A stretch of 64,000 nt of DNA. It comes from Cellulosimicrobium sp. Marseille-Q4280. Lineage in GTDB: Bacteria; Actinomycetota; Actinomycetes; Actinomycetales; Cellulomonadaceae. The translations under genes and the position numbers were made by a program. Positions 1-64,000 of this stretch are shown here, piece after piece. The DNA lies in the NCBI RefSeq assembly GCF_943181405.1, contig NZ_CALPBY010000001.1, forward strand, positions 186,001 to 250,000. The letters are read 5' to 3'. Each line of letters begins with the position of its first letter. Positions within the stretch are counted from its first letter, which is position 1. The notes under the pieces are model-generated. The model was not told the origin of the DNA. It worked only from the letters and a program-made list of their open reading frames with translations, and did not search any database.

Positions 1-92
1 TACCGCCAGATCGACCCGACGACGAGCACCGCGAACGTCACGTACGGCAGCACGACCCAGAGCAGGACCTCGCCCGCGCTCACGCCGCTCAT
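1..92 (-). CDS. narI: Respiratory nitrate reductase gamma subunit NarI, N-terminal fragment
   Basis: Only the first 30 codons are inside the window; the gene continues beyond base 1. NarI is the membrane cytochrome b subunit that passes quinol electrons to NarH and NarG. The fragment begins MSGVSAGEVLLWVVLPY and enters a hydrophobic stretch, as expected for the first NarI helix. The ATG at 92 overlaps the narJ stop in an ATGA junction, so it is the last nar gene of the operon narG-narH-narJ-narI. Identity rests on position and the hydrophobic start, since the haem ligands are outside the window. Confidence 0.85.
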   Translation of the reverse strand, partial: MSGVSAGEVLLWVVLPYVTFAVLVVGSIWR

Positions 93-892
93 CGCCGTCC
101 ACCCCGCTCGTCCGTGTCCGTCGGCCCGAACGGCGCGAGCCCCTCGAGCCCGACCATCTCGCTCGGCGGGCCCGCCGTGACGAGCGCCTCGTAGCGGCGC
201 TCGGCCGCCTCGTCGAGCGGCGGCAGCGTGAGGCACACGGCTTCGACGACCCCTGTCCACGGCGCTCCCGTGTCCGCGAGCGCCGCCCGCAGCACCTCGA
301 TCCCGTCGCGGTGCATGCCCAGGAGCCCGGCGGCGATGGTCGCGTCGTCGCCGGTCGTGCGGGCCGAGAACTCGAGCACGGTCGGCAGGTAGTCCGGCAG
401 CTCCGGCCCGCCCGCGGACGTCCGGGCGGCGAGCTCCCAGCCGGCGGCACGGTACGCCTCGACGAACCGGACGAGCGCGATCCCGCGCCTCCGGGTGTCC
501 CCGGCGGCGTAGTACGAGAGGTACATCGAGCACTTGCGCTTGAGGTCGAACGTCGCGACGTAGAGCGCCTGGAGCTCGCGGAGCCCGCGGGGACCGGGTC
601 CGTCCGTCCCGCCCGTGCCCGACGCCGCGTGGTCCAGCAGGTCGCAGAACCCGCCGAGCCGCTCGGCCACCGGGGCCGGCAGCCCGGGCAGGGCGGGCCG
701 GACGGCGGCAGCGGCGGCGAGCACGTCGTCGTCGGGATAGGCGAGCAGGAGCGAGGCGGCCATGTGCGCGGTCCGGCGCTGGGCCGCCGTCGTGGGGACG
801 GGGGCGACCGCCCGGGCGGCGTCGTCGGCGGTCCTGGCGCCGCGGCGTCGGGCCCCTGGGCGCAGGCGGGGCAGCGGGAGGAGCGAGGTCAT
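89..892 (-). CDS. narJ: Nitrate reductase assembly chaperone NarJ
   Basis: 267 aa. NarJ is a cytoplasmic chaperone that helps insert the molybdenum cofactor into NarG and holds NarGH until it docks on NarI; it is not part of the final enzyme. The family-typical segment CSMYLSYYAAGDTRRRG is present (compare YLTYY-x-GDTRKRG in known NarJ), followed by a helical C-terminal region. The ATG at 892 overlaps the narH stop by 4 nt (ATGA) and the narJ stop overlaps narI the same way, which indicates translational coupling. The first 45 residues are Arg/Ala-rich and poorly conserved in appearance; an internal Met (MAASLLLAYPDD) is a possible later start. Confidence 0.93.
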   Translation of the reverse strand: MTSLLPLPRLRPGARRRGARTADDAARAVAPVPTTAAQRRTAHMAASLLLAYPDDDVLAAAAAVRPALPGLPAPVAERLGGFCDLLDHAASGTGGTDGPGPRGLRELQALYVATFDLKRKCSMYLSYYAAGDTRRRGIALVRFVEAYRAAGWELAARTSAGGPELPDYLPTVLEFSARTTGDDATIAAGLLGMHRDGIEVLRAALADTGAPWTGVVEAVCLTLPPLDEAAERRYEALVTAGPPSEMVGLEGLAPFGPTDTDERGGRR

Positions 893-2721
893 CGCACACC
901 GCCCGTGGTGTCCGGGGGTCCGGGACTCGGGGGCTCGCCCGACGACTCCACGCCGCCGGGGGCGTCGTGGCGCGCGTCCTGCCGTCCACCGGGAAGCGTG
1001 CCGGGCGCACCGGGCGGGGTGCCGCCGCCCTGCCCGACCGCCGCCGCGTGACCCGTCTCCATCTCGGGCGGGAACAGCCCGGCGGGACGCCCCCTGCCGT
1101 CCCAGTTGAGCAGGTTCACGCGCGACGTGGTCGACGGCTCGTGCGGCGAGTCCGCCGTCTGGCGGGCCTGGAGCACGTGGAAGTTCTCGACGGCGACGGG
1201 CATCGGCTGCCCGGAGGACGACCCGAACGGTCCACCGCCACCCATGGTCGTCCCGCCGTACCCGCCCATGCCCGGGCCGCCGTCGACGTCGAGCGAGCAC
1301 GCCATCTCGTCGAGCTCGCGCGCGATCTCCGTGTGCGCGGTGGGGATGACGTAGCGCTCCTCGTACTTCGCGATCGCCAGGAGCCGGTACATCTCCTGCA
1401 CCTCGCGTCCCGTCATCCCGACCGCGGTCGCGTTCTCCTCGGGGAACGCGTTGCCGAGGTTGACCTCGCGCATCGACGAGCGCATCGCCGCGAGGCGTCG
1501 CAGCACCTTCTCCACAGGTGCCGTGTCGCCCGCGGTGAACAGCCCGGCGAGGTACTCGAGCGGGATGCGCAGCTGCGAGATCGCGGCGAAGAGCGTGCGC
1601 CCGTCCTCGCCGTCGTTGCCGGACGCCGTGACGGTGTCGACGACAGGGGACAGCGGTGGGATGTACCAGACCATCGGGAGCGTGCGGTACTCGGGGTGCA
1701 GCGGCAGCGCGACCTCGTACTCGGAGATGAGCTTCCAGATCGGCGACGCCTGCGCCGCGGTGATCCAGTCGTCGGGGATGCCCTCGCGACGGGCCGCGGC
1801 GACGACCTCGGGGTCGTGCGGGTCGAGCAGGATCGAGCGCTGCGCGGCGAGCAGGTCGTGCTCGTCCTCGGCGGCCGCGGCGGTCGAGACGCGGTCGGCG
1901 TCGTAGAGCACGAGACCGAGGTAGCGCAGGCGGCCCACGCACGTCTCGGAGCACACCGTCGGCAGCCCCACCTCGAGCCGCGGGTAGCACAGCGTGCACT
2001 TCTCGGCCTTGCCGGTCTTGTGGTTGAAGTAGACCTTCTTGTACGGGCATCCGGTCACGCACATGCGCCAGCCGCGGCACTGGTCCTGGTCGACGAGCAC
2101 GATGCCGTCCTCGGCCCGCTTGTACATCGCGCCGGACGGGCACGACGCCACGCACGCCGGGTTGAGGCAGTGCTCGCAGATGCGCGGCAGGTAGAACATA
2201 AACGTCTTCTCGAGCTCTTCGGCGACGTGCTCGCTCATGTGCTGCAGCACCGGGTCCTGCTGCATGGTCGCCGTGGAGCCCCCGAGGTCGTCGTCCCAGT
2301 TCGCCGACCACGAGATCTGCATGTTCTCGCCCGTGAGCAACGACTTGGGGCGCGCGACGGGTGTGTGCTTGCCCTGCGGCGCCGAGAGGAGCATGTCGTA
2401 CTCGTAGGTCCACGGCTCGTAGTAGTCGTGGATCGACGGCAGCTTCGGGTTGGAGAAGATCGTCGCGAGCTTCTTGAGCCGCCCGCCGGCGCGCAGCTTG
2501 AGCTTCCCGCTCCTCGTGCGGACCCAGCCGCCCTCCCACCTCTCCTGGTCCTGGTACGTCCGCGGGTAGCCCAGCCCCGGGCGCGTCTCGACGTTGTTGA
2601 ACCACACGTACTCCACGCCCGTGCGGTTCGTCCACGCCTGCTTGCACGTCACCGAGCACGTGTGGCACCCGATGCACTTGTCGAGGTTCATGACCATCGA
2701 CATCTGCGCCATGACTCTCAC
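889..2721 (-). CDS. narH: Respiratory nitrate reductase beta subunit NarH
   Basis: 610 aa. NarH is the iron-sulfur electron-transfer subunit between NarI and NarG. The first cluster motif is C16-x2-C19-x2-C22-x3-C26 (CIGCHTCSVTC); later motifs are CEHCLNPACVASCP, CRGWRMCVTGCPYKK (Trp in the place expected for the 3Fe-4S site) and CTLC. The C-terminal roughly 120 residues are Gly/Pro-rich low complexity (MGGYGGTTMGGGG, then GTPPGAPGT), so the protein is longer than many NarH. The start chosen is GTG 2721, preceded by GAGGGGGTG; an ATG at 2712 is the alternative. It lies 85 nt downstream of narG and overlaps narJ by 4 nt. Confidence 0.95.
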   Translation of the reverse strand: MRVMAQMSMVMNLDKCIGCHTCSVTCKQAWTNRTGVEYVWFNNVETRPGLGYPRTYQDQERWEGGWVRTRSGKLKLRAGGRLKKLATIFSNPKLPSIHDYYEPWTYEYDMLLSAPQGKHTPVARPKSLLTGENMQISWSANWDDDLGGSTATMQQDPVLQHMSEHVAEELEKTFMFYLPRICEHCLNPACVASCPSGAMYKRAEDGIVLVDQDQCRGWRMCVTGCPYKKVYFNHKTGKAEKCTLCYPRLEVGLPTVCSETCVGRLRYLGLVLYDADRVSTAAAAEDEHDLLAAQRSILLDPHDPEVVAAARREGIPDDWITAAQASPIWKLISEYEVALPLHPEYRTLPMVWYIPPLSPVVDTVTASGNDGEDGRTLFAAISQLRIPLEYLAGLFTAGDTAPVEKVLRRLAAMRSSMREVNLGNAFPEENATAVGMTGREVQEMYRLLAIAKYEERYVIPTAHTEIARELDEMACSLDVDGGPGMGGYGGTTMGGGGPFGSSSGQPMPVAVENFHVLQARQTADSPHEPSTTSRVNLLNWDGRGRPAGLFPPEMETGHAAAVGQGGGTPPGAPGTLPGGRQDARHDAPGGVESSGEPPSPGPPDTTGGVR

Positions 2722-2806
2722 GCCGTCACCCCCTCGCGCCGGTCGACACGGTCACGTTCCGCTCCGGACTCGTCCCTCGCCCTGCGCGTCACCGTTCCAC
2801 CGACCT

Positions 2807-5800
2807 TCACTGGTACCGGACCTCCTGCGAGCGCCGCCGGATCACCGTCATCTCGTCCCGCTGGTTGCCCGTCGGGCCGAGGTAGTTGAACGCGTACGAC
2901 AGCTGCGCGTACCCGCCCGCGAGATGCGTCGGCTTGAGGAGGATCCGCGTCAGCGAGTTGTGGATGCCGCCGCGCAGCCCCGACGTCTCCGCGAGGGGCA
3001 CGTCGATCGTCCGGTCGGTCGCGTGGTGCATGTAGACCGTGCCCTCGGGCATGCGGTGGCTCACGACCGCGCGTGCCACGACGACGCCGTTGCGGTTGTA
3101 CGCCTCGATCCACTCGTTGTCCGCGACGCCGATCTTCGCCGCGTCGGCGGGGCTCATCCACACGTTCGGCCCGCCGCGCGACAGCGACAGCATGAAGAGG
3201 TTGTCCTGGTACTCCGAGTGGATCGACCACTTGTTGTGCGGGGTGAGGTACCGGACCGCGACCTCGGCGTGCCCGTCCGAGCCCGGGTAGCCCGACGGCG
3301 ACGTGTCGCCCACCACGGGCGAGTCGCCGAACAGGCGGTGCATGTCGAGCGGCGGCCGGAACACCGGCAGGTGCTCGCCCAGCTCGATCATCCAGTCGTG
3401 GTCGAGGTAGAAGTGCTGGCGCCCGGTGAGCGTGTGCCACGGCTTGAGCCGCTCCACGTTGACGACGAACGCCGAGTACCGACGCCCGCCGTGCTCCGAG
3501 CCGGACCACTCGGGAGACGTGACGACCGCCGTCGGGCGCGACTGCACGTCCGGGAACGTGATCCGCACGCCCTCCTCCTCGCGGGCCAGGTCCGCGAGCG
3601 GCGTGCCCGTGCGCTTCTCGAGGTTCTCGAACCCCTGCACCGCGAGCCGGCCGTTCGTCGTCCCGGACAGGGCGAGGATCATCTCGCACGCGTGCGTGTC
3701 CTTGTCGAGGCGCGGGCGCCCGGCGGCCGGTCCGTCCTGGACGACGCCGTTGCTCCGGCCCAGGCGGCGCACCTCCTCGTCCGGCATGAACGCGACGCCC
3801 TTCGTCGCCATCCCGGCGGTGTCAGTGAGCGGTCCGAGCGCCGCCATGCGCGCCGCGAACGCGGGGTAGTCGCGCTCCACGACGACGAGCTTCGGCATGG
3901 TGCGGCCGGGCACGAGCTCGCGCTCCGTCATCGGGGCGCCGGAGTCGGGGAGCGCGCCGTGCGGCACCGCCATCTCGTCGGGGGTGTCGTGCTGCAGCGG
4001 CACGGCGACGAGGTCCTCGCGCACCCCGAGGTGCGTCACCGCCATCTCGGAGACCTTCGCCGCGATCGTGTGGAACGTCGCGAAGTCCGTGCGCGTCTGC
4101 CACGGCGGGTCGACCGCCGGGTTGAACGAGTGCACGAACGGGTGCATGTCCGTCGACGACAGGTCGTGCTTCTCGTACCAGGTCGCGGCCGGCAGCACGA
4201 CGTCGCTGAACAGCGTCGTCGACGTCATGCGGAAGTCCATCGTCACGAGCAGGTCGAGCTTGCCCTGCGGCGCCTCGTCGCGCCACGTCATGGTCTGCGG
4301 CCGCCGGTCGGGCCCCGACTCCGACGCGTTCACCGCCGCGTCCGTGCCCAGCAGGTGCTTGAGGAAGTACTCGTTGCCCTTGCCCGACGACCCGAGGATG
4401 TTCGCGCGCCACACCGTCACGACGCGCGGGAAGTTCTCCGACGCGTCCGGGTCCTCGCACGCGAACCGCAGGTTCCCCGACCTCAGCTCGTCGACGACGT
4501 GCTGCGCGGGCTCCTTGCCCGCCGCGCGCGCCTCGTCCACCAGGTCGAGCGGGTTGCGGTCGAACGTCGGGTAGCTCGGCATCCACCCGCGCTGCGCCGA
4601 CTCGACGAGCGTGTCGGCCGTCGTGCGCCCGGCGAACTGCCCCTGCGCGAGCGGCGACGCCAGGGCGTCCGCCGGCAGCCCGTCGTAGCGCCACTGGTCC
4701 GTCGCGAGGTACCAGAACGCCGTCCCGATCATCTGCCGCGGCGGGCGCACCCAGTCCAGCCCGCCCGCGTACTGCGCCCAGCCCGTGACCGGGCGGCACT
4801 TCTCCTGCCCCACGTAGTGCGCCCAGCCGCCGCCGTTCACGCCCTGGCAGCCCGTGAGCGTCGTCAGCGCCAGCATCGCGCGGTAGATCGTGTCCGAGTG
4901 GAACCAGTGGTTCGCGCCCGCGCCCATGATGATCATCGAGCGCCCGCCCGAGTCGAGCGCGTTCTGCGCGAACTCCCGGCCGATGCGCTCCGCGGCCGGC
5001 GCGGGCACCCCCGTGAACTGCTCCTGCCACGCCGGCGTGCCCGGCGTCGAGGGGTCGTCGTAGCCCGTCGGCCACTCGCCCGGCAGGCCGAGCTCCGGCC
5101 GGTCGACGCCGTACTGCGCGAGCATGAGGTCCAGGACCGTCGTCACCACGTGGTCCCCGACGCGGCGCACCGGGACACCGCGCACGACGACGCCGGAGCC
5201 GCCCGTGTGGGCGGAGGCGTCGTCGCCCGGCGTCGGGTCGAGGTCGAACCGCGGGAGCGCGACCTGGACCGTCTCGTAGGTGTCCGGGGCGCTGTGGCCG
5301 GGTCCGGCGGGGGCGGGGGCGGGCGGCGTCGGGGCTCGGGCTACCCTCCGCGCCGCTCGTCCCTCGCGTCGCTCCCGCCAGGCCCGCCACGCCCTTCGCC
5401 TCCGACGCCGCCCCCGTCCCCGCCTCCGCGGCCGTCTCGCCTTCGTGCGCTGCCGAGGTAGTACCGCGGTCCGCTGAGGTAGTACCGCGGTCTGGCGAGG
5501 TAGTACCGCCGTCGGTCGAGCCGCGGGTCGGGGCGCCGCCCGGGGCGCCGAAGAAGGCGCCGTGCGGGTCGGCGACGGAGAGGAGCGGGTCGATGTCGCC
5601 CAGGTCGAGGTTCCAGCGGCCCGCGTCGGCGTCGCCGTAGCGGTGGCCGAGGGAGCCGTTCGGGATCCGGGGCGTGCCGTCGGCGTCGAGGACCACCGTC
5701 TTGAACGCCGCGTTCGCGGGCGGGGAGCCGTCGGGCGCGGGCGCAGCGGCGGCCGCGGCGAGCATCTGGTCGGGCAGGTCCGCGGCGGTGAGGAACTTGG

Positions 5801-6893
5801 CCGGGAGGTACGTGCCGTCGTCGCGCTGCTCGAGGCGCACGAGGTGCGGGAGGTCCGTGAAGCGGGCGCCGTACTGCGCGAACTCGGGCGTGCGGCGTCG
5901 GGCGTAGTGCTCGGTGAGGATCACGTGGCCCATGGCCTGGGCGACGGCGCCGTCCGTGCCCGGCTGCGGGGCGAGCCACTCGTCGGCGAACTTCGTGTTG
6001 TCCGCGTAGTCCGGCGAGACGACCACGACCTTCTGGCCGCGGTAGCGCGCCTCGGCCATGAAGTGGGCGTCGGGCGTGCGGGTCACGGGGACGTTCGAGC
6101 CCCACATGATGCAGTAGGTCGAGTTCCACCAGTCGGCGGACTCCGGGACGTCGGTCTGGTCGCCGAAGACCTGGGGCGACGCGACCGGGAGGTCGGCGTA
6201 CCAGTCGTAGAACGAGAGCATCGTGCCGCCGAGCATCTGCACGAACCGCGCGCCGACGCCGTGCGACACCATCGACATCGCGGGGATCGGGGAGAACCCG
6301 GCGACGCGGTCGGGGCCCCACCGCTTGATCGTGTGCACGTGCGCCGCCGCGACGATCTCCGCCGCCTCGTCCCACGACGCGCGCACGAGCCCGCCCTTGC
6401 CGCGCGCCGCCTTGTAGGCGCGCGAGGCGTCCGGGTCGGACGTGAGGAACTCCCACGCGAGCACCGGGTCGCCCCCGACGGTCGCCTTCGCCCGCCGGTA
6501 CAGGTCGAGCAGGACGCCGCGCACGTACGGGTAGCGGACCCGTGTGGGGGAGTAGGTGTACCAGGAGAACGCGGCGCCGCGCGGGCACCCCCGTGGCTCG
6601 TACTCCGGCGAGTCCGGGCCCACCGAGGGGTAGTCCGTCTGCTGCGTCTCCCACGTGATGATGCCGTCCTTGACGTACACCTTCCACGAGCACGACCCCG
6701 TGCAGTTCACGCCGTGCGTCGAGCGCACGACCTTGTCGTGCGACCACCGGTCCCGGTAGAAGACGTCGCCCTCGCGACCGCCGCGCAGGAAGACGTGACG
6801 GAGGTCGGCGGACACCTCGCCGCGGCGCAGGTGCTTGCCCAGGCGGAGCAGCGCGTCCTCGACGGCGTTGTCGGGCACGGTGGACTGCGACAT
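2807..6893 (-). CDS. narG: Respiratory nitrate reductase alpha subunit NarG, reading frame interrupted near 5300-5330
   Basis: NarG is the catalytic molybdo-bis-MGD subunit reducing nitrate to nitrite. The N-terminal half (from ATG 6893, SD CAGGAGG) shows the FS0 ligands H60, C64, C68 (HGVNCTGSC) and C103 (GCPRG), and the WGSNVPVTRTPD segment with the Mo-ligand Asp region. The C-terminal half (to 2807) contains QGVNGGGWAHYVGQEK and the usual NarG tail. The halves lie in different frames: one base too many (or two too few) occurs in a run of G-tracts at about 5306-5330. Just before it is an 80-residue low-complexity insert holding three 21-bp repeats translated as GTTSPDR, GTTSADR and GTTSAAH. 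Corrected length would be about 1,360 aa, over 100 longer than usual. This is either a sequencing or assembly error in the G-tract, or a real inactivation. Confidence 0.9.
5455..5517 (+). repeat. Three 21-bp GAGGTAGTAC repeats inside narG
   Basis: GAGGTAGTAC starts at 5455, 5476 and 5497, a strict 21-bp period. Each unit keeps the odd palindrome GGTA-G-TACC. Because 21 is a multiple of three the array stays in frame in narG, where it is read antisense as a heptapeptide repeat. The same unit forms arrays at 50786 and 54907. The narG frameshift lies 130-190 bp further downstream in the gene. Confidence 0.9.
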
Positions 6894-6950
6894 GCGGCCT
6901 CCTGGGCGAGCAGGGTGGGCGTGGTCGGTCGTCGTCCACTATGCCGAGGA

Positions 6951-6989
6951 ACGTCGGGGACCGCGCGGCGAGCGCGCGGTCCCCGACGT
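6951..6989 (-). terminator. 17-bp perfect hairpin between the DUF1080 gene and narG
   Basis: Arms 6951-6967 and 6973-6989 are perfectly complementary (ACGTCGGGGACCGCGCG and its complement) around a 5-nt loop. It lies 20 nt past the stop of the DUF1080 gene and about 60 nt before the narG start, so it probably ends transcription of the former. There is no U-tract, which is usual in high-GC actinobacteria. A weak CATAGT -10 for narG can be proposed at 6938-6943. Confidence 0.7.
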
Positions 6990-7007
6990 GCCGGCTCCTG
7001 CGGGTGG

Positions 7008-8108
7008 TCAGCCGCAGTCGGCCGCCGCGAACGGGGTCTCGACGACGACCGGTTCGCCGTCGTCCCCGACGACGGTGAGGGACACGGAGCCCGCCGCGAC
7101 CGACGCCGCCCGGGTGCTGAACGACTGGTAGGCGCTGCGCTGCGGCGCGACGTCCGTGAACGTGCGCTCCCCGGTGGGCGTCGCGAGGGTCACGTCGACC
7201 GGGGTGTCCCCGACGTTCTCCGCGCGGACGGCGACGTACGCCGTCCCGGCGAGGCAGCGGACGTCGGCCTGCGTCGTCACGGGCGGCAGCTCGCGCACCC
7301 GGATGTCGCGGTACGACACCACGTCCGGCGCGGAGCCGTGCGCCTGCACCCCCACGTACCCGACCAGGCCGCGGCTGCTCGAGTCCGGGTCGAGCGGCCG
7401 GCCCGGGAAGGGGACGCCGGGCAGGTTCTCGTACTCGTTGATCACGACGCCGTTGCGGATCACCGTGTAGTGCTGCCCGACGACGCGCACCTCCAGCTCG
7501 TTCCACGTCCCCTTGGGCGTGGGCATGGCCCGGTCGAGCCCGATGTCGGCGAAGCCGTAGATCGACCCCGTCTTGCGCGGGTCGTTCGACCCGCCCTCGG
7601 GCGAGTCGTTCACCTGGATCTCGTGGCCGCAGTTCACCGCGATCCACGACAGGTTGCCGGTCTCGCTCCCGTTGAAGGTCGTCGGGCAGCCTTCGACGGG
7701 CCCGTCCAGGGCGGGGAAGCGGACCTGCACGCCGCTGTTCCCGCGCAGGTCGCCCGGGGCGTCGTCGCGGAACTCGAGCGTCAGGGAGAAATCGCCGTAC
7801 TGGCGGACCGGGTACCAGAGCGTGCCGAAACCGCCGTCCTCGCCGACCCGGCTGCGGATCGTGCCGTCGTCGAGCAGGTCGAACCCGCCGTCGCCGGCGT
7901 ACTCCCACGCGTCGAACGACTCCTGCGTCCCGTCGAAGATCACCTCGTAGCCGTCGTCGGCAGCCTGGGGGGTGACGACCGGGGCGGCGGAGGCAGGCGT
8001 CGCGAGGGCGAACGCCACGACGACCGCGGTGCCGCCGGCGAGCCGGGCAGCGTGCCCGGTTCCCCACCGGGGCGCGCGGCGGGAGGTCACGGACCGGGAG
8101 GTGCTCAT
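7008..8108 (-). CDS. Secreted DUF1080 (3-keto-disaccharide hydrolase-type) protein
   Basis: 366 aa. Residues 1-42 form a signal peptide with basic start, hydrophobic core and ATPASAAP cleavage region. Residues 50-245 resemble the DUF1080/concanavalin-like glycan-binding fold (EVIFDGTQESFDAW, then NSGVQVRFP, EIQVNDSPEGG, WNELEVRVVGQHYTVIRNG). The C-terminal 90 residues form a separate beta-rich domain with two Cys. DUF1080 members include 3-keto-glucoside hydrolases and carbohydrate-binding proteins, so a secreted role on sugars is likely but substrate is unknown. The start is fixed by GAAGGAG before ATG 8108. It is monocistronic, with a strong hairpin downstream. Confidence 0.85.
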   Translation of the reverse strand: MSTSRSVTSRRAPRWGTGHAARLAGGTAVVVAFALATPASAAPVVTPQAADDGYEVIFDGTQESFDAWEYAGDGGFDLLDDGTIRSRVGEDGGFGTLWYPVRQYGDFSLTLEFRDDAPGDLRGNSGVQVRFPALDGPVEGCPTTFNGSETGNLSWIAVNCGHEIQVNDSPEGGSNDPRKTGSIYGFADIGLDRAMPTPKGTWNELEVRVVGQHYTVIRNGVVINEYENLPGVPFPGRPLDPDSSSRGLVGYVGVQAHGSAPDVVSYRDIRVRELPPVTTQADVRCLAGTAYVAVRAENVGDTPVDVTLATPTGERTFTDVAPQRSAYQSFSTRAASVAAGSVSLTVVGDDGEPVVVETPFAAADCG

Positions 8109-8237
8109 CGGAACTCCTTCGTTCGGCGGGCCACGAGGGAGCGGCGCCGGTGCCGTCATCCCTCCACCCACCCTAGGCACGTGCCCCGTGGTCTCGCGCG
8201 ACGGCTGCGCCGGCTCCGGCGTCGGTACCGTGCCCCC

Positions 8238-8753
8238 ATGAGCGAGCACCCGCGACAGCCCTCCGTCGACGTCCACGTCGTCGTCGTCACCGTGTCCGAC
8301 CGCTGTGCGCGCGGTGAGGCCGAGGACCGGTCCGGCCCGCTCCTGGTCGGGCTCCTCGCGGACGCGGGGTACCGCCGCGTCGGCACCGACCTCGTGCCCG
8401 ACGGCGCCGCGTCGGTCCGCGACGCCGTCGCCCGGGCCGTCGCCTCCGGGGCGCGCGTCGTGCTGACGACGGGCGGGACCGGCGTCGGGCCACGCGACCT
8501 GACGCCCGAGGGGACGCGCCTGGTCGTGGACCAGGAGGTCCCCGGCATCGCCGAGGAGCTGCGTCGGCGCGGCGCCGCGCACGTGGCCGCCGCGGTGCTG
8601 TCGCGCGGGATCGCCGGGACCTCCCCGGGACCGGACGGTCGCGTGCTCGTCGTCAACCTGCCCGGTTCGACGGGCGGGGTGCGCGACGGCTGGGCCGTTC
8701 TCGAGCCGCTCGTGCCGCACGTGCTGTCGCAGCTCGGCGGCGGCGACCACTGA
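8238..8753 (+). CDS. mogA: Molybdopterin adenylyltransferase, MogA/MoaB family
   Basis: 171 aa. It adenylates molybdopterin before molybdate insertion by MoeA; cytoplasmic. The N-terminal VVVVTVSDRCARGEAEDRSG and the signature TTGGTGVGPRDLTPEGT are characteristic, as is NLPGSTGGVRDGW near the end. A TACCGT box at 8226-8231 ends 6 nt before ATG 8238, so the mRNA is probably leaderless and the start is well supported. It converges on moaD with 35 bp between stops. Its position beside narGHJI and other cofactor genes fits supply of cofactor to NarG. Confidence 0.92.
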   Translation: MSEHPRQPSVDVHVVVVTVSDRCARGEAEDRSGPLLVGLLADAGYRRVGTDLVPDGAASVRDAVARAVASGARVVLTTGGTGVGPRDLTPEGTRLVVDQEVPGIAEELRRRGAAHVAAAVLSRGIAGTSPGPDGRVLVVNLPGSTGGVRDGWAVLEPLVPHVLSQLGGGDH

Positions 8754-8788
8754 CCTCGCGGTCGCAGGTCCGCGCCGAACTCCGGGCG

Positions 8789-9025
8789 TCAGCCCCCGGC
8801 GAAGGGTGGCAGGACGTCGACGAGCTCGTCGGCGCTCACGGGTGCGGCGTCGTCGGACGCGCGGACGCCGCCCACGAGCAGCGAGCAGCGCGGCAGGACG
8901 TCGGCCAGGGCCGGGTGCCGCGAGACGAGCGCCGCGTGCAGCGCGCCGACGGTCGTCGCGACGACGGTCTCCGACTCGACCCCCGCGGCCTCGCGGGCAC
9001 CGGCGAAGTACCGGACGGTCGCCAC
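8789..9025 (-). CDS. moaD: Molybdopterin synthase sulfur-carrier subunit MoaD
   Basis: 78 aa, ubiquitin-like. The C-terminus is DVLPPFAGG, ending in the Gly-Gly that is thiocarboxylated and inserted into the MoaE active site. The N-terminal VATVRYFAGAREAAG matches the family. The GTG at 9025 is 2 nt past the upstream stop and has GGAGG about 9 nt ahead. It is the last gene of the minus-strand run moaC-mobA-DUF6457-moaD. No moaE is visible in the window. Confidence 0.92.
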   Translation of the reverse strand: MATVRYFAGAREAAGVESETVVATTVGALHAALVSRHPALADVLPRCSLLVGGVRASDDAAPVSADELVDVLPPFAGG

Positions 9026-9027
9026 GG

Positions 9028-9312
9028 TCAGGCCTCCGGCGTCTCGGTGCCGGGCAGCTCGGGCTCCACGGTCCAGGCGAGAGCGAGCTCGGTGGCGCGA
9101 GCCAGCACGTCCTCGATCGGGTGGTCGGCCCCCTCGCCCGCGGCCATCCCGGCGACGTACCCCGCGATGAACGTCGTGAGCGGGGCCGCAGGACGCTCGA
9201 CGCCGTGGGCCGCGTCGCGCGCGAGGTCGAGGACGGCCCCGATGTCGACGACCTCGGGGTCGAGGTCGTACTCGTCGACGAGGGCGTCCACCCAGCGCTC
9301 GAGGTTGGTCAT
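9028..9312 (-). CDS. DUF6457-type small protein linked to molybdenum-cofactor genes
   Basis: 94 aa, predicted soluble and helical, starting MTNLERWVDALVDEYDLDPEVVD. Small acidic proteins of this form are commonly found between mobA and moaD in actinobacteria (DUF6457); no biochemical function is established that I know of. ATG 9312 has AGGAGG upstream and overlaps the mobA stop by 4 nt, so it is translationally coupled to mobA. A role in cofactor synthesis is inferred only from context. Confidence 0.75.
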   Translation of the reverse strand: MTNLERWVDALVDEYDLDPEVVDIGAVLDLARDAAHGVERPAAPLTTFIAGYVAGMAAGEGADHPIEDVLARATELALAWTVEPELPGTETPEA

Positions 9313-10055
9313 CGCGGCCTCCTGTCCTCGGGGGTGGCGTCCGCCGCGCGGTCGGTCCCGGCGCGACGGTCGTGCTCGTGGGCATCCTGCCACGTGTCCA
9401 CGTCGTCGGTGAGGCCGGCCGCGTCGTCGACGGTCCGGGCCGGCAGCGCGCCGAGCAGGCGGTGGGCGGGCGCGCCGTCGACGCCACCCGCCGCGCGCAG
9501 CCGCGCGACCGCGGCGTCGAGCGCGTCACGGCGGTAGAGACCCACGAGCCACTGGTCGCGGCCGTCGCGCACGGCGCGGACCGCGTCCACGCGGTCGCCG
9601 GTGGCGTCGGTGTCGGAGCCCGCGGCTGCCGCGAGCAGGAGCGGGACGGCGTCCGCGGCCTGGGGGACGTCGCACGCGAGCACGAGCACCCAGGGTGCGG
9701 CGGCGTCGGCGGGCAGGGCGGCGAGGCCCGCCGCGATCCCGGCCGCCGGCCCGCCGAACGGGGGGTCCTCGCGCGTCAGCAGGTAGCGGGCCGGCCCGAC
9801 GGTGGGGTCGGCGAGGTCGGCCGGCCCGACGACGACCGTCGCCCGCGCGCCCGACGTCGCCGCGAGCGCGTGCTCGAGCAGGGGTCGGCCGGCGACGACG
9901 AGGCCCGGCTTCGGCGTCCCGAGCCGCTCCGCGCGCCCGCCGGCGAGCACCACGGCGTCGTACGGCGGAGGTCCGGACGGTTCGGCACCCGAGGCACGGT
10001 CCGGCAGCTGCCGAACCGGAGCGCCGGCTGCCGAACCGTCGGCGTGCCGGGTCAC
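9309..10055 (-). CDS. mobA: Molybdenum cofactor guanylyltransferase MobA-like
   Basis: 248 aa. MobA attaches GMP to Mo-molybdopterin to form the MGD cofactor needed by NarG. The nucleotidyltransferase signature VVLAGGRAERLGTPKPG is at about residues 35-51; the metal-binding Asp lies in VLACDVP. The GTG at 10055 overlaps the moaC stop (GTGA). The first 33 residues precede the usual start of the fold, are low complexity, and are encoded by DNA with three copies of a CGGTTCGGCA/TGCCGAACCG motif, so they may be repeat-derived or the true start may lie further in. Confidence 0.88.
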   Translation of the reverse strand: MTRHADGSAAGAPVRQLPDRASGAEPSGPPPYDAVVLAGGRAERLGTPKPGLVVAGRPLLEHALAATSGARATVVVGPADLADPTVGPARYLLTREDPPFGGPAAGIAAGLAALPADAAAPWVLVLACDVPQAADAVPLLLAAAAGSDTDATGDRVDAVRAVRDGRDQWLVGLYRRDALDAAVARLRAAGGVDGAPAHRLLGALPARTVDDAAGLTDDVDTWQDAHEHDRRAGTDRAADATPEDRRPR

Positions 10056-10522
10056 GGCTCGCGGTGCCAGTCGCCGGACTTGCCGCCGGTCTTCGCGACG
10101 AGGCGGACGTCCGTGAGCTCGACCGACTTGTCGAGGCCCTTGACCATGTCGACGACGGCGAGGCCGGCGACGGCGACGGCGGTGAGCGCCTCCATCTCGA
10201 CACCCGTGCGGTCGGCCGTGCGGACGGTGGCCGTCACGTCCACCCCGTGGTCGCCCACGGTCAGGTCGACGACCGCGCCGTGCACGCCGATGACGTGCGC
10301 GAGCGGCAGGAGCTCGGCCGTGCGCTTGGCGGCGGCGATCCCGGCGACGCGTGCGACGGCGAGCACGTCGCCCTTCGGGACGGCGCCGTCGCGCAGCGCC
10401 GCGACGACGTGCGGCGAGCACCGCACGACGCCCGTGGCCGTCGCGGACCGGACCGTCGGCTGCTTCTCGGTGACGTCCACCATGCGCGCGTGGCCGCGCT
10501 CGTCGAGGTGCGTGAAGCTCAT
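10052..10522 (-). CDS. moaC: Cyclic pyranopterin monophosphate synthase MoaC
   Basis: 156 aa. MoaC performs the second half of GTP conversion to cyclic pyranopterin monophosphate. It starts MSFTHLDERGHARMVDVTEK, then shows KGDVLAVARVAGIAAAKRT with LLPLAH, VEMEALTAVAVAGL, and DMVKGLDK with a C-terminal KTGGKSG, all family hallmarks. ATG 10522 is the first gene of the moaC-mobA-DUF6457-moaD run. moaA and moaE are not in the window, so the pathway must be completed elsewhere. Confidence 0.95.
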   Translation of the reverse strand: MSFTHLDERGHARMVDVTEKQPTVRSATATGVVRCSPHVVAALRDGAVPKGDVLAVARVAGIAAAKRTAELLPLAHVIGVHGAVVDLTVGDHGVDVTATVRTADRTGVEMEALTAVAVAGLAVVDMVKGLDKSVELTDVRLVAKTGGKSGDWHREP

Positions 10523-10613
10523 GCGCCCACTCTTCCACGGCTCCCCGCGGTCTCCGCCACGACGAGGTGTGCGGTCGTTGCCACGGGCGCCGCCGTGCCG
10601 CAGGATCGAGGGC

Positions 10614-11285
10614 ATGCGCAGCTCACTCCTCGACCACGCCGAGCGCTCCGTCGAGCCCGGCAGCTTCCAGCTCCAGAACGACCGCATGCTCAAGGTCGAC
10701 CTGACCGGCACGGGCGGGTTCTTCTTCGCCAAGCAGGGCTCGATGGTCGCCTACCAGGGTGACGTCGACTTCGCGTACGAGGGCTCGGGCGGCCTCGGGA
10801 AGATGTTCAAGAAGGCCTTCACCGGCGAGGGGATGTCCCTCATGAAGGTCTCCGGGAGCGGTGACGTGTTCCTCGCGCAGGACGCCGACCAGGTGTTCGT
10901 GCTCCACCTCGAGGACGAGGGCGTCACGGTCAACGGCGCCAACGTGCTCGCGTTCGAGAGCAGCCTGACGTGGGACATCAACCGCGTCGAGGGTGCGTCG
11001 ATGATGAGCGGCGGGCTGTTCAACACGACGTTCCGCGGCACGGGCTCGATCGCCGTGACCGCGTACGGCACGCCGGTCGTGCTGAGCGTCGACGTGCCGA
11101 CGTTCGTCGACATGCAGGCCGCGGTCCTCTGGTCGACGTCGCTGCAGTCGGCGGTCCGCAAGACGGCGAAGCTGGGCGCCGCGATCGGCCGCGGCTCGGG
11201 CGAGGCGTACCAGCTCGCGCTGTCCGGGCAGGGGATCGTCGTCGTGCAGGCCTCGGAGGGGCACCCGATCCCCGCCGCGAAGTAG
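10614..11285 (+). CDS. AIM24 family protein
   Basis: 223 aa with no signal peptide or membrane segment. The repeated beta-strand pattern (LKVDLTGTGGFFFAKQGSMVAYQGDVDF, with a gap-free Gly-rich continuation) and the C-terminal LSGQGIVVVQASEG are typical of the AIM24/TIGR00266 group of beta-helical proteins of unknown biochemical role. A CAGGAT box at 10601-10606 lies 7 nt before ATG 10614, suggesting leaderless translation. The stop is TAG within AAGTAGTACCCGGG, which resembles one unit of the 21-bp repeat seen at other convergent junctions. Confidence 0.82.
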   Translation: MRSSLLDHAERSVEPGSFQLQNDRMLKVDLTGTGGFFFAKQGSMVAYQGDVDFAYEGSGGLGKMFKKAFTGEGMSLMKVSGSGDVFLAQDADQVFVLHLEDEGVTVNGANVLAFESSLTWDINRVEGASMMSGGLFNTTFRGTGSIAVTAYGTPVVLSVDVPTFVDMQAAVLWSTSLQSAVRKTAKLGAAIGRGSGEAYQLALSGQGIVVVQASEGHPIPAAK

Positions 11286-11320
11286 TACCCGGGTCGCCCC
11301 GGCCCACGGCCGGTGGGGCG
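11281..11320. terminator. Hairpin between convergent AIM24 and XRE genes, with one 21-bp-repeat unit
   Basis: CGCCCC at 11295-11300 pairs with GGGGCG at 11315-11320 and the inner GGCC/GGCC pair strengthens the stem. It lies between the AIM24 stop (11285) and the XRE stop (11321), so it can serve both. The sequence around the AIM24 stop, AGTAGTACCCGGG, matches the core of the repeat family found at 50786 and 54907. Confidence 0.6.
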
Positions 11321-12112
11321 CTAGCTGGCCAGGCCCCCCTCGGGCGGGCCTCCCGCCTCGAAGTACGCGGTGCTCTCGGGATCGGCCGGGTAGTACATCT
11401 CGACCGCGACCTCGTCGAGGGTGACGTCTCGTGGCGAACCGAAGGTCGTGATGGTCGAGAACAGCCGCAGGTCCTGGCCGTCCACGCGCAGGTGCATGGG
11501 GATCGCGACGTCGGACTCGATCGACGGCTCCGTCCCCTCCTCGGCACCCGGGCCGAGCAGCTCCTCGTAGAGCGCCGTGAGGGCGGGGTCCGGCGCGGCG
11601 GCGAGCTGGCGCCCGATCCGGGCGCGGAACATTGCCCGCACGTCCGCCAGGTTGACGACCAGCGGTGCCAGCCCGCGCGGGTCGAGGCCGAGGCGCACCA
11701 GGTTGACGGGCGGTCGCAGCAGGTCGGGGGAGACGTGGGCGAAGAACGGCTCGACGGCCCGGTTGGTCATGATCACGTCCCAGCGGCCGTCGACGACGAC
11801 CGCCGGGAAAGGCTCGTGCGCGCGGATCACCCGCGCCACGGCGCGGTGCGCCGCGGCCAGCTCGTCGTCGTCGAGCGGGCGCTCCGGGAAGCGCGGGGCG
11901 AAGCCCGCGGCGAGCAGGAGGCGGTTGCGGTCGCGCAACGGGACGTCGAGGTGGTCCGCGAGCCGCAGGATCATCGGTGCGCTCGGGTGGGACCTGCCGG
12001 TCTCGACCAGGCTGACGTGCCGGGGCGAGACGTCGGCGGCGATGGCCAGGTCCAGCTGGCTCAGGCGCCGTCGACGCCGCCAGGATGTCAACAGCTCCCC
12101 GACCGTGTGCAC
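11321..12112 (-). CDS. MmyB-like XRE-family transcriptional regulator
   Basis: 263 aa from the GTG at 12112. Residues 3-65 form a helix-turn-helix (GELLTSWRRRRRLSQLDLAI, DVSPRHVSLVETGRSHPS); the remainder resembles the MmyB/PAS-like ligand-binding domain (AVVVDGRWDVIMTNRAVEPFF, with a LRVDGQDLRLFSTITTFG-type end). A TAGCGT box at 12121-12126 sits 8 nt before this GTG. An ATG at 12160 in the same frame would place a 17-nt palindrome inside the coding sequence, so I prefer 12112. In this family the regulator is often divergent from the small oxidoreductase or stress gene it controls; here the neighbour is a SnoaL-like gene. Confidence 0.82.
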   Translation of the reverse strand: MHTVGELLTSWRRRRRLSQLDLAIAADVSPRHVSLVETGRSHPSAPMILRLADHLDVPLRDRNRLLLAAGFAPRFPERPLDDDELAAAHRAVARVIRAHEPFPAVVVDGRWDVIMTNRAVEPFFAHVSPDLLRPPVNLVRLGLDPRGLAPLVVNLADVRAMFRARIGRQLAAAPDPALTALYEELLGPGAEEGTEPSIESDVAIPMHLRVDGQDLRLFSTITTFGSPRDVTLDEVAVEMYYPADPESTAYFEAGGPPEGGLAS

Positions 12113-12148
12113 AGTCGTCGACGCTAGACGGTGCCGGCACGGTGCGCC

Positions 12149-12165
12149 ATGACATGCCATGTCAT
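12149..12165. promoter_or_regulatory. 17-nt perfect palindrome, candidate operator of the MmyB-like regulator
   Basis: ATGACATG-C-CATGTCAT is a perfect odd palindrome in the 88 bp between the divergent XRE gene (GTG 12112) and SnoaL-like gene (ATG 12201). It abuts the -35 region proposed for the XRE gene (-10 TAGCGT at 12121-12126). Binding by the XRE protein and autoregulation are inferences from placement. Confidence 0.6.
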
Positions 12166-12200
12166 CGACAGGGGGCGGGAGGCGGGGAACGGTGGGCGTC

Positions 12201-12614
12201 ATGACCACACAGGGCACGACCACCGGCAGCGCCGGGGAGACGAACGTGGACACCGTGCGGCGGGTGCTCGGGGAGGTGTTCTTGGCGGGCGACGTCGGCG
12301 CACTCGTGCCCGTGCTCGACGAGAGCTTCGTGCACCATCGGCCTGACGGGACGTCGCGGGGCCGGCAGGAATGGGTCGCCGCCGTCCGCGAGACGGTGGC
12401 CGAGGCCCGCGGCGTGCAGGTGGACGTCCAGCACCTGCTGGCCGACGGCGACCACGTCGTCATGCATTCCGTACGCCGCCTGCCGGGTGGGCCCGCGGTC
12501 ACCGGGGTGGACATCTGGCGGTTCGACGGCGGCCGGGTCGTCGAGGCGTGGGAGGTGCTCGAGCCGGCGGCGGAGGCGGCGGGGCACCTGCGGTGGTGGG
12601 AATCAAACGCCTGA
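12201..12614 (+). CDS. SnoaL-like / ester-cyclase-type small protein
   Basis: 137 aa with an NTF2-like pattern: VDTVRRVLGEVFLAGDVGALVPVLDESFVHHRPDG-type N-terminus, a charged helix, then HVVMHSVRRLPGG and VDIWRFDGGRVVEAWEV, as in SnoaL-like polyketide cyclases and related proteins that often lack a known substrate. The ATG at 12201 has only a weak GGTGGG upstream. Its divergent position next to the MmyB-like regulator suggests it is the regulated gene. It converges on moeA with 20 bp between stops. Confidence 0.75.
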   Translation: MTTQGTTTGSAGETNVDTVRRVLGEVFLAGDVGALVPVLDESFVHHRPDGTSRGRQEWVAAVRETVAEARGVQVDVQHLLADGDHVVMHSVRRLPGGPAVTGVDIWRFDGGRVVEAWEVLEPAAEAAGHLRWWESNA

Positions 12615-12634
12615 CCCGGGTGAGGAGACTCGAC

Positions 12635-14020
12635 CTAGTCCAGGAGGAGCACGCGGACCGCGTCCCCCTCCGCCAGGGCCGTGACGTCCGCCGGCACGAC
12701 GGCCACCGCGTCGGCGACCGCCAGCGCCGAGAGCCGGTGCGACCCGGAGCCCTCCCGACCGCGCTGCACCGGACGTGCGAGGACGACCCGCGCGTCGTCG
12801 GGCCCTGCGTGCCGCACGAGGACGAGCTGTTCGCGGCCGGGTGGCGACGCCCACCCTTCGCCCGCCACCCGGGTGACCAGGGCGCGCCGCGGTTCCGGAC
12901 AGCCGCGCAGCCGGTCCACGACCGGACGGACGAACAGCTCGAACGACACGAACGCGCTCACCGGGTTGCCCGGCAGGGCCAGCCACGGGACGCCCCGCCA
13001 GCGCGCGAGGCCCTGGGGCTTGCCGGGCTGCATGCCGACGGCGACGAGCTGCGCGTCGGTGACCGCGTCCGCCCAGGGCGTCCCGGCCCGGGTGGCGGGG
13101 TCGAGCAGCCCGCGGACGACGTCGAACGCCCCGGCGCTCACCCCGCCCGTGGTGACGACGAGGTCCGGTGGTGCGACGGCGCCGTCGGGCCACGCGCCCG
13201 AGAGCACCTCGTCGAGCGCGACGCCGAGGGCCTGGACCGTGTCGCCCACGGCACCGCGCCGCACGACGTGCGCGCCCAGGGAACGCGCCGCGGCGGCGAC
13301 GAGCACGGAGTTCGAGTCGGGGAGCATGCCGGGCCCGGGGACCGTCCCGGCGGCGACGAGCTCGCTGCCCGTCGAGACGACGGCGACGCGCGGCTCGCGG
13401 TGCACGGGCAGCGTCGCGTACCCCGCGGACGCGGCCACGGAGACGTGGCGCGCGCTCAGCCGCGTGCCCGACCCCAGCACGACGTCGCCGCGCCGCACGT
13501 CCTCGCCCCGGGCGCGGACGTGGGTGCGTCGCGCACCGCCCCGGCCTGCGACGGGGAGCGTCACCGTGCCGGTCCACGAGTCCGGGGACGCGGGCGAGCC
13601 GGGCACGAACCGGCCCGTCGACGTCTCCTCCACGGGCACGACGGCGTCCGCGCCGGCCGGGACGACGGCCCCCGTCATGATGCGCGCCGCCTCCCCGGGC
13701 CCGATGCGTGGTCCGGCAGCGCCGGGTCCGCCGTCCACCCCGGCCGGGCCGCCCGGGCCGCCCGCCGGGACGTCCGCGACGACGCGCAGCGTCACGGGGT
13801 CGGTCGGCGTGGCGCCTCGCACGTCGGCGGTCCGGACGGCGTAGCCGTCCATCGCCGAGGAGTCGGACGCGGGGGAGTCGAGGAGCGAGACCACGTCCGA
13901 GGCGAGCACGCGACCGAGCGCGGCGTCGAGGTCGTGCTCCACGACCGGCAGGGGGGCGACGAGGGCGAGCGCGGCGTCCACGTGCTGCGCGACGGTCCGC
14001 CGGTCCTCGGGAGGGGTCAT
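12635..14020 (-). CDS. moeA: Molybdopterin molybdotransferase MoeA
   Basis: 461 aa. MoeA inserts molybdate into adenylated molybdopterin made by MogA. Motifs are SSAMDGYAVR (about residue 53), the GEAARIMTGAVVPAGADAVV-type segment, VVTTGGVSAGAFD, and LPGNPVSAFVSFELFVRP, followed by the C-terminal beta domain. TAGCGT at 14027-14032 lies 6 nt before ATG 14020, indicating a leaderless mRNA and fixing the start. It is monocistronic, near the other cofactor genes but separate from them. Confidence 0.95.
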   Translation of the reverse strand: MTPPEDRRTVAQHVDAALALVAPLPVVEHDLDAALGRVLASDVVSLLDSPASDSSAMDGYAVRTADVRGATPTDPVTLRVVADVPAGGPGGPAGVDGGPGAAGPRIGPGEAARIMTGAVVPAGADAVVPVEETSTGRFVPGSPASPDSWTGTVTLPVAGRGGARRTHVRARGEDVRRGDVVLGSGTRLSARHVSVAASAGYATLPVHREPRVAVVSTGSELVAAGTVPGPGMLPDSNSVLVAAAARSLGAHVVRRGAVGDTVQALGVALDEVLSGAWPDGAVAPPDLVVTTGGVSAGAFDVVRGLLDPATRAGTPWADAVTDAQLVAVGMQPGKPQGLARWRGVPWLALPGNPVSAFVSFELFVRPVVDRLRGCPEPRRALVTRVAGEGWASPPGREQLVLVRHAGPDDARVVLARPVQRGREGSGSHRLSALAVADAVAVVPADVTALAEGDAVRVLLLD

Positions 14021-14124
14021 GGGCGCACGCTACCGAAGTGCGGGTGCCGTCCGTCGACCACTGGGCTAGGTTGGAGGCGGAGTCAAGAAGCGGCCCGAAA
14101 ACCCCCTGGATACAGGAGGACCAC

Positions 14125-14874
14125 ATGGCCCCGAACTCCGTGACCGCCGACAGCCCCGCGCAGACCACCCCCGTGCGCCCGGCGTCCCTCGCCGAGGTTC
14201 TCGCGCTCGGCACGCACCTCCTCGTCGGGCAGTACCGGGTCGAGATCGGCACCGGCACGTGGTGGTGGTCGGACGAGGTGTACACGATGCACGGCTGGGA
14301 GCCCGGCGACGTCGAGCCCGGGCTGGACGCGCTGCGCTCGCGCAAGCACCCGGACGACCGCGCCCGCGTCGTGCGTGTGGGGACCGAGGCGCTGCGCACG
14401 GGACGTCCCTTCTCGTGCGCCCACCGGATCGTGGACGGCCACGGCCGTGCGCGGACCGTCGTCATCACCGGGCAGGGGCGGCGCGACGCGAGGGGGCGCG
14501 TCGTCGAGATCGCCGGGTACGTCGTCGACGTGACGCCGGTGCAGCGCGAGGTGCTCGACCGCGAGGCGAACCGCGCGGTGACCCGGGCGTTCGTGACCGC
14601 CGCCGCCGTCGAGCAGGCGAAGGGCGTCCTCATGGCGGTCCACGGCGTGGACGACATGGAGGCCGCTCGGCTCCTCGCGGAGGGCGCGAGCGAGGCGGGG
14701 ACCCCCGTGCACGACGCCGCGGCCCAGGTGATGGCCGCACTGACGAAGGCGGGCGGGGTCGGCCCGACGGCCGAGGCGACCGTCGCCGGAGCGCTCGCCG
14801 CGGTCAAGCCGCCGGCCCGGCCGCGCGCCCACGACGCCCAGCTCGCGCGACGTCGCGAGCCCGCCCGCAACTGA
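14125..14874 (+). CDS. PAS-ANTAR domain RNA-binding regulator
   Basis: 249 aa. Residues 25-145 form a PAS-like fold (WWWSDEVYTMHGWEPGDV); residues 155-210 are an ANTAR domain (AAAVEQAKGVLMAVHGVDDMEAARLL), which in known members binds paired RNA hairpins to cause antitermination. The tail is basic. CAGGAGG precedes ATG 14125. It is closely similar to the protein at 16812-17558 in both domains (WWWSDEV-x-MHG). It is followed 13 bp later by the SDR gene and may be co-transcribed with it. The signal sensed by the PAS domain is unknown. Confidence 0.88.
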   Translation: MAPNSVTADSPAQTTPVRPASLAEVLALGTHLLVGQYRVEIGTGTWWWSDEVYTMHGWEPGDVEPGLDALRSRKHPDDRARVVRVGTEALRTGRPFSCAHRIVDGHGRARTVVITGQGRRDARGRVVEIAGYVVDVTPVQREVLDREANRAVTRAFVTAAAVEQAKGVLMAVHGVDDMEAARLLAEGASEAGTPVHDAAAQVMAALTKAGGVGPTAEATVAGALAAVKPPARPRAHDAQLARRREPARN

Positions 14875-14887
14875 TCAGGAGGTCGAG

Positions 14888-15751
14888 ATGACGGACGACA
14901 CCACCGCTTTCCCCGCCCAGCAGCAGGAACCGCCCGGTCTGACCGGGCCCATGGACCCGACGCCCGACCACGGCGAGCGGTCGTACCGCGGGAGCGGCCG
15001 GCTCGAGGGTCGACGGGCGCTGATCACCGGCGGCGACTCCGGCATCGGCCGCGCGGTCGCCATCGCGTTCGCCCGCGAGGGCGCCGACGTCGCGATCTCG
15101 TACCTGGCCGACGAGCAGGAGGACGCCGAGGAGACCGCGCGCTGGGTCCGTGAGGCCGGTCGCACGGTCGCGCTCCTGCCCGGCGACCTCACCGAGGAGG
15201 CGACGGCGCGCGCCCTCGCGGGACGGGCCGTGGCCGAGCTCGGTGGCCTCGACGTGCTCGTGAACAACGCCGGCTTCCAGTACGCCCGCCGCGAGTCGTT
15301 CGCGGACGCGACGACCGACGAGTTCGACCGGGTGCTGAAGACCAACCTGTACGCCCTCCTGTGGGTGACGCAGTCGGCGCTCGAGCACCTGGGCGAGGGG
15401 GCGAGCATCATCAACGTCTCGTCGATCCAGGCGTACCAGCCCTCGACGTCGCTGCTCGACTACGCGTCGACGAAGGCCGCGATCAACAACCTCACGGTCA
15501 ACCTCGCGGCCGAGCTCGGTGCGCAGGGGATCCGGGTCAACGCGGTGGCCCCCGGGCCGATCTGGACGCCGCTCCAGCCGGCCACGCAGCCGCCGGAGAA
15601 GATCGAGCAGTTCGGCCAGGACACGCCGCTCGGCCGCGCGGGGCAGCCCGCCGAGGTCGCGCCCGCGTTCGTGTTCCTCGCGTCCGCGTCGGACGCGAGC
15701 TACGTCTCGGGGACGGTGCTCGGTGTCACGGGAGGAAAGCCCGTGTTCTGA
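14888..15751 (+). CDS. SDR family oxidoreductase, YghA/GS39-like
   Basis: 287 aa. The N-terminal 40-residue extension (GPMDPTPDHGERSYRGSGRL) is typical of the YghA/general stress protein 39 subgroup of short-chain dehydrogenases. The NAD(P) motif is TGGDSGIG, followed by NNAG; the catalytic set is S in VSSIQAYQPS, with YASTK (Tyr-x3-Lys). ITGGDSGIGRAVAIAFAREGA is complete. AGGAGG precedes ATG 14888 by a good distance. Placement 13 bp after a PAS-ANTAR gene suggests a stress-linked operon; the substrate is unknown. Confidence 0.9.
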   Translation: MTDDTTAFPAQQQEPPGLTGPMDPTPDHGERSYRGSGRLEGRRALITGGDSGIGRAVAIAFAREGADVAISYLADEQEDAEETARWVREAGRTVALLPGDLTEEATARALAGRAVAELGGLDVLVNNAGFQYARRESFADATTDEFDRVLKTNLYALLWVTQSALEHLGEGASIINVSSIQAYQPSTSLLDYASTKAAINNLTVNLAAELGAQGIRVNAVAPGPIWTPLQPATQPPEKIEQFGQDTPLGRAGQPAEVAPAFVFLASASDASYVSGTVLGVTGGKPVF

Positions 15752-16022
15752 GCCACGATGCCTCCCCCGGGGTCGCGGCTGCTCGGCCGATCGCCGCAGC
15801 CCGACGGGAGGACGGAGGACGAGCCAGCCGTGCTCGTCCGGGGGCGGGTCCTTCGCGAGAGCGACGGCGCCCGACCGGGACACCGGCCGCCACGCCTTGT
15901 GCGGGCGAGACGGCCCACCGCTCCCGCCCCGTCCGGGCCGCGCGCCCGGGCGGGGTTCCCGAACCGGTCGCCGGCGAGCCCGACGTAGTCTGGTACCGGA
16001 CAGACCGAGAAGGAGCCGCACG

Positions 16023-16823
16023 ATGAGCATCGAGCAGCGCACTGCCGACCTGGGCAGCACGACCGAGGACGAGCCCCGCGCGGCCGCGCCCGGCGCGCCG
16101 ATCGTCGTCGACGGGCTGACCGTGACGGGACGCGTCGCGGACGCGGCGCGCGCCCTCGCCGACGAGCCGACGCTCCAGCAGACGCTCGACCGTGTGGTCG
16201 AGCTCGCGGTGTCGATGGTCGACGGCTGCGAGTCCGCGGGCATCTCGCTCATCTCGCGGGGTCGCATCGACAGTCCCGCGGTGTCGGACCCGCTCGTCGC
16301 GCGCGGGGACGAGCTGCAGTACGAGCTCGGCGAAGGGCCGTGCCTCGACGCGATCCGTCAGTCCCCCCTCGTGGAGTCCGGCGACATCGAGGCCGACGTG
16401 CGCTGGCCCCGGTGGGCCCCGCAGGTCGCGGACGAGCTGGGCGTCCGCTCGATGCTCTGCGTCCAGCTCTACACGTCGGAGACCGCCCACGGCGCGCTCA
16501 ACATGTACGCGACGACACGGAACGCGTTCGGACCGGACGACCACCACCTGGCCTCCACCTTCGCCGCCGTCGCCGCCGCGGCGATCTCGGCGGCGCGGAC
16601 CGAGGAGCAGCTCCAGTCCGCCGTGCAGACCCGCACTCTCATCGGCCAGGCGCAGGGCATGCTCATGGAGCGCTTCTCGCTGTCGGCGAGCCGGGCGTTC
16701 GCGGTGCTGAGCCGGGTGTCCCAGGACTCGAACGTCAAGCTGGTCGACGTCGCGCGGGAGATCGTCGAGACGCGCCGCGTCCCCGGGATCGACCGCCCCG
16801 ACGCGCCGACGTCAGGATCCTGA
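16023..16823 (+). CDS. GAF-ANTAR domain regulator
   Basis: 266 aa. Residues 45-185 form a GAF domain (LDRVVELAVSMVDGCESAGISL, GEGPCLDAIRQSPLVE, then MLCVQLYTSETAHGALNMY); residues 195-250 are an ANTAR domain (LIGQAQGMLMERFSLSASRAF). This architecture is common in actinobacteria and is predicted to bind nascent RNA. GAGAAGGAG lies ahead of ATG 16023, with a TAGTCT -10 candidate about 35 bp upstream. Its last codons overlap the convergent PAS-ANTAR gene through the palindrome TCAGGATCCTGA, so both proteins end in Ser-Gly-Ser. The preceding 271 bp (15752-16022) hold nothing else I recognise. Confidence 0.88.
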   Translation: MSIEQRTADLGSTTEDEPRAAAPGAPIVVDGLTVTGRVADAARALADEPTLQQTLDRVVELAVSMVDGCESAGISLISRGRIDSPAVSDPLVARGDELQYELGEGPCLDAIRQSPLVESGDIEADVRWPRWAPQVADELGVRSMLCVQLYTSETAHGALNMYATTRNAFGPDDHHLASTFAAVAAAAISAARTEEQLQSAVQTRTLIGQAQGMLMERFSLSASRAFAVLSRVSQDSNVKLVDVAREIVETRRVPGIDRPDAPTSGS

Positions 16824-17558
16824 TCCCTCCAGGTCGGCTTCGCCGGCGGCACCCGCGGCGGGACGGCGCTCCGCGTCGGTGAGCAGCGCGTCGACGCGCT
16901 CGCGGGCCGCCTCGACGACGTCGCCCGAGGTGCCCAGCCCGCCCACGAGCCGCCGCGCCAGCTCGCGCACCGCGACGTTGGCGTCGTTGGACCGCTTGCG
17001 CAGCAGCTCGAACGCCTCGTCGGAGTCCACGCCGAAGGCGACCATGAGGACGCCCTTCGCCTGCTCGATGACGGAGCGCGAGGCGTCCGCGGCGCGGATC
17101 GCCGCGGTGGCCTCGCGACGCGCCGACTCCTGGTGGTGCTCGGTGACGTCCACGAAGTAGCCGGCGATCTCCGCGACCTGCCCGCTCGTGCGGTTGCGTC
17201 GGCCCTGCGCCGCGACGGCGAGGATGCGTGTGGCGCCGGAGGCGTCCACGATGCGGTGCATGGACCCGAAGGCGTGTCCGCTGCGTGCCGCGAGCGCGAG
17301 GGCGCGCACGCCCCGGTCGCGGTCGTCGGGATGGGTGTGCGACACGAGCAGCGAGGTCGTCGGCACGACCTCGCCCGGCGCGAACCCGTGCATGGCGAAC
17401 ACCTCGTCGGACCACCACCACCGGTCGGTCGCGAGGTCCACGCGGAAGCGGCCGACGGGCTGCGGCTCGCCCGCGACGAGGGCGGCGAGCACGGTGACGA
17501 GATGACCCTGGCTGGTGATCGCGAGCTGTGGGTCGTCGAAGGGCTGAACGGCGTCCAT
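16812..17558 (-). CDS. PAS-ANTAR domain RNA-binding regulator
   Basis: 248 aa and paralogous to the protein at 14125. Residues 35-145 are PAS-like (RWWWSDEVFAMHGFAPGEV; GYFVDVTEHHQE) and 160-220 are ANTAR (RSVIEQAKGVLMVAFGVDSDEAFELL). The acidic tail is GEADLEGSGS. ATG 17558 is the first Met consistent with the domain boundary. The gene is convergent with the GAF-ANTAR gene and overlaps it by 12 bp. Three ANTAR proteins in under 4 kb suggests a local family expansion. Confidence 0.87.
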   Translation of the reverse strand: MDAVQPFDDPQLAITSQGHLVTVLAALVAGEPQPVGRFRVDLATDRWWWSDEVFAMHGFAPGEVVPTTSLLVSHTHPDDRDRGVRALALAARSGHAFGSMHRIVDASGATRILAVAAQGRRNRTSGQVAEIAGYFVDVTEHHQESARREATAAIRAADASRSVIEQAKGVLMVAFGVDSDEAFELLRKRSNDANVAVRELARRLVGGLGTSGDVVEAARERVDALLTDAERRPAAGAAGEADLEGSGS

Positions 17559-17703
17559 CGATGGGTGTCCCCGGGGGTCGAAGCAGGACGGAGCCGATTC
17601 CTGACCCCAGCAGTGGAAGATTAGCCCAGCGCGCGGCCGAAGGCGGTCCGCGACGTACGAGTGGTCGAGCAGGCGGCACCTGCTCCGACGGACGGAGGAC
17701 GAC

Positions 17704-18210
17704 ATGGGTGTGGGCGCGGACGAGGCGCGGGCCGGGGACGACCGAGGCCGTGACGAGACCCCCGACGAGCGGTCCGACCGCAACTGGGTGGAGCTGCTGC
17801 AGGAGCTGCGCGTCATGCAGACCGGCGTGCAGATCCTCACGGGCTTCCTGCTGACGCTGCCGTTCCAGGCGCGGTTCGCCGACCTCGACGAGTTCCAGGT
17901 GGGCGTGTACCTGACGCTGGTCGCGCTGTCCGTGCTGACGACGGGTCTGTTCGTCACGCCGGTGAGCATCCACCGGGCGCTGTTCCGCAAGCATCGCAAG
18001 CCCGAGCTGGTGACGCTGAGCGACCGTGTCACGCGTGCCGGGATCGTCGTCCTCGCCCTGGTCTTCACCGGGACGGTCCTGCTCGTCGTGGACGTCGTCG
18101 TGGGCCGGACGGCCGCGCTCTGGGCGAGCGGTGCGGTCCTGGCGCTGCTGGCGACGCTGTGGCTCGTCCTGCCGCGCGTCGCGGTACGCGACGCGGTCCG
18201 CGACGCCTGA
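17704..18210 (+). CDS. DUF6328 family four-helix membrane protein
   Basis: 168 aa. An acidic/basic N-terminus is followed by NWVELLQELRVMQTGVQILTG and four hydrophobic segments at about residues 50-70, 74-94, 116-136 and 140-160. This arrangement matches the DUF6328 proteins of actinobacteria, whose function is not known. Between helices two and three is the basic loop HRALFRKHRKPELVTLSDR. ATG 17704 follows GGAGGACGAC. It converges on narK; the inverted pair CGCCTGA (18204-18210) and TCAGGCG (18234-18240) contains both stop codons. Confidence 0.8.
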   Translation: MGVGADEARAGDDRGRDETPDERSDRNWVELLQELRVMQTGVQILTGFLLTLPFQARFADLDEFQVGVYLTLVALSVLTTGLFVTPVSIHRALFRKHRKPELVTLSDRVTRAGIVVLALVFTGTVLLVVDVVVGRTAALWASGAVLALLATLWLVLPRVAVRDAVRDA

Positions 18211-18233
18211 GCGAGACCGGCCGCCGTGCGGGG

Positions 18234-19499
18234 TCAGGCGGAGGCCGTTGCCTCGCGGGCCCGCACGCCCCGGCGGACCGGGCCGAGCGTGAAGAGGAGC
18301 GTCGCGAGCGCGGTGAGGGCGAGCAGCCCGAAGCCGAGCCCGTACGTCCCCTCGAGCTGGTAGACGGCGCCCATGAGCAGCGGCGGGATGAACCCGCCGA
18401 GGCCGCCCGCGGCGCCGACGAGGCCGGTCACGGCACCGACCTTGTCGGGCGGCGCGACCTTCGCGACGAGCGCGAACGTCGCGCCGGAGGACGCGCCGAG
18501 CGCCGCGGCCAGGCCGAGGAACGCGATGGTGCCGACCGGCACGAGGTCGGGCTGGAACGCGACGACGGCGGCGAGCGCCGTCACGACGACGAAGCACACG
18601 ACCGAGACCGGGACGCCGCCGAACCGGTCCGAGAGCGTGCCGCCGACGGGTCGCATGACGACGGCGAGCACGACGAAGCCCGCGGTGCGCGCCGCGGCGT
18701 CGGACACGGTGAGGTCGTAGGCGTTGACCAGGAAGGTGGGCAGGTAGACCGAGAACGCGACGAAGCCGCCGAACCCGACGGCGTACAACCACGAGAGCTG
18801 GAGCGTCACGGGCATCCGGAACGTCGACCACGTGCGGGCCCAGAAGCCGCCGGCGGCCCCGGCCGCGCGCCCGGGCGCGTCGCGCAGCAGCAGCCACGAC
18901 GCGACGGCGAACACCGCGAGGATCGCCGCGACGAGCAGGAACGGCGCCGCGTCGCCCCAGACGTCACGGATGCGGACGGTCGTGAACGCAGAGATCGCCG
19001 TGCCGCCCATGCCCATGCCGAAGATGCCGATCGCGGTGCCGCGCCGGGCCGGCGGGTACCACGCGTTGACGAAGGGCACGCCGACCGCGAACGCCGTGCC
19101 GCCGAGACCGAGGAAGAACCCACCGACGATCAGCGCGACGAAGCTGTCCGCGACGAGGCCCACGAACAGCACGGGCAGGATCGTGGCCGCGCTGACGAGC
19201 GGGAACATGAGGCGTGCGCCGAACCGGTCCGTGAGGGCCCCGACAGGGATGCGGCCGAGCGAGCCGACGACGACCGGCACCGCGACGAGGACCGAGACCT
19301 GGACGTCGGTGAGGTCGTACTGCTGCCCGTACGCGGCGCCGAGCGGGCTGATGAGCGCCCAGGCCCAGAAGTTCACGGCGAACCCGATGGTCGCCAGGGC
19401 GAGCATGAGCGTGGGGGAGGTGCTGGGTGCCGGTGGTCCGGCGGGGGCCTCGGGCGCGACGTGCCGGGGCGTCGCCGGGGTCTCGTCCTGCCGTGCCAT
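18234..19499 (-). CDS. narK: Nitrate/nitrite transporter NarK family (MFS)
   Basis: 421 aa with about 12 membrane segments. The nitrate-porter signatures are present: GGTAFAVGVPFVNAWYPP followed by GTAIGIFGMGMGG in the first half, and GATFALVAKVAPPDKVGAVTG with GLVGAAGGLGG in the second half. The soluble N-terminus (about 30 residues) is Pro/Ala-rich. CAGGAGCGGAC precedes ATG 19499. It is probably the nitrate uptake or nitrite export partner of NarGHI, although it is 11 kb away with unrelated genes between. Confidence 0.9.
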   Translation of the reverse strand: MARQDETPATPRHVAPEAPAGPPAPSTSPTLMLALATIGFAVNFWAWALISPLGAAYGQQYDLTDVQVSVLVAVPVVVGSLGRIPVGALTDRFGARLMFPLVSAATILPVLFVGLVADSFVALIVGGFFLGLGGTAFAVGVPFVNAWYPPARRGTAIGIFGMGMGGTAISAFTTVRIRDVWGDAAPFLLVAAILAVFAVASWLLLRDAPGRAAGAAGGFWARTWSTFRMPVTLQLSWLYAVGFGGFVAFSVYLPTFLVNAYDLTVSDAAARTAGFVVLAVVMRPVGGTLSDRFGGVPVSVVCFVVVTALAAVVAFQPDLVPVGTIAFLGLAAALGASSGATFALVAKVAPPDKVGAVTGLVGAAGGLGGFIPPLLMGAVYQLEGTYGLGFGLLALTALATLLFTLGPVRRGVRAREATASA

Positions 19500-19608
19500 G
19501 TCCGCTCCTGGGGGAGGTGCCCGTCCTCGGGCACGGGGAGGTTCGCCGTCGTCCACGCTATCGGCGTCGTCCCGGGCCCGCGCGACGAGCCGCCCGTAGC
19601 GTAGGGGC

Positions 19609-20313
19609 GTGCTCACCTGGCTCTTCGGCGGCGTCGCGCTGCTCAACGTCTACGCGCTGGTGCTCATCGTGCTGCGGGCCGTCGTCTACCGCACGACGGT
19701 CTACCGGCCGATGCTGCTCAACCTCGCGCTCTCGATCGTGCCCGTCTTCGTGCTCGGTGCGGTGGTCCTCGTCGACGCCGCGCTGCTCGCCGCGGGGGTG
19801 ACGTCGTGGGTCGTCGCGACGGTGGCCGTGCTGGGGACGCTCGTCTGGCTGGTCCTGCTGCCGAACGCCGGCTACCTCGTCACCGAGCTGAACCTCAACC
19901 ACCGCAAGGACGGCGAGGGGGTCCCGCTCTGGTACGACATCGTCGCGGTGCTGACGCTCGCGCTGTCCGGGGTGCTCAACACGGTCGTCAACGTGCTCGT
20001 CGCGCAGATGCTGTACGCCGTCGTGCGGTACCCCGAGGACGACGCCCCGTTCGCCCGGCCGGGGTCCTGGCTCGCCGTGGCCGCCGTGCTGGTCCTCGTC
20101 ACCGTCGGGATCTACCTCGGCCGCTACGTGCGGTTCAACAGCTGGGACCTGCTGCACCCCGCGCAGTTCGTGCGCAAGCTCGTGCGGCACCTGCGCGAAC
20201 CGGGGACGCTCGGCCAGGCCGTGCTGTTCTGCGTGCTGCACACGCTGCTGCTCGCCCTGGTCTACGCCGTCGTGGTGGGACCGATCACGACGGTGTTCGT
20301 CCGCGGGTCCTGA
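19609..20313 (+). CDS. DUF1361 family membrane protein
   Basis: 234 aa with about six membrane helices. Hallmarks of DUF1361 are LVLLPNAGYLVTELNLNHR after the third helix and the polar segment YVRFNSWDLLHP near the end. Function unknown. GTG 19609 follows TAGCGT at 19597-19602 with a 6-nt gap, so translation is probably leaderless. It is followed 33 bp later by a run of three envelope-protein genes, but the second leaderless promoter at 20334 separates them. Confidence 0.85.
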   Translation: MLTWLFGGVALLNVYALVLIVLRAVVYRTTVYRPMLLNLALSIVPVFVLGAVVLVDAALLAAGVTSWVVATVAVLGTLVWLVLLPNAGYLVTELNLNHRKDGEGVPLWYDIVAVLTLALSGVLNTVVNVLVAQMLYAVVRYPEDDAPFARPGSWLAVAAVLVLVTVGIYLGRYVRFNSWDLLHPAQFVRKLVRHLREPGTLGQAVLFCVLHTLLLALVYAVVVGPITTVFVRGS

Positions 20314-20346
20314 CGGCACCGCTCGCACCACCGTAGGATGCGCGGC

Positions 20347-21054
20347 GTGACCACGACGCCGCCTCGGGCCGCCCGCGCCGTGCCCGTGGCGCGAGCCCTC
20401 GTCGGCACGTGGCCCCGCCGGGCGGCCCTCGCGGCCGTGCTCGGCGTCGTGGTGGGCACGACGGCGGCCGGGGGCCTCGCGAAGCACGTCGCCGCCGACG
20501 CGGGGCCGGCCCGGGCCGCCGCCGGCGAGCCGGTCCCGACCGGGCCGTTCGACCTCACCGTGCGGTCGTGGTCCGTGACCGACGACGTGCAGGTCTCCGC
20601 GCTCGAGGACGCCGGCGCGGACGCGTGGCTGCTCGTGGTCGTGGGCGCGCTCGACACCGATCGTGAGTCGCGCCGCCTCGACGACACCGCCGTGACGCTC
20701 CCGGCGGAGCTGCCCGCCGGCCTGGCGCTCGTGGGCGAGGCGGAGCCGGACCGTCCCGAGACGACGCTGCTCGTGCGCGACGCCTCGCTCTACCCCGTCC
20801 TGCAGCCGGGCCTGCCCGAGGACGTCGCGCTCCTGTGGCCCGTGACGGTCGAGGACGCGGGCGCGGTGTCCGACGACCCGGCCACGCCCGACGAGCCGCT
20901 CACCGTGACCCTGCCGACGTTCCGGTACCGGGACATGACGATCGGGGGCGGGAGGCGGTGGGCCGAGACGGGCGCGGTGGTGCTCGTGGACGTCCTTCCC
21001 GGCGACGTGCCGGCGGACGTCGTGGACCCGCCGGAGGAGGAGGTCGACTGGTGA
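20347..21054 (+). CDS. Membrane-anchored extracytoplasmic protein of unknown function
   Basis: 235 aa from GTG 20347. A TAGGAT box at 20334-20339 overlaps the earlier in-frame ATG (20338), so that ATG is unlikely and a leaderless GTG start fits. A single hydrophobic segment at about residues 28-45 (AALAAVLGVVVGTTAAGGLA) anchors an outside domain beginning FDLTVRSWSVTDDVQVS, which alternates beta strands and acidic loops. I do not recognise the family. It overlaps the next gene by 4 nt and shares its plan (short inside tail, one helix, beta-rich outside domain). Confidence 0.7.
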   Translation: MTTTPPRAARAVPVARALVGTWPRRAALAAVLGVVVGTTAAGGLAKHVAADAGPARAAAGEPVPTGPFDLTVRSWSVTDDVQVSALEDAGADAWLLVVVGALDTDRESRRLDDTAVTLPAELPAGLALVGEAEPDRPETTLLVRDASLYPVLQPGLPEDVALLWPVTVEDAGAVSDDPATPDEPLTVTLPTFRYRDMTIGGGRRWAETGAVVLVDVLPGDVPADVVDPPEEEVDW

Positions 21055-21713
21055 GCGATCAGACCACCGAGGCGGCCGTCGTCGGGTCCGCGCGGCCGGC
21101 GCCGTCCGACGCGCCCGTGACCTCGCGGCCGCGGCGCGGCGACCGGGTCGTGACCGCCGTCCTGCTCGCCCTCGCCGTCGCGGTCGGGGCGGCGGTCTCG
21201 CGCGTCGACACGTGGTGGCCCACCCTCACGTCGACGACGACGCGCGGTGCCGTGGGCGAGGTCGTCACGGCGGGGCCCGTGCGCGTGCGGGTCGACGACG
21301 TCCGTACCGGCACGGTGCTCGAGGACGGCTTCGACACGCTCGCGACCGACGGCGTCTGGGTCGCCGTCGACCTCGCGGTGTCCGGCACGACGCAGGAGGC
21401 GGGCCTCGAGGTGCTGGAGCTGCGCGACGCCGACGGTCGTGACCACGAGGCCTCGCACCGGGTGCGCAACCCGATGATGAGCACGTTCGTGGACCCGGAC
21501 GTCCCCGAGGCGGGGACGGTCGTCGTCGAGGTCCCGGCCGAGGCGCTCGAGGGGGACGTCGTGCTGCGCGTGCTCACGGAGCACCAGGACGCGGACATCG
21601 ACCGCCCGCAGGCCGTCGCCGAGATCGACCTCGGCCGCGTCGGGCCGCCGCCGGACGGCGGCACCGTCGAGATGCTCGAGCCCGCGCTCGTCCCGGGCGG
21701 GTGGGGCGGTTGA
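21051..21713 (+). CDS. Membrane-anchored extracytoplasmic protein, DUF4352-like plan
   Basis: 220 aa. GTG 21051 overlaps the previous stop (GTGA). One membrane segment lies at about residues 33-50 (VVTAVLLALAVAVGAAVS). The outside domain (VRVDDVRTGTVLEDGFDTLATDGVWVAVDLAVSG split over two strands) has the look of DUF4352-type immunoglobulin-like lipoprotein domains: a loop, then W-V-A-V-D-L-x-V. No lipobox is present. It is the middle gene of a three-gene overlapping set; function unknown. Confidence 0.7.
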   Translation: MSDQTTEAAVVGSARPAPSDAPVTSRPRRGDRVVTAVLLALAVAVGAAVSRVDTWWPTLTSTTTRGAVGEVVTAGPVRVRVDDVRTGTVLEDGFDTLATDGVWVAVDLAVSGTTQEAGLEVLELRDADGRDHEASHRVRNPMMSTFVDPDVPEAGTVVVEVPAEALEGDVVLRVLTEHQDADIDRPQAVAEIDLGRVGPPPDGGTVEMLEPALVPGGWGG

Positions 21714-22288
21714 GCGGCGTCGGCGCCGGCGGCGTCGGATGGCGGCGCGCGAACCGCTGGTGGCTGGTGGTGCTCGTGGTCGCGCTCGCTGCGCTCGGCG
21801 CGCTCACCTGGCGCTCCGACGCCGTGCAGGGGTGGTGGGCGTCGGAGCCGCACCGCGGCCACACGGCGGACGACGAGGGCTGGGCGCAGGTCGGCGACGT
21901 GCGGGCCCGCCTCGCCGGGACCGAGGTCGTCGACTGGCTCGACGACGGCTACGACGGCCGCGTCGAGGCCCCGGACGGGTACACCCTGTGGGCCGTCGAC
22001 CTGTCGGTGCGCTCGGACGCCACGCCCGGCCCGGCGAGCGCGGAGGAGGCGTACTCCGCGTGCGAGGTCGTGCTCGTCGACACGTCGGGCCGCCAGTTCA
22101 CCGCAGGCGCGTCGTCGCTGCCCGGCATGCCGGTGACCGATTCGCCGGTGTGCACGGGTGCCGTCTCCAGCCGCGCCACGCAGTACGTCCTCACGCCCGA
22201 CGACGCCGAGCCCGCCGAGGTGCGCCTCGTCGAGCCGGAACTCCTGCCGGACTACTGGTCCTTGCCGGTCACCGCCGGGTCCGGCTGA
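21701..22288 (+). CDS. Membrane-anchored extracytoplasmic protein, third of the set
   Basis: 195 aa from GTG 21701; TTG 21710, which overlaps the previous stop as TTGA, is an equally good start. One membrane helix (WWLVVLVVALAALGALTW) is followed by an outside domain containing YTLWAVDLSVRSDATPG, again the W-A-V-D-L pattern of its upstream neighbour, and two Cys that may form a disulfide (SACEVV; SPVCTGA). The 3' end overlaps the convergent membrane-protein gene by 37 bp. Function unknown; the three genes are probably one operon and one structural family. Confidence 0.68.
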   Translation: MGRLSGVGAGGVGWRRANRWWLVVLVVALAALGALTWRSDAVQGWWASEPHRGHTADDEGWAQVGDVRARLAGTEVVDWLDDGYDGRVEAPDGYTLWAVDLSVRSDATPGPASAEEAYSACEVVLVDTSGRQFTAGASSLPGMPVTDSPVCTGAVSSRATQYVLTPDDAEPAEVRLVEPELLPDYWSLPVTAGSG

Positions 22289-23661
22289 CGCTCGCGCGAG
22301 AGCCGCGCCGCGCGTCGCGTGCGCAGCGCAGACGGCAGTCCCAGGTTGGCGAGCAGCGCGTCGGCCGCGGCGGCGAGCAGCACGGTCGTGAGCACCTGCA
22401 CGACGACCGTCGCGACGGTCTCGAGCGGGCCGATCACAGCGCGCCACGCGACGATGCCGGGCTGGCCGAGCACCGCCTGGGCCGCCGTGAGGACGGCCTG
22501 CTCGGCGAGCGTGAGCAGCGCGAACGCGACGCAGAACAGCAGGACCGCGCTCCAGCGGCTGCGCCACAGCATGCCGAGGGCGCCGACGAGGCCGCCGAAC
22601 CGCCGACCCGGGTCGAGCATGAAACCCCAGGCCGCCTGGGCGCGCTTCTCGCCGAGCGTGCGGTTGACCCGGTCGACGACACGCGTCGCGCGTCCGTCGG
22701 TGCCGTCCTGCGCCGCGCGCGTCCGCGCGGGGTCGACGACGTCGACCGCCTCGACCCCGTAGACGATCGTGCCGAGCGTGAGCCACGCGAGCGGCACCAC
22801 GAGCCCGGTGACGATCCCTGCGAGCAGGAGCGACGTCGTCGGACCGACGGCAGCGACCAGCGGCTCGAGGAGGTCCACGCGTGCGACGACGCCGTCCCAC
22901 CACGTCGTCACCTCGACGACGACGACGCGCGACGTCCACCACTCGCGGACGCTCCCGACGACCGCCGTCACGGTGAAGGCGCCGACGACGATCCAGACGA
23001 CCTCGCAGTACCCGGCGACGATGCGCACGGCGGCCGTGCGGGCGCTGCGTCGGGCCTCCCCGCCCGCCTCGACGACGCCCCGCTCCAGGCGCTTCGCGAG
23101 GCGCTCGAGGAGGGTACGGGCGAGCAGCGCGCCGGCCACGAGGAGCACGACGGTGAGCCCGAAGCCCTCGGGGATCGGGTCGGCGGTCTCGATCCCCGCA
23201 CCGGCGGCGAACGCGTGGTCGAGCGCGGCGGAGTCGACGTACGCCTGCCAGTCGGACGACAGGCCGCCGTAGAACTCGTAGATGACGAGGTACGGGACGA
23301 GCACCGACGCGATCGACCCGAGGAGCGCGCGCACCTCGATCCGGTCGCGGTCGTCCCGCGGCTCGCGGCGCAGGACGTGCAGCATGACGACGATCCCGAC
23401 GACCGTCGCGAGCGGCGAGAAGCACAGCACGAGCAGCCCGAGCTCACCCGACGACGGCGCGACCGTGAGCGCCGCCTGCAGCGCGAGCTCGTGGGCCACC
23501 TGGGCGAGCACCGCCACCGCGACGAGCGCGGGCCAGTGGCGCACGAGGAGGCGTCCGGCGTCGACGAGGACGCGCGAGCCCGCGCGCAGCACGGACGGCG
23601 CGGCCGGTGCGGCGCCGGCGTCGGGCGCGGGCGTCGAGGTCATCGGGACGGGGTCCGTCAC
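22252..23661 (-). CDS. Polytopic membrane protein of unknown function
   Basis: 469 aa with seven to eight hydrophobic segments, for example ALVAVAVLAQVAHELAL, LVLCFSPLATVVGIVVMLHV, GLTVVLLVAGALLA and VLLFCVAFALLTLAEQAVL. Long amphipathic stretches between them carry RTLLERLAKRLERGVVEAGG. No enzyme motif is seen. TACCCT at 23669-23674 lies 7 nt before GTG 23661, so a leaderless start is supported. The gene is convergent with the three-gene envelope set and overlaps its last gene by 37 bp; this arrangement may mean the two units oppose each other in expression. Confidence 0.72.
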   Translation of the reverse strand: MTDPVPMTSTPAPDAGAAPAAPSVLRAGSRVLVDAGRLLVRHWPALVAVAVLAQVAHELALQAALTVAPSSGELGLLVLCFSPLATVVGIVVMLHVLRREPRDDRDRIEVRALLGSIASVLVPYLVIYEFYGGLSSDWQAYVDSAALDHAFAAGAGIETADPIPEGFGLTVVLLVAGALLARTLLERLAKRLERGVVEAGGEARRSARTAAVRIVAGYCEVVWIVVGAFTVTAVVGSVREWWTSRVVVVEVTTWWDGVVARVDLLEPLVAAVGPTTSLLLAGIVTGLVVPLAWLTLGTIVYGVEAVDVVDPARTRAAQDGTDGRATRVVDRVNRTLGEKRAQAAWGFMLDPGRRFGGLVGALGMLWRSRWSAVLLFCVAFALLTLAEQAVLTAAQAVLGQPGIVAWRAVIGPLETVATVVVQVLTTVLLAAAADALLANLGLPSALRTRRAARLSRERQPDPAVTGKDQ

Positions 23662-23721
23662 GCGCGCCAGGGTACCGGGGCTGCGGGCCGGGGCCCGAGC
23701 TGGCTCACGACGAGCCGAGGA

Positions 23722-23988
23722 CTACGACAGGAAGCGCGTGACGACGCGCTTGGCCTCCTTGCCGGCGAACCGGCGGGCGAGGACGCCGACACCCGCGGCG
23801 ACGGCCGCGAACGTCACGGCGGAGACGATGCCGACCTCCTCGTCGTCGAGGTCCTTCGGCGCGTCGTGCCCCGTGACCTTCGCCCACACGAGCGTGACGA
23901 GCTTCTGCGCCGCCCAGCCAGCCGCGAACGTCAGCGCGACGGTCCCCACCTTGACGGCGAGGGTGGCCTTCTCCTCGGTGTCTGCCAC
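23722..23988 (-). CDS. DUF4235 domain protein
   Basis: 88 aa, start GTG 23988 with GGAGGAG 6 nt upstream. It has two hydrophobic segments (VGTVALTFAAGWAAQKLV and VSAVTFAAVAAGVGVLARRFA) and the family pattern TLVWAKVTGHDAPKDLDDEEVG. DUF4235 proteins are small actinobacterial membrane proteins of unknown role; a second one is encoded at 28368. It ends in TAG, a minority stop in this window. Confidence 0.8.
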   Translation of the reverse strand: MADTEEKATLAVKVGTVALTFAAGWAAQKLVTLVWAKVTGHDAPKDLDDEEVGIVSAVTFAAVAAGVGVLARRFAGKEAKRVVTRFLS

Positions 23989-24103
23989 GGGTGCTCCTCC
24001 ATCGGGTCGGCGGTCCCGGCGGGGCCGGGTGCTGCGCACCACCGTAGTCCCTGGCCTGCGTCGACGCCGTGCGGCAGCCACCGCGGTGTACGCTCGCCGG
24101 GAA

Positions 24104-24188
24104 CGACAGGGGAGCTCCCCGGGAGCTGAGAGTGCGGACCACCGCAGACCCTCGAACCTGATCCGGTTAGCACCGGTGGAGGAAGTCG
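24104..24188 (+). promoter_or_regulatory. TPP (THI-element) riboswitch
   Basis: The sequence has the conserved thi-box order: GGGGAGCTCC, CTGAGA (24126-24131), GACCCTCGAACCTGATCCGG (24147-24166), GTTAGCACCGGTGGAGGAAG. CGAC 24104-24107 can pair with GTCG 24185-24188 to close P1. It precedes a thiBPQ-type transporter by about 80 nt. Downstream, CCTCC (24244-24248) can pair with the GGAGG ribosome-binding site (24260-24264) of the first gene, suggesting control of translation initiation; that part is inference. Confidence 0.95.
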
Positions 24189-24268
24189 GGAATCTCGATC
24201 ACCCGTCCGCGTCGGCCTCCGCGCCGACGCTGGCGGATGGACCCCTCCTGAACGTCCGGGGAGGACAC

Positions 24269-25357
24269 ATGCAGCACACCACCCGTCGCCGAGCAGCGCG
24301 GCCCGGCCGTCACGTCACGACGGCGTCCCTCGCCGCGGTCACGCTCCTCGCCGCTGCCGCGTGCAGCGGGGGCGAGGACACGGCCGGGGGCGACGGCGCG
24401 TCGTCGGGCACCGTCACGCTCGTCACGCACGACTCCTTCGCGGTGAGCGACGACGTGCTCGCCGCGTTCGAGGAGGAGAGCGGGCTGACCGTCGAGCAGG
24501 TCGCCCCCGGCGACGGTGGCGCGCTCGTCAACCAGCTCGTGCTCACCAAGGGCTCGCCGCTCGGCGACGTCGTGTTCGGGATCGACAACTCGTTCGCGAC
24601 CCGCGCGATCGACGAGGGCGTGCTCGACCCGTACACGCCCGCCGACCTCCCGGCGTCCGCAGAGCCGTACGCCGTCGGCGACGGCGAGCTGACGCCCGTC
24701 GACGTCGGCGACGTGTGCGTCAACGTCGACCACGCGTGGTTCACCGAGGCCGGGGTGCCGGAGCCCGAGACGCTCGAGGACCTGGCGGAGCCCGCGTACC
24801 GGGACCTGCTCGTCGTGACCAACCCCGCGACGTCGTCGCCCGGGCTCGCGTTCCTCCTCGCGACCGTCGGCGCGTTCGGCGAGGACGGCTGGGAGCAGTA
24901 CTGGGCCGACCTGCGCGAGAACGGCGTCAAGGTCGTCGACGGCTGGTCCGACGCCTACTCCGTCGACTTCTCCGGCGGCGAGGGCGCGGGCGACCGCCCG
25001 CTCGTGCTGTCGTACTCGACCTCGCCCGCGTTCACGGTCTCCGAGGACGGGACGTCGTCGACGACGGGCGCGCTGCTCGACACGTGCTTCCGCCAGGTCG
25101 AGTACACGGGCGTCCTCGCCGGGGCCGAGAACCCCGAGGGCGCCCAGCAGCTCGTCGATTTCCTCGTGAGCGAGGCGTTCCAGGCCGACGTCCCGGGCCA
25201 GATGTACATGTACCCCGTCGACGACACCGTCGCGCTGCCCGCCGAGTGGGAGCAGTTCGCCCCGCTCGCCGACGAGCCGTTCGAGGTCGCGCCCGAGGAC
25301 ATCGACGCGCACCGCGACGAGTGGATCACGGCGTGGACGGCGACGGTCGTCGACTGA
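24269..25357 (+). CDS. thiB: Thiamine-type ABC transporter substrate-binding lipoprotein
   Basis: 362 aa. A lipoprotein signal ends LLAAAAC (Cys32). The mature protein is ThiB-like: VTLVTHDSFAVSDDVLAAFEE near the start, GDVVFGIDNSFATRA, DVGDVCVNVDHAWF, ATSSPGLAFL, and a C-terminal YMYPVDDTVALPAEW. It binds thiamine or a phosphate ester outside the membrane and delivers it to the permease. ATG 24269 has GGGGAGG 4 nt upstream. The TPP riboswitch upstream supports thiamine as the substrate. Confidence 0.93.
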   Translation: MQHTTRRRAARPGRHVTTASLAAVTLLAAAACSGGEDTAGGDGASSGTVTLVTHDSFAVSDDVLAAFEEESGLTVEQVAPGDGGALVNQLVLTKGSPLGDVVFGIDNSFATRAIDEGVLDPYTPADLPASAEPYAVGDGELTPVDVGDVCVNVDHAWFTEAGVPEPETLEDLAEPAYRDLLVVTNPATSSPGLAFLLATVGAFGEDGWEQYWADLRENGVKVVDGWSDAYSVDFSGGEGAGDRPLVLSYSTSPAFTVSEDGTSSTTGALLDTCFRQVEYTGVLAGAENPEGAQQLVDFLVSEAFQADVPGQMYMYPVDDTVALPAEWEQFAPLADEPFEVAPEDIDAHRDEWITAWTATVVD

Positions 25358-27153
25358 CCACGCCGGCACCCTCCGCCGAGAACGGGGTCAGCCACCGGGT
25401 CGGCCGCCATCCGGTGGGCGACCGCGTGCTCGGCGGTGGATGGTCCCGTGCTCGGCGCGGGCTGCTGTGGGGGGTCGCGGCGGCGGTGCCGCTGGTGTTC
25501 CTCGGCGTGTTCTTCGCGTGGCCGGTCGTGGCGCTCGTCGCGCGGGGGTTCGTCGGGCCGGAGGGCGGGCTCGACCTGTCGGGGTTCGCCGAGGTGTTCT
25601 CCGACCCGCGGACGTGGCGGATCGTCCGGCTCACGCTGTGGCAGGCCGTGCTCGGGACGACGTTCTCGCTGCTCCTCGGCGTGCCCGGCGCGTACGTGCT
25701 GTACCGGTGCCGGTTCCGCGGGCGGCGCGTGCTGCGCGCGCTCGTCACCGTGCCGTTCGTCCTGCCCACGGTCGTCGTGGGCGTCGCGTTCCGCACGCTC
25801 CTCGTCGAGGGTGGGCCGCTCGGGTTCCTGCGGCTCGACGGGACGTTCGCGGCGATCGTCGTGGCGCTCGTGTTCTTCAACTACTCCGTCGTCGTGCGCA
25901 CGGTCGGCGGGCTGTGGGAGCACCTCGACCCGCGCGCGGAGCAGGCGGCGCGCGCGCTCGGCGCGACGCCGTGGCGCGCGTTCCGCACGGTGACCCTGCC
26001 CGCGCTCGCCCCGGCGATCGCGAGCGCCGCGTCGATCGTCTTCCTCTTCTGCGCGACGGCGTTCGGCGTCGTCCTCGTCCTCGGCGGCATCCGCTACGGG
26101 ACGATCGAGACCGAGATCTGGATCCAGACGACGCAGTTCCTCGACCTGCGCACCGCCGCCGTCCTGTCGGTCGTGCAGCTCGTCGTGGTCGTGGCGGCGC
26201 TCGCGGTCGCGAACCGCACGCGCGCGAAGCGTGAGCGGGCGTTGACGCTCACCGCCGCGTCGAGCGCTGCGCACCCGCTGCGGCTGTGGCAGCGCGGGTC
26301 GGGCGGTCCGGCGAGCGGCCGGCCCGGCGGTGACCTCCTGCCCGCCGCGCTGACCGCCGTCGTGGTCGTGGTGCTGGTCGGGCTGCCGCTCGCGACGCTC
26401 GTCGTGCGGTCGCTGCGCGTGCCGGGCGGCGGCTGGGGTCTCGACAACTACGCGAACCTCGGCACGACGGGCGGGCGCAACGCGCTGTCCGTCACCGTGT
26501 GGGAGGCGGCGGGCAACTCGCTGCGCACCGCGGCGCTCGCGACGCTGCTCGCGGTGGTGATCGGGGGCCTCGTCGCGCTCGTCGTGTCCCGGCGACCGCG
26601 GTCGCGCACGGGACGCCGGGCGATCGGCGCGCTCGACTCGCTCTTCATGCTCCCGCTCGGGGTCTCCGCGGTGACGGTCGGTTTCGGGTTCCTCATCACC
26701 CTGGACCGGCCGCTCGGGCTCGACGTCGACCTGCGCACCTCGGGCCTGCTCGTGCCGATCGCGCAGGCGGTCGTGGCGATCCCGCTCGTCGTGCGCACGG
26801 TGCTCCCGACGCTGCGCGCGATCGACCCGCGCCTCCGGGAGGCCGCCGCGACGCTCGGTGCCGCGCCCGGCCGCGTGTTCCGCAGCGTCGACGGCCCCAT
26901 CGCCGCGCGGTCGCTCGGCCTCGCGGTCGGGTTCGCGTTCGCGGTGTCGCTCGGCGAGTTCGGCGCGACGTCGTTCCTCGCCCGCCCCGACACCGCGACC
27001 CTGCCCGTGGTGATCTTCCGGCTCGTCGGGCGACCGGGTGCCGAGAACCAGGGCATGGCGCTCGCGGCGAGCGTCGTCCTGGCCCTGCTCACGGCCGTCG
27101 TCATGCTGCTCGCCGAGCGGTTGCGCGGCGACCGCCCCGGAGGAGAGTTCTGA
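25333..27153 (+). CDS. thiP: Thiamine-type ABC transporter permease, double-length
   Basis: About 606 aa if started at GTG 25333 (overlapping thiB by 25 nt); other in-frame starts are possible and the first conserved residues are near LLWGVAAAVPLVFLGVFFAW. It has about 12 helices in two homologous halves, each with an EAA loop (EQAARALGATPWRAFRTVTLPAL and REAAATLGAAPGRVFRSVDGPI). The N-terminal cytoplasmic residues ENGVSHRVGRHPVGDRVLGG are encoded by a REP-like palindrome (25373-25436), so that tail is probably repeat-derived. The stop overlaps the ATPase start by one base. Confidence 0.9.
   Translation: MDGDGRRLTTPAPSAENGVSHRVGRHPVGDRVLGGGWSRARRGLLWGVAAAVPLVFLGVFFAWPVVALVARGFVGPEGGLDLSGFAEVFSDPRTWRIVRLTLWQAVLGTTFSLLLGVPGAYVLYRCRFRGRRVLRALVTVPFVLPTVVVGVAFRTLLVEGGPLGFLRLDGTFAAIVVALVFFNYSVVVRTVGGLWEHLDPRAEQAARALGATPWRAFRTVTLPALAPAIASAASIVFLFCATAFGVVLVLGGIRYGTIETEIWIQTTQFLDLRTAAVLSVVQLVVVVAALAVANRTRAKRERALTLTAASSAAHPLRLWQRGSGGPASGRPGGDLLPAALTAVVVVVLVGLPLATLVVRSLRVPGGGWGLDNYANLGTTGGRNALSVTVWEAAGNSLRTAALATLLAVVIGGLVALVVSRRPRSRTGRRAIGALDSLFMLPLGVSAVTVGFGFLITLDRPLGLDVDLRTSGLLVPIAQAVVAIPLVVRTVLPTLRAIDPRLREAAATLGAAPGRVFRSVDGPIAARSLGLAVGFAFAVSLGEFGATSFLARPDTATLPVVIFRLVGRPGAENQGMALAASVVLALLTAVVMLLAERLRGDRPGGEF
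25373..25436. repeat. REP-like palindromic element, copy 1
   Basis: Left arm 25373-25398 and right arm 25411-25436 pair at 22 of 26 positions around a 12-nt loop. Arm ends are CCGCCGAG and CTCGGCGG. The same element, with the arms conserved, occurs at 31387-31454. This copy spans the thiB/thiP boundary and is translated as part of the permease N-terminus. It is likely a mobile or amplified intergenic palindrome of the REP/MITE type; no transposase is seen. Confidence 0.75.
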
Positions 27154-28310
27154 TGGTGCACACCGACCCGACCGCGCGGCCCGTCGCGCCCGGCCCGGCG
27201 CCGCGACCCGTGCAGCACGCGGCGGACGGCGCGGGCCTCGAGGTGCGCGATGTCGTCGTCCGGTACGACGGCGCCTCCCGCCGGGACCCGCGCACGACGG
27301 CGGTCGCGGGCGTCTCCCTCGACGTCGCCCCCGGCGAGGTGCTCGCGCTGCTCGGGCCGAGCGGCTGCGGCAAGTCCAGCCTGCTGCGCGCCGTGGCCGG
27401 GCTCGAGCCGGTCGCCGGCGGCACCGTGCGCTTCGCGGGCGACGACCTCGCTGGGATGCCCGTGCACCGGCGCGGGTTCGGGCTGATGTTCCAGGAAGGC
27501 CAGCTCTTCCCGCACCGCGACGTCGCGGGCAACGTCGCGTACGGGATCGCGGACCTGCCGCGCGCCCAGCGGGACGACCGGGTGCGCGAGCTGCTGGGCG
27601 TCGTCGGGCTCGCGGGGTACGAGGGGCGCGCGGTGACGACGCTCAGCGGCGGCGAGCGCCAGCGGGTCGCGCTCGCGCGGTCGCTCGCTCCCCGGCCGCG
27701 TCTCCTGCTGCTCGACGAGCCGCTCTCCGCGCTCGACCGCGGGCTGCGCGAGCGGCTCGCTCTCGACCTGCGCGCCGCGCTGCAGGCGACCGGCACGACC
27801 GCCGTCTTCGTCACGCACGACCACGACGAGGCGTTCACGGTCGCGGACCGCGTCGCCGTCATGGACGCGGGCCAGGTGCTGCAGGTCGCGCCGCCCGAGG
27901 AGCTGTGGCGAGCGCCGTCGTCGCGCCGCGTCGCGGAGTTCCTGGGCTACCAGGCGTTCCTCCGGCTCGGGGACCTGTCAGGCCGAGAGGTCACCGGAGG
28001 GTCCACCCGCCCTGACGCGCCGCGCGGCGGAGTGCTGGCGATCGGGCCGCGGGGGTTGCGCGTCGTCGGGCCGGCGGACGTGTCAGGGTCACCGGTCACC
28101 GGGGTGACCGCTCGCCCTGACACGTGGCGCGGGACGGTCGTCGGGAGCGTCTTCCGCCGCGGTGCGACGGAGGTGACGGTCGACGTCGCGCTCCCGGGGG
28201 GCGCGGGACCCGCCCGCGTCGTCGCGCTCGCCGGCGGGCCCGCCTGGGCGGCGGGCGACGAGGTCGACGTCGCGCTGGACCCCGCGGGGTGCGCCGTCGT
28301 GCCGGCCTGA
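27153..28310 (+). CDS. thiQ: Thiamine-type ABC transporter ATP-binding protein
   Basis: 385 aa. Walker A GPSGCGKSS, Q-loop MFQEGQLFPHRDV, signature LSGGERQR, Walker B LLLLDEPLSALD and H-loop VTHDHDEA are all intact. The start ATG 27153 shares a base with the permease stop. The C-terminal 120 residues form an extra TOBE-like region that contains two copies of a palindromic DNA element, giving LSGREVTGGSTRPDAPRG and VSGSPVTGVTARPDTWRG 35 codons apart. It energises uptake by the neighbouring permease. Confidence 0.93.
   Translation: MVHTDPTARPVAPGPAPRPVQHAADGAGLEVRDVVVRYDGASRRDPRTTAVAGVSLDVAPGEVLALLGPSGCGKSSLLRAVAGLEPVAGGTVRFAGDDLAGMPVHRRGFGLMFQEGQLFPHRDVAGNVAYGIADLPRAQRDDRVRELLGVVGLAGYEGRAVTTLSGGERQRVALARSLAPRPRLLLLDEPLSALDRGLRERLALDLRAALQATGTTAVFVTHDHDEAFTVADRVAVMDAGQVLQVAPPEELWRAPSSRRVAEFLGYQAFLRLGDLSGREVTGGSTRPDAPRGGVLAIGPRGLRVVGPADVSGSPVTGVTARPDTWRGTVVGSVFRRGATEVTVDVALPGGAGPARVVALAGGPAWAAGDEVDVALDPAGCAVVPA
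27975..28126. repeat. Two copies of a palindromic element inside the ATPase gene
   Basis: Copy 1 starts near 27975 (CTGTCAGG ... CCCTGACG) and copy 2 near 28079. In copy 2, CGTGTCAGGG (28079-28088) pairs with CCCTGACACG (28115-28124), with an inner GTCACC/GGTGAC pair. The copies are about 105 bp apart and in the same reading frame, so the protein carries related 18-residue segments. Confidence 0.7.
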
Positions 28311-28367
28311 GCGTCGTCCACGGCCGTTCGGCGCGCGACGACGACGGGCACGTCCTAGCGTCGAGGG

Positions 28368-28688
28368 ATGAGCGACGCATCGATCGGGGAGCAGCTTCCC
28401 GAGAAGGACGGCGGCAAGGCCGCCAAGATCCTCTACCGTCCGATCGGGCTCGTGAGCTCGATCGTCGGCGGGCTCGTCGCGGGGCAGGTGTTCAAGCAGG
28501 TCTACAAGCGCGTGGCCCCCGGAGACCGCAAGGACGCCCCCACCCCGCTGCAGTCGGAGTACCCGCTCAAGGAGATCGTCCTCGCGGCGCTGATCCAGGG
28601 TGCGATCTATGCGGTGGTGAAGGCACTCATCGATCGTGGAGGCGCCCGCGCGTTCGAGCGCTGGACGGGGGAGTGGCCCGGCGACTGA
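28368..28688 (+). CDS. DUF4235 domain protein
   Basis: 106 aa. The DUF4235 pattern is clear: KILYRPIGLVSSIVGGLVAGQVFKQVYKRV, an acidic linker, then KEIVLAALIQGAIYAVVKALIDRGGARAFERWTGEWPG (given here in parts: first helix at about 25-45, second at 65-85). It is a small membrane protein of unknown function, longer than the one at 23722. TAGCGT at 28356-28361 is 6 nt before ATG 28368, so the transcript is probably leaderless. It converges on the response-regulator gene. Confidence 0.82.
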   Translation: MSDASIGEQLPEKDGGKAAKILYRPIGLVSSIVGGLVAGQVFKQVYKRVAPGDRKDAPTPLQSEYPLKEIVLAALIQGAIYAVVKALIDRGGARAFERWTGEWPGD

Positions 28689-28713
28689 CGGCTCGGCGGG
28701 GGCGTCCACCCTC

Positions 28714-29400
28714 TCAGGCCCCCCTGTCGGCGCCCGCGTCGTGCACGACGAGCGCGACCTGGGTCCGGTTCTCGACGCCCAGCTTGAGCAGCACGTTCGA
28801 CACGTGCGCCTTGACGGTCGGGACGGAGAGGTAGAGGCGCGCCGCGATCTCGGCGTTGCTCGCGCCGCGGCCGATCTCGACCGCGACGTCCCGCTCGCGC
28901 GCGGTGAGCCGGCCCATCGTCGCGAGCGCCCGTTCGCGCGTCCCGCCCGCCGACGCCGCGGACGTCATGAGGCGCCGCGCGATCGTCGGCGACAGCACGG
29001 GCTCGCCCGCGGCCGCGGCGAGGACCGCGGCCACGATCCGCTCGGGTGCCATGTCCTTGAGCAGGTAGCCCGAGGCCCCGGCGTGCAGCGCGCCCACGAC
29101 CTCCTCCTCGGAGTCGAACGTCGTGAGCACGACGACGGCCGGTGCGGTCGGCCGCGCCCGCACCCGGCGCGTCGCCTCGATGCCGTCGACGCCCGGCATC
29201 CGCAGGTCCATGAGCACGACGTCGGCCGGGTGCGCGTCGAGCACGCCCGCCACGGCGCCGCCGTCGGACGCCTCGCCCACGACCTCGATGCCGTCGGCCC
29301 CGTCGAGCATGAGCCGCAGCCCGGACCGCACGAGCGCGTCGTCGTCGACGACGACGAGGCGCGTGCGCCGGGGCTGCTCCGCGGGCAGGTCGGCGCTCAT
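28714..29400 (-). CDS. LuxR-family (NarL/FixJ-type) response regulator
   Basis: 228 aa from ATG 29400. Receiver domain 12-130: acidic pair VVVDDD, phospho-acceptor Asp in VVLMDLRMPGVDG, Thr in LTTFD, Lys in YLLKD. LuxR-type helix-turn-helix 150-215: LTARERDVAVEIGRGASNAEIAARLYLSVPTVKAHVSN in parts. The start overlaps the stop of the sensor kinase gene (ATGA), so the two are a coupled pair. A GTG at 29409 in frame is less likely. Target genes are not evident. Confidence 0.92.
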   Translation of the reverse strand: MSADLPAEQPRRTRLVVVDDDALVRSGLRLMLDGADGIEVVGEASDGGAVAGVLDAHPADVVLMDLRMPGVDGIEATRRVRARPTAPAVVVLTTFDSEEEVVGALHAGASGYLLKDMAPERIVAAVLAAAAGEPVLSPTIARRLMTSAASAGGTRERALATMGRLTARERDVAVEIGRGASNAEIAARLYLSVPTVKAHVSNVLLKLGVENRTQVALVVHDAGADRGA

Positions 29401-30704
29401 GCGCCCCACGGTAGCCGGGCGTCGAGGACCCAGCCCGCCTCGTGCTGGTCGTCGCGGGGCCCTGCGTCGAGGCGTCCGCCCAGCAGGTCGACGCGCTCGC
29501 GCAGGCCGACGAGCCCCGTCCCCGTCCCGCCCCGAACGGCCGGCGGGCCGCTCGGCAGGAGGCGAGCGCCGACGTCGGACACCACGACGCGCAGCTCGCC
29601 GGGCGAGACCGCGATCCTCAGCGCGACCGGGCTCCCGGGGGCGTGGCGCCGCGCGTTCGTCAGGCCCTCCTGGGCTACGCGGTACGCCGCGACGGCGACG
29701 GCGGGCGGCGGCACGGTGTCACCCGTGCGCTCGTAGGCGACGTCACCTCCCGCCTCGCGCACCTCGGCGACGAGCCGGTCGACGTCGGCGAGCGTCGGCG
29801 GGGGAGCGAGCCGGGTCCCGTCCGCCGGGCGACCGTCGTCGGGCACGTCGCGGAGCACGCGCACGACGTCGCGCAGGTCGTCGAGCGCCGCGCTCACGCC
29901 CTCGCGCACGAGCGCGGCGGCGGACGCGAGCCGCTCGGGCGGCGCGTCGGGCCGGTACTCGAGCGCGCCCGCCGTCGAGGCGAGGAGGGACAGGCGGTGG
30001 GCGAGGGTGTCGTGCATCTCGCGGGCGATCCGGGTCCGCTCGGCGAGGCGGGCCTCGACGACGCGACGCTCCGCGTCCGCCTCGGCGCGGTGCGCGCGCC
30101 CGCGCAGCGACCGCAGCAGCTCGGCGCGCGCCTGCCAGTACGCGCCCCAGCCGAGGAGCGCGGCGTGGACGGCGAGGTCGCACAGCAGCCACCAGCCGAG
30201 GGGAAGGGCGACGGGCCGCCAGAGTGCCTGGACCGCGTGACCGAGGAACCCCGCGAGCGCGACCGGCAGCGCGGTCCGCACGGGGTACCAGCGCGCGACG
30301 TGCAGCGTCGCGACGGTCGACGCGGGCGTCGCCGTGCCCGACACGGCGACGAGCACCGCGAGGGCGACCGCCACCGGGATCGGACGTCGCGTCCACAGCA
30401 GCGGGAGGGCGGCGACCGCGGCGACCGCCACGGCGACGTCGACAGCCGCCGCGGGCGACGACGCGTCCGCGTCGAGGAGGGGCACGAGCGAGAGGAGCGT
30501 GAGGACCGCGACGGCGGCCCAGGCCGCCGCGACCCACGACCACGGCATGACGCGCGCCGTCGGGTCGCGGCGCGCGGACGGCGTCGCGAGGACCGGGGGC
30601 CCGGCGAGGGGCGGGCAGTCGAGAGCGGGTTCGGGGATCGGGTCGTCGGCCGGGGTGACGGCCGGACCGCGCGGGCTGCGGGGGTTCGGACGGGGAGTGC
30701 TCAT
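29397..30704 (-). CDS. Sensor histidine kinase of the HisKA_3 class
   Basis: 435 aa. After a 60-residue Pro-rich tail come five to six membrane helices (about 70-190), a coiled-coil, and the dimerisation/phospho-acceptor motif RIAREMHDTLAHRLS with the expected His, then an ATPase domain (VAQEGLTNARRHAPG; GTGTGLVGLRERV). This architecture pairs with LuxR-type regulators such as the adjacent gene. TAGCGT at 30712-30717 lies 7 nt before ATG 30704, consistent with leaderless translation. The signal is unknown; it is probably in the membrane or envelope. Confidence 0.9.
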   Translation of the reverse strand: MSTPRPNPRSPRGPAVTPADDPIPEPALDCPPLAGPPVLATPSARRDPTARVMPWSWVAAAWAAVAVLTLLSLVPLLDADASSPAAAVDVAVAVAAVAALPLLWTRRPIPVAVALAVLVAVSGTATPASTVATLHVARWYPVRTALPVALAGFLGHAVQALWRPVALPLGWWLLCDLAVHAALLGWGAYWQARAELLRSLRGRAHRAEADAERRVVEARLAERTRIAREMHDTLAHRLSLLASTAGALEYRPDAPPERLASAAALVREGVSAALDDLRDVVRVLRDVPDDGRPADGTRLAPPPTLADVDRLVAEVREAGGDVAYERTGDTVPPPAVAVAAYRVAQEGLTNARRHAPGSPVALRIAVSPGELRVVVSDVGARLLPSGPPAVRGGTGTGLVGLRERVDLLGGRLDAGPRDDQHEAGWVLDARLPWGA

Positions 30705-30907
30705 GGCGGCGACGCTAGGCCGCGCCGCCACCGACCGACACCGACCAAGGTCGGGGGTCGAGGTCGAGCGGTCGGGGGCGGCCACCGACTCCGGGTGGGT
30801 CGGCCGCCGACGTCGGGCGGGCGCGGCGGCGCGCTCCGCGGCGGGAGCGTGGTGGACGCCGGCACGAGGCCGGCCGCGGCTCCGGCCGCGTGACGAAGGA
30901 GGCCATC

Positions 30908-31384
30908 ATGACCACGTCGCAGAACACCCCGCGCACCGCAGGGACCGTGCCGTCCGTCCGAGCAGGCTCCGGGCCGGACGACGCTCCTGGTACCTCGTCC
31001 ACGGCCCGACGACGCGTGCCCCGCTGGACCGTCCCGTTCGCGGCCGCCGTCGTCGCCGCGGCCGTGTGGCTCGTCGGGACGGCCGCAGGTGTCGACGTCG
31101 CCGCCCGGTCGGGCGCGACCACGCAGCCGGTCGGGATCCTCGCGGTGGTCGTGGCCGCGCTCGTCGTCGGGTTCGCCGGGTGGGGCGTGCGCGCCGTGAT
31201 CGGGCGCCTCCGCGCGTCGAGCCCGGGCCGCGGCGAGCGTGCGTGGCTCGTGACGTGCGGCGTACTGCTGCTCGTGTCGCTGCTCGGACCGCTCGGCGGC
31301 GTGAGCGCCGGGGCGGTCGTGGTGCTGCTCGCCGAGCACCTCGCCGTGGGCGCCGTCGTCGCCCTGGGGCTGCGCCGCTCGTGA
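30908..31384 (+). CDS. DUF6069-type four-helix membrane protein
   Basis: 158 aa. A 45-residue soluble N-terminus is followed by four hydrophobic segments (VPFAAAVVAAAVWLVGTAAG, VGILAVVVAALVVGFAGWGV, WLVTCGVLLLVSLLGPLGG, VVLLAEHLAVGAVVALGL). The order and spacing match the DUF6069 proteins found in actinobacteria, function unknown. AAGGAGG precedes ATG 30908, which I prefer to a GTG at 30890. It is divergent from the sensor kinase, and the 203-bp gap contains repeated GACC/GGTC half-sites that could be regulator contacts. Confidence 0.72.
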   Translation: MTTSQNTPRTAGTVPSVRAGSGPDDAPGTSSTARRRVPRWTVPFAAAVVAAAVWLVGTAAGVDVAARSGATTQPVGILAVVVAALVVGFAGWGVRAVIGRLRASSPGRGERAWLVTCGVLLLVSLLGPLGGVSAGAVVVLLAEHLAVGAVVALGLRRS

Positions 31385-31386
31385 CC

Positions 31387-31454
31387 GACCGCCGACCACG
31401 GGATCACCCACCGGATCCGCTCGGAGACGGTGGGCCGTCCCGTGCTCGGCGGTC
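31387..31454. repeat. REP-like palindromic element, copy 2
   Basis: Arms 31387-31413 and 31428-31454 pair at 23 of 27 positions around a 14-nt loop. The arms match those of copy 1 at 25373-25436 at most positions (shared CCGCCGA, ACGGG, CCACCGG and CGTGCTCGGCGG). This copy lies entirely between genes, just past the stop at 31384, where it could also act as a terminator. Confidence 0.75.
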
Positions 31455-31541
31455 GTCGGCGGACCGATGAGTTGCGCGGGCGGTCGTGGTCCACCCCCGT
31501 GACCGCGCACGACCCGATCGCGCCCACACCCGGAGGAACCC

Positions 31542-32159
31542 ATGGCGACGCTCGTCTCGACCCTGTTCATCTCGCTCGACGGAGTGGCCGAGATCGACCC
31601 GGAGTGGCACTTCCCCTACTTCGACGACAACATGGCGGCCGCGGTCGACGACGACTACCAGGAGGTCGACGTCCTGCTGCTCGGCCGCGTCACCTACGAC
31701 AGCTTCGCCGGCGCGTGGCCGGACCGGGAGGCCGCGGGCGAGGAGGACGCCGAGTTCGCGAAGCGGCTCGGGGACACGCGCAAGGTCGTGGCGACACGTG
31801 GCGACCAGGACCTCGGGTGGCGCCACGTCGAGCGGCTCGACGGGGATCTCGTCGAGAGGGTGCGCGCGCTGAAGGCGGAGCCCGCCACGCGCCGGATCCT
31901 CGTCGCGGGGTCCATCTCGGTCGTGCGGCAGCTCCTCGCGGCCGGGCTGCTCGACGAGCTGCGCCTTCTCGTCCACCCTGTCGCGGCCCGCGCGGGCGAG
32001 CGCCTGTTCGACGAGGGCGAGCCCCGCTACCCGCTGACGCTCCTGCGGTCCGAGACGTTCCCGACGGGCGTCGTCCGCCTGGTCTACGCCCCGGCCGAGG
32101 CGCCCGCCGACACCTCCTACGAGGACGTCAAGGACAAGGTGCCGTCCGGGGCCGAGTGA
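31542..32159 (+). CDS. Dihydrofolate-reductase-like (RibD C-terminal type) protein
   Basis: 205 aa. It starts with TLFISLDGVAEIDPEWHFPY, then LLLGRVTYDSFAGAWP, KVVATRG, and ILVAGSISVVRQLLAAGLLDELRLLVHPVAARAGERLF in parts, the standard layout of the RibD_C/DHFR-like family common in soil bacteria. These are NADPH-binding proteins often of unknown substrate; they are not normally the housekeeping folate enzyme. GGAGG lies 7 nt before ATG 31542. The 3' end overlaps the convergent phosphatase gene by 43 bp. Confidence 0.85.
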   Translation: MATLVSTLFISLDGVAEIDPEWHFPYFDDNMAAAVDDDYQEVDVLLLGRVTYDSFAGAWPDREAAGEEDAEFAKRLGDTRKVVATRGDQDLGWRHVERLDGDLVERVRALKAEPATRRILVAGSISVVRQLLAAGLLDELRLLVHPVAARAGERLFDEGEPRYPLTLLRSETFPTGVVRLVYAPAEAPADTSYEDVKDKVPSGAE

Positions 32160-33754
32160 GCACCCGGGTGAGCGACCGTCGCGCGCCGCACCACGACGAC
32201 CGCCACGTCGTCCTCGCGCCCCCCGTCGTCGAACGCGTCGACGAGGTGGTCGCACACCGCGGCCGGCGCGTAGCCCGCGCTGCGTGCCGCGACCTCCGCG
32301 AGGCGGTCGACGGCGTCGAGCAGCGACCCGCCGCGCCGTTCGACGAGGCCGTCGGTGACCAGGACGAGGAGGTCGCCGTCGGCGAGGACGTCGGCGTACG
32401 AGGGGCGCTCGCCGGGGCTGGGGACGCCGAGCAGCCGCGAGCCCGCCTTCGCCTGGACGACCCTCCCGTCGGTCCGGACGACGAACGCGGGAAGGTGTCC
32501 GGCGTCCGTGACCTCGACCGCGCCGGTGCGCGGGTCGAGCACGCACACGCACACGGTGACGAACTCCGAGTGGTCCTGGCGCAGCGCGTCGTTGAGGAGG
32601 TCGAGCGCGCGGGCCGCGGGGTGGCCCTCCCGCAGGTAGGCGCGCAGCGTGAGCCGGACCTCGGCCATGACGGTCGCGGCGCGCAGCGAGTGCCCCTGGA
32701 CGTCGCCGATGACGACCGCCACCCGTCCGTCGGGGAGGTCGAACGCGTCGTAGAAGTCGCCACCGACGTCGAGGCGGTCGTCGGCGGCCTCGTAGCGCGC
32801 GGCGACCTCGACGCCCCCGGTGACCGAGAGCGTGGCCGGCAGCATCGTGCGCTGCAGCGCGAGCGCGATGCGGTGCTCGGTGGTGAACGTGCGCAGGTTC
32901 GACAGCGCCACCGTCGCCGCCTCGACGAAGCGGTCCGCGACCTCCTGCTCCTCGGAGGTCGGCCCGACCGTCGGGTCGTCGAGCCGCACCCCGAGCCCGC
33001 CGACCAGCGCACCCTCGCCGTCGACGAGCCACAGGGTCCACCACGCCCCGTCGGCGACGCCGGCCTCCTCGAGCAGGGGACGCCACGGCGCCGGGACCTC
33101 GTCGGGCGGGAAGACGACGGACCGCAGGTCGGAGGGGGGCAGGACGGGAGCGGTGCCGCGGCCGCGCACGAGCCCGGCGTCGGGCGACGTGCAGACCGTG
33201 CGCAGCACACCGGCCTCGGCCACCACCATGGCGACGACCGGGCGACCGAGGACCGCGCACGCACCGCGCGCGGCGTGGTCGACGACCGCCTCCGCCGAGC
33301 GCGCCTCGTGCAGCGGGACGAGCGCCGTCGACAGCGCCTCGAGACGTCTCGCCGTCCGTCCGATGCCCCGCTGGGCGTCGTGCGTGCGGCACAGGGCGGT
33401 GATCGTCGCGAGGAACTCGTCGCGGTCGAGGGGTTCCGGGAGGTAGGCGTCGGCCCCGCCCTCGAGCCCGGCGGTGCGGGCCGCGGCGTCCACCGCCGTC
33501 GCCGACACGTGGAGCACCGGGACGTGCGCGGTCACCGGGTCGGCCTTGAGCCGCCGGCAGACCTCGCGCCCCGACACGTCCGGGAGGTTGACGTCGAGCA
33601 CGACGGCGTCCGTCGCGCCCGTCGCCCTCTCCAGGGCCTCGGCGCCGGTACCGGCTTCCATCACCTGGAAGCCCGCGCGACGCAACCAGCTCGCCATGAC
33701 GTAGCGGTGGGCCGGCGTGTCGTCGACGACCAGGACCGTCCGCGCCTCGCTCAC
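32117..33754 (-). CDS. Response-regulator/GAF/SpoIIE-type PP2C phosphatase
   Basis: 545 aa. Receiver domain 5-120 has VLVVDDTPAHR and phospho-acceptor Asp in VVLDVNLPDVSG, but the conserved Lys site reads YLPEPLDRDEF, so Lys is replaced by Glu. Residues 140-300 look GAF-like; residues 320-535 are a SpoIIE/PP2C phosphatase (LDVGGDFYDAFDLPDGRVAVVIGDVQGH, LVLVTDGLVERRG, EDDVAVVVVRR). Likely dephosphorylates an anti-sigma-factor antagonist. GTG 33754 overlaps the upstream hybrid kinase stop (GTGA). It is the last gene of the six-gene stress operon. Its 3' end overlaps the DHFR-like gene by 43 bp. Confidence 0.9.
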   Translation of the reverse strand: MSEARTVLVVDDTPAHRYVMASWLRRAGFQVMEAGTGAEALERATGATDAVVLDVNLPDVSGREVCRRLKADPVTAHVPVLHVSATAVDAAARTAGLEGGADAYLPEPLDRDEFLATITALCRTHDAQRGIGRTARRLEALSTALVPLHEARSAEAVVDHAARGACAVLGRPVVAMVVAEAGVLRTVCTSPDAGLVRGRGTAPVLPPSDLRSVVFPPDEVPAPWRPLLEEAGVADGAWWTLWLVDGEGALVGGLGVRLDDPTVGPTSEEQEVADRFVEAATVALSNLRTFTTEHRIALALQRTMLPATLSVTGGVEVAARYEAADDRLDVGGDFYDAFDLPDGRVAVVIGDVQGHSLRAATVMAEVRLTLRAYLREGHPAARALDLLNDALRQDHSEFVTVCVCVLDPRTGAVEVTDAGHLPAFVVRTDGRVVQAKAGSRLLGVPSPGERPSYADVLADGDLLVLVTDGLVERRGGSLLDAVDRLAEVAARSAGYAPAAVCDHLVDAFDDGGREDDVAVVVVRRATVAHPGAHSAPDGTLSLTSS

Positions 33755-35499
33755 CGGGTCGCCTCCGCGCGGCGCAGGGCGGCGACCAGGACGGTGCGGT
33801 CGATCGACGACTTCGCGAGGAACGGCACGGCCGCGAGCTCCGCCGGCAGCGGCGGCCGGGGACCGCTCGACATGAGGACCGTGGCGGTGCCGGGGTGGAG
33901 CGCACGCACGCGCGACAGCAGCGTCGGTCCGTCCGTCCCCGGCATGCGCACGTCGAGCAGCGCCACGTCGGCGGCGCCGTCGCGCAGGAGGGCGAGCGCG
34001 TGGGAGGCGTCGTGGGCGACGCTCACGCGGGCGGCGTCGTCGCGCAGCATCGAGACGAGCACCGACGCGTAGGGGCGGTCGTCGTCGACGACGAGGACGT
34101 GGCCGAGGGTGGTGCCGCGCTCCGGGGGCTCGGGCGGGATCTGCGTCCGTGGACCCTCGGCCGCCTCCGCAGCGACGGGCAGGGACGGCAGGCGCAGCGA
34201 GAACACGCTGCCCTCGCCGGGCAGGGAGGACGCGTCGAGCGTCCCGCCGAGCGCCTCGGAGGTCCGTCGCGCGTAGGGCAGCCCGAGACCCGTGCCACGG
34301 ACCGTCGGCTGCAGGCGGTTGGGCACCTGGACGAACTCCTCGAAGACGGACTCGAGCTGGTCGGCGGGGATGCCGAGGCCGGTGTCCTCGACGGTCAGGC
34401 GGACCAGGTCCCCCTCTGGCTCCGCGGAGAGCCGGACGTGGCCCGTGTCCGTGAACTTGACCGCGTTGGTGAGCAGGTTGCGCAGGACGCGCGACACGAG
34501 CCGCCGGTCGGTCACGAGCGTGAGCCCGGCCGGCGCCTCGGTCCGCAGCGTCACGCCGGCGCGGACAAGCGGGAGGGTGGTGCCGCGCAGCTCCTCGAAC
34601 AGCTCCGCCACGTCGACGCGTGCCGGTTCGACGTCCTCGTGGCCCGCCTCGGCGCGCGCGAGGTCGAGCAGCTCGTTGACGAGCGTGAGCAGCGTGTCGG
34701 CGCTCTCGCGGACGAACGTCACCTGCTGGGTCTGCTCCCCGTCGAGGTGGGAGTCGGCGAGGAGCGACGCCAGCCCGAGGATCGAGTTGACCGGCGTCCG
34801 CAGCTCGTGGCTCACGTTGCGCAGGAACCGCGACTTCGCCTCGTTCGCGGCGGCGAGCTCGCGGCCGCGCTCGTCGAGCTCGGCGTAGAGCGCCACGACG
34901 CCGGTGTTCGTCTCCTCGAGCTCGGTGGAGAGCTGGTCGTACATCGCGAGGACGCCGCGGTTCGTCTCCTCGAGCTCGACGTTCACGCGGCGGAGCTCCT
35001 CCCTCTGCAGGGTCAGCTCGTCGAGCGTCCGCACGAGGTCGGAGTTCTGCACGCGCAGCTCGTCGAGGGCGTCGGCGGTGTGCGCGGAGCGCGCGGAGCG
35101 CCGCGCCGCGGCGAGCGTCGCGTCGTCGAGGTCGGTCGACACCCCGAGGACCTTCGTGAGCACGACGCGCGCACCGTTCGGGTCCAGCTCGAGCGAGTCG
35201 ACGAGCCGCCGCGCCGCGGGCAGGCCGCCGTCGCTGGAGTCGCCGTCGACGGGCAGCGGCGCCGACGCGACGACCTCGGCCCGCAGCGTGGGGCGCACGG
35301 GCGACGGCGTCACGGTGATCACCACCCGGGCGGATCCCGTGGCCACCGCCGCGCGCCCGACCTCCGAGAGCGCCGTCGCGACCCGCACCTGGTCCTGCAC
35401 GTCGAGCCCGAGCCGGCGCCCGATCTCGCGCCCGGCCCGGCGGAGGGCGAGCACGTCGGTGTCGGAGAGCAGCTGCGTCGCGAGGAGGGTCGTGCTCAC
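33751..35499 (-). CDS. Hybrid histidine kinase with N-terminal RsbT-like segment
   Basis: 582 aa. Residues 1-125 resemble an anti-sigma-type ATPase fold (LRRAGREIGRRLGLDVQDQ, VATALSEVGRAAV). Residues 135-230 are a coiled-coil with near-repeats of ELEETNRGVLAMYDQL and ELEETNTGVVALYAEL. HisKA follows (FLRNVSHELRTPVNSILGLA), then ATPase (NLLTNAVKFTDTG; GTGLGLPYARR) and a C-terminal receiver (LVVDDDRPYAS; ALLDVRMPGTDG; FLAKSS). GTG 35499 overlaps the upstream stop. It probably links a kinase input to the phosphatase encoded next. Confidence 0.9.
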   Translation of the reverse strand: MSTTLLATQLLSDTDVLALRRAGREIGRRLGLDVQDQVRVATALSEVGRAAVATGSARVVITVTPSPVRPTLRAEVVASAPLPVDGDSSDGGLPAARRLVDSLELDPNGARVVLTKVLGVSTDLDDATLAAARRSARSAHTADALDELRVQNSDLVRTLDELTLQREELRRVNVELEETNRGVLAMYDQLSTELEETNTGVVALYAELDERGRELAAANEAKSRFLRNVSHELRTPVNSILGLASLLADSHLDGEQTQQVTFVRESADTLLTLVNELLDLARAEAGHEDVEPARVDVAELFEELRGTTLPLVRAGVTLRTEAPAGLTLVTDRRLVSRVLRNLLTNAVKFTDTGHVRLSAEPEGDLVRLTVEDTGLGIPADQLESVFEEFVQVPNRLQPTVRGTGLGLPYARRTSEALGGTLDASSLPGEGSVFSLRLPSLPVAAEAAEGPRTQIPPEPPERGTTLGHVLVVDDDRPYASVLVSMLRDDAARVSVAHDASHALALLRDGAADVALLDVRMPGTDGPTLLSRVRALHPGTATVLMSSGPRPPLPAELAAVPFLAKSSIDRTVLVAALRRAEATR

Positions 35500-36542
35500 G
35501 CGTCACCCCGCGCGGTCGGTGGCAGCACCGGCAGCACGGCGACGCACGAGTCGTCGCGCCGCACCGCGTGGTCGCGCAGGACGACGCCCGCGACGACGAG
35601 GGGCGAGCGGGCGGCGAGACCGGGGTAGTCGGCGAGCGACCAGCGGCTGGTCAAGCCGTCGCTGTGCATCACGACGACGTCCCCCGGCTCGATCGGGTAC
35701 GTCGTCTCGCGGAGTGCACGACCGTGCGAGCCGGCGATCCCCGGGTGGCTCACGAGGCCGCGCGTGCGGCCGCCGTACACCGAGCCGGAGATGTTCCCGA
35801 GCCCTGCGTAGCGCAGCGTCGGTCCTTCCACCCGGGCGACCGCGACGGCGGCGCCGCGCGTGCCGCCGAGCGCGCCGTGCACCCGCTGGAGCAGCGCGGC
35901 CGGCAGCCCTGCCGGGGCGTCGAGGAACGCGCGGACCGCGGCGCCCGACGCCGTCGCGGCGAGCGGCCCGTGCCCCAGCCCGTCGGCGACGAGCAGGGTG
36001 GTCACGCCGTCGTCCTCGCGCAGCGCGAACGCGTCGCCGCACACGGCCTGGCCGGTCAGCGGCCGCGTGATCCCGCTGGGCTCCCGGAGCCCTGCGGACG
36101 TGCCGGGTGCGGCGAAGACCGCAGCGACGACCGTCCCGCGACCCGGCGCCGTCCACGCGTCCCACGCCGTCGCGAGCCGGGGCAGGGTGCCGAGCCCGAT
36201 GCCGAGCGTCCCGCGGCTGGAGGTGCCGTCCCGCATCGCTGCCGTGATGTCGCGCATTCCCGGTCCCGAGTCCACGGCGAGCACGTCGAGGACGGCGTCG
36301 CCGCCGGTCCGCCGCACGCGCACGAGCACCGATCCTGAGCCGGCGTGCCGACAGATGTTCGTGGCGAGCTCGGACACGACCAGCCCGACCTCCGCCGCGC
36401 GGTTCTCGCCGAGCCCCAGCCGCAGCGCGGCCGTGCCGGCGGCGCGGCGCACGCCCCCGACCGCCGACGGGTGGTCGACCGTGTGCCAGGCACCCTCGTC
36501 GACGACCGTGCGCCGGGCGTCGAGGCGGTCCGCCGAGCTCAT
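35496..36542 (-). CDS. Anti-sigma-type ATPase fused to RsbX-like PP2C phosphatase
   Basis: 348 aa. Residues 15-150 are a GHKL ATPase (GLVVSELATNICRHAGSG; VDSGPGMRDI; GIGLGTLPRLA). Residues 165-340 are a PP2C domain (GQAVCGDAFALREDDGVTTLLVADGLGHG in parts; DVVVMHSDGLTSRW; RRDDSCVAVL). The same fusion of an RsbT/RsbW-type kinase with an RsbX-type phosphatase occurs next to stressosome genes in other bacteria. ATG 36542 overlaps the stop of the RsbT-like gene (ATGA). It may reset the stressosome by dephosphorylating RsbS/RsbR. Confidence 0.88.
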   Translation of the reverse strand: MSSADRLDARRTVVDEGAWHTVDHPSAVGGVRRAAGTAALRLGLGENRAAEVGLVVSELATNICRHAGSGSVLVRVRRTGGDAVLDVLAVDSGPGMRDITAAMRDGTSSRGTLGIGLGTLPRLATAWDAWTAPGRGTVVAAVFAAPGTSAGLREPSGITRPLTGQAVCGDAFALREDDGVTTLLVADGLGHGPLAATASGAAVRAFLDAPAGLPAALLQRVHGALGGTRGAAVAVARVEGPTLRYAGLGNISGSVYGGRTRGLVSHPGIAGSHGRALRETTYPIEPGDVVVMHSDGLTSRWSLADYPGLAARSPLVVAGVVLRDHAVRRDDSCVAVLPVLPPTARGDA

Positions 36543-36955
36543 CGGGTCCAGGTGGCGATCTCGACGCGGGTCCCTGCCCCGGCGGCGGTGTCGATGGTGA
36601 AGTGCTGGACGAGCCGGCGTGAGCCCGAGAGCCCCAGACCCAGGCCGCCGCCGCTGGTCCACCCGTCGGTCAGCGCGAGGTCGAGGTCGGGGATCCCCGG
36701 CCCTTCGTCGGCGAAGAGCGCGCGCACGCCGGTCCGCGCGCCGTCGCGCACGAGCTCGACCTCCGCCTCGCCGCCACCGCCGTACACGAGGGTGTTGCGG
36801 GCGAGCTCGCTCGCCGCGGTGACGAGCTTCGTCTGGTCGACGAGGGAGAGCCGTGCCTGCTGCGCCAGGGTGCGCACGAGCTGCCGCACCCTCACGACGT
36901 CGGCGTCCGTGCGGACGGGCAGGCGTTCGCCGGTCGACGTCGTCGGGGTCGTCAT
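36539..36955 (-). CDS. rsbT: RsbT-like switch kinase
   Basis: 138 aa, a single GHKL ATPase domain: RVRQLVRTLAQQARLSLVDQ, N-box TAASELARNTLVYGGGG, G1 DEGPGIPDLDLALTDG and G2 GGGLGLGLSGSRRLV. In Bacillus-type stressosomes RsbT phosphorylates RsbR and RsbS, is then released, and activates a phosphatase. ATG 36955 overlaps the stop of the RsbS-like gene. Gene order R-S-T with 4-nt overlaps supports the assignment. The symbol is by homology of module, not by proven function. Confidence 0.88.
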   Translation of the reverse strand: MTTPTTSTGERLPVRTDADVVRVRQLVRTLAQQARLSLVDQTKLVTAASELARNTLVYGGGGEAEVELVRDGARTGVRALFADEGPGIPDLDLALTDGWTSGGGLGLGLSGSRRLVQHFTIDTAAGAGTRVEIATWTR

Positions 36956-37356
36956 CTCTCCTCGCGCTCGGCGGCCGCGAGCAGCACGTCCTCGCCGGAC
37001 TGCTCCTGCGGCGCGAGAAGGGCGAGACCACGCTCGACGTCGAGTGCCGTCCGGACCTCGCCGAGCGACAGGCCGAGCTCGACCATCGTGATGGCGACGG
37101 CAGGCCGCATCCCGACCACGACCGTCGTCGCGTCGAGCACGTGGGAGATCGCGGCGACGGAGGCGAGCATGCGGCCGATGAAGCTGTCGACGATCTCCAG
37201 GCCGGAGATGTCGATGACCACGCCCCTGGCGCCGGTCGCGGTGATCCGCTCGGCGAGGTCCTCCTGCAGCCGCAGCGCGGTGTCGTCCTGGAGGTCGACC
37301 TGGATCGACACGAGGAGCGTCGACCCGATCTTCAGGATGGGGACGCCGTCGTTCAT
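36952..37356 (-). CDS. rsbS: RsbS-like STAS-domain stressosome scaffold
   Basis: 134 aa, a lone STAS domain. It starts MNDGVPILKIGSTLLVSIQVDL, has a conserved Asp/Ser site GVVIDISGLEIVDSFIGRML, and ends with an acidic tail. The Ser in VDSF corresponds to the RsbT target in known RsbS. RsbS forms the stressosome core with RsbR and holds RsbT. ATG 37356 overlaps the stop of the RsbR-like gene (ATGA). Confidence 0.88.
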   Translation of the reverse strand: MNDGVPILKIGSTLLVSIQVDLQDDTALRLQEDLAERITATGARGVVIDISGLEIVDSFIGRMLASVAAISHVLDATTVVVGMRPAVAITMVELGLSLGEVRTALDVERGLALLAPQEQSGEDVLLAAAEREER

Positions 37357-38192
37357 GCCGGCAGACCGGTTCGCGCCCTGCTGCGGTTGGAGCGCAGCGC
37401 GTCGACGAGCGCGTCCGCGAGCGTCGCGCGCGTGCGGATGTCCCCGAACTCGATGCCGAGCGCGACGATCGTCTGGGCGATCTGCGGTCGGATGCCGCTG
37501 ATCGTGCACTCGGCGCCCATGAGGCGTGCCGCGACGACGGTCTTGAGCAGGTGCTGCGCGACCTGGGTGTCGACGGCCGGGACACCCGTGATGTCGATGA
37601 TCGCGTGCTCGCTGCCCGTGTCGACGAGCGTGTTGAGCAGCTTCTCCATGACGACCTGGGTGCGCGCGGAGTCGAGGGTGCCGACGAGGGGCACGGCGAC
37701 GACGCCCTCCCAGAGCTTCACGACGGGGGTCGAGAGCTCGAGCAGCTGCTCGGCCTGCTCGCCGATGATCGCTTCGCGCGCGGACGCGAACGTCTCGAAC
37801 GTGAAGAGCCCCAGCTCGTCCACGAGGCGCAGCAGGCTCGTGACGCCCGCCTCGGTGGACGCGGCGAGCTCGTACAGGCCCTCCTTGAGCGCGAAGATGC
37901 CGATCGCGGTCTCGCGGGGCGTGAAACCGAGCCGGGCGCGGGCCGCGGAGACGTCGGCGAGGATGCCGCGGAGCTGGTCGAACGCGGGGTCGGAGAGCGC
38001 CGTGCCCCCCGCGCGCAGCCCGTCGGTCAGCGCGTCGAAGATGTCGGACTGCTCGCGCTCGAGCTCTCCGCGGGAGGTGCGGCCGTGCAGCTCGCGGGCG
38101 GCCGTCTCGAGCCAGGCACCGCGCACGCGGTCGGCGTCGTCGACGAGGAGCTGAGCGAGGTGCTCGGGGGCGGTGGTGCCGGTCGAGGCCAT
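37353..38192 (-). CDS. rsbR: RsbR-like stressosome sensor/scaffold
   Basis: 279 aa. Residues 8-145 are a helical N-terminal sensor domain with a globin-like RsbR_N/RsbRD pattern (GYELAAS-type helix KEGLYELAASTEAG), and residues 160-270 are a STAS domain (VPLVGTLDSARTQVVMEKLL; AIIDITGVPAVDTQVAQHLL) with Thr/Asp sites expected for RsbT phosphorylation. ATG 38192 has GGAAGGA upstream and is the first gene of the operon. The stimulus is unknown. Confidence 0.9.
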   Translation of the reverse strand: MASTGTTAPEHLAQLLVDDADRVRGAWLETAARELHGRTSRGELEREQSDIFDALTDGLRAGGTALSDPAFDQLRGILADVSAARARLGFTPRETAIGIFALKEGLYELAASTEAGVTSLLRLVDELGLFTFETFASAREAIIGEQAEQLLELSTPVVKLWEGVVAVPLVGTLDSARTQVVMEKLLNTLVDTGSEHAIIDITGVPAVDTQVAQHLLKTVVAARLMGAECTISGIRPQIAQTIVALGIEFGDIRTRATLADALVDALRSNRSRARTGLPA

Positions 38193-38294
38193 CCAGGTTC
38201 CTTCCAGGAGAGAGCGACCGTCGCAGGGCTCAGCGGCGGTCGCGCGCGCCCAGTGTACGCAGCGCGCGCGCCCTCGCACCCGGAGCGGACGCGA

Positions 38295-38331
38295 CGGTCG
38301 GCCCGGAGCAGGGCGCGCTCCGGGCCGACCG
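38295..38331 (-). terminator. 15-bp hairpin after pgi
   Basis: GGTCGGCCCGGAGC (38296-38309) pairs perfectly with 38317-38330 and the outer C38295-G38331 pair adds one. The loop is 7 nt. It lies 20-55 nt past the pgi stop and ahead of the RsbR-like gene, separating the two transcription units. Confidence 0.75.
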
Positions 38332-38349
38332 CGGTGGGGCGGTGGACCG

Positions 38350-40077
<1,728 letters not shown>

Positions 40078-40253
40078 GCGGGCCACGCTACTGACCGCCG
40101 CCGCCGCGCGCCCACCCCGCCCGGCCCGCGAGAGGTCCGCCGCTCGCCTGACGAACGTCCCGGCCGTCGTACGATCGGCGTGCGGCCGCGTCACGGACCA
40201 CGATGGGTCGGGCGGCGCGGACGCGCCGCGACGACGGACGAGACGGAGGAGAC

Positions 40254-40832
40254 ATGGCCGAGGTGCTGCTGTTCCACCACGGGCTGGGAGTCACGGACGG
40301 GGTCGAGGAGATCGCGGTCCTGCTGCGTGACGCGGGGAACGTCGTGCACGTCCCCGACCTCTTCGAGGGCCGGACGTTCGACTCGCTCGAGGACGGGGTG
40401 GGCTACGCCGAGGAGCTCGGGTTCGACACGCTGCTCGACCGCGGCCAGGCGGCGGCCGACGCGCTCGGGCCGGGCCTCGTGTACGCGGGCGTCTCGCTCG
40501 GCGTGCTGCCCGCGCAGATGCTCGCTCAGACGCGCGCGGGCGCGAAGGGGGCGGTGCTGCTCGAGGCGTGCGTCCCCGTGTCCGAGTTCGGCGAGGCATG
40601 GCCCGACGCCGTTCCCGTCCAGGTGCACGGCATGGACGCCGACCCGTTCTTCGCCGGCGAGGGCGACCTCGAGTCGGCGCGCGAGCTCGTGGACTCCACG
40701 CCCGACGCCGAGCTGTTCCTCTACCCCGGCGACCACCACCTGTTCACGGACCCGAGCGTGCCGTCGCACGAGCCGGAGGCGTCGGCGCTGGTCGTCGAGC
40801 GCGTCGTGCGGTTCCTCGACGGCATCCGCTGA
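40254..40832 (+). CDS. Dienelactone-hydrolase-family alpha/beta hydrolase
   Basis: 192 aa. Start [21 protein letters not shown]; nucleophile elbow [12 protein letters not shown], where Ser takes the place of the Cys of classical dienelactone hydrolases; Asp in HGMDADPFF; His in [11 protein letters not shown]. The DLH-like catalytic triad therefore reads Ser-Asp-His. GGAGG precedes ATG 40254. It stands alone between pgi (divergent) and the GNAT genes (convergent). Substrate unknown. Confidence 0.88.
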
Positions 40833-40842
40833 CCGCGCCCGC

Positions 40843-42015
40843 TCAGCCGGCGGGGGCGTCCCCGGCGTCCTCCAGGCGGAGCTGCCACTCGGCGTCGACG
40901 CTCGTCGGCGCGAACCCGAGCGCGACGTTGATCGCGAGCATGTGGTCGTTCTCCTGCGCGTTCCAGGTGTGGACGCGCCGCGAGCCGGGGCGCGAGCGCG
41001 CGAGCTCGTCGAGCACCGCGACCTTCACGAGCAGGCCGAGGCCGTGGCCACGGTGCTCGCGCAGCACGAGCGTGTCCTCCTGGAACACGACCTCCGGCTT
41101 GTCGTGCGGGTAGGCGACCATCGAGAACCCCGCCAGCGTCCCGGTCGGGATGTGCTCCGCCGCCGCGATGACGTAGCCCTGGCCGCGGTCGTGGAAGTCC
41201 TGCGACGCCGTACGCACGCGCTGCGCGTCCCACGGGTCCTCCTCGATCTCCAGGCCAGCGCTCGGGGCGTCCGTGCTCATGCGCGTCTCGAGCACGGCGA
41301 GCTGGTCGATCCAGACGTCCGGCACCTCGTCCGTCCACACGTGCACGCGGTACCCGTCCGCGCGGCGCCGGGCGTCGTCGCGCAGGGCGTCGAGACGCTC
41401 GGCGGGCACCGGGAGCTCGAGCACCGAGTGCCGCACGACCTGCTCGAGCGCGAAGCCGCGGTCGAGCACGAACGTCGTCGCGGCGTCGTGCCGGGGGATG
41501 CGGCCGCTGCCCGTCGGTGCCTCGAGCGCGTCCGGGCCGGGCGGGGGCTCGGGCGCGAAGGTCGAGTCCGCCAGGATCACGCGCCGTCCTGCCTCGCGGG
41601 CGATCGCGAGCGCGTCCTCCCACAGCGCGGTCCCGATGCCACGGCCGCGGTGGTCCGGGTGCACGCCCACGTAGACGATCGCGGTGTGGGTGTTCCCCTG
41701 CAGCGGCAGGGCGATCATCGACCGGCCGACGACGTCCTCGGGGCGCGGCGTCCGGCCGCCGGCCGGGTCCTCGGGGTCCGCTCCGCCGTCGACGACGGCG
41801 ACGCGCCGGACCGTGCGGCGGTAGTCCCCGCTGGCCACGCTGATGACGACCGTCCCGGCGTCGAGCGCGAGGTCGGTGTGGCCGTAGACCTGGCGGTCGA
41901 TCGCCTCGCTGACGAGGACCGAGCCGTGCACCGCCCAGGCGTCGGGGGCGTCGGGCGACGCCGGGACGGAGTCGATCCGCACCGTCGTGGTGCCGGTACG
42001 GGTCGTGCTGCTCAT
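40843..42015 (-). CDS. Double-domain GNAT N-acetyltransferase, paralog B
   Basis: 390 aa with two GNAT folds. The first (about 20-190) contains VGVHPDHRGRGIGTALWEDAL, the acetyl-CoA pyrophosphate-binding pattern R/Q-x2-G-x-G/A. The second (about 210-385) contains VLREHRGHGLGLLVKVAVLDEL and the C-terminal motif NAQENDHMLAINVALGF. This two-domain layout resembles mycothiol synthase-type and other actinobacterial GNATs. ATG 42015 overlaps the stop of its upstream paralog (ATGA). Substrate unknown. Confidence 0.85.
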   Translation of the reverse strand: MSSTTRTGTTTVRIDSVPASPDAPDAWAVHGSVLVSEAIDRQVYGHTDLALDAGTVVISVASGDYRRTVRRVAVVDGGADPEDPAGGRTPRPEDVVGRSMIALPLQGNTHTAIVYVGVHPDHRGRGIGTALWEDALAIAREAGRRVILADSTFAPEPPPGPDALEAPTGSGRIPRHDAATTFVLDRGFALEQVVRHSVLELPVPAERLDALRDDARRRADGYRVHVWTDEVPDVWIDQLAVLETRMSTDAPSAGLEIEEDPWDAQRVRTASQDFHDRGQGYVIAAAEHIPTGTLAGFSMVAYPHDKPEVVFQEDTLVLREHRGHGLGLLVKVAVLDELARSRPGSRRVHTWNAQENDHMLAINVALGFAPTSVDAEWQLRLEDAGDAPAG

Positions 42016-43223
42016 GCGTCCTCCTGCGACGTGCCGGTGGTGGTGCCGGTCTTCTTCTGCCACGCCGCCCAGCCGCCCGCGGGCCGGAATCCCAGGGCGA
42101 CGTTGATCGCGAGCATGTGCTCGTTCTCCTCGGCGTTGCCGGTGTGGATGCGCCGCGTCTCCGGGCGGGCCGCGCCGAGCGCCTCGAGGTTCGCGACCTT
42201 GACGAGCATCCCGAGCCGGCGGCCGCGGTGCTCGCGCAGGACGAGTGTGTCCTCCTGGTGCGCGAACTCCGGCCGGTCCTTCGGGTACTCGAAGAGCGTG
42301 AAGGCGGCGAGGCCGCCGGACGGCACGTGCTCCGCGACCGTCATGAGGAACCCGTATCCCTTGCCGCGCAGCTGGTCGACCCACGTACGGACGCGCCGCG
42401 CGTCCCACGGGTCCTCCTCGTAGTCGACGCCGCCGACCGGCGCGTCGGTGCTCATGCGGGTGAACAGGACGGCGACGTCGTCCACCCGCTCGTCCGGGAC
42501 CTCGTCCGTCCAGGTCGCGAGGCGGTAGTCCGGACCGGCAGCGGCCCGCGACTCGGACCCGAACCGCTCGAGGAGGCCGTCGGTGACGGGCAGATCGAGG
42601 ACCGAGTGCCGGTCGACCTGCTCCAGCGTGTAGCCGTGCGCCAGGGCGAACCGGGTACCGGGGGCGTCGGCGTCGACGCGCCCCGCCCCGGTCGTCGCGG
42701 CCACGGTGCCCGGCCCCGGTGCCGGCTCGGCGCCCTGCAGGGTGTAGCTCACGAGCGACGTGCGGCCGGCGTCCGCCGCGAGACGCTCGGCGATCGCGAG
42801 GAGGGCCGAGCCGATGCCCTGCCTCCGCGCGGACGGCCGCACGAACGGGTACGACTCCGCCAGGCGAGGGTTGCTCGTGGTCGGGTGGGCCACGAACAGG
42901 TGCGCGACGACGTCGTCCACCGTGGGCGGCGGGACGTCCCGTCCGAGCGCGTCGGCCCGCACGACCACGAAGCGCCGCTTCGTCGCGTACTCCTGGTGCC
43001 GCATCCCGGAGAGCGCGTCGCGCGCCTCGAGCGCCATGTCGTCGTAGCCGTGCGTCTCGAGCTCGAGCTCCCGGTCGACGTCGGCGACGGCCCGGTAGGC
43101 CCACGCCTCGGGAGCGTCGGCGGACCCGACCGGCGGGTCGTCGGCGAGCACCTCGACGAGGACGAGGCCCGGTGGGAGGTCGACGTCGACGACGGTCGAC
43201 GCGGTCGTGCTCGTGCTGCTCAT
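42012..43223 (-). CDS. Double-domain GNAT N-acetyltransferase, paralog A
   Basis: 403 aa, same architecture as the next gene: first GNAT site PFVRPSARRQGIGSALLAIAE, second VLREHRGRRLGMLVKVANLEAL, and NAEENEHMLAINVALGFRPAG. The two proteins share long stretches (for example DEVPD, RMSTDAP, EEDPWDA) and clearly arose by tandem duplication. ATG 43223 is chosen as the first Met consistent with both; an earlier in-frame ATG at 43271 is less likely. Substrate unknown. Confidence 0.85.
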   Translation of the reverse strand: MSSTSTTASTVVDVDLPPGLVLVEVLADDPPVGSADAPEAWAYRAVADVDRELELETHGYDDMALEARDALSGMRHQEYATKRRFVVVRADALGRDVPPPTVDDVVAHLFVAHPTTSNPRLAESYPFVRPSARRQGIGSALLAIAERLAADAGRTSLVSYTLQGAEPAPGPGTVAATTGAGRVDADAPGTRFALAHGYTLEQVDRHSVLDLPVTDGLLERFGSESRAAAGPDYRLATWTDEVPDERVDDVAVLFTRMSTDAPVGGVDYEEDPWDARRVRTWVDQLRGKGYGFLMTVAEHVPSGGLAAFTLFEYPKDRPEFAHQEDTLVLREHRGRRLGMLVKVANLEALGAARPETRRIHTGNAEENEHMLAINVALGFRPAGGWAAWQKKTGTTTGTSQEDA

Positions 43224-43315
43224 ACCCTCAGGGTCACGCCGACGGGGGAGGGTGTCCACGGATTTCGCCACCCCGTGCGGCGGGTGGCGGGCGGCGACGG
43301 ACGGAGGGCGACCGA

Positions 43316-43348
43316 CGACGGCCCGGTCCCCGGAGGGCCGGGCCGTCG
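43316..43348 (-). terminator. 11-bp hairpin after the GlsB-type gene
   Basis: CGACGGCCCGG (43316-43326) and CCGGGCCGTCG (43338-43348) are perfectly complementary with an 11-nt loop. It begins 35 nt past the stop at 43383 and lies upstream of the GNAT pair. Confidence 0.7.
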
Positions 43349-43382
43349 CGGCAGGCTCGGTCGGCGGGCCGACCGGGGCGCG

Positions 43383-43649
43383 TCAGGCGCGCTTGCGGTT
43401 CGTGAACCAGGACCAGGCGAAGACGACGATGAGCGAGCCGAGGAGCGCGAAGCCCCACGTGCCCAGGTCGAAGAACTCCTCGTTCACGTCCGTGTCGAAG
43501 ACCGCGGACGCGATGAATCCGCCCAGGAGCGCTCCGACGACGCCGAGGATCAGAGTGACGATCCAGCCGCCCTGCTGCTTGCCCGGGACGATCGCGCGGG
43601 CGATCGCACCCATGATGAGCCCGATGAGGATCCAGCCGATGATTCCCAT
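43383..43649 (-). CDS. GlsB/YeaQ/YmgE family stress-response membrane protein
   Basis: 88 aa with three hydrophobic segments. The pattern MGIIGWILIGLIMGAIARAI, then PGKQQGGWIVTLILGVVGALLGGFIAS in parts, is the transglycosylase-associated (GlsB/YeaQ) family. A third segment (LGTWGFALLGSLIVVFAW) ends in basic NRKRA. GGAACGGAGACGTG lies ahead of ATG 43649. These proteins are often general-stress induced; mechanism unknown. Confidence 0.88.
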   Translation of the reverse strand: MGIIGWILIGLIMGAIARAIVPGKQQGGWIVTLILGVVGALLGGFIASAVFDTDVNEEFFDLGTWGFALLGSLIVVFAWSWFTNRKRA

Positions 43650-43817
43650 GTCACGTCTCCGTTCCTGTAGGACACATCCCGCCACCGCGGGGCGGTCACC
43701 CCGGGCGGCGTCGCTTCACCGTGGCACGGACGACCACTTCTCGCACGCCGGAGAGCCGTCGCGGGGTATGTCGTGGCAGGTCACGGCGGCAGGACCCGGA
43801 CCTCGTAGGCTCGGGTC

Positions 43818-44237
43818 ATGGTGACAGGCGGTGCGACAGGTGGTGCTGCGGCCAGGTCGACCGGCGGCTCCGCGACGAGCGCGCGCGTCGACAGCTGGCT
43901 GTGGGCCGTCCGCGTGTACAAGAGCCGGTCGCAGGCGACCGCCGGCGTCAAGGCCGGTCACGTGCGTGTCAACGGCGAGCGCGCGAAGCCCGCGACGAAC
44001 GTCAAGGTGGGGGACCGCGTCGTCGTGCGGGGCGGTCTCGTGGAGAAGGTGCTCGTCGTCGAGAAGGTGCTGGTCAAGCGCGTCTCCGCGGCGCTCGCGG
44101 CCGACGCGCTGACCGACCAGAGCCCGCCCCCGCCGCCGCGCGAGCTCACCGTGCCGCTCGCCCTGCGCGACCGTGGAGCCGGTCGTCCGACGAAGCGCGA
44201 GCGGCGCGAGATCGACAGGCTGCGCGGACGCGGCTGA
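43818..44237 (+). CDS. S4-domain RNA-binding protein, Hsp15-like
   Basis: 139 aa. After 20 low-complexity residues the S4 domain runs VDSWLWAVRVYKSRSQATAG, then VRVNGERAKPATNVKVGD, followed by a basic C-terminus (GRPTKRERREIDRLRGRG). In E. coli the related Hsp15 binds stalled 50S-nascent-chain complexes. TAGGCT at 43806-43811 lies 6 nt before ATG 43818, so the transcript is probably leaderless. It ends 34 nt before a large palindromic terminator. Confidence 0.88.
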   Translation: MVTGGATGGAAARSTGGSATSARVDSWLWAVRVYKSRSQATAGVKAGHVRVNGERAKPATNVKVGDRVVVRGGLVEKVLVVEKVLVKRVSAALAADALTDQSPPPPPRELTVPLALRDRGAGRPTKRERREIDRLRGRG

Positions 44238-44270
44238 CGAGCACCCGCCGACCCACCGGGCGGCCACGCC

Positions 44271-44308
44271 CGGCCGAGCGATGCACGTCGACGTGCATCG
44301 CTCGGCCG
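44271..44308. terminator. 38-nt perfect palindrome between S4 and LPMO genes
   Basis: Bases 44271-44308 form a perfect 19-bp self-complementary arm pair centred at 44289/44290 (CGGCCGAGCGATGCACGTC then its complement). It lies between the stops of the S4 gene (44237) and the first LPMO gene (44338), which converge, so it suits bidirectional termination. The arms are less GC-rich at the centre than usual terminators here. Confidence 0.8.
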
Positions 44309-44337
44309 CGGGCGCACCACCCGGCGCGCCGGGCGGG

Positions 44338-45066
44338 TCAACAGGCGCCGAGGTCCTTCCAGACGCCCCACTGGCCGCTCTGGGCGGGGTTCTCGCCCGT
44401 CGTCCACCACTTGGCCTCGTAGGTCTTCCCGCCGTGCGAGACGCGCGCGCCGCCGAGGTAGACGCCGCTCGTCGACCAGACGGGTGCTGTGCAGTCGCCG
44501 GGCGGGTCGGTCGGCGGGTCCGTGGGCGGGTCGGTGGGCCCGCCCCCACCGGTGCCGATGGTCAGGTCGACGCAGTTGTAGAACGCCATCGGCGTGTTCG
44601 ACACGTTCCAGCGGGCCAGGATCGTGTGGTTGCCCTGCGGCAGGCCGGTCAGCGTGTGCGAGATGTCGCTCGGCGGCTGCGCGCCTCCCTGGCTGAACGT
44701 CTTGAACAGCACGCCGTCGACGAAGTACTCCCACGTGCTCGTGTTGTGCGCCGCCGTGAGCCTCCACTGGAAGGTCACCGACGACCCGACCTGGGTGCGT
44801 GGCCACGGCTTGCTCGCGTCGTCGAGGATGCTGAAGCCGCTGCCGCCCGAGCACTGCATCGAGCCCTTGGCGGCCTCGACGCTCTGCGGCTCGTACCTGA
44901 TGGACCCGCAGTCGAAGGACGTGGTGCCCTTCGCGCAGTGGTCCTGCCGGCTCGGCGGCGACGTGATCCAGCCGTGCGCGGACGCGCTGGGCGCGACGAC
45001 GACGGGTGCGATGATCGCCGTCGCGCCGAGCACGGCCGCGAGGAGCGCCGCTCTGAGTCTTCGCAT
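44338..45066 (-). CDS. Secreted AA10 lytic polysaccharide monooxygenase with chitin-binding module
   Basis: 242 aa. Signal peptide 1-30 ends APSASA, leaving His31 as mature residue 1. The AA10 domain has the second copper His in LTAAHNTSTWEYF, the family segment GNHTILARWNVSNTP, and AFYNCVDL. A PTDPP linker follows, then a C-terminal CBM5/12-type module (VYLGGARVSHGGKTYEAKWW). It oxidatively cleaves crystalline chitin (or possibly cellulose) outside the cell. ATG 45066 is preceded by GGAGAGCGAG. It is highly similar to the next gene. Confidence 0.95.
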   Translation of the reverse strand: MRRLRAALLAAVLGATAIIAPVVVAPSASAHGWITSPPSRQDHCAKGTTSFDCGSIRYEPQSVEAAKGSMQCSGGSGFSILDDASKPWPRTQVGSSVTFQWRLTAAHNTSTWEYFVDGVLFKTFSQGGAQPPSDISHTLTGLPQGNHTILARWNVSNTPMAFYNCVDLTIGTGGGGPTDPPTDPPTDPPGDCTAPVWSTSGVYLGGARVSHGGKTYEAKWWTTGENPAQSGQWGVWKDLGAC

Positions 45067-45147
45067 GATGTCTCGCTCTCCATCCGGTGGTGCGGGGTCC
45101 TCGCAGGCCCGCTCCCTCGCGGGCCGCACGCGGATCGGACCCTGTCG

Positions 45148-45176
45148 ACGCTACGGAGGCGGGTCGGAACGGACAA
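45148..45176 (-). promoter_or_regulatory. Promoter of the first LPMO gene
   Basis: Reading the minus strand: TTGTCC (45171-45176), 17-bp spacer, TAGCGT (45148-45153), about 80 nt before ATG 45066. The second LPMO gene has an equivalent promoter with the same spacer length. Confidence 0.6.
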
Positions 45177-45190
45177 TCGTGTGAATCCCG

Positions 45191-45206
45191 TACGCGGCCC
45201 CCCGTA
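45191..45206. promoter_or_regulatory. Palindromic operator candidate upstream of LPMO 1
   Basis: TACGCGGCCCCCCGTA ends 14 bp from the -35 box on the upstream side, 125 nt before the start codon. The corresponding site of LPMO 2, TACGGGGATCCCCGTA, matches at 13 of 16 positions at 126 nt. It is likely a shared regulator-binding site. Confidence 0.6.
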
Positions 45207-45293
45207 CGTGCTCCGGCCCGACGGCGTCCGCCCGGGCTGGGCGGGTGCCGTCGGGCCGGGTGTGCCGGTGTGCCGGTCGGGTGCGTCAGGTCG

Positions 45294-46031
45294 TCAGCAG
45301 ACGCCGACGAGCTTCCACGGTCCCCACTCCTCGGCGCCCGGGACGTTGTTCTGGGTCCACCACTTGGCCTCGTAGACGTTGCCGTCGTAGGAGATCTTCG
45401 CCCCACCGGTGTAGACGGAGGACGCGGACCACGCGGCGTCGGTGCACTCGCCCGGCTCGGGGTCGGTCGGCGGGTCGGTGGGGTCGGGGTCGGGCTCGCC
45501 CGGGTCGGTCCCGCCCGCCGTCACGGTGATGTCGACGCAGTTGTAGAACGCGTTGACGGTGTTCGACACGTTCCAGCGCGCGAGGATCGTGTGGTTGCCC
45601 GCCGGCAGCCCGGTGAGCGTGTGCGAGATGTCCTTCGGCGGCTGCACCCCGCCCCCGTCGAACGTCTTGAACAGCGTGCCGTCCACGAAGTACTCCCACA
45701 CGCTCGTCGCGTGGTTCGCGGTGAGGTTCCACTGGAACGTCACCGTGCTGCCCGTGGTCGTCCGCGGCCAGGGCTTGCTCGCGTCGTCGAGGATCGCGTA
45801 GCCGCTGCCGCCGGAGCACTGCATCGAGCCCTTGGGGGCCTCGACGCTCTGGGGCTCGTACTCGATGGACCCGCAGTCGAAGGACGTGGTGCCCTTCGCG
45901 CAGTGGTCCTGGCGGCTCGGCGGGGAGGTGATCCAGCCGTGGGCGGAGGCGGACGGGGCGACGACGATCGGGGCGACGATCGCCGTCGCGCCGAGGATCG
46001 CGGCGACGAGGGCCGCGCGGAGCCTTCTCAT
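45294..46031 (-). CDS. Secreted AA10 lytic polysaccharide monooxygenase with chitin-binding module
   Basis: 245 aa, paralog of the gene at 44338. Signal peptide 1-30 (APSASA), mature His31 (HGWITSPPSRQDHCAKG), second copper His in LTANHATSVWEYF, then AFYNCVDI. The linker is more acidic (EPDPDPTDPPTDPEPG), and the CBM5/12 module reads VYTGGAKISYDGNVYEAKWW. Divergence in linker and binding module suggests different substrate presentation. ATG 46031 is preceded by AGAGAGCGAG. Confidence 0.95.
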   Translation of the reverse strand: MRRLRAALVAAILGATAIVAPIVVAPSASAHGWITSPPSRQDHCAKGTTSFDCGSIEYEPQSVEAPKGSMQCSGGSGYAILDDASKPWPRTTTGSTVTFQWNLTANHATSVWEYFVDGTLFKTFDGGGVQPPKDISHTLTGLPAGNHTILARWNVSNTVNAFYNCVDITVTAGGTDPGEPDPDPTDPPTDPEPGECTDAAWSASSVYTGGAKISYDGNVYEAKWWTQNNVPGAEEWGPWKLVGVC

Positions 46032-46103
46032 GGGGACTCGCTCTCTGGTTCGGGGTGGGCCGACACCGCAGGGAGTCCGTGCTGTCGGCCGTTGACCCGA
46101 CGA

Positions 46104-46132
46104 ACGGTAGGCACGCGTCGCCGCCGCCTCAA
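46104..46132 (-). promoter_or_regulatory. Promoter of the second LPMO gene
   Basis: Minus strand: TTGAGG (46127-46132), 17-bp spacer, TACCGT (46104-46109), 73 nt before ATG 46031. The shared layout with LPMO 1 supports both assignments. Confidence 0.6.
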
Positions 46133-46156
46133 CGTCGGGGCGGGCCGCTCCGCGGC

Positions 46157-46172
46157 TACGGGGATCCCCGTA
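46157..46172. promoter_or_regulatory. 16-bp perfect palindrome upstream of LPMO 2
   Basis: TACGGGGATCCCCGTA is perfectly self-complementary, 24 bp upstream of the -35 box and 126 nt before ATG 46031. Compared with LPMO 1 it is 10 bp further from the -35, one helical turn, so both sites face the same side of the promoter. Confidence 0.65.
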
Positions 46173-46390
46173 CGAGCACGTCCCGTTCGCCGGGATGACG
46201 CCGTTCGGGCGGCGTGCGGGCCGGTCGTCGCGGAGGTCGCCGGTCGCGTGGAGGAGCGAGATCGTGTGGGGATCACGTACCCCGGGCCGGAGGTCCGGGC
46301 CGGTGGCACGGGCCGCTTCCTCGGACCGGTGCTCCGACGCGCGGGAACCCGACGGTCGCGCCCGGCTCGACGGCCGTGCCACGCGGAGGC
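46173..46390. other. Non-coding gap between LPMO 2 promoter and acyltransferase 3' end
   Basis: No credible gene is seen. It holds an inverted repeat GTGGCACGG (46303-46311) and CCGTGCCAC (46374-46382), 63 bp apart; the second arm lies just past the acyltransferase stop. A long-range terminator or an unknown element is possible. Confidence 0.4.
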
Positions 46391-46981
46391 TCAGTCGGCC
46401 GCGCCGGGCGGCGCGTCCTCCTCGCGCAGGCGCGGCTCGGTGCGCGACGCCGGTCGCAGCCCGGACTTGTCGGCGTAGAAGGCGCGCACGACGTCCATGT
46501 CGGCGCGCACGTCGCCCGTGAGCTCGACGGTCGGGCCGAGGCCGGTCGTCATGGTCGTGCGGTCGACGTACCCGAGCGTCACGGGCAGCCCGGCCTCGCG
46601 CGCGATGCGGTAGAAGCCGGACTTCCAGTACGTGCCGGCGCCGCGCGTGCCCTCGGGCGTGACGACGAGGGAGAAGACCTCGCCTGCGGCGAGGCGCGCG
46701 ACGACGTCGGTCACGACCCGGCTCGGGTCCCGCCGGTCGACGGGGATGCCCCCGAGCGCGCGCATGACCGGTCCGGCCGGCCCGGCGAACAGCGAGTGCT
46801 TGCCGAGCCAGCGGAAGCGGATGCCCGTGCGCCACGCGATCGCGAGCATGAGGACGAAGTCCCAGTTCGACGTGTGTGGCGCGCCGATCAGGAGCGTCGG
46901 ACGGCGGGTGTCGTACGGCTGGGAGCGCAAGGTCCAGCGGCTCGTCGCCCAGTAGGCGCGGGCGATGGCTCGGCGGATCAC
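46391..46981 (-). CDS. 1-acyl-sn-glycerol-3-phosphate acyltransferase family protein
   Basis: 196 aa. The catalytic H-x4-D motif is in GAPHTSNWDFVLML; LGGIPVDRRDP and VVTPEGTRG are the second and third acyltransferase blocks. It lacks a large N-terminal membrane domain, so it is a short PlsC-like enzyme, probably membrane-associated. The start is GTG 46981, with TACCGT at 46988-46993 6 nt upstream (leaderless). It is divergent from the ROK operon. The precise lipid substrate is unknown. Confidence 0.88.
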   Translation of the reverse strand: MIRRAIARAYWATSRWTLRSQPYDTRRPTLLIGAPHTSNWDFVLMLAIAWRTGIRFRWLGKHSLFAGPAGPVMRALGGIPVDRRDPSRVVTDVVARLAAGEVFSLVVTPEGTRGAGTYWKSGFYRIAREAGLPVTLGYVDRTTMTTGLGPTVELTGDVRADMDVVRAFYADKSGLRPASRTEPRLREEDAPPGAAD

Positions 46982-47164
46982 CCCGTCACGGTACCCGTGC
47001 GCCGCGCCGGGTCCGCCATCCCGGCGTCCTGGGCGCACGCCGGTCCACAGCGCGGGCGGATGCCGTCGACAACCGTCCCGGCGGATCGCTACCCTCCCGA
47101 GGAGGTCGGCCACCCGACCGAGCGCGCTGCTTCCCGGCGCACACCGACCGTCGACGGAGACCAG

Positions 47165-48397
47165 ATGGACACGCTGCCAGCAGGTTCCCCCGCGCACCTG
47201 CGCACGCTCAACGCCCGCGCCGTGCTCGACTCGCTGGGCCGGGAGGACGCGCTCAGCCGGCCGGACGTCGCCGCGGCCACCGGGCTCGCGCGGAGCGCGG
47301 TCACCCAGACGCTGCGTGCGCTGGTCACGACGGGCGTCGTGACCGAGGCCGGGATCGACCGGGAGCGTCGCGGGCCTGCGGCGACCCGGTACCGGGTCGA
47401 CCCCGACCACGGGTTCGGGCTCGGGGTCGACGTCGCGCGCGACCGCGTGCGGGTCGCGCTCGTCGACGTCACCGGCGCGGTGCGGGCGCGCGCTGAGCGC
47501 CGGGACGTCGCCGCGACCCCCGTCGCGCGGGCGCGGGCCGCCGCCGAGCTCGGGCGCGGCTGCGTGGCCGACGTGGCGACGCGCCTCGGGCGGGAGACGG
47601 GCATCGAGGTGAGCCGCGCGGTCGCGGCGGTGCCGGCGATCGTCGGGAGCGACCAGGAGACCGTCCGGCGCGTCCCGGGCTTCGAGAAGGGCGGGACGAC
47701 GCTCCACGACGCGCTCGTCGACGCACTGGGCTGCCCGGTCGCGCTCGAGAACGACCTGAACCTCGCCGCGCTCGCCGAGCAGCGCGACGGCGTCGCCGTC
47801 GGCGTGCCGACCTTCGTCGCGCTCGGGCTGGGCGGGGGGTTCGGCGCCGGGGTCGTGGTCGACGGGAAGCTGCACCGCGGAGCCGCGGGCGGGGCGGGCG
47901 AGGTCTCGTTCCTGCCCCACCCCGAACGGCCCCTCGGGTCCGAGGTCCTCGGCGCGGTGTCGATCCGTGCCATCGCCAAGGAGAACGGGCTGCCGGAGGA
48001 CGTGACGGTCCGCGACGTGGTCGACCGCGCCGAACGGGGCGACGGGGCCGCCTCGGACGTCCTGGACCTGGTCGCGGAGCGGATCGCCGTCGTCACGGCG
48101 ACGATCGCCCTCGTCGTCGAGCCCGAGCTGTTCGTCCTCACCGACCAGGCGGCTCGGGCACCGATCGCGGACCGCGTGACGCGCTTCCTCGCCGACCGGG
48201 TCGCCGTCCTCGGCCTGCGCGTCGCCCCGTCCACGCTCGGGGCGGACGCGGTCGTCGTGGGCGCCGCCCGTGCGGCGAGCGACGCGCTGCGCGACGACGT
48301 GGTCCGGGCCGCCGTGGCCGTCGACGTCGCCCCCGCGGACGGTGCGAGCGGCGGGGAGACCGCCGACGAGCCCGAGGCCGCCGAGGCCGTGTCGTGA
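47165..48397 (+). CDS. ROK family transcriptional regulator (NagC/XylR-type)
   Basis: 410 aa. Residues 12-70 form a winged helix (NARAVLDSLGREDALSRPDVAAATGLARSAVTQTLRAL in parts), followed by a sugar-kinase-like ROK fold (LGLGGGFGAGVVVDGKLHRGAAGGAGEVSFLP in parts). The zinc motif C-x-C-x4-C of sugar kinases is not seen; this fits a regulator. A promoter TCGACA-18 bp-TACCCT lies at 47066-47095. It is followed without a gap by a deacetylase and a sugar transporter, so it probably senses an amino sugar or oligosaccharide and regulates this operon. Confidence 0.9.
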   Translation: MDTLPAGSPAHLRTLNARAVLDSLGREDALSRPDVAAATGLARSAVTQTLRALVTTGVVTEAGIDRERRGPAATRYRVDPDHGFGLGVDVARDRVRVALVDVTGAVRARAERRDVAATPVARARAAAELGRGCVADVATRLGRETGIEVSRAVAAVPAIVGSDQETVRRVPGFEKGGTTLHDALVDALGCPVALENDLNLAALAEQRDGVAVGVPTFVALGLGGGFGAGVVVDGKLHRGAAGGAGEVSFLPHPERPLGSEVLGAVSIRAIAKENGLPEDVTVRDVVDRAERGDGAASDVLDLVAERIAVVTATIALVVEPELFVLTDQAARAPIADRVTRFLADRVAVLGLRVAPSTLGADAVVVGAARAASDALRDDVVRAAVAVDVAPADGASGGETADEPEAAEAVS

Positions 48398-49317
48398 CCG
48401 TGCCGCTGACGTCGCGCCTCGGTCTCGACCCCGGCACGCGCGCGATCATCCTCAACGCCGACGACTACGGCATGTGCCGGGCCGCGAACCGCGCGGTCGA
48501 GGAGCTGCTGCTGGCGGGCCACGTCGACTCCGCCTCGCTCATGGTCCCGTGCGCGTGGGCGCCCGACGCGCTCGCGTTCGCCGCCACGCACCCGCAGGCC
48601 GACGTCGGCGTCCACCTCGTCCTGACGAGCGAGTGGTCGCGGTACCGGTGGCGCCCGCTCACCGGGACGGGCACGTCCCTGGTCGACGCCGCGGGGTACT
48701 TCCCCGCCGACGTCGCCACCGTCGAGCGGCAGGCCCGCGACGAGGACGTCGCGGCCGAGCTCGCCGCCCAGCTCGACGCGGCGCTCGCCGCGGGGGTCGA
48801 GGTCTCGCACCTCGACAACCACATGGGTTCGGTCTACGGCCTCGAGACGGGCCGCACGTTCCTGCCCCAGGTCTTCGAGCTCGCGGCGCGGCACGGGCTG
48901 CCGTTCCGGCTCCCGCGGACGACCGACGGGATGGCGCTGCCTCCCGGTGACCTCCAGCCCGTCCTCGAGGAGGCGACGGCAGCGGCCGACGCCCTCGGCG
49001 TCGTCCTGCCCGACCGGCTGTGGACGCACCCGTTCGCGCTCGCGGGCGAGGGCACGCCGGGCGAGGAGGACTACGCGGAGGTCAAGGCCGGATTCCTCGA
49101 CCTCCTGCGCCGCGTCCCGGCGGGGGTCACCGAGATCTACCTGCACCCCATGCTCGACGACGACGAGCTCGCCGACGTCGCCGACTACGGCGTGCCCAAG
49201 CGGGGCTTCGAGCACCGTCTGCTCGCCGACCCGGACGTCGCCGCCCTCATCGCGACCGAGGGGATCGTGCGGGTGGGCTGGCGCGACCTGCGCGCGGTGC
49301 AGCGGGGTGAGCGGTGA
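48394..49317 (+). CDS. YdjC/ChbG family carbohydrate deacetylase
   Basis: 307 aa. The metal-binding motif is AIILNADDYGMCRAANRAVEE (Asp-Asp near the start), with His in VGVHLVLTSEW, HLDNHMGSVYG, and IYLHPMLDDDEL. ChbG deacetylates chitooligosaccharides such as chitobiose; other members act on various acetylated sugars. GTG 48394 overlaps the ROK stop (GTGA), and its own stop overlaps the next start. With LPMOs close by, a chitin-oligosaccharide role is plausible. Confidence 0.9.
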   Translation: MTVPLTSRLGLDPGTRAIILNADDYGMCRAANRAVEELLLAGHVDSASLMVPCAWAPDALAFAATHPQADVGVHLVLTSEWSRYRWRPLTGTGTSLVDAAGYFPADVATVERQARDEDVAAELAAQLDAALAAGVEVSHLDNHMGSVYGLETGRTFLPQVFELAARHGLPFRLPRTTDGMALPPGDLQPVLEEATAAADALGVVLPDRLWTHPFALAGEGTPGEEDYAEVKAGFLDLLRRVPAGVTEIYLHPMLDDDELADVADYGVPKRGFEHRLLADPDVAALIATEGIVRVGWRDLRAVQRGER

Positions 49318-50792
49318 GCGGCTCCGCGGACGGGCCTCCGACCCCGGACGGCCCTCCGACCTCGCGCGGCCACGCGGCGTCGGGCACGGGACTGCTCGCC
49401 GCGGTGCGCGACCGTCGGCTCGTCGGACCTCCGACGCGGGCGCAGCGCGTCGCGTACGGCGCGTCCGCGTTCCCTGCCAACCTCCTGCTGCAGACGTTCT
49501 CCGCGTTCGTCGTGTACTTCTACGTCGACCACCTCGGCGTGCCCCCGGGCTGGGTCGCGGGCGCGATGGTCGCGCACGGGGTGCTCAACGCGCTGCTCAA
49601 CCCGCTCGTGGGCGCGGCGTCCGACCGGCGGCGCACGCGCTGGGGCCGGCGCGTGCCGTGGATCGGGCTGGGCGTGGTACCCCTCGTCGTGGCGTTCGCC
49701 CTCGTGTGGATGCCGCCGCCGTTCGGGCCTGCGGGCCTCGTCGCGTGGTTCCTCGTGGTCGTCGCGGTGTACGACGTCGCGTACGTCGTCGTGGTCCTCA
49801 ACGTCTCGGCGCTGTTCCCCGAGCTCTTCCGCACGACGGCGGAGCGCGCCCGGGGCAACGTGCCCCGCCAGGTCTTCGGGCTCGTCGGCATGATCCTCGG
49901 CACGGCCGGCGCGCCGCTGCTGTACGGGACGCTCGGCTGGACGTGGATGGCCGTCGCGCTCGCCGTCGTCAGCCTCGCGTTCTTCGTCTGGTCGTTCGCC
50001 GGGATGGTCGAGCGGCCGGTGGACGAGGCCGTGGTGCGCGAGCGCGAGGCGGGCGTGGGACTGCGCGACCAGCTGCGCTACACGTTCGCGAACCGCGCCT
50101 TCGTCACCTACGTGCTCGGCTCGCTCCTGCTGCAGAGCACGACGGCGATCGTCCTCGCCGCCGTGCCGTTCTACGTGCGGTACGTGCTCGGCGGGGCCGA
50201 GGCCGACGCGACGCTCCTCCTCGCACCGATCTTCGTCGCCGCGATCCCGTCCATCCTCGGCTGGTCGTGGGTCGTGCGCCGCGTCGGGCCCCGGACGGCG
50301 ATGCTCTGGGTGGTCGCGGTGTACGGCCTCGCGACGACGCTGTACCTGGTCCCGACGACCGTCGTCGGGGCGGCCGTCGCCGGGCTGGCGGTCGGGGTCG
50401 GTGTCGCCGGGCTCATGCAGGTGCTCGAGGTGGCGCTCGCCCAGGTGATCGACGACGACGAGCGCCGGACCGGCCTGCGCCGCGAGGGCATGTACTTCGG
50501 CGCGAACGGGTTCGTCGTGCGCGGCTCGGTCATCGTGCAGGCGGTGCTGGTCGCCGCAGTGCTCGGCGCGAGCGGGTACGTCGAGGGCGCCGCGACGCAG
50601 GCTCCCGAGGTGGCGACGGGCGTGCGGCTGCTCCTCGGCGCCGTCCCCGTGGCGCTCGCGGCGCTCGCGTTCGCGTGCTTCTGGCTCTACCCGCTGCGCG
50701 GGCGGGGCGACGGAGACGGCGAGGTGCCGGTCGCCGAGGCGGTCGCCGACGCCGCAGCCTCGCCCACGGCGTCCGACCCCCTGCCGAGGTAG
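49314..50792 (+). CDS. GPH-family sugar:cation symporter
   Basis: 492 aa with about 12 membrane helices. Glycoside-pentoside-hexuronide motifs include NLLLQTFSAFVVYFYVDHLG, NPLVGAASDRRRTRWGRRVPWI with the basic loop, and KTG-like REGMYFGANGFVVRGSV. An N-terminal 45-residue tail is Pro-rich. GTG 49314 overlaps the deacetylase stop. The stop is TAG, inside the first unit of a 21-bp repeat array. It probably imports the oligosaccharide whose deacetylase is encoded beside it. Confidence 0.9.
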   Translation: MSGSADGPPTPDGPPTSRGHAASGTGLLAAVRDRRLVGPPTRAQRVAYGASAFPANLLLQTFSAFVVYFYVDHLGVPPGWVAGAMVAHGVLNALLNPLVGAASDRRRTRWGRRVPWIGLGVVPLVVAFALVWMPPPFGPAGLVAWFLVVVAVYDVAYVVVVLNVSALFPELFRTTAERARGNVPRQVFGLVGMILGTAGAPLLYGTLGWTWMAVALAVVSLAFFVWSFAGMVERPVDEAVVREREAGVGLRDQLRYTFANRAFVTYVLGSLLLQSTTAIVLAAVPFYVRYVLGGAEADATLLLAPIFVAAIPSILGWSWVVRRVGPRTAMLWVVAVYGLATTLYLVPTTVVGAAVAGLAVGVGVAGLMQVLEVALAQVIDDDERRTGLRREGMYFGANGFVVRGSVIVQAVLVAAVLGASGYVEGAATQAPEVATGVRLLLGAVPVALAALAFACFWLYPLRGRGDGDGEVPVAEAVADAAASPTASDPLPR

Positions 50793-50953
50793 TACCCCGG
50801 CACCGCGAGGTAGTACCTCAGCACCGCGAGGTAGTACCCCGGTCGCGCGGGGTAGTACCCCGGTCGCGGGGGGTAGTACCCCGGTCGCGGGGGGTAGTAC
50901 CCGGGTTGCGCGGGGTAGTACCCCGGTTGCGGGGGTTCGTACCCGCGGTACTA
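50786..50953. repeat. 21-bp palindromic repeat array 1, between convergent genes
   Basis: Seven clear units start at 50786, 50807, 50828, 50849, 50870, 50891 and 50912, exactly 21 bp apart, with a decayed eighth at about 50933. The core is GRGGTA-G-TACCYC, and pairs co-vary (GAGG with CCTC in unit 2; GGGG with CCCC in units 4, 5 and 7). One unit in the opposite orientation (CGTAGTACCGCGG on the minus strand) ends the array and gives the MarR gene its TAG stop; the GPH gene stop is in the first unit. Confidence 0.92.
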
Positions 50954-51520
50954 CGTCGCGGGGTGGGTGGTTCCTCCGGGCCCGGCGAGCTCGTCCTCCG
51001 CGACGGCGCACAGGTCCGTGCCGGCGTCGACGTCGCGCAGGTCGCACGCGACCCGGCGCATGAGCAGGCGGAAGGAGTGGCGCTCCTCGGGCGAGAGCGT
51101 CCGCAGGAGCGCGTCCTCGGCGTCGCGCACCTGCGTGGCGAGCTCGGCGAGCCGACGGCGCCCGAGGGCCGTCGCGACGATGCGACGCGCCCGCCGGTCG
51201 GCCGGGTTCTGCTGCCGCTCGACGAGCCCGGCGGCGACGAGGTCGTCGACGAGGTAGGTCATGACCGTGCGGTCGATGCCGTGGCGCTCCGCGAGCGCGA
51301 GCTGGGTGGGCTGGTCGCCCTGGACGACGGACACCAGGACCTGGTACCCGCGCGTGCCGTGCGGCACGTCGACGAGCGCCTCCTCGACGGTCGCACGGTA
51401 GGCGCGCAGCAGGACGCCGAGGTGCCAGCCCAGGTCTTCGAGGTGCCCGGGCGTCGGCGCGAGGGCGGGGCCGTCGTCGGGCGTCCCCGGGTGCGTCGTC
51501 GGCTCTGTGGACGTGGACAT
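50951..51520 (-). CDS. MarR-family transcriptional regulator
   Basis: 189 aa. Winged helix: TRGYQVLVSVVQGDQPTQLALAERHGIDRTVMTYLVDDL in parts, with the wing GLVERQQNPADRRARRIVATA. The C-terminal helices are extended and acidic. TACCCT at 51527-51532 is 6 nt before ATG 51520, supporting a leaderless start. It is divergent from the LLM flavoenzyme operon and probably regulates it. Its stop TAG is in a 21-bp repeat unit. Confidence 0.9.
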   Translation of the reverse strand: MSTSTEPTTHPGTPDDGPALAPTPGHLEDLGWHLGVLLRAYRATVEEALVDVPHGTRGYQVLVSVVQGDQPTQLALAERHGIDRTVMTYLVDDLVAAGLVERQQNPADRRARRIVATALGRRRLAELATQVRDAEDALLRTLSPEERHSFRLLMRRVACDLRDVDAGTDLCAVAEDELAGPGGTTHPAT

Positions 51521-51546
51521 GCGCCCAGGGTACCGCGGGAATGCTG

Positions 51547-51591
51547 TTGCGCCACCTATCTGTTACGGATATGTTCTGCTCGACAACACAT
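51547..51591 (+). promoter_or_regulatory. Promoter and candidate MarR site ahead of the LLM operon
   Basis: TTGCGC (51547-51552), 17-bp spacer, TATGTT (51570-51575). The -10 overlaps TGTT-CTGCTCGAC-AACA (51572-51588), a dyad that could bind the divergent MarR protein and block transcription. The region is AT-rich for this genome. Confidence 0.5.
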
Positions 51592-51608
51592 CTTCGGATC
51601 GAGGACGC

Positions 51609-52562
51609 ATGGACTACGGCCACGAGCTCCGCTTCGGCTCCTTCATCACCCCGTCGGCGGCGTCACCCCGCGACGTCGTCGACCTCGCCGTGCTCTCGGA
51701 GCAGGTCGGGCTGGACCTCGTGACGTTCCAGGACCACCCGTACCAGCCGGGCTTCCTCGACACGTGGACCCTCATGAGCTGGGTCGCGGCCCGCACCGAG
51801 CGCGTGCGGATCGCCGGCAACGTCCTCAACCTCCCGCTGCGCCCGCCGAGCGTGCTCGCACGGTCCGTCGCGAGCCTCGACCGGCTCTCGGGCGGCCGGG
51901 TCGAGCTCGGTCTCGGCGCGGGCGGGTTCTGGGACCCCATCGTCGCGATGGGCGGCGAGCGCCTCACGCCGGGGGAGAGCGTCGAGGCCCTCGACGAGGC
52001 GATCGACGTGATCCGCGGGCTGTGGGACACGTCCACCCGCGACCGGCTCGTCGCCGGCGGCGAGCACCACCGTGTCGACGGCGCCAAGCGCGGACCTGCG
52101 CCCGCGCACGACGTCGAGATCTGGGTCGGTGCGCTCAAGCCGCGCATGCTGCGCCTCGTCGGCCGGACCGCGGACGGCTGGCTGCCGTCGCTCGCCTACC
52201 TGCAGAGCTTCGAGGCCCTCGCGCGCGGCAACGCGGCGATCGACGACGCCGCCCGAGACGCCGGGCGCGACCCCTCCGCGATCCGCCGTCTGCTCAACGT
52301 GGGTGGCCGTTTCACGGCCGATCGTGGCAGCGGCTTCCTCCAGGGGCCGCCGCAGCAGTGGGCCGAGCAGGTCGCCGCCGTGACGCTCGAGCACGGCGTC
52401 TCGACGTACGTCGTGGCGGGCGACGACCCGACGACGCTCGCCGTCGTCGGCCAGGAGGTCGCCCCCGCGGCGCGCGAGCTCGTCGCAGCAGAGCGCGGCA
52501 CGACCGGTACCGCGGGAGCCAGCAGCACCAGCAGCACCAGCAGCACCGCCGAGGAGGCCTGA
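51609..52562 (+). CDS. LLM class (luciferase-like) flavin-dependent oxidoreductase
   Basis: 317 aa. TIM-barrel features: MDYGHELRFGSFITPS, GLDLVTFQDHPYQPGFLDTW, GLGAGGFWDPIVAMGG, and EIWVGALKPRMLRLVGRTADGW in parts. Members use reduced FMN or F420. The last 20 residues are Ser/Thr repeats from a 9-bp DNA repeat (AGCAGCACC). ATG 51609 follows GAGGACGC. It is closely similar to the N-terminal half of the next gene. Confidence 0.9.
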   Translation: MDYGHELRFGSFITPSAASPRDVVDLAVLSEQVGLDLVTFQDHPYQPGFLDTWTLMSWVAARTERVRIAGNVLNLPLRPPSVLARSVASLDRLSGGRVELGLGAGGFWDPIVAMGGERLTPGESVEALDEAIDVIRGLWDTSTRDRLVAGGEHHRVDGAKRGPAPAHDVEIWVGALKPRMLRLVGRTADGWLPSLAYLQSFEALARGNAAIDDAARDAGRDPSAIRRLLNVGGRFTADRGSGFLQGPPQQWAEQVAAVTLEHGVSTYVVAGDDPTTLAVVGQEVAPAARELVAAERGTTGTAGASSTSSTSSTAEEA

Positions 52563-52564
52563 GC

Positions 52565-54913
52565 ATGACCGACTACGGCCACCCCCTCCGGTTCGGCACG
52601 TTCGTCACACCCCTCGCCGACGATCCCGACCTCACCGTCGCGCGGGCCGTGCTCGCGGAGGACCTCGGCCTCGACCTCGTGACGTTCCAGGACCACACGT
52701 ACCAGCCGCGGTTCCTCGACACGTGGACCCTGCTGACCTACGTCGCGTCCGCGACCGAGCGGATCCACGTCGTGCCGAACGTCGTCAACGTGCCGATGCG
52801 CCCGCCGGCCGTGCTCGCGCGCGCCGCGGCGAGCCTCGACCTGCTGTCGGACGGCCGCGTCGGGCTCGCCCTCGGCGCCGGCGCGTTCTGGGACGCGATG
52901 GAGTCGATGGGCGCGCGGCGTCTGTCGCCCGGCGAGAGCGTCGACGCGCTCGCCGAGGCGGTCGACGTGATCCGCGCGATCTGGGGCGAGGACGTCGCTC
53001 GCGCCGTCCCCGCGGGTTCGCGGGGCGGCGTCCTGCTGCCCGGCGAGCACCACCGCCTCGAGGGTGCCGAGCCCGGGCCGGCGACAACGCGTCGCATCCC
53101 CGTGTGGCTCGGCGCGCTCGGGCCGCGCATGCTGCGGCTGACCGGTCGGGTCGCCGACGGCTGGCTGCCGTCGCTCGGGCGCATCGGGACCGACGGCCTG
53201 CGCGCGGGCAACGCCGCGATCGACGCCGCCGCGGCCGCGGCCGGCCGCGACCCGCGCGAGATCACGCGCGTCCTCAACGTGTCCGGCGTCTTCAGGGCAG
53301 ACGAGGCGCCGCCGCGCGGCACGGGTCGCCCCGACCTCGTCGGGCCGCCGGAGGCGTGGGTCGAACGGCTGCTGCCGCTCGTGGTGGAAGAGGGCGTCTC
53401 GACGCTCGTCCTCGCGTCCGACGACGAGGCCACCACCCGTCGTTTTGCCGAGGAGGTCGTGCCGGCGCTGCGGGCGGCGGTCGAGCGCGAGCGCACGGCG
53501 ACCGGCACGGACACGAGCCGCGTCGTCCCGGCCGCGGTGCGCGGGGCGCGTCGACCCGGCATCGCGTACGACGACGTCCCCGCCTCGCTCGCCGAGCGCG
53601 CCGTCGAGCCCGGCGACGCCCAGCACGCGGCCGTGCGCTCGACGTACCTGCGCGGCGGCTCACCCGGCCTGGTGCTGCGCCCCCGCGACACGTCCGAGGT
53701 GGTCGAGGCACTCGCGTTCGCGCGTGCCCAGGAGGTCACGCGGCGCGTCCCGCTGTCGGTCCGCTCCGGCGGCCACGGGATCAGCGGGCGCTCGACGAAC
53801 GACGGCGGGATCGTCGTCGACCTCGGCGCGCTCGACGGGATCGAGGTGCTCGACGAGACGACCCGGCTCGTGCGGCTCGGGCCAGCCGCGCGCTGGGGTG
53901 ATGTCGCGACGGCGCTCGCGCCGCACGGCTGGGCCATCACGTCGGGCGACTCCGGCGGCGTCGGGGTCGGCGGCCTCGCGACCGCGGGCGGCATCGGGTG
54001 GCTGGGCCGCGCGCACGGCCTGACGATCGACCACGTGCGCGCCGTGGAGATGGTGCTCGCCGACGGGTCGGTGGTCCGCGCGAGCGACACCGAGAACCCG
54101 GACCTGTTCTGGGGCGTGCGCGGGGCCGGGGCGAACCTCGGCGTCGTGGTGTCGTTCGAGCTCGTCGCCGACGAGGTCGGCGCGGTGGGGTTCGCCCAGA
54201 TGGTGCACGACGCGTCCGACACCGCGACGTTCCTCGAGCGATGGGGCGCCGCCGTCGAGGCGTCGCCGCGCGACACGACGAGCTTCCTCCTCATGGGCCG
54301 CCCGCGGCCGGGCCAGCCGGTCGTCGCACAGACCATGACGATGGTCGACTCGGACGACCCGGACACCGTGATCGAACGCCTGCAGCCGTACGCGGCGATC
54401 GCGCCGCTCCTCCAGCAGGCACAGGCGCAGATCCTGCCGTACGCCGCCGTCGTGCAGGCGCCGCCGCGCGGGCCGCACGCCGGATCTGGTGAGCCGGTGG
54501 CTCGGTCCGGCCTGCTCGAGCACCTCACGCCCGCCGCGTCGGCGCGGCTCGCGGGCCTCGTCGCGAGCGGTGACACGTACTTCTTCCAGATCCGCTCCAC
54601 GGGCGGGGCGGCGTCGGACGTCCCCGCCGACGCGACGGCGTACGCCCACCGGTCCGCGAACTTCGCGGTGAGCGCGATGGGCGCGAGCCGCGCACGTCTC
54701 GACGCGCGCTGGGACGCGATCGCCGACGTCTTCTCGGGCTCGTACCTGAGCTTCGAGACCGACCCTCGCCCAGAACGGGTCGAGGACGCGTTCCCGCCCG
54801 CGACGCTCGACCGGCTGCGCGCGCTGAAGCGCCGCGTGGACCCGGGCAACCTCTTCCGCGACAACTTCCCGGTGCTCGGCCCGGACGCCCTGGACCTCGC
54901 CCCCGCGAGGTAG
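52565..54913 (+). CDS. LLM flavoenzyme fused to a berberine-bridge-type FAD oxidase
   Basis: 782 aa in two parts. Residues 1-320 are an LLM oxidoreductase paralogous to the preceding protein (LVTFQDHTYQPRFLDTW). Residues 350-780 are an FAD-linked oxidase with the PP-loop VRSGGHGISGRSTNDGG, where His is the usual covalent FAD site, and a C-terminal BBE end RRVDPGNLFRDNFPV. The second covalent Cys of bicovalent enzymes (G-x-C-x2-VGVGG) is Ser here (GDSGGVGVGG). ATG 52565 follows the upstream stop by 2 nt with GAGGAGG ahead. The stop is TAG within a repeat unit. It likely oxidises a small organic or alcohol substrate in two flavin steps. Confidence 0.9.
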   Translation: MTDYGHPLRFGTFVTPLADDPDLTVARAVLAEDLGLDLVTFQDHTYQPRFLDTWTLLTYVASATERIHVVPNVVNVPMRPPAVLARAAASLDLLSDGRVGLALGAGAFWDAMESMGARRLSPGESVDALAEAVDVIRAIWGEDVARAVPAGSRGGVLLPGEHHRLEGAEPGPATTRRIPVWLGALGPRMLRLTGRVADGWLPSLGRIGTDGLRAGNAAIDAAAAAAGRDPREITRVLNVSGVFRADEAPPRGTGRPDLVGPPEAWVERLLPLVVEEGVSTLVLASDDEATTRRFAEEVVPALRAAVERERTATGTDTSRVVPAAVRGARRPGIAYDDVPASLAERAVEPGDAQHAAVRSTYLRGGSPGLVLRPRDTSEVVEALAFARAQEVTRRVPLSVRSGGHGISGRSTNDGGIVVDLGALDGIEVLDETTRLVRLGPAARWGDVATALAPHGWAITSGDSGGVGVGGLATAGGIGWLGRAHGLTIDHVRAVEMVLADGSVVRASDTENPDLFWGVRGAGANLGVVVSFELVADEVGAVGFAQMVHDASDTATFLERWGAAVEASPRDTTSFLLMGRPRPGQPVVAQTMTMVDSDDPDTVIERLQPYAAIAPLLQQAQAQILPYAAVVQAPPRGPHAGSGEPVARSGLLEHLTPAASARLAGLVASGDTYFFQIRSTGGAASDVPADATAYAHRSANFAVSAMGASRARLDARWDAIADVFSGSYLSFETDPRPERVEDAFPPATLDRLRALKRRVDPGNLFRDNFPVLGPDALDLAPAR

Positions 54914-55140
54914 TACCTCAGGAACGCGAGGTAGTACTGCGGTCCAGCGAAGGCGGACCGCAGTACTACCTCGCGTTACCGGGGTACTACCTCGCGTTAC
55001 CGGGGTACTACCTCGCGTTACCGGGGTACTACCTCGCGTTACCGGGGTACTACCTCGCGTTACCGGGGTACTACCTCGCGGGACCGGGTGCTACCTCGCA
55101 GGACCGGGGTAGTACCTCGCGCTACCGGGGTACTGCTTCG
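54907..55140. repeat. 21-bp palindromic repeat array 2, between convergent genes
   Basis: Two plus-orientation units start at 54907 and 54928. Inverted units (GTACTACCTC) follow at 54963, 54984, 55005, 55026, 55047 and 55068, then 55088, 55109 and 55130 with one single-base slip. The units of each orientation point in the direction of transcription of the gene whose 3' end they meet. The first gives TAG to the LLM-oxidase gene; the last encodes the end of the BenE protein and its TAG. Confidence 0.92.
54923..54977. terminator. 23-bp perfect hairpin where array 2 changes orientation
   Basis: Arms 54923-54945 and 54955-54977 pair at all 23 positions around a 9-nt loop. It is made of one plus unit and one inverted unit, 10 nt past the stop at 54913. 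A bidirectional terminator is the simplest role, but the rest of the array is not needed for that. Confidence 0.7.
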
Positions 55141-56327
55141 GCGCCGGCCGGGCTGTCCTCCGGTGCCCGACGGCGCACGTGCAGCACCGCGTGGACGGCC
55201 AGTCCGGCGAGGATCGCCCAGAACGCCGCGCCGACGCCCCCGACGCTCACTCCCGCGGCGGCGACGAGCAGCGTGACGACGGCGGCCTCCCGCCCCCGCG
55301 GCTCCGCGAAGGCCCCTGCGAGCGCACCACCGAGCGCGCCGACGAGCGCGAGCCCCGCGGCCGCCTCGACCAGGCCGGGCGGTGCGGCGGCGACGAGCGC
55401 CGCGAGCCCCGCCGACGCGACGGCGAGCACGAGGTAGGCCCAGCCCGCGGTGTGGGCGGCGACCCACCGCCGCCGGGCGTCTGGGTGGGCCTCCGGCCCG
55501 GCGGCGAGCGCGGCGCTGATCGCGGCGAGGTTGATCGCGTGCCCGCCCGCGAGCGCCCCGGCGAGGGTCCCGAGCCCCGTCACGGTCATGGCCTCGCGCC
55601 ACGGCACGCGGTAGCCGAACGACGCCATGACCGCGACTCCCGGCACGTTCTGCGACGCCATCGTCACGACGTAGAGCGGCACCGCGAGCCCGACGACGGC
55701 CTGCCACGAGAGCGCCGGGGCGGTGAGGTCGAGCCGGGGGACGGCGTCGGACCATGCCGGCGCGCCGGCACCCGCTGCCGTCACCACGACGATCGCGAGC
55801 GCCACGACGAGCGCCACCGGGGCGGCCCACCGTGGCGCGAGGCGCAGGAGGACGAGCCAGACCGCGACGACCGGCGCGACGAGGAGCGGCAGGTCCACGA
55901 GCGCGCGCACCGGCGCGAGGCACAGCGTGAGCAGGACCCCGGCGAGCATGGCCTGCGCGACGGGCCTCGGGATGGCGCCGACGAGATCGCCGAGCCGGGG
56001 CCACAGGGCGGTGAGCAGCACGAGCGCGCCCACGAGGCAGAACGCCCCCACCGCTGCCGGCCAGCCGCCCGCGATGGCACCCGTCGAGACGAGCAGCGCC
56101 GCGCCCGGCGTCGACCACGCGAGCGTGATCGGCGTCCGGTGGCGCCACGTGAGCCACAGGATGCCGACGCCCTGCGTGACGCACAGCGCGAGCAGGCCGG
56201 ACGCCGCCTGCTCGGGCGTCGCGCCCACGGCCCGCAGCCCGGCGAGCACGACGGCGAACGAGCTCGTGAATCCGACGAGCGCGGTGACGAGCCCCGCGAG
56301 GACGGGCGGGGTGCGGTCGGACGGCAT
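55122..56327 (-). CDS. benE: BenE-family benzoate:H+ symporter-like permease
   Basis: 401 aa with about 11 membrane helices: LVTALVGFTSSFAVVLAGLR, ITLAWSTPGAALL, VTMASQNVPGVAVMASFGY, and GGHAINLAAISAALAAG are the typical BenE motifs. It moves benzoate or another small aromatic acid inward with a proton. ATG 56327 has GGAGCACC upstream. It ends in VPR then TAG within the last 21-bp repeat unit. The divergent XRE-cupin gene probably controls it; the symbol is by family, and benzoate is not shown. Confidence 0.88.
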   Translation of the reverse strand: MPSDRTPPVLAGLVTALVGFTSSFAVVLAGLRAVGATPEQAASGLLALCVTQGVGILWLTWRHRTPITLAWSTPGAALLVSTGAIAGGWPAAVGAFCLVGALVLLTALWPRLGDLVGAIPRPVAQAMLAGVLLTLCLAPVRALVDLPLLVAPVVAVWLVLLRLAPRWAAPVALVVALAIVVVTAAGAGAPAWSDAVPRLDLTAPALSWQAVVGLAVPLYVVTMASQNVPGVAVMASFGYRVPWREAMTVTGLGTLAGALAGGHAINLAAISAALAAGPEAHPDARRRWVAAHTAGWAYLVLAVASAGLAALVAAAPPGLVEAAAGLALVGALGGALAGAFAEPRGREAAVVTLLVAAAGVSVGGVGAAFWAILAGLAVHAVLHVRRRAPEDSPAGAEAVPR

Positions 56328-56342
56328 GCGGTGCTCCTGGAT

Positions 56343-56389
56343 CGTTCCGTTTCCGGAACGCTATCAGGCATCGTTCCGGAAACGGAACG
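56343..56389. promoter_or_regulatory. Perfect 18-bp inverted repeat between benE and the XRE-cupin gene
   Basis: CGTTCCGTTTCCGGAACG (56343-56360) and its exact complement CGTTCCGGAAACGGAACG (56372-56389), 11 bp apart. Each half also holds a smaller CGTTCC/GGAACG dyad. It lies between divergent starts (56327 and 56404) and just ahead of a TAGGCT -10 for the XRE gene. It is a strong candidate operator for both genes. Confidence 0.8.
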
Positions 56390-56403
56390 GTAGGCTCGGG
56401 TGC

Positions 56404-56967
56404 GTGAGCCACGACGACGCGTCCAACGACCGGGAAGAGGTCGCGCACGCCGTCGCGCGACAGCTCCGGGCGCTCCGGACGGAACAGGGCCTGTCGCTCT
56501 CGGGCCTCGCCGCCGCCGCCGGCATCGGGAAGGGCTCGCTCTCGGAGATCGAGCAGGGTTCGCGCAACCCCACGCTCGCGACCCTCTACGCCCTGGCCGG
56601 GGCGCTCCACGTCCCGCTCGCGGTGCTGCTCGCGGAGCGGGTCGGCACGCAGGTCTCCTCGGAGGGTGTCACCGCGCGCCTGCTGGACGCGCACCACGTG
56701 CCCGACAGGACCGCGGTCGAGGTGTACCACCTGCACCTCGACGCGGGCTCGCGCCGGACCTCGCCCCCGCACGGCACGGGCGTCGTCGAGCACCTGCTCG
56801 TCACGGACGGGCGGCTGCGCGCCGGGCGCGTCGGCGCCGAGGCCGAGATCGGCGTGGGCGACGAGCTGCGCTGGGTGTCCGACGTCGAGCACTCCTACCA
56901 GGCGCTCGGCGGCCTGTCGGTGGACGCGGTCCTCGTCATCAGGACGCCGCCCGGCGCGGAGGCCTGA
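56404..56967 (+). CDS. XRE-cupin transcriptional regulator
   Basis: 187 aa. Residues 12-70 form the helix-turn-helix (QLRALRTEQGLSLSGLAAAAG, GKGSLSEIEQGSRNPTLATL); residues 105-180 form a cupin (TSPPHGTGVVEHLLVTDGRL in parts, HSYQALGG). Such proteins repress transport or catabolic genes, often binding the substrate in the cupin. TAGGCT at 56391-56396 is 7 nt before GTG 56404, so it is probably leaderless. It overlaps the convergent PrsW gene by 73 bp. Confidence 0.9.
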   Translation: MSHDDASNDREEVAHAVARQLRALRTEQGLSLSGLAAAAGIGKGSLSEIEQGSRNPTLATLYALAGALHVPLAVLLAERVGTQVSSEGVTARLLDAHHVPDRTAVEVYHLHLDAGSRRTSPPHGTGVVEHLLVTDGRLRAGRVGAEAEIGVGDELRWVSDVEHSYQALGGLSVDAVLVIRTPPGAEA

Positions 56968-58145
56968 GGGGCGCGCGCGAGGAACGCCGCGCGCGTCGTC
57001 GCCATGAGGGTGAGCAGCGCGCGCCGCTGGCCCTCCACGCGCCACGCCTCGACGATCCCTCGCGCCACGCGCTCGTGCAGGAGCGCGAGCTCGGTGGCCG
57101 CCTGCTGGTAGTCGCGCATCGCGCGGGCCGCGCTCGGCCCGGCAGTGCGGCGGGCCCACTCGCGGGCCTGGCGGCGGGCGGCGAGCGTCGAGAGCATCGC
57201 GAGGTCGGGCGGCCCGACGAGGCCGGTCGCCTGGTACGGCGCGAGGTTCCGGGCGATCGTCGCGACCGTGCGGCGGCGGTCGGCCACCAGGACGGCGACC
57301 AGCGTCGCGAGCACACCGAGGCCCACGAGGTAGGCGAAGCCCAGGCCGAGGAGGCCGAACCCGGTCGAGCCGTTCCACAGCGCGTGCAGCGCGATCGCCG
57401 CGACGAGCCCGCCGATCGGCGCCAGGACCCGCCGCGGCCCGCGCGGGGTCATGGCCGCGCTCGCGACGCCGAGGCCGATGAGGGCCGTGCAGAGCGGGTG
57501 GAGCAGCGGCGAGACGACGGCGCGCAGCACGAACGTCGGGCCCAGGGTGTCCGTCTGCGCGGCGGTGATGAAGTAGGAGACGTTCTCGACCGCGGCGAAC
57601 CCGAGCGCGACGACCGTCGCGTAGATGATGCCGTCGGTCCACCCGTCGATCTCGTGCCGTCGGAACCACAGCATCCCGAACAGCACCGCGCCCTTGAGGA
57701 TCTCCTCGACCACGGGCGCGACGACGGTCGCCACCGCGTACCAGCCGGTCTCCGCGCCCAGCAGCGGGCCGGCGACCAGCTCGAGGCCGAGCGTGTTGAC
57801 GATCCCCGCGAGGAGCGTGGCGACGCCCGCGCCCCAGAGGAACGCGACGACGAGCGCGCTCGGCGGCTCGGGCTCCAGGCGGTCGAGCGCGAGCACGACG
57901 GGGAGCCAGATCCCGAGCGGCAGCAGCGCGAGCACGAGGCTCAGGCCGAACGACGCGCCGTCGAGCAGGGCGAGGGGGACGAGGCCGAGCAGGAGGCACA
58001 CGCTCGACACGGCGATCGCGACGATGAGGCCGACGGGCGCCTTGCCGGGCAGCCGCCCGTCCAGCACGGCGCGCGGGTCGAGGGGGAGCGGGCCGGGCCC
58101 GTGCGGCGGGAGTCCCGGCGTGCGGCCGGGCTGCGGGTGCGTCAC
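56895..58145 (-). CDS. PrsW family intramembrane metalloprotease
   Basis: 416 aa with about nine hydrophobic segments. Family motifs: VVEEILKGAVLFGML (Glu-Glu-x2-Lys), GFAAVENVSYF, LHPLCTALIGLG and ALHALWNGS (metal His). PrsW cleaves anti-sigma factors in membranes in some bacteria. The C-terminal 100 residues are cytoplasmic and basic. TACGAT at 58153-58158 lies 7 nt before GTG 58145 (leaderless). The 3' end overlaps the XRE-cupin gene by 73 bp, a large convergent overlap. Confidence 0.9.
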   Translation of the reverse strand: MTHPQPGRTPGLPPHGPGPLPLDPRAVLDGRLPGKAPVGLIVAIAVSSVCLLLGLVPLALLDGASFGLSLVLALLPLGIWLPVVLALDRLEPEPPSALVVAFLWGAGVATLLAGIVNTLGLELVAGPLLGAETGWYAVATVVAPVVEEILKGAVLFGMLWFRRHEIDGWTDGIIYATVVALGFAAVENVSYFITAAQTDTLGPTFVLRAVVSPLLHPLCTALIGLGVASAAMTPRGPRRVLAPIGGLVAAIALHALWNGSTGFGLLGLGFAYLVGLGVLATLVAVLVADRRRTVATIARNLAPYQATGLVGPPDLAMLSTLAARRQAREWARRTAGPSAARAMRDYQQAATELALLHERVARGIVEAWRVEGQRRALLTLMATTRAAFLARAPQASAPGGVLMTRTASTDRPPSAW

Positions 58146-58202
58146 CCGCGGGATCGTACGCACCCGGCGCCGGTCCGGACAGGGCTGTCCAGCCGGGTCA
58201 GG

Positions 58203-58264
58203 TGCCGAACCCCGGCTTGTGCCGCCATCAGCCGCCCGAGGGGCACGCAACCCGGGGTTCGGCA
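58203..58264 (-). terminator. Long hairpin between the hexapeptide protein gene and prsW
   Basis: TGCCGAACCCCGG (58203-58215) pairs perfectly with CCGGGGTTCGGCA (58252-58264); inner TTGTGCC and GGCACGCAA extend the stem with a bulge. It begins 17 nt past the hexapeptide gene stop. The outer TGCCGAACC motif also occurs at the 5' end of mobA. Confidence 0.65.
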
Positions 58265-58280
58265 GGCGAGCCCGTCACCG

Positions 58281-58724
58281 CTACGCGGCCTGCGACCACG
58301 CGGCGCGCCCGGCTGCCCGACGGCGCACGGTCGCGTCCTCCTCGACCACCGCGTCCGGCAGGACGACCGCTCCCGGCTCGACGACGACGTGCCCTCCGAC
58401 GCGCGCGCCGCTCCCGACGCGGGCGCCGTCGCCGACGCGCGTGCCCGGACCGAGGCGGACGTTGTCGCCGACGGTGACGTCACGGCCGACGACGCAGTCC
58501 TCGTCGAGCCAGCTCCCGACACCGACGCGACAGCCCGGCCCGATCCGCACCCCGGCCTCGACGTACGTGCCGTCGCCGAGGGGGACGTCCTCGGGGACGT
58601 GGGCGCGCGGCGAGACGAGCCCGCCGCCGGTGTGCCGGACGTAGTGCTGGATCTCGCCGAAGTCGTTCTCGACCTGGACGCGACGGGCGACGCGGCGGCG
58701 GGTTCCGCGGGCAGGCTGGACCAT
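58281..58724 (-). CDS. Left-handed beta-helix (hexapeptide-repeat) protein
   Basis: 147 aa. After a basic start (RRRVARRVQVENDFGEIQHYV) come about ten hexapeptide turns (VPLGDGTYVEAGVRIGPGCRVG, then VTVGDNVRLGPGTRVGDGARVG), as in acetyltransferases and gamma carbonic anhydrase-like proteins. No catalytic His is evident and the length is short for an enzyme. GGAGGTCAC lies before ATG 58724. Function unknown; it may be a partner or a degenerate acetyltransferase. Confidence 0.78.
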   Translation of the reverse strand: MVQPARGTRRRVARRVQVENDFGEIQHYVRHTGGGLVSPRAHVPEDVPLGDGTYVEAGVRIGPGCRVGVGSWLDEDCVVGRDVTVGDNVRLGPGTRVGDGARVGSGARVGGHVVVEPGAVVLPDAVVEEDATVRRRAAGRAAWSQAA

Positions 58725-58810
58725 GTGACCTCCTCGGGTCGGCTCGACAGGTTCTGCCTGACATAACGCCGATCCGGGGCGCAGGATTCCGGCGCACGGC
58801 GCCGGGTGGG

Positions 58811-59812
58811 TCACAGCGCGCGGGTGCTCGCGCGGACCACGAGGTCGGTGGGAAGCCGCAGGTGGGCGTCGCGCGGCCGACCCTCGAGGAGGTCGACGAC
58901 CATGCGCAGCGCCGCGGCACCCATCTCGTGGATGGGCTGGCTGACCGTGGTCAGGGGCGGGCTGGCGAGCACCGACTCGGGCACGTTGTCGAACCCGACC
59001 ACCGAGACGTCGTCGGGCACCCGCAGGCCGAGCTCGGTCGCGACCTCCATCGTGCGGATGGCCGACAGGTCGTTCGCGGCGAAGACGGCGGTCGGCCGGT
59101 CGGGCAGGGACAGGAGCTCGTGCGCGGGGGAGTCGGCGAGGTCGGGGCGGTAGCCGCCGACGCGCATCAGCGCGGGGTCGACCGCGATCCCCGCGTCCTC
59201 GAGCGCCTCGCGGTAGCCCTGCTCGCGGAGCCGCGCGGACTCGAGGTCCGGCCGGCCGCCGAGGAACCCGATGCGGCGGTGGCCGAGCGCGAGGAGGTGC
59301 TCGGTCGCGGCGCGCGCGCCCGCGAGGTTGTCGGAGTCGACGGTGGGGGCCCCGGACGGGCCGCGGTGCGGGTCGACGGCGACGACCGGGACCGTGCCGC
59401 TCGGCGCGACCACGGTCGGAGTCACGAGGATCGCCCCGTCGATGAGGGTGCCGGCGAGCCGTGACAGGTAGCGCTGCTCCCACCCGACGCGGTCGTCGCG
59501 GCGCAGCCCGCCGGAGTACGCGAGGAGCTCGTAGCCGGTGTCCTCGACGGCCTCGGAGATGCCCTTGAGGAGCTCGGTGGAGAACGGCTCGAACTCGGCG
59601 ACGAGGATCCCGATGACGTTCGTGCGGCGGCTGCGCAGGCTGCGCGCGACGATCGACGACTCGTACCCGAGGTCGGCGATGACCTCGTGGACGCGCGCGG
59701 ACGTCTCCGGCGCGACGCCGTACCGGTCGTTGATCACCTTGGAGACGGTGGCCACGGAGACGCCGGCGGTGCGCGCGACGTCGCCGATGGTGACCCGCCC
59801 GGACGCTCGCAT
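58811..59812 (-). CDS. LacI-family transcriptional regulator
   Basis: 333 aa. The helix-turn-helix reads VTIGDVARTAGVSVATVSKVINDRYGVAPET in parts (residues 7-50). The hinge and periplasmic-binding-like domain (NVIGILVAEFEPFSTELLKG; AVFAANDLSAIRTMEVATEL; VVGFDNVPES) follow. It is divergent from the sugar ABC operon and is the likely repressor of it. TAGGGT at 59819-59824 is 6 nt before ATG 59812 (leaderless). Confidence 0.93.
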   Translation of the reverse strand: MRASGRVTIGDVARTAGVSVATVSKVINDRYGVAPETSARVHEVIADLGYESSIVARSLRSRRTNVIGILVAEFEPFSTELLKGISEAVEDTGYELLAYSGGLRRDDRVGWEQRYLSRLAGTLIDGAILVTPTVVAPSGTVPVVAVDPHRGPSGAPTVDSDNLAGARAATEHLLALGHRRIGFLGGRPDLESARLREQGYREALEDAGIAVDPALMRVGGYRPDLADSPAHELLSLPDRPTAVFAANDLSAIRTMEVATELGLRVPDDVSVVGFDNVPESVLASPPLTTVSQPIHEMGAAALRMVVDLLEGRPRDAHLRLPTDLVVRASTRAL

Positions 59813-59872
59813 GGCATGACCCTAGCGCCTGCCCGCCGGGCCGGGCTGTCGCGACACCGGTCGGACCACGAT

Positions 59873-59927
59873 GTTTCGAAACCGTTATCGACAACGATTG
59901 ACACGACCCTGCGCGGCCTGCCAGTCT
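59873..59927 (+). promoter_or_regulatory. LacI-type operators and promoter of the sugar ABC operon
   Basis: GTTTCGAAAC (59873-59882) and CGTTATCGACAACG (59883-59896, one mismatched pair) both have the CpG centre usual for LacI operators; centres are 12 bp apart. TTGACA (59898-59903) follows directly, with CAGTCT (59922-59927) as a -10 at 18 bp. Binding here would block polymerase entry. Confidence 0.65.
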
Positions 59928-60021
59928 CGGATGCACCCGCTGCCGACGACGTGCGGCGGAACGGTCCCGGACGGTGCAGGGACGGACCTGCAGTCTCGAC
60001 TCGACGAAGAGGACGGATCCC

Positions 60022-61308
60022 ATGAAGGCAAGGAAGCTCCTGGCGGTCTCGACCGCCGTGGTCGTCGGAGGGCTCGCCCTCGGCGCGTGCGGCGGGGGAG
60101 ACGGCGGCGGCGCGGACGACGGCTCGACGGCAATGACGTTCTGGCACAACTCGACCACCGGCCCCGGCAAGGCCTACTGGGAGGACACCGTCGCCGCGTT
60201 CGAGGAGGCCAACCCGGGCGTGACGATCGAGATCCAGTCCATCCAGAACGAGGACATGGACGGCAAGCTCCAGACGGCCCTCAACTCGGGTGACGCGCCC
60301 GACATCTTCATGGCCCGTGGCGGCGGCAAGCTGGCCGACGTCGTCGAGGCAGGCCAGGTCAAGGACCTCACCGACCTCGTCGACGCGGACGTCGAGGAGG
60401 CGGTCGGCGGCGCGCTGAGCGCCATGACGGTCGACGACAAGGTGTACGGCATGCCCGTGTCGATCCTGCCCGGCGGCCTCTTCTACAGCGCGGACCTGTT
60501 CGAGCAGGCCGGCGTCAGCGGCACCCCGGAGACGATCGAGGACCTCGAGGCGGCGGACGACCAGCTCAAGGCGGCAGGCGTCGCCCCGATCGCGCTGGGC
60601 GCCAAGGATGCGTGGCCCGCGGCGCACTGGTACTACTTCTTCGCCCTGCGGTACTGCTCGCAGGACACCATGACCGAGGCGGCCGAGACCCGCACGTTCG
60701 ACGCGCCGTGCTGGACCGAGGCCGGCGAGGCGCTCGCCGACTTCGCCGCGACCGAGCCGTTCAACGACGGCTTCCTCACGACGTCCGCCCAGCAGGGCGC
60801 CGGCTCGTCGGCGGGTCTGCTCGCCAACCACCAGGCTGCGATGGAGCTCATGGGCGCGTGGAACCCCGGCGTCATCGCGTCCCTCACGCCCGACGAGCAG
60901 CCGCTGCCGGACCTGCAGTGGTTCCCCTTCCCCGCCGTGGACGACGGCGAGGGCGAGCCCGGCGCGATGATGGGCGGCGTCGACGGGTACTCGTGCTCGG
61001 CCGACGCCCCGGACGCGTGCGCCGACTTCCTCAACTTCGTGCTGTCGAAGGAGTCGCAGGAGGCCTACGCCGACGCGTTCCAGACGCTCCCGGCTAGCAC
61101 CGAGGCGCAGTCCGTGGTGACCGACCCCGCGCTCGTGTCGATCCTCGAGGCGTACAACGAGGCCCCGTACGTGTCGGTCTGGCTCGACACGCTCTACGGC
61201 CAGAGCATCGGCAACGCGCTCAACACGGCCGTGGTCAACATGCTCGCGGGCCAGGGCACCGCAGCGGACATCGTCACGGCCGTCAACGACGCGGCCGCCA
61301 AGGAGTAA
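60022..61308 (+). CDS. Carbohydrate ABC transporter substrate-binding lipoprotein
   Basis: 428 aa. Lipoprotein signal ending ALGAC (Cys23), then a Gly/Asp linker. The mature part is of the extracellular solute-binding family 1: MTFWHNSTTGPGKAYWEDTV, SGDAPDIFMARGGG, KVYGMPVSILPGGLFYSADLF in parts, MGAWNPGV, and FLNFVLSKESQEAYA. It probably binds a beta-glucoside, xyloside or oligosaccharide. The stop is TAA. It is the first gene of an operon with two permeases and a GH3 enzyme. Confidence 0.92.
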   Translation: MKARKLLAVSTAVVVGGLALGACGGGDGGGADDGSTAMTFWHNSTTGPGKAYWEDTVAAFEEANPGVTIEIQSIQNEDMDGKLQTALNSGDAPDIFMARGGGKLADVVEAGQVKDLTDLVDADVEEAVGGALSAMTVDDKVYGMPVSILPGGLFYSADLFEQAGVSGTPETIEDLEAADDQLKAAGVAPIALGAKDAWPAAHWYYFFALRYCSQDTMTEAAETRTFDAPCWTEAGEALADFAATEPFNDGFLTTSAQQGAGSSAGLLANHQAAMELMGAWNPGVIASLTPDEQPLPDLQWFPFPAVDDGEGEPGAMMGGVDGYSCSADAPDACADFLNFVLSKESQEAYADAFQTLPASTEAQSVVTDPALVSILEAYNEAPYVSVWLDTLYGQSIGNALNTAVVNMLAGQGTAADIVTAVNDAAAKE

Positions 61309-61316
61309 CCAGCACC

Positions 61317-62363
61317 ATGACCGTGTCCCAGGGCATGTCTCAGGAGGCAGCCTCGCCGAAGGGCTCGACACGTGGGGACCGGCAGGACCGAGCCGGGGAC
61401 GGGGGCGGTGCGCAGGCACCGACCCCGCCCTCGGCGGCCCGGCCCCGACGGGGCCCGGACGGTCGGTGGGCGAAGCGCGCCGAGATCGCGGTGCTCGCCG
61501 GGCCGGCGCTCGTCGTCTTCCTGACGTTCGTCATCGTCCCGGTCCTCATGGCGGCGTACTACGGCTTCTTCAAGTGGAAGGGCTTCGGGCCGCCGACGGA
61601 GTTCGTCGGTCTCGACAACTACCTCATCATCTTCCGCGACGCCGAGTTTCTCGCCGCGCTGCAGCACAACGGTTTCATCGTCGTCATGTCGCTGCTCCTG
61701 CAGGGGCCCGTCGCGGTCGCGGTAGCGCTCATGCTCAACCGGCGGATCCGCGGCCGCTCGATCATCCGCGTGCTGGTGTTCGTCCCGTACGTCGTGTCCG
61801 AGGTGATCGTCGGCACGGGGTTCAGCCTCATGCTCGCGACGAACGGCGCGGTGAACGACCTGCTCGGCAAGATCGGGCTGGACGTCCTCGCGGTCGACTG
61901 GCTCTCCGACCCCGACATCGCGATCTGGACGCTCCTGCTCATCATCTCGTGGAAGTACATCGGCTTCGCCGTGATCCTCTTCCTCGCCGGACTGCAGGGC
62001 ATTCCTGACGAGCTGGCAGAGGCCTCGGCGATCGACGGCGCGTCCTACTGGACGACGCAGCGGTACATCACGCTGCCGCTCCTGGGTCCGACGCTGCGCA
62101 TCTGGGCGTTCCTGTCGATCATCGGCTCGCTCCAGCTCTTCGACCTCGTCTACATCATCTGGGGCCAGTACGTGGCCTCGACGGCGGGCACCTCGACCAT
62201 GGCGACCTACATGGTCGCGAACGGGCGCAACGCGGGGAACTACGGGTACGGCAGCGCGGTCGCGGTCGTGCTGTTCCTCATCTCGCTCGCGGTGGCGCTC
62301 GTCTACCAGCGGTTCGTCCTGCGTCGTGACACCGAGGGCGCGATCACGGAAGGGAAGAAGTGA
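61317..62363 (+). CDS. Carbohydrate ABC transporter permease 1 (MalF-type)
   Basis: 348 aa with six helices after a 50-residue polar tail. The EAA loop reads ELAEASAIDGASYWTTQRYITLPLL in parts; start of the membrane part is IAVLAGPALVVFLTFVIVPVLM in parts. ATG 61317 follows the binding-protein stop by 8 nt. Its stop shares bases with the next start (TGATG). It pairs with the following permease. Confidence 0.92.
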   Translation: MTVSQGMSQEAASPKGSTRGDRQDRAGDGGGAQAPTPPSAARPRRGPDGRWAKRAEIAVLAGPALVVFLTFVIVPVLMAAYYGFFKWKGFGPPTEFVGLDNYLIIFRDAEFLAALQHNGFIVVMSLLLQGPVAVAVALMLNRRIRGRSIIRVLVFVPYVVSEVIVGTGFSLMLATNGAVNDLLGKIGLDVLAVDWLSDPDIAIWTLLLIISWKYIGFAVILFLAGLQGIPDELAEASAIDGASYWTTQRYITLPLLGPTLRIWAFLSIIGSLQLFDLVYIIWGQYVASTAGTSTMATYMVANGRNAGNYGYGSAVAVVLFLISLAVALVYQRFVLRRDTEGAITEGKK

Positions 62364-63256
62364 TGGCCACCGTCACCGCCGCACCCACCCCGCCCCGCGC
62401 GCCGGGAACCGCGGCGCCCCGGGCTCCGAAGGGCTCCGGCATCGGCAGGGGCGGTCCGCTCACGTACGTCGTCGCGTACCTGCTCGTCGGGATCTGCCTG
62501 GCACCCATCGCGTACATCGTGGTGGGCGGCTTCCGGACGAACGCCCAGATCACGGCGGACCCGTCCGGCCTGCCCAGCCCGTGGCAGCTCGAGAACTACC
62601 TCGACGTCCTGTCGAGCTCGATCTTCTGGCAGCAGCTCGGCAACTCGGTCGTCGCAGGCCTGCTCACGACGCTCGGCGTCGTGGTCCTCGGGCTCATGGC
62701 GAGCTACGTGCTCGCGCGGTACGCGTTCTTCGGCCGCGCCGCGATGTACTCGCTGTTCGCCGCGGGCCTCATGTTCCCCATGACGGTCGCGATCACGCCG
62801 CTGTACATCATGATCCGGAGCCTGGGCCTCATGAACAGCGTCGGCGGGCTGGTCCTGCCGCAGATCGCGTTCGCGCTCCCGACGACCGTGATCATCCTCG
62901 TGCCGTTCCTGCGCGCCATCCCGCGCGAGCTCGAGGAGGCCGCGTCGATCGACGGCGCGAGCCGGCTCGGGTTCTTCTTCCGGATGGTCGTGCCGCTGTC
63001 GGTGCCGGGCGTCGTGACCGTCGGCATCCTCGCGTTCGTCGCGAGCTGGAACAGCTACATGCTGCCCCTCTTCATCCTCAACGACGAGACGTCGTACACG
63101 CTGCCCCTCGGCGTGCAGGCGTTCGCGTCCCAGTACTCCGTGGACACGGCCCGCGTGCTCGCCTTCACGTCCCTGTCGATGATCCCCGCGCTCGTCTTCT
63201 TCTCGTTGTTCGAGCGACGCATCGTCGGCGGCCTCACGGGCGCCGTGAAGGGCTGA
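62363..63256 (+). CDS. Carbohydrate ABC transporter permease 2 (MalG-type)
   Basis: 297 aa with six helices. EAA loop: ELEEAASIDGASRLGFFFRMVVPLS in parts; helices include VVAYLLVGICLAPIAYIVVGG and MYSLFAAGLMFPMTVAITPLY. ATG 62363 overlaps the upstream stop by one base; a GTG at 62360 is also in frame. No ATPase gene is in the window, so the system may share a multi-purpose ATPase encoded elsewhere, as is common for this group. Confidence 0.92.
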   Translation: MATVTAAPTPPRAPGTAAPRAPKGSGIGRGGPLTYVVAYLLVGICLAPIAYIVVGGFRTNAQITADPSGLPSPWQLENYLDVLSSSIFWQQLGNSVVAGLLTTLGVVVLGLMASYVLARYAFFGRAAMYSLFAAGLMFPMTVAITPLYIMIRSLGLMNSVGGLVLPQIAFALPTTVIILVPFLRAIPRELEEAASIDGASRLGFFFRMVVPLSVPGVVTVGILAFVASWNSYMLPLFILNDETSYTLPLGVQAFASQYSVDTARVLAFTSLSMIPALVFFSLFERRIVGGLTGAVKG

Positions 63257-63309
63257 GGCCCGCCCCATCTCGCGCACGTCCGCGCGCACCATCGAAGGAG
63301 AACGGTCTC

Positions 63310-64000
63310 GTGACCGACGTCGTCCCCGCCGCACCGACGGCACCAGCACCGCCCGCAGCCCTCGCCGCAGCCGCACGGACAGGTCCGCCCGCAGCGCCCG
63401 CGGAGCCCGCGGCGCCACCGGTCTCGGAGCGAGTCCGCGCGCTGCACGCCCGCATGACGCTCGAGGAGAAGCTCGCGCAGCTCGTCGGCTACTGGATCGA
63501 CCAGAACGGCACGGTCGCCCCGATGCAGTCGGAGATGACCGCGGGCCAGAAGGACTCGGGTCGTCTGGCCGAGATCACGCGGGACGGCGTCGGCCACTAC
63601 ACGCGGGTCTACGGCACGCGCCCGGTCGAGCCCACGGAGCGCGCGGCATGGCTGTGGGCCGAGCAGCGCCGGCTGGTGCGCGAGACCCGTCTCGGCATTC
63701 CGGCGCTCGTGCACGAGGAGGCCCTGCTGGGGCTCGCCGCGTGGAAGGCCGCGACGTACCCGACGCCGCTCGCGTGGGGCGCGTCGTTCGACCCGGCGCT
63801 CGTCGAGGAGATGGCGTCGCAGGCCGGTGGGTCGATGCGTCGGCTCGGCGTGCACCAGGCGCTCGCGCCCGTGCTCGACGTCGTGCGCGACCCGCGCTGG
63901 GGGCGTGTCGACGAGTGCATCGGCGAGGACCCCTATGTCGTGGGCACGGTGGGCACCGCCTACGTCCGCGGCCTGCAGGGCGCGGGCGTGCACGCGACGC
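63310..64000 (+). CDS. Glycoside hydrolase family 3 enzyme, N-terminal part
   Basis: 230 codons are in the window; the gene runs off the right edge. A 38-residue Ala/Pro-rich lead is followed by VRALHARMTLEEKLAQLVGYW, VHEEALLGL, YPTPLAWGASFDPALVEEMA in parts, and HQALAPVLDVVRDPRWGRVDECIGEDPYV in parts, the start of GH3 beta-glucosidases and beta-xylosidases. No signal peptide is seen, so it probably cleaves imported oligosaccharides. GTG 63310 has AGGAG upstream. The catalytic Asp is outside the window. Confidence 0.9.
   Translation, partial: MTDVVPAAPTAPAPPAALAAAARTGPPAAPAEPAAPPVSERVRALHARMTLEEKLAQLVGYWIDQNGTVAPMQSEMTAGQKDSGRLAEITRDGVGHYTRVYGTRPVEPTERAAWLWAEQRRLVRETRLGIPALVHEEALLGLAAWKAATYPTPLAWGASFDPALVEEMASQAGGSMRRLGVHQALAPVLDVVRDPRWGRVDECIGEDPYVVGTVGTAYVRGLQGAGVHAT

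Follow-up and report, generated by a model that had tools for sequence, protein, structure and literature searches.

GTAG-tagged REPs are short palindromic intergenic repeats which lie 3' of genes and favour convergent and unidirectional junctions, and their termini often supply a TAG stop codon to the flanking open reading frames (PMC3733652). BIMEs are mosaics of REPs in which such units are inverted and repeated (PMC2817692). Hairpins lacking a U-tract, often clustered, are found near the stop codons of genes in numerous bacteria (PMC8355165), and REPs located within 15 nt of a stop codon stall ribosomes (PMC12306157).

The window analyzed here, a stretch of 64,000 nucleotides from Cellulosimicrobium sp. 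Marseille-Q4280 (contig NZ_CALPBY010000001.1, positions 186,001 to 250,000), contains repeats which have the 3'-end location, the TAG supply, the opposed dimers and the occurrence of some copies within genes in common with GTAG REPs (PMC3733652). Since published GTAG REPs often supply TAG, stop codon supply as such is already known. However, GTAG is described there as an unpaired end tag beside a stem-loop, whereas in Cellulosimicrobium it is paired in the stem; moreover, unlike GTAG REPs, the Cellulosimicrobium hairpin needs two opposed units, the arms of which are tandem arrays (PMC3733652). BIMEs alternate the orientation of REPs, whereas the Cellulosimicrobium repeat stacks units of the same orientation and then reverses, usually once (PMC2817692). 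PMC8355165 reports that sequence is not conserved near the U-less hairpins, in contrast to the single genome-wide sequence, containing the stop codon, found here. The TAACTGA repeats of Beggiatoaceae are likewise direct intergenic repeats with stops in one orientation and open reading in the other, but they are heptamers located mostly before start codons, and no opposed-unit hairpin is described for them in the accessible sections (PMC4679880). For the combination of a two-unit hairpin, tandem arms, spare in-frame stops and a clade-wide core switch, no precedent was found in the accessible parts of the open-licence literature. A literature search for the letters GGTAGTACC gave unrelated titles among the matches listed, and a search on Cellulosimicrobium repeats gave nothing relevant among the matches listed.

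An earlier note, made from the letters of the window, had described two arrays of a 21-bp unit which end convergent gene pairs. Both are present, with 21 bp as the main period (Table 1), and all four array-flanking genes stop with a TAG inside a unit as claimed, three of them at the TAG of the core and the BenE gene in a spacer. The single unit reported at the stop of the AIM24 gene (PF01987) was also recovered: the TAG lies inside CGAAGTAGTACC, and a gene on the opposite strand (11321-12112, minus strand) converges on it. Searching both strands of the window for GRGGTAGTACCYC with up to one mismatch gave 31 matches, palindromic places being counted twice, as compared to a mean of 0.09 in shuffled sequence.

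Table 1 Repeat units and the stop codons they hold (window positions)
Feature	Position	Strand
Array 1: seven plus units (21-bp period) and one degenerate minus unit; MFS/MarR gap	50782..50956	
Array 2: two plus units, seven minus units (including mismatched cores), a reversed unit and a degenerate unit	54905..55138	
Array 2, innermost hairpin: 9-nt loop between perfectly paired 23-bp arms (54923-54945 / 54955-54977)	54923..54977	
Stop TAG of MFS gene (49314-50792) in first plus unit of array 1	50790..50792	+
Stop TAG (CTA) of MarR gene (50951-51520, minus strand) in the single minus unit of array 1	50951..50953	-
Stop TAG of luciferase-like/FAD-binding gene (52565-54913) in first plus unit of array 2	54911..54913	+
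Stop TAG (CTA) of BenE gene (55122-56327, minus strand) in spacer of degenerate unit, not in a core	55122..55124	-
Single degenerate unit CGAAGTAGTACC, holding AIM24 stop TAG 11283-11285	11278..11296	+
Three plus units in narG (minus strand): antisense, in frame with the N-terminal part, (DRGTTSx)n	5453..5520	+
CE-like piece in narG adjoining the units; 88% over 51 bases to the CE repeat	5341..5391	+

The exact core GGTAGTACC, which includes the tetranucleotide GTAG, occurs 133 times in the genome of the window (4.86 Mb), as compared to 22 times for the pattern read backwards, and 52 direct pairs of cores (42 at 21 bp, 9 at 20 bp and 1 at 19 bp) were found versus none in the control. The cores group into 55 clusters on several contigs, 29 with at least two cores and 26 single, in a count which is based on exact cores and leaves out arrays of variant cores alone. 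Many of the single exact cores look like chance matches, considering the 22 matches of the reversed control.

By this exact core, arrays appeared limited to the own genome and four of 16 congeners, which turned out to be an artefact, as another core type was found. GAGGTAGTACC was counted 104 times in genome G000, 59 times in G015, 47 in G013, 29 in G008, 8 in G004 and 0–4 times in the other 12 genomes, whereas GAGGTAGARCC is likewise enriched in ten other congeners, with 72–301 copies versus 14–34 in G000, G015, G013 and G008. Counts of GAGGTAGARCC in the array-poor species G003, G010 and G014 (9, 22 and 24, respectively) are near background. The genomes thus carry almost exclusively either TAGTACC or TAGARCC, following two clades. 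In a tree of four flanking proteins from 17 genomes (in some of which one or two proteins are missing or partial), a branch with a support of 100/99 separates the ten ARCC genomes from the four TAC genomes, which lie together with two array-poor species; the tree does not show the four TAC genomes as one clade among themselves. Among the units of the fetched loci, a fraction of 0.83 of the 157 from clade A (150 of them belonging to G000) have T at position 9, and 0.95 of the 182 from clade B have A. Since the cores match the clade at many loci, many loci have changed together, and these branch-specific versions of the repeat suggest either that copying acts on the whole genome or that the repeat is matched to a partner. 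In G026, which represents another genus of the family, ARCC gave 54 matches versus 10 in the control. Oerskovia flava also has a short array (L031:2250-2340), through either vertical descent or transfer; the junction is the orthologue of L082 8377-8439, the flanking proteins being 82% and 71% identical to those of L082.

Two properties which the earlier note had assigned to the unit did not hold. A strict 21-bp period had been claimed; same-strand neighbours up to 70 bp apart in fact show a mixture of 20 and 21 bp, with 21 bp in 61 of 100 and 20 bp in 24 of 100 spacings in clade A, and 21 bp in 83 of 116 in clade B. Likewise, the arms of a one-unit palindrome had been thought to co-vary, but the outer pair in question (GAGG/CCTC, GGGG/CCCC) forms in no more than 10 of 136 own-genome units, without association (Fisher p = 0.51), and in clade B the pair next to the palindrome centre forms in 2% of 182 units. 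The inner palindrome of the single unit is absent from the sister clade and is not the conserved feature of the element.

The element is a plus unit followed by a minus unit which together form a hairpin; both of its feet contain a TAG, and tandem copies can extend either arm. Among 14 clusters with both orientations, 12 are strictly plus then minus, 3.0 being expected. Opposed pairs with the exact TAGTAC core occur in six of the 17 genus genomes and are absent from the control, and in named records the pattern was found in C. cellulans MP1, C. arenosum and C. terreum, and at one locus each in Oerskovia flava and Hymenobacter; the Hymenobacter match (L035), one isolated hairpin, was taken as a chance match. 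The stretch 54903-54985 of array 2 folds at -60.3 kcal/mol (z = -9.9), the z-scores of the folded repeat stretches being -9.9, -13.8 and -5.6. Using simple shuffles, z-scores of -6.4 and -12.8 were obtained at the arrays; of five other convergent junctions in the window, folded against the same kind of shuffles, four gave values of -0.6 to 1.1 and one gave -3.3.

Hairpin candidates were collected from the fetched loci L031 onwards with a search pattern which itself required GTAG and CTAC, yielding 43. In the opposed pairs GTAG is paired inside the stem, and in most of the 43 candidates CGAG pairs outside GTAG; an unpaired GTAG at the foot of a one-unit stem-loop was seen neither among them nor in the fold of array 2. 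The opposite arms of the 43 candidates match each other beyond shuffles which mix the clades. Because of this mixing, matching was retested within core types, using 24 TAGTAC and 16 TAGA hairpins after removal of L032 at 1984 and L035, which appear unrelated, and of one candidate belonging to neither type. In the TAGTAC hairpins, arms match at position 14 in 0.96 of cases versus 0.53 when shuffled (0 of 2000 shuffles as high) and at position 15 in 0.79 versus 0.59 (5 of 2000), and the mean of positions 12–17 was reached by 0 of 2000 shuffles. The TAGA hairpins match at position 10 in 0.88 versus 0.56 (24 of 2000 as high), and 73 of 2000 shuffles attained their mean for positions 12–17; neither core type stood out at positions 13 and 18. 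Co-variation of the arms is well supported in TAGTAC-type and weakly supported in TAGA-type hairpins. The earlier note had set palindrome co-variation in other arrays as its own test: it fails for one unit alone and is seen between opposed units, an arrangement which that note had not considered. Hairpin-templated mutation instead of selection could be the source of the matching arms.

The arrays lie downstream of genes. Junctions were counted once each in 46 stretches of the own genome and in 20 congener stretches picked for holding arrays, five further array places at stretch edges being left unclassed; genes were taken from our own caller, which missed AIM24, so that gene counts are approximate. 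Convergent junctions make up 16 of 31 array junctions versus 31 of 207 others in the own genome (p = 1.7e-5) and 9 of 15 versus 4 of 25 in the congener stretches (p = 0.006), but 1 of 10 versus 6 of 36 in nine named loci picked by the exact opposed pair. Divergent junctions account for 1 of 56 array junctions versus 49 of 268 others in the three sets together. As divergent junctions are avoided throughout, location downstream of a gene is the firm rule, and convergence applies to two of the three sets; the proposed bias to convergent 3' ends holds with respect to 3' ends, and as convergence in the own genome and the congener stretches, and fails in the nine named loci. In 28 of 50 own-genome pairs of a cluster and a gene reading into it, the gene stops within 30 bp of the outermost core, in keeping with a GC-rich hairpin at or just after the stop; the stop is >30 bp away in the other 22. 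That units point along the gene they abut was borne out, the outermost matched unit being in sense orientation in 25 of the 28 genes stopping within 30 bp (counted from the listing).

TAG is a minority stop, as had been stated, being used by 17 of the 64 called window genes with a stop (array neighbours included) and by 23 of 210 other genes of the own genome, i. e., those in the 46 stretches which do not read into arrays. Against this baseline, 19 of 28 own-genome genes stopping within 30 bp of an array use TAG (p = 2e-10), 15 of the 28 exactly at the core TAG; the nine TGA stops near arrays precede the first core by 5–26 bp. In the congener stretches, which comprise junctions 1 and 2 plus the picked arrays, 33 of 64 gene-cluster pairs stop within 30 bp, and 29 of these 33 use TAG, as compared to 27 of 86 others (p = 2e-8), with 24 of the 33 stopping exactly at the core TAG. 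Supply of TAG stops by the units is thus supported. As 21 bp correspond to seven codons, each extra 21-bp unit offers a further in-frame TAG. Loss of the first TAG shifts the stop of the gene to the following unit, 21 nt downstream; this is seen at junction 3, where G004, G005 and G009 have GGAG in the first unit and their called stop is found in the second.

Three junctions were compared in 16 congeners, namely, MFS/MarR (1), FAD/BenE (2) and that of locus L069 (3). The left gene stops with TAG in 14 and with TGA in one of 15 loci with a called stop at junction 1, and with TAG in 13 and TGA in one of 14 loci at both junctions 2 and 3. The TGA cases, G013 (junction 1), G008 (junction 2) and G010 (junction 3), lack a unit, as read from the sequence. 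At the first two junctions, some species retain TAG in the absence of clear units, G010 and G014 being examples for junction 1; the stop therefore need not have arrived with the repeat, and part of the stop association may be older than the repeats. G003 at junction 1 and G013 at junction 2 have minimal hairpins, the arms of which are not tandemly repeated. Most of the genus has units at the three orthologous junctions, and their cores are largely clade-specific: TAC units in G000 at junctions 1–3, in G015 at 1 and 2 and in G008 at 3, and mostly ARC units in clade B, with an occasional TAC unit in G005; the minimal hairpins of G013 at junctions 2 and 3 have other core letters. Such recurrence represents concerted change.

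Some units are located inside proteins. Palindromic repeats tolerated within protein genes are known from the Rickettsia palindromic elements; unlike these, most Cellulosimicrobium arrays are intergenic and tied to stops, and the in-frame copies are tandem units. The three units which had been reported within narG are real and encode a linker of the protein. In NarG, in a P1B-type ATPase (L063; after the metal-binding domain) and in a putative membrane protein (L119; at the end of a protein which looks membrane-bound), units are antisense and in frame, and since they are antisense, no TAG is read. Among 13 NarG loci, eight from congeners have the N- and C-terminal parts in one frame, separated in these eight by CE-like stretches or by repeats resembling the unit, be they clear or degenerate; four of the 13 loci gave just one of two motifs. 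Repeats of this kind create variable linkers in proteins such as NarG. The own-genome NarG (window 2807-6890) has its N- and C-terminal parts in different frames, which is either real or due to a sequencing error. The unrelated NarG (window 5341-5520) and P1B-type ATPase (L063:2825-3051) have similar linkers, with DRGTTSA repeats and a GETAAEAVGAASEAKGVAGLAG-like stretch, which are encoded by units plus a CE-like piece. CE is a second, 87-bp palindromic repeat (e. g., L091:1651-1737, L112:1658-1744, L100:1786-1872), the copies of which in 15 fetched loci, from clade B and G010, are 97–100% identical; those in own-genome loci reach 81–96% over 51–90 bases. Several loci have CE flanked by a plus array and a minus array; at junction 1 of G010, CE is present in the absence of arrays.

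The reading we prefer, at a probability of slightly less than one half (about 0.47), is that the repeats are a genus-wide REP-like family of hairpins which would act as U-less terminators or 3'-end caps. The functional unit would consist of a plus arm and then a minus arm, that is, CGAGGTAG-NNCC-variable-GGTC, a short loop and the reverse complement, and a transcript entering from either side would form a GC-rich hairpin whose foot is often at the stop codon and often contains its TAG. Such a hairpin would be a two-sided terminator and 3'-end barrier without a U-tract, either factor-independent or Rho-assisted; between 46000 and 60000 in the window, no terminator-like site with a U-tract after the hairpin was found. 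Arms would lengthen by tandem duplication, mostly in 21-bp steps, and the copies within a genome would be homogenized by recombination between copies or by a putative mobilizing activity. The phrase "spreading termination elements" in the earlier note comes close to this: 3'-end placement and stop use stood, and termination itself we infer. The family combines translation stop, hairpin and tandem growth in a single unit, and its sequence changes in concert throughout the genome while units recur at the same gene ends. This opens the questions how short palindromic repeats are homogenized in bacteria devoid of a RAYT transposase, and whether stacked in-frame stops and hairpins contribute to termination.

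A selfish REP-like mobile repeat, spread by a putative transposase or by template switching, for which 3' ends are merely tolerated landing sites and stop use is incidental, seems somewhat unlikely. It would account for the high copy number with clade-specific cores, for the in-frame antisense copies in NarG, the P1B-type ATPase and the membrane protein, and for the near-identical palindromic CE between plus and minus arrays at several loci. However, units recur in most of the genus at the three compared junctions, and their positions therefore look old. Moreover, GTAG REPs are often RAYT-linked (PMC3733652), whereas the 17 genus genomes gave no match to the Y1 transposase family PF01797, which was matched in five of 14 control genomes; a RAYT-driven REP was rejected on this ground. 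Searches with a clade A array in plasmids, with a clade B array including CE in plasmids and phages, and with exact unit pairs in viral contigs gave no match, and a phage or plasmid origin was rejected.

That the arrays are a neutral by-product of a short hairpin terminator, with arms expanded by slippage and equalized by template switching and with function confined to the founding hairpin, we regard as unlikely. Unequal arm lengths, near-identical neighbouring units and the mixtures of 20 and 21 bp fit such slippage, as do the minimal hairpins without arrays in G003 and G013, but neither the clade-specific core common to unlinked arrays nor the number of arrays is explained. The core switch between TAGTACC and TAGARCC, which in each genome involves both arms and between dozens and hundreds of units, might reflect a dedicated trans-acting factor whose specificity has changed between the sister clades, a proposal we consider rather improbable. 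If true, the factor would be a terminator, roadblock or processing protein binding RNA or DNA, and would recognize the foot of the hairpin along with the stop codon. Iteron-like arrays of sites for a DNA-binding protein, as the earlier note had suggested, would fit the spacing of two helical turns (20–21 bp being by far the commonest), but are very unlikely and were rejected because the inner palindrome is not conserved, being lost in the sister clade, and its outer pair does not co-vary; moreover, the arrays are scattered and tied to 3' ends, with no replication gene adjoining the two window arrays (MFS, MarR, luciferase/FAD, BenE).

Comparison of 14 loci with known RNA families at gathering thresholds returned one 5S rRNA alone. 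In G012 and G016 (L116 and L120), a 5S rRNA gene, identified by its Rfam match in L120 and by eye in L116, is closely followed by an array with CE. Another hairpin repeat, GCCGAGAAGTGA ... TCACTTCTCGGC, is present at L069:3875-3947 and has many blast matches in the genus; it is not a tRNA. A further hairpin repeat of the type CGAACCC..GGGTT.. / ..AACCC..GGGTTCG occurs near gene 3' ends in two species (L069:2199-2277 and L090, approximately 5500-5600).
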